Source: Deltaproteobacteria bacterium (GTDB lineage Bacteria > Desulfobacterota > Desulfobacteria > Desulfobacterales > UBA11574). From it: 5,611 nucleotides of DNA. The stretch lies in NCBI GenBank assembly GCA_019313025.1, contig JAFDCA010000480.1:1-5611 (forward strand), in the 5' to 3' direction. The number at the start of each line of letters is the position of its first letter. Position 1 is the stretch's first letter. The notes beneath the pieces were generated by a model, which saw only the letters and a list, made by a program, of their open reading frames with translations, did no database searches and was not told the origin of the DNA. Positions 1-5,611 of the stretch are shown here, piece by piece. A program made the position numbers and the translations under genes.

Positions 1-118
1 CAACAGTATGTCAACTGAGGATATTCATATGGCCCTAAGAAAAAAACTCCCTTATAAGGAAACACAAGATTACATTCAAAGAGTGTTTGGCAGATCTAAA
101 ATTTATCGAGCTTTATAA
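1..118 (+). CDS. C-terminal tail of a truncated gene, possibly a lytic transglycosylase
   Basis: An open frame enters from the left edge (codons in phase with base 2) and ends at TAA 116-118, leaving about 38 residues. The visible end reads LPYKETQDYIQRVFGRSKIY before the last residues. A segment of the form 'lP-x-x-E-T-x-x-Y-[VI]-x-[RK]-V' followed by a Tyr-containing tail is typical of the extreme C-terminus of SLT-type (Slt/MltC/MltE-like) lytic transglycosylases, where it follows the catalytic lysozyme-like fold. The catalytic Glu and the rest of the domain lie outside the window, so the assignment rests on this one motif. If correct, the product would cleave peptidoglycan in the periplasm, which suits the envelope lipoproteins that follow on the same strand 55 bases downstream. 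Coding status is fairly likely; the family is a moderate guess. Confidence 0.5.
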   Translation, partial: NSMSTEDIHMALRKKLPYKETQDYIQRVFGRSKIYRAL

Positions 119-161
119 ACGTTATTTTTTTAAGTTATAAAACTGTTTACCGAATAATAAA

Positions 162-168
162 AAGGAGG
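162..168 (+). promoter_or_regulatory. Strong Shine-Dalgarno of the first LPP20 lipoprotein
   Basis: AAGGAGG is a near-perfect anti-16S match. It lies 5 bases before ATG 174 and 8 bases before ATG 177, so either adjacent in-frame Met codon could be used; the second has the more usual spacing. The two starts differ by one residue and do not change the signal peptide. The AT-rich 119-161 stretch could hold a promoter (a TATAAA lies at 136-141), but I see no convincing -35 partner. Confidence 0.8.
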
Positions 169-173
169 CGTAG

Positions 174-770
174 ATGATGAACGAAAAAAAACGGATTTTG
201 ATGTTGAGTTTTGTCATTGTGGGATTGATTTTAGTTATGGCCTGTGCAACACCACAAGGGCCTAAACCGGCTCCGTCTGTTGAAGAAACCCAGTGTATTC
301 CGGATTGGACTGTGAACCCGCCTTCAGCGGAAGACGGTGTCTATGGGAGCGGACTTGCCAAGATGAATCAGCCTGCAATGTCCAAAACTTCAGCAGACCA
401 GCGGGCACGCCAAGAAGTCGTTATGGCCATTGAGGTGAAAGTACAGGCCATGGTAAAAGATTTTATGCAACAATCCGGCATTGGTGATGCAGCCCAATCA
501 CTCCAATTCGCCCAATCGGTGGGTAAAGGTATTTCTTCCCGTGTTCTTCAAGGCTGTCAAATCGTAAAGCGTAAAGTATGCCCGGACGGTACCTGGCATA
601 GTCTGGCGCTGTGGCCCATTGGAAATGCTAACGAACTTAAACAGGAGATCAATAACCAGGCTAAAAAACAGATTAAAAATGAGTATGCCCTTTACAACGA
701 ATTCAAGGCTAAAAACGGCTTTGAAGAATTGCAAAAAGAACTCGACAAACTCGACTTTACAGAAAAATAG
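174..770 (+). CDS. LPP20-family outer-membrane lipoprotein
   Basis: The 198-residue product starts with a short basic n-region (NEKKR), a hydrophobic core and a lipobox V-M-A-C with the lipidated Cys at residue 24. The +2 residue is Ala rather than Asp, which under the E. coli rule favours outer-membrane sorting. A Pro-rich spacer (27-35) leads to the LPP20 signature: I-P-D-W at 42-45, V-Y-G-S-G at 56-60, then an Ala-rich helix with DQRARQEV (75-82). The domain closes with a strand near residues 140-147 (TWHSLALW) and a charged helical tail to the end. LPP20 proteins include the Helicobacter antigen Lpp20 and Vibrio/Campylobacter FlgP, a flagellar basal-disk lipoprotein, but many members have no known role. 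Cys 41, 128 and 136 are extra cysteines that could form a disulfide. The 55-base spacing to the gene ending at 118 and the strong ribosome site make it a confident gene. Its partners are probably the related proteins downstream; co-transcription across the 351-base gap is uncertain. Confidence 0.92.
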   Translation: MMNEKKRILMLSFVIVGLILVMACATPQGPKPAPSVEETQCIPDWTVNPPSAEDGVYGSGLAKMNQPAMSKTSADQRARQEVVMAIEVKVQAMVKDFMQQSGIGDAAQSLQFAQSVGKGISSRVLQGCQIVKRKVCPDGTWHSLALWPIGNANELKQEINNQAKKQIKNEYALYNEFKAKNGFEELQKELDKLDFTEK

Positions 771-891
771 ACGCCCTTAATTTGCTTTCACTGAAATCAT
801 TGATGCCTAAATGAAACGGCTTGTTCAGGATCAATCCGAAACGCTCCGCCCATAATAAATAGTTTTCAATCATTAAAGAGCTTGCCGAAGG

Positions 892-936
892 GGGTATCCG
901 CCTGATAGACAGAAATAAAAATAAAGACGGATACCC
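892..936. repeat. 9-bp perfect inverted repeat with 27-base loop
   Basis: GGGTATCCG at 892-900 is exactly complementary to CGGATACCC at 928-936. The 27-base spacer is A-rich. There is no downstream T-run, so it is not a Rho-independent terminator. It could be a binding site with two half-sites, a stem in a leader RNA, or the ends of a tiny palindromic element. Confidence 0.6.
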
Positions 937-986
937 TAATCCTGAAAGTTTCGCCTATTTTGTTCAAAATCATTTGGTGTTGCATA

Positions 987-997
987 GGGTCAGACCC
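987..997. repeat. GGGTCAGACCC palindromic motif
   Basis: GGGTC and GACCC flank a single A, giving a perfect 5-bp inverted repeat. Motifs of the GGGTCAGACCC type resemble short palindromes I associate from memory with dispersed repeats near REP-associated Y1 transposases in proteobacteria; that link is not verified here, and no transposase gene is in the window. Confidence 0.4.
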
Positions 998-1045
998 AAT
1001 GTGTCCTCAACCACTTAAAACCGGCGTTGTGTTCAGAAAAAAATT

Positions 1046-1069
1046 GTACATACTGAAAGCAGTAAGTAC
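1046..1069 (+). repeat. Tetraloop hairpin in the leader of the tandem-LPP20 gene
   Basis: The arms are GTACATACTG (1046-1055) and CAGTAAGTAC (1060-1069), separated by AAAG. Nine of ten positions pair, with one A/A mismatch between 1050 and 1065. A T-G wobble (1045/1070) and a T-A pair (1044/1071) extend the stem. It ends 52 bases before the preferred GTG start. With no following T-run it is more likely a leader RNA structure or protein-binding site than a terminator. Confidence 0.6.
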
Positions 1070-1121
1070 GACTAGTTGTTGCCGTCAATTTGTAAACACA
1101 GGAATAACTCCCGGTTGCATC

Positions 1122-1955
1122 GTGATAAGATTAGTCTTGCCGGTCTTATTGATGATATCGCTGATTTCCTGTCAGGTTCCCCAGCAAAACCTTACATCGT
1201 CATCCGAAAATTCCGATCTATCTAAAATTTTGTTGATACCACGATGGTATGCTGAACTGCCGAACGTTAATGGTTGCCGGCTTGCCTATGGCTACGGTGG
1301 ATTATACCTTGACAACACACGCCAGAAAGAAGCGATCATAAAAAACGGTGCGGCGAATATGGCGAAAAACGATAAAGTGCTTATTAAAGCAGGATGGGTT
1401 GGAACGCAAAGCCGCAGCCAAGGATTGACCGCATCCTATATTTTGGAAAAAGAGTGGCAGGATCGAGCCTCGCTTCTTGAAAAAAACCTGAGGATTGTTC
1501 GTGAATATCGTATGAAAAATGGCGTTATTGCACTTTGTGCGTTTTGTCCGGATGAGGCATTGTTTCAAAACCTGATAAATCAGATTGATGACAGCCCTGT
1601 CAACATAAATGCTGATGAGCCGCCTGAATGGGTCAGAGAACCAAAATCACACCCGGATTATATATATGGCATCGGCACTGCGCCAAGCCGGATTAAACCG
1701 GGCAAGGCTTGGGAGGAAGCCGAGCGCCAAGCCAGGGCTGCTTTGGCGCTTAATCTTGCAGGGCGACATAATATTCTTCTAAAAACAATCTCTGAAAATA
1801 CGAGTTCCATGTCCCAGAAACTTTCCGAGACCGATGCTGAAATTGCTTTAACCAATGTCACAATCATTCGACATGGTTATAGCTATGCCAACAAATCATT
1901 CTATGCTCTGGCTCAAATGCCAACTCCGGCGCACCGGGTTAATACTGATAACTGA
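1122..1955 (+). CDS. Lipoprotein with two tandem LPP20-like domains
   Basis: Starting at GTG 1122 the product is 277 residues and opens with MIRLVLPVLLMISLISC, a compact lipoprotein signal with lipobox L-I-S-C and lipid-anchored Cys 17. The frame is open back to ATG 960, but that start, or ATG 999, would put 40-54 residues of cysteine-rich, unconserved-looking sequence before the signal peptide, so I prefer the GTG; its ribosome site is poor (an AGGA 18 bases upstream). Domain A: I-P-R-W-Y at 39-43, Y-G-Y-G at 56-59, an Ala/Asn helix, then a strand GVIALCAFC near 134-142. Domain B: P-E-W at 168-170, Y-G-I-G at 182-185, an Ala-rich helix (AERQARAALAL), then strand FYALAQMP near the end. Domain B is a clear LPP20 match; domain A is more divergent. 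A C-A-F-C motif (139-142) plus Cys 52 is unusual. Probably outer-membrane anchored; likely co-transcribed with the next gene, 64 bases away. Function unknown. Confidence 0.85.
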   Translation: MIRLVLPVLLMISLISCQVPQQNLTSSSENSDLSKILLIPRWYAELPNVNGCRLAYGYGGLYLDNTRQKEAIIKNGAANMAKNDKVLIKAGWVGTQSRSQGLTASYILEKEWQDRASLLEKNLRIVREYRMKNGVIALCAFCPDEALFQNLINQIDDSPVNINADEPPEWVREPKSHPDYIYGIGTAPSRIKPGKAWEEAERQARAALALNLAGRHNILLKTISENTSSMSQKLSETDAEIALTNVTIIRHGYSYANKSFYALAQMPTPAHRVNTDN

Positions 1956-1971
1956 ACAAAAATATTTTTGT
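1956..1971. promoter_or_regulatory. 16-bp perfect AT-rich palindrome after the tandem-LPP20 stop codon
   Basis: ACAAAAATATTTTTGT is its own reverse complement over all 16 bases and begins directly after the TGA at 1953-1955. A dimeric regulator site or bend site is possible. As an RNA stem it would be all A-U apart from one C-G pair and without a proper loop, so termination is unlikely. It lies about 50 bases before the start of the large lipoprotein gene, where an operator would fit. Confidence 0.5.
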
Positions 1972-1982
1972 CCATATCATTG

Positions 1983-2006
1983 CCTCAAGTCTAAATCGCT
2001 GAGGTG
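1983..2006 (+). promoter_or_regulatory. Ribosome binding site inside a short hairpin
   Basis: GAGGTG at 2001-2006 is the only Shine-Dalgarno-like run ahead of the large lipoprotein gene. Its GAGG lies in the 3' arm of an inverted repeat (CCTCA 1983-1987 with TGAGG 2000-2004, 12-base loop; a G-T wobble extends it by one). Spacing to ATG 2020 is 13 bases, longer than ideal, while spacing to ATG 2015 is 8. The 2015 ATG makes only a two-codon frame (ATG-ATA-TGA) whose stop overlaps the real start. Partial masking of initiation or local re-initiation is possible; the stem is short, so this is tentative. Confidence 0.4.
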
Positions 2007-2019
2007 AAAAGATTATGAT

Positions 2020-4593
2020 ATGAAATCTTTTCTAAAAACAATACTTCTGTTTGCCTTCGTATTAATGATCTGGTCTTTACTATCCGCTTGTCGGGGCGGG
2101 TTGAATAAAAACATAGACAGCATTCAAGAAAAGTTTGATCATAAAATTCCTTCTGAAAACATTTTTGTTGCACCAGATTATGATAAAGATAAACCACTGA
2201 CTGTAGCCATCCTTCCCTTTGAAAACCTGAGCCAGGAAAAAGAGGCATCTGATCTTTTACAGCGTCTTTTTTACAATAATTTCAGCTCTTTGGCATATAG
2301 AGATGTTGAGCTTGGCCATATTAATGCTAAGCTGCCGAATTTTAAACCCCAAAATATTTTTAAGACGATCGACCCGACGAAAACTGGAAAACTTCTTGAT
2401 TCTGATGCGCTGATCATTGGGAGGATAACGGAATTTGAAACTTTTTATGCTGGAGTTTATTCTTCTTTTACTGTTTCTGTAGAACTTAAAATGATTGATA
2501 CGGAAACACAGCGGTTGTTGTGGTCAGCGAAACATAAGGAGGTACAAAGAAGCGGAAGCATCCCGACAACTCCCATCGGGGCTATTATTGCTGCGGCTTC
2601 TAATGCACTTGATCTATCAAGATATCATATAATCACCACAATCAACAAACTTAGCCAATCTTTAGTAGAGACCATTCCGCCTTCGGCCAACTTAAAGGGG
2701 AAATCATTTCCTAAAATAACCAATCTCGTTCATAACGGGATGAACCGATTTCTTAAAAAGGGGGAACGCCTTGAAGTCGGTGTCGAAGGCACTGCCGGGT
2801 TAAAGGCGACGTTTAGTATTGAGCCCCAAGGCGTTACAGTCCAAATGCAAGAAAAAACTCCGGGTACTTATATCGGTTCATATATTGTTCGGCCTAAAGA
2901 TTCTATCCACGATGGTCTTATTGTCGTTCTTTTGTCAGACAGCTGGAACAATATATGCAGATGGGAAGACACCCTGGGTTTTGTGAATATCGATGGCATT
3001 CCGCCGGATTCCCCTTCAGGTATACAGGCAATTCCGAACAACCAAAAAGCAATTCTCCGATGGAACAAATCCGCGACAGTAGATGTCGTCGGTTACAACA
3101 TATTGCGGAGTACACCTCCTTTATCTGGTTACGAAAAAATTCATACCACGGAATTTAACCGCTTTGAAGATAAAGATTTGATAAATTATACCACTTATTT
3201 TTACCGTATCATCGCAGCCGACCAAGCCGGCAACGAAAGCCAAATAATGGTCGGTATTCCGTGTACCCCTGTACCACCAGGTCCGACATCGATTGAAGGG
3301 CGTCTTTCTGATGAATCGACCTGGCATTCCGGTGCCAATCCCTATCGTTTGAAAGGTGATGTCATTGTTCCGAAAGGTTCCATGCTCATTATTAAGCTGG
3401 GTGTCGTTGTTGAAGCGGATACAAAATCCCGTTTGATCATTCATGGCCGATTGGACGCCAGTGGAGATAAGAACGCCCCCGTGCTTTTTACAGCAGCCGA
3501 TATAAACGAAAACTGGGGCGGAATCGTCTTTGAAAGATCTGAGGAAAAATGTAGGCTGTCTAATTTTGAAATAAATGATGCTGAAATCGGTATTCGAATT
3601 ATCGAAAGCTCTCCGGAAATCGATACTGGTACCGTCAAAGAGTGCACTACCGGAATTAGAATTGAGGGTAGCCGCGCAGCGCCTGTACTGGATGACCTAA
3701 CCGTTTATAAAAATAAAACCAATGGCATCGAGGTCGCGGATATGGCGAACGCGCGCATCAAACGCTGCCGAATCGCTTACAACTCGGATTCCGGCGTAAA
3801 ATTAGACCGTTCACCGGCCAAAGTGCTTAAAAATGACATCAGCTATAACAAAAATGGCGTTCTCCTCGATCAATCTCCTGCACTGATTGGTGGAAATCTG
3901 ATCATCGATAATTCTCAGAATGAAATAAAAGCAATAAATATCGATCTTCCATCATTGAATGTCGATCTGAACTATTTCGGTGATCCCCAAAATGTCCGCA
4001 TTTTCAGCTCGCATCCAGATCGTAAAACAGCCGGTGTCGTAATCCTGGGTTCTAAAGACGTTAAGGGGGGACGCAGGTCAGTCATGATGGATTCCTTTCC
4101 TGAATCCGCTCCAATACATGAAAGAAGCTTGGTAATTGTTACCCGTAGATCGAAAAAAACTGATTCAAAAAAAATTGAGAATCCGCCGGCCGAACAAAAT
4201 TCTGCCGCGAGCCAGCAGAACATCCAGGCAGCTCTCACAAAAACTGCGCTGAATGCTTTTATTGAAGGCGTCTCTGCTGTACGCAAAAAGGATTATCCGA
4301 CCGCCATCAGACTCCTGAATATCGCCAAAACAGAGAAATCACGTGAGGCCGAAACACGGTTTTGGCTTGGATTTTGTTATCTTGAGATCGGCCAGTTGAA
4401 AGAGGCGGTCTTCAATTATTACAAAGCCACAAAACTCGATCCCGATAACACACAATACCTTTTACATTTGGGCACTGCGTTTTATCTGTCGGGGCAGCCC
4501 TTAAAAGCCGAAATTATATACAAGGAAGTTTTGCGGCGTGAGCCGGGTAACAAGGACGCCCAACAATTTTTAACATTACTTCACGAAAATTAA
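2020..4593 (+). CDS. Multidomain lipoprotein: GNA1162-like, Ig-like, FN3, parallel beta-helix, TPR
   Basis: 857 residues. Lipobox L-S-A-C puts the lipidated Cys at 24, followed by Arg, favouring the outer membrane. Residues about 58-220 resemble the GNA1162/DUF799 family, which has a CsgG/LpoB-like fold: VAILPFENLS at 62-71, DALIIGRITEF at 129-139, then a strand-rich stretch ending MIDTETQRLLWSAKH. Residues about 225-325 form an Ig-like beta domain of the type with G-E-x-L near 248 and P-G-T-Y-x-G-S-Y at 281-288. Residues 328-412 are FN3 (PPDSPSG start, LRWNKS, YNILRS, YFYRIIAADQAGNES). Residues about 430-680 are a right-handed beta-helix (NosD/PbH1 type): coil-start glycines at 524, 545, 569, 592 and 613 give 21-24 residue rungs. 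A charged Ser/Lys-rich linker (about 684-740) leads to about three TPRs (744-850; YPTAIRLL, LKEAVFNYYKATKLDPDN, PLKAEIIYKEVLRREPGN). No enzyme active site is visible; it looks like an adhesion or scaffold protein. It ends 33 bases before the next gene, probably in one operon. Confidence 0.95.
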   Translation: MKSFLKTILLFAFVLMIWSLLSACRGGLNKNIDSIQEKFDHKIPSENIFVAPDYDKDKPLTVAILPFENLSQEKEASDLLQRLFYNNFSSLAYRDVELGHINAKLPNFKPQNIFKTIDPTKTGKLLDSDALIIGRITEFETFYAGVYSSFTVSVELKMIDTETQRLLWSAKHKEVQRSGSIPTTPIGAIIAAASNALDLSRYHIITTINKLSQSLVETIPPSANLKGKSFPKITNLVHNGMNRFLKKGERLEVGVEGTAGLKATFSIEPQGVTVQMQEKTPGTYIGSYIVRPKDSIHDGLIVVLLSDSWNNICRWEDTLGFVNIDGIPPDSPSGIQAIPNNQKAILRWNKSATVDVVGYNILRSTPPLSGYEKIHTTEFNRFEDKDLINYTTYFYRIIAADQAGNESQIMVGIPCTPVPPGPTSIEGRLSDESTWHSGANPYRLKGDVIVPKGSMLIIKLGVVVEADTKSRLIIHGRLDASGDKNAPVLFTAADINENWGGIVFERSEEKCRLSNFEINDAEIGIRIIESSPEIDTGTVKECTTGIRIEGSRAAPVLDDLTVYKNKTNGIEVADMANARIKRCRIAYNSDSGVKLDRSPAKVLKNDISYNKNGVLLDQSPALIGGNLIIDNSQNEIKAINIDLPSLNVDLNYFGDPQNVRIFSSHPDRKTAGVVILGSKDVKGGRRSVMMDSFPESAPIHERSLVIVTRRSKKTDSKKIENPPAEQNSAASQQNIQAALTKTALNAFIEGVSAVRKKDYPTAIRLLNIAKTEKSREAETRFWLGFCYLEIGQLKEAVFNYYKATKLDPDNTQYLLHLGTAFYLSGQPLKAEIIYKEVLRREPGNKDAQQFLTLLHEN

Positions 4594-4615
4594 AATCTGA
4601 AAGATTCAGAAGGAT

Positions 4616-4621
4616 AAGGAG
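4616..4621 (+). promoter_or_regulatory. Shine-Dalgarno deciding the DUF4384 gene start
   Basis: AAGGAG ends 5 bases before ATG 4627. The nearer ATG at 4622 abuts the site with no spacing and reads only ATG-CCA-TGA, so 4627 is the start; it also gives a proper signal peptide. Confidence 0.75.
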
Positions 4622-4626
4622 ATGCC

Positions 4627-5611
4627 ATGACACCAAAAAGTAATGCCAGGTCATACTGGAGTACCCTTACATTAGTGCTTCTGCTGATCATTCCACGTAT
4701 TGGATATGCTTCAAACTTTCCTCAATGGCTTCAGGCGTATCAGGATGGGGCTCTTAATTTGACGAATGTTTATTACGGCGTTGGCTCAGCAGATTTTATC
4801 GGAGACTCACCTCAATATGAAAGCAAAAGACGATCAAAAGATCGTGCATTGGATGAACTCTGTTATCAACTTTCGGTGTCAATTAAATCCGAATTTAAGG
4901 AAAAGCTGGTCCAAAAGGGAAAACATGCGGATCAAGATGTCGCATCATCCCTTTTTGTCAGCACAAAAAAAGTTTTTTCAGGCATTCGGGAAAAGCATAG
5001 TTGGACTGATAGCCAAAATAGCGTTTATTGGGTGATGGTTGTCATTGACAAGGCAGAAGCGGACAGACAGGTCAAACAGCAAGAATTTGTAAAAGAAGTG
5101 GTGGATCGACTGGCAAACAATCAAGAAGAAATCGCGGCTGGATTAAAAAAAATGACCGCCGTCCTCATCCATCAGGGAAAAATTAATGAAGCCCGGTTTA
5201 ATGAACTTAAAAAATTTATGAAAACCATTGACCAAAAGGTTGGGTCAGCAGGTGAACAGACAAAAGCGGAATATACAGGCATAAAAAATGAAATAACAAG
5301 CCTCGGGAATAAATGGAATAAACAAGAAGATATGCTCCGTGATCAGAATAAAAAGATGGAAGCTCTAATGTCTCAGAACAAAGCCCTTCAGGATTTAATT
5401 GCTAAAATATCCAGGAATATACAAGGAGATCATTTTTTGGCACTAACCAAGGATGATGTGAAAAACCAAACTAAGAATCCAAAATTTAATGTTAAAATAA
5501 CCCCTCTCAAAGGCCAGGGTGCCGATTATTATGAAGGTGAAAGCATCCGGTTTCGTGTGGAAGCTTCCAGAAATTGCTACATCAAGGTCATCTATCTTTC
5601 TTCCATCGGTG
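4627..5611 (+). CDS. Secreted LPP20-like / coiled-coil / DUF4384 protein (3' end beyond window)
   Basis: The frame from ATG 4627 stays open to the window edge, giving 328 residues of an incomplete product. Residues 1-28 are a Sec signal peptide (hydrophobic 14-22, likely signal peptidase I cut after G-Y-A at 28) with no lipobox, so the mature protein should be soluble in the periplasm or exported. Residues about 31-141 are LPP20-like: F-P-Q-W at 31-34, Y-Y-G-V-G at 49-53, a helix with KDRALDELCYQL, and closing strand VYWVMVVID. Residues about 142-265 are polar, Glu/Lys/Gln-rich and mostly helical, consistent with a long coiled coil or oligomerisation stalk. From about 285 a DUF4384-type beta domain begins (FNVKITPLKG, YYEGESIRFRVEAS, NCYIKVIYLSSIG), cut by the window end. 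DUF4384 is a domain of unknown function found beside many partner domains. It follows the large lipoprotein by 33 bases with its own strong ribosome site; co-transcription is likely. Confidence 0.92.
   Translation, partial: MTPKSNARSYWSTLTLVLLLIIPRIGYASNFPQWLQAYQDGALNLTNVYYGVGSADFIGDSPQYESKRRSKDRALDELCYQLSVSIKSEFKEKLVQKGKHADQDVASSLFVSTKKVFSGIREKHSWTDSQNSVYWVMVVIDKAEADRQVKQQEFVKEVVDRLANNQEEIAAGLKKMTAVLIHQGKINEARFNELKKFMKTIDQKVGSAGEQTKAEYTGIKNEITSLGNKWNKQEDMLRDQNKKMEALMSQNKALQDLIAKISRNIQGDHFLALTKDDVKNQTKNPKFNVKITPLKGQGADYYEGESIRFRVEASRNCYIKVIYLSSIG

Follow-up and report, generated by a model that had tools for sequence, protein, structure and literature searches.

Gene content of the window

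The window, meaning the whole 5,611-nucleotide stretch of DNA that was analysed, contains four open reading frames by ORF calling, all on the forward strand, as are all features given below. A (174 to 770) encodes a putative LPP20-family lipoprotein of 198 amino acids, B (1122 to 1955) a putative lipoprotein of 277 amino acids with two tandem LPP20/SHS2-like domains, C (2020 to 4593) a putative lipoprotein of 857 amino acids with GNA1162, FN3-like, beta-helix, and TPR parts, and D (4627 to 5611) a secreted protein in which an LPP20 domain, a coil, and DUF4384 follow one another. The D gene is cut by the window edge: 328 amino acids are encoded within the window, and the full-length D protein P0055 has 450. 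The first cysteine, which follows a hydrophobic stretch, is residue 24 in A, 17 in B, and 24 in C, and it is on this motif, judged by eye, that the three are considered putative lipoproteins. The first cysteine of D is residue 79, and no lipobox was seen by eye.

Upstream of A, positions 2 to 118 hold the 3' end of an MltC-type lytic transglycosylase gene, also cut by the window edge, whose frame 1 ends ...LPYKETQDYIQRVFGRSKIYRAL*. This gene end was absent from an earlier, sequence-only reading of the DNA, as were the FN3-like, beta-helix, and TPR parts of C. Promoter-like sites (16, versus 11.2 in shuffles) and terminator-like sites (10, versus 5.9) were in excess by about 1.3 to 1.4 sd, and these counts were set aside as evidence. 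An Rfam search of the window returned zero families.

LPP20-type domains in A, B, and D

The sequence-only reading had described four copies of a P-x-W...Y-G-x-G pattern, and a six-frame search for P.W.{6,24}YG.G recovered exactly four, in the same places (residues A43, B40, B168, and D32). Of 20,000 shufflings of the four-protein set, 46 contained any copy of the pattern. Each copy had also been taken to mark an LPP20-like domain, and this stands for three of them, with the first copy in B only probable. The segments concerned are residues 43 to 145 of A (300 to 608), residues 38 to 141 of B (B1, 1233 to 1544), residues 168 to 267 of B (B2, 1623 to 1922), and residues 30 to 154 of D (D1, 4714 to 5088), the last of LPP20/Tip-alpha type. 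In the Pfam scan B2 exceeded the LPP20 (PF02169) cut-off of 25.9 bits (29.1 bits), A and D fell under it (22.6 bits, E 1.5e-4, and 17.7 bits, respectively), and B1 had no LPP20 match. The A ortholog in G001, the closest genome examined, scored 30.2 bits, and the A domain matched both B2 and D1 in profile comparison. The A segment is an LPP20/SHS2 domain on profile evidence; B2 and D1 are too, on the evidence of both profile and predicted fold. B1 probably has the same fold, as its strands are predicted in the right order and in register with B2.

Sequence similarity was rejected as proof of B1: a profile of the A domain scored at least 10 bits on the C-terminal half of 62 of the 63 B homologs, and at least 5 bits on the N-terminal half of none of the 63 and on none of 1,260 shuffled sequences. 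PDB sequence searches with A alone, with the B profile, and with the D profile gave no credible match.

Predicted hairpin inserts in B

In passages of PMC12222027, FlgP is described as having an SHS2 fold in which a long hairpin is inserted between the helix and the second strand, ring formation in the FlgP family is said to accompany this insert, FlgQ is described as resembling two FlgP repeats, and a figure legend sets the FlgP ring hairpin against Lpp20. By DSSP, the predicted model of B places a beta-hairpin after the helix and before the second core strand in both halves, at residues 85 to 110 (1374 to 1451) in B1 and residues 220 to 244 (1779 to 1853) in B2. Because the insert is found in both modeled halves, the predicted architecture of B is FlgQ-like, and the predicted hairpins suggest ring formation for B alone among the four proteins. 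The best Foldseek match of the B model was 9hmf_A, a C. jejuni motor scaffold (E 9e-3, probability 0.99), with zero matches at E 1e-3 or better; the entry names a motor scaffold only, and we infer from its size of 106 residues that it is FlgP.

The start of B (window 960 to 1122) is uncertain and could be the GTG at 1122 or an ATG at 999. Twenty of the 63 B homologs are 318 amino acids long, consistent with the ATG. A CCRQFV-like block upstream of the GTG, present in about nine of 16 aligned B homologs, matches locus L057 at the DNA level with scattered indels; it may belong to the coding sequence or be an element upstream of it.

The GNA1162-beta-helix lipoprotein C

By its sequence, C is a lipoprotein of GNA1162 type that also carries FN3-like, beta-helix, and TPR parts. 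The GNA1162-like domain (PF05643, residues 54 to 192, 2179 to 2595) scored 26.5 bits against a cut-off of 25.9 and matched PDB 4hrv, which is GNA1162, at E 4e-4. Unlike Neisseria GNA1162, which it resembles over this domain, C continues with an FN3-like domain (residues 330 to 407, 3007 to 3240; Pfam fn3 E 0.063, under cut-off), a right-handed beta-helix (residues 488 to 634, 3481 to 3921; Beta_helix 6.4e-13, NosD 7.5e-12), and TPR repeats found by Pfam (residues 777 to 852, 4348 to 4575). By their titles, open papers on GNA1162/NMB1163/NMB1164 are mostly vaccine or antigen work. The C family was defined as P0001 to P0048 of 54 matches at E 1e-3, with six partial matches dropped. Searched against the PDB, the C profile matched mostly TPR proteins among the matches listed (60 of 138). 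Single-sequence scans of genome contigs and viral contigs with C found no relatives, an alignment scan yielded a single locus, L001, and a plasmid scan gave one partial match, to the beta-helix.

The joining of a GNA1162 domain to a beta-helix is what an export or surface-display apparatus might show, in which the GNA1162 domain would form a CsgG/PelC-type ring and the beta-helix would handle a polysaccharide or secreted fibre. A passage of PMC12141448 describes PelC as a periplasmic ring of twelve lipoproteins, and CsgG-domain TPR proteins lie near four of the 18 long C-like genes considered below. However, C matches CsgG (PF03783) weakly, at 13.1 bits, under the cut-off of 20.8 (E 0.059), and no polymer-export gene was found by eye in the G001 contigs read, where a Pfam scan covered some of the genes. 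An export function is judged quite unlikely.

Protein D

DUF4384 begins at residue 301 of D (5527 to 5610, Pfam), and in P0055 the domain (PF14326) scored 41.1 bits against a cut-off of 27 (E 1.9e-10). Pfam gave no FlgT family for D up to E 1, in a sequence search that may miss a shared fold. The D model was used for the N-terminal domain and, loosely, for the Ig-like end; residues 83 to 116 have pLDDT below 50. The common fold proposed earlier was supported in that the predicted folds of B2 and D1 match Lpp20, which is the best match of D; at the position of the insert, however, the D model has a helix and no hairpin, with low confidence. DUF4384 appears in open papers that by title concern orthocaspases and Deinococcus. 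Near one D-like gene, L098 10694-12375 encodes a Peptidase_C14 caspase domain (2e-20); the ORF containing this domain stops at 11197, and another ORF comes after it. A D-like stretch also lies inside a 948-amino-acid protein of genome G040 (L103 341-3184).

Protein A and the adjoining transglycosylase

The terminus LPYKETQDYIQRVFGRSKIYRAL* is nearly the same as the C-terminus of the protein encoded by the gene preceding A in G001 (L056 756-1865), and that protein matches Mltc_N (3e-9) and SLT (3e-21) in Pfam. A-like matches were found at 38 places in 35 of 194 genomes of the order, and 30 of these places were examined, over 2.2 to 3.6 kb each. An MltC-type gene was present in 13 of the 30 loci and a second nearby LPP20 gene in 18, two of them weak, so both a transglycosylase adjoining A and adjacent LPP20 genes are common in the order. 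The window, at 2 to 770, has the same pair of MltC-type and LPP20 genes as these related genomes, and differs from them in two ways: 18 of the 30 loci have a second LPP20 gene close by, and the window has B, C, and D downstream. In a PHROGs search A matched one unknown family. On the opposite strand beside A and the transglycosylase, G001 encodes a CHASE2 cyclase and an SH3-M48 peptidase (L056 2412-5847).

Gene linkage in close relatives

As a proxy for linkage, protein clusters whose longest contigs have equal size in bases were identified among 48 clusters for C, 63 for B, and 120 listed of 170 for D. There were 13 equal-size links between B and C, at least 10 between C and D, at least seven between B and D, and at least six joining all three, the lower bounds reflecting the 120 of 170 D clusters listed. 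In a control with sizes shifted by 1 to 50 bases, the means were 0.19, 0.28, and 0.62 for B-C, C-D, and B-D, respectively. One C-D link (8787 bases, proteins 99 to 100% identical to those of the window) is probably the window's own contig. This is strong, if indirect, evidence of linkage among B, C, and D in close relatives.

G001, a Deltaproteobacteria MAG, was the sole genome found with an orthologous C. B is directly upstream of C there (L001), A is on contig C282, D is on C19, and the B-C pair is on another contig. Since the 3' end of A is 97 bases from a contig end and B is the first gene on its own contig, A and B may be adjacent across a contig break. D starts about 245 bases from a contig end but does not follow C, because other genes come after C on its contig. 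D itself is followed by a 174-amino-acid protein without a Pfam match and then by a 1074-amino-acid WD40 protein (L055 4822-10199).

Strong D matches occur in eight of the 194 genomes. Of eight D loci examined (L055, L097-L103), some on short contigs, none shows a C-like gene. B matches occur in seven of 389 genomes of the order and are nearly full length in G001 and G040 only. In G040 the B-like gene adjoins a 2335-amino-acid protein that the C profile does not match. At L132 3-8204, a distant tandem B homolog is next to this protein, the start of which looks by eye like RCC1 repeats. With A and D on other contigs than B-C in G001 and C absent from the eight D loci examined, the complex suggested by the sequence-only reading was not supported as a single fixed set of four genes.

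Neighborhoods of C-like genes in the order

The C profile matched 176 of the 194 genomes at E 1e-3, often by common parts alone. Eighteen loci with long C-like genes (626 to 933 amino acids) were chosen from the best matches, spanning 5.8 to 20 kb and in some cases cut by contig ends; their genomes are related, and the counts that follow are not independent events. FAM1, a family defined by blastp, was found within 10 kb of the C-like gene in 14 of the 18 loci, and within 2.2 kb in 13 of those 14. It was missing from L057, where B is the neighbor, and from L036, L037, and L039, in which C or the contig is truncated. Genome-wide, 15 long-form genomes had 17 LPP20 hits (E 0.01 or better), with none in G086 or G042, and 10 of the 17 were within 10 kb of a C-like gene, in nine of the 15 genomes. 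As all 10 of these hits sit in FAM1 genes, FAM1 is on sequence an LPP20-type family, and the member at L041 has no Pfam match. The FAM1 profile also matched FAM9 (E 4e-10) and the N-terminal part of the DUF4384 family FAM12 (9e-6). Profile-profile comparison of FAM1 with the window's A, B, and D gave no significant match, and FAM1 was rejected as an ortholog of B, the best E being 0.02.

The cluster proposed for the window recurs in part. GNA1162-beta-helix genes lie near LPP20-type genes in most long-form loci, with the majority of LPP20 hits close by, but no LPP20 hit fell on the contig of the short C-like form in any of 11 genomes. A neighborhood survey had been proposed along with that cluster; the linkage of B, C, and D and the pairing with LPP20-type genes held up, whereas DUF4384 was found within 10 kb of a long C-like gene in only three of the 15 genomes.

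Other families found no more than 10 kb from the C-like gene, each named after one or a few Pfam-scanned members, included TPR-SLH in eight of the 18 loci, FecR in seven, CHASE2 and TPR-amidase_3 in six each, CsgG-TPR and the FlgT_N-type FAM9 in four each, and SpoIID and DUF4384 in three each. Taken together, amidase_3 or SpoIID genes were near seven of the 18 long C-like genes.

LpoA/LpoB-type lipoproteins regulate wall synthases, and A, B, and D could likewise be small outer-membrane or periplasmic regulators that activate or restrain wall hydrolases and form no ring, with C a separate binding lipoprotein. The MltC-type genes near A-like genes and the amidase_3 and SpoIID genes near C-like ones favor this, as does Lpp20, contrasted with the FlgP ring hairpin in the legend cited above, as the best fold match of D. 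The predicted hairpins in both halves of B weigh against it. No wall hydrolase was found by eye beside the B-C pair at L001, which also counts against it, and this alternative is considered unlikely.

The CHASE2 and FecR families, together with DUF4384 neighbors, the WD40 protein near D in G001, and the caspase-domain ORF near one D-like gene (L098), might instead indicate sensing, with the proteins acting in envelope stress or signaling and LPP20 serving as a generic binding fold. These partners all lie outside the window and differ by locus, however, and a signaling function is considered quite unlikely.

Comparison with flagellar systems

B resembles the FlgP/FlgQ basal disk of Campylobacter in that, as in FlgQ, two predicted SHS2 domains are joined in tandem, each with a predicted hairpin insert; unlike that system, the window has no flagellar genes, and B is accompanied by a GNA1162-beta-helix lipoprotein and by a DUF4384 protein. 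For Vibrio, passages of PMC6504787 assign FlgO and FlgP to the outer membrane and FlgT to the H ring. The likeness is in two outer-membrane-associated proteins and a third part with an SHS2-like fold, but Pfam gave no FlgT for D and no FlgO for C. In H. pylori, according to passages of PMC11756786, HP1456 (Lpp20) and HP1454 are encoded in the same operon and both interact with FlgP, and a strain lacking hp1456 did not differ from wild type in flagella, motility, motor structure, or bacitracin resistance, a result that cautions against assigning function by fold. In contrast to the window, no GNA1162, beta-helix, or DUF4384 partner is described in those passages.

The four proteins could be accessories of a flagellar motor, similar to a basal disk or H ring and encoded apart from the main flagellar genes. 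The resemblance of B to FlgP/FlgQ and the sites of FlgO, FlgP, and FlgT in Vibrio point this way, as do the FlgT_N-type matches near some C-like genes (FAM9, 24.5 bits, under the cut-off of 28.8) and the presence of the P-ring gene flgI in G001. A search of all 18 genomes with long C-like genes found FlgI in 10, never on the contig of the C-like gene, although contigs were often short; the eight without a hit are drafts, and these absences are weak. Because FlgI is present in 10 of 18 and never on a C-like contig, a flagellar role is less likely, and it is the least probable of the explanations considered.

A candidate envelope scaffold

The reading that we prefer, with a probability of about 0.4, is that B, C, and D, with A, form a non-flagellar periplasmic scaffold that is anchored in the outer membrane, built like FlgO/FlgP/FlgT, and tied to cell-wall enzymes. 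From domain content, gene order, linkage, and lipidation motifs seen by eye, we infer the oligomerization, location, partnership, and function of such a scaffold. A would be encoded in a unit just upstream of B, C, and D. The lipidated B and C, the latter with its GNA1162 domain, would sit beneath the outer membrane and oligomerize, and the beta-helix and TPRs of C would reach into the periplasm as binding arms. The soluble D would attach by way of the LPP20 domain, the coil, and the Ig-like end formed by DUF4384. The tie to cell-wall enzymes is suggested by the transglycosylase beside A and by amidase_3 and SpoIID near C-like genes elsewhere, and the scaffold would position wall cutting, or hold it back, at one defined site in the envelope.

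Several observations weigh against this scaffold: the G001 genes are on three contigs, the eight D loci examined are without C, and the B gene of G040 is beside a protein negative for the C profile. In addition, FAM1 has no significant match to A, B, or D of the window and B1 none in sequence, the hairpin is seen in B and not in the low-confidence D model, and the wall-enzyme families vary by locus, with none seen by eye at the B-C pair of G001. A more specific form of the preferred reading is doubtful. In it, B and C would be the subunits of a ring or lattice of lipoproteins beneath the outer membrane in Desulfobacterota, and this structure, joined by soluble D, would position wall hydrolases and be an equivalent, outside flagella, of the basal disk or H ring. 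If this were true, the FlgO/FlgP/FlgT-type disk would be one offshoot of an older and wider kit of envelope scaffolds.

To our knowledge, work on LPP20/SHS2 lipoproteins has mostly concerned flagellar motors and H. pylori. Here the LPP20/SHS2 fold recurs in an envelope neighborhood with a GNA1162-beta-helix lipoprotein and cell-wall enzymes, and in eight of the 18 draft genomes no P-ring (FlgI) hit was found. If the assembly is real, disk-forming proteins could be tested in a setting outside flagella, and an uncharacterized gene family of Desulfobacterota would gain a function. Searches found no open papers joining LPP20 with DUF4384, LPP20 with MltC, or LPP20 with peptidoglycan in Desulfo-, and the papers matched in a search pairing GNA1162, LPP20, and CsgG concern, in their available text, other subjects.

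The long C-like genes of L034, L035, L038, L040, and L117-L120 are surrounded by wide envelope clusters in which CHASE2, FecR, TPR-SLH, TPR-amidase_3, SpoIID, and CsgG-TPR genes are combined differently from locus to locus. At L042 (5191-8534), and by eye at L045 and L049, a short form with GNA1162 and beta-helix parts (about 550 amino acids) follows a protein of about 560 amino acids, which at L042 has FHA and YscD-type domains.
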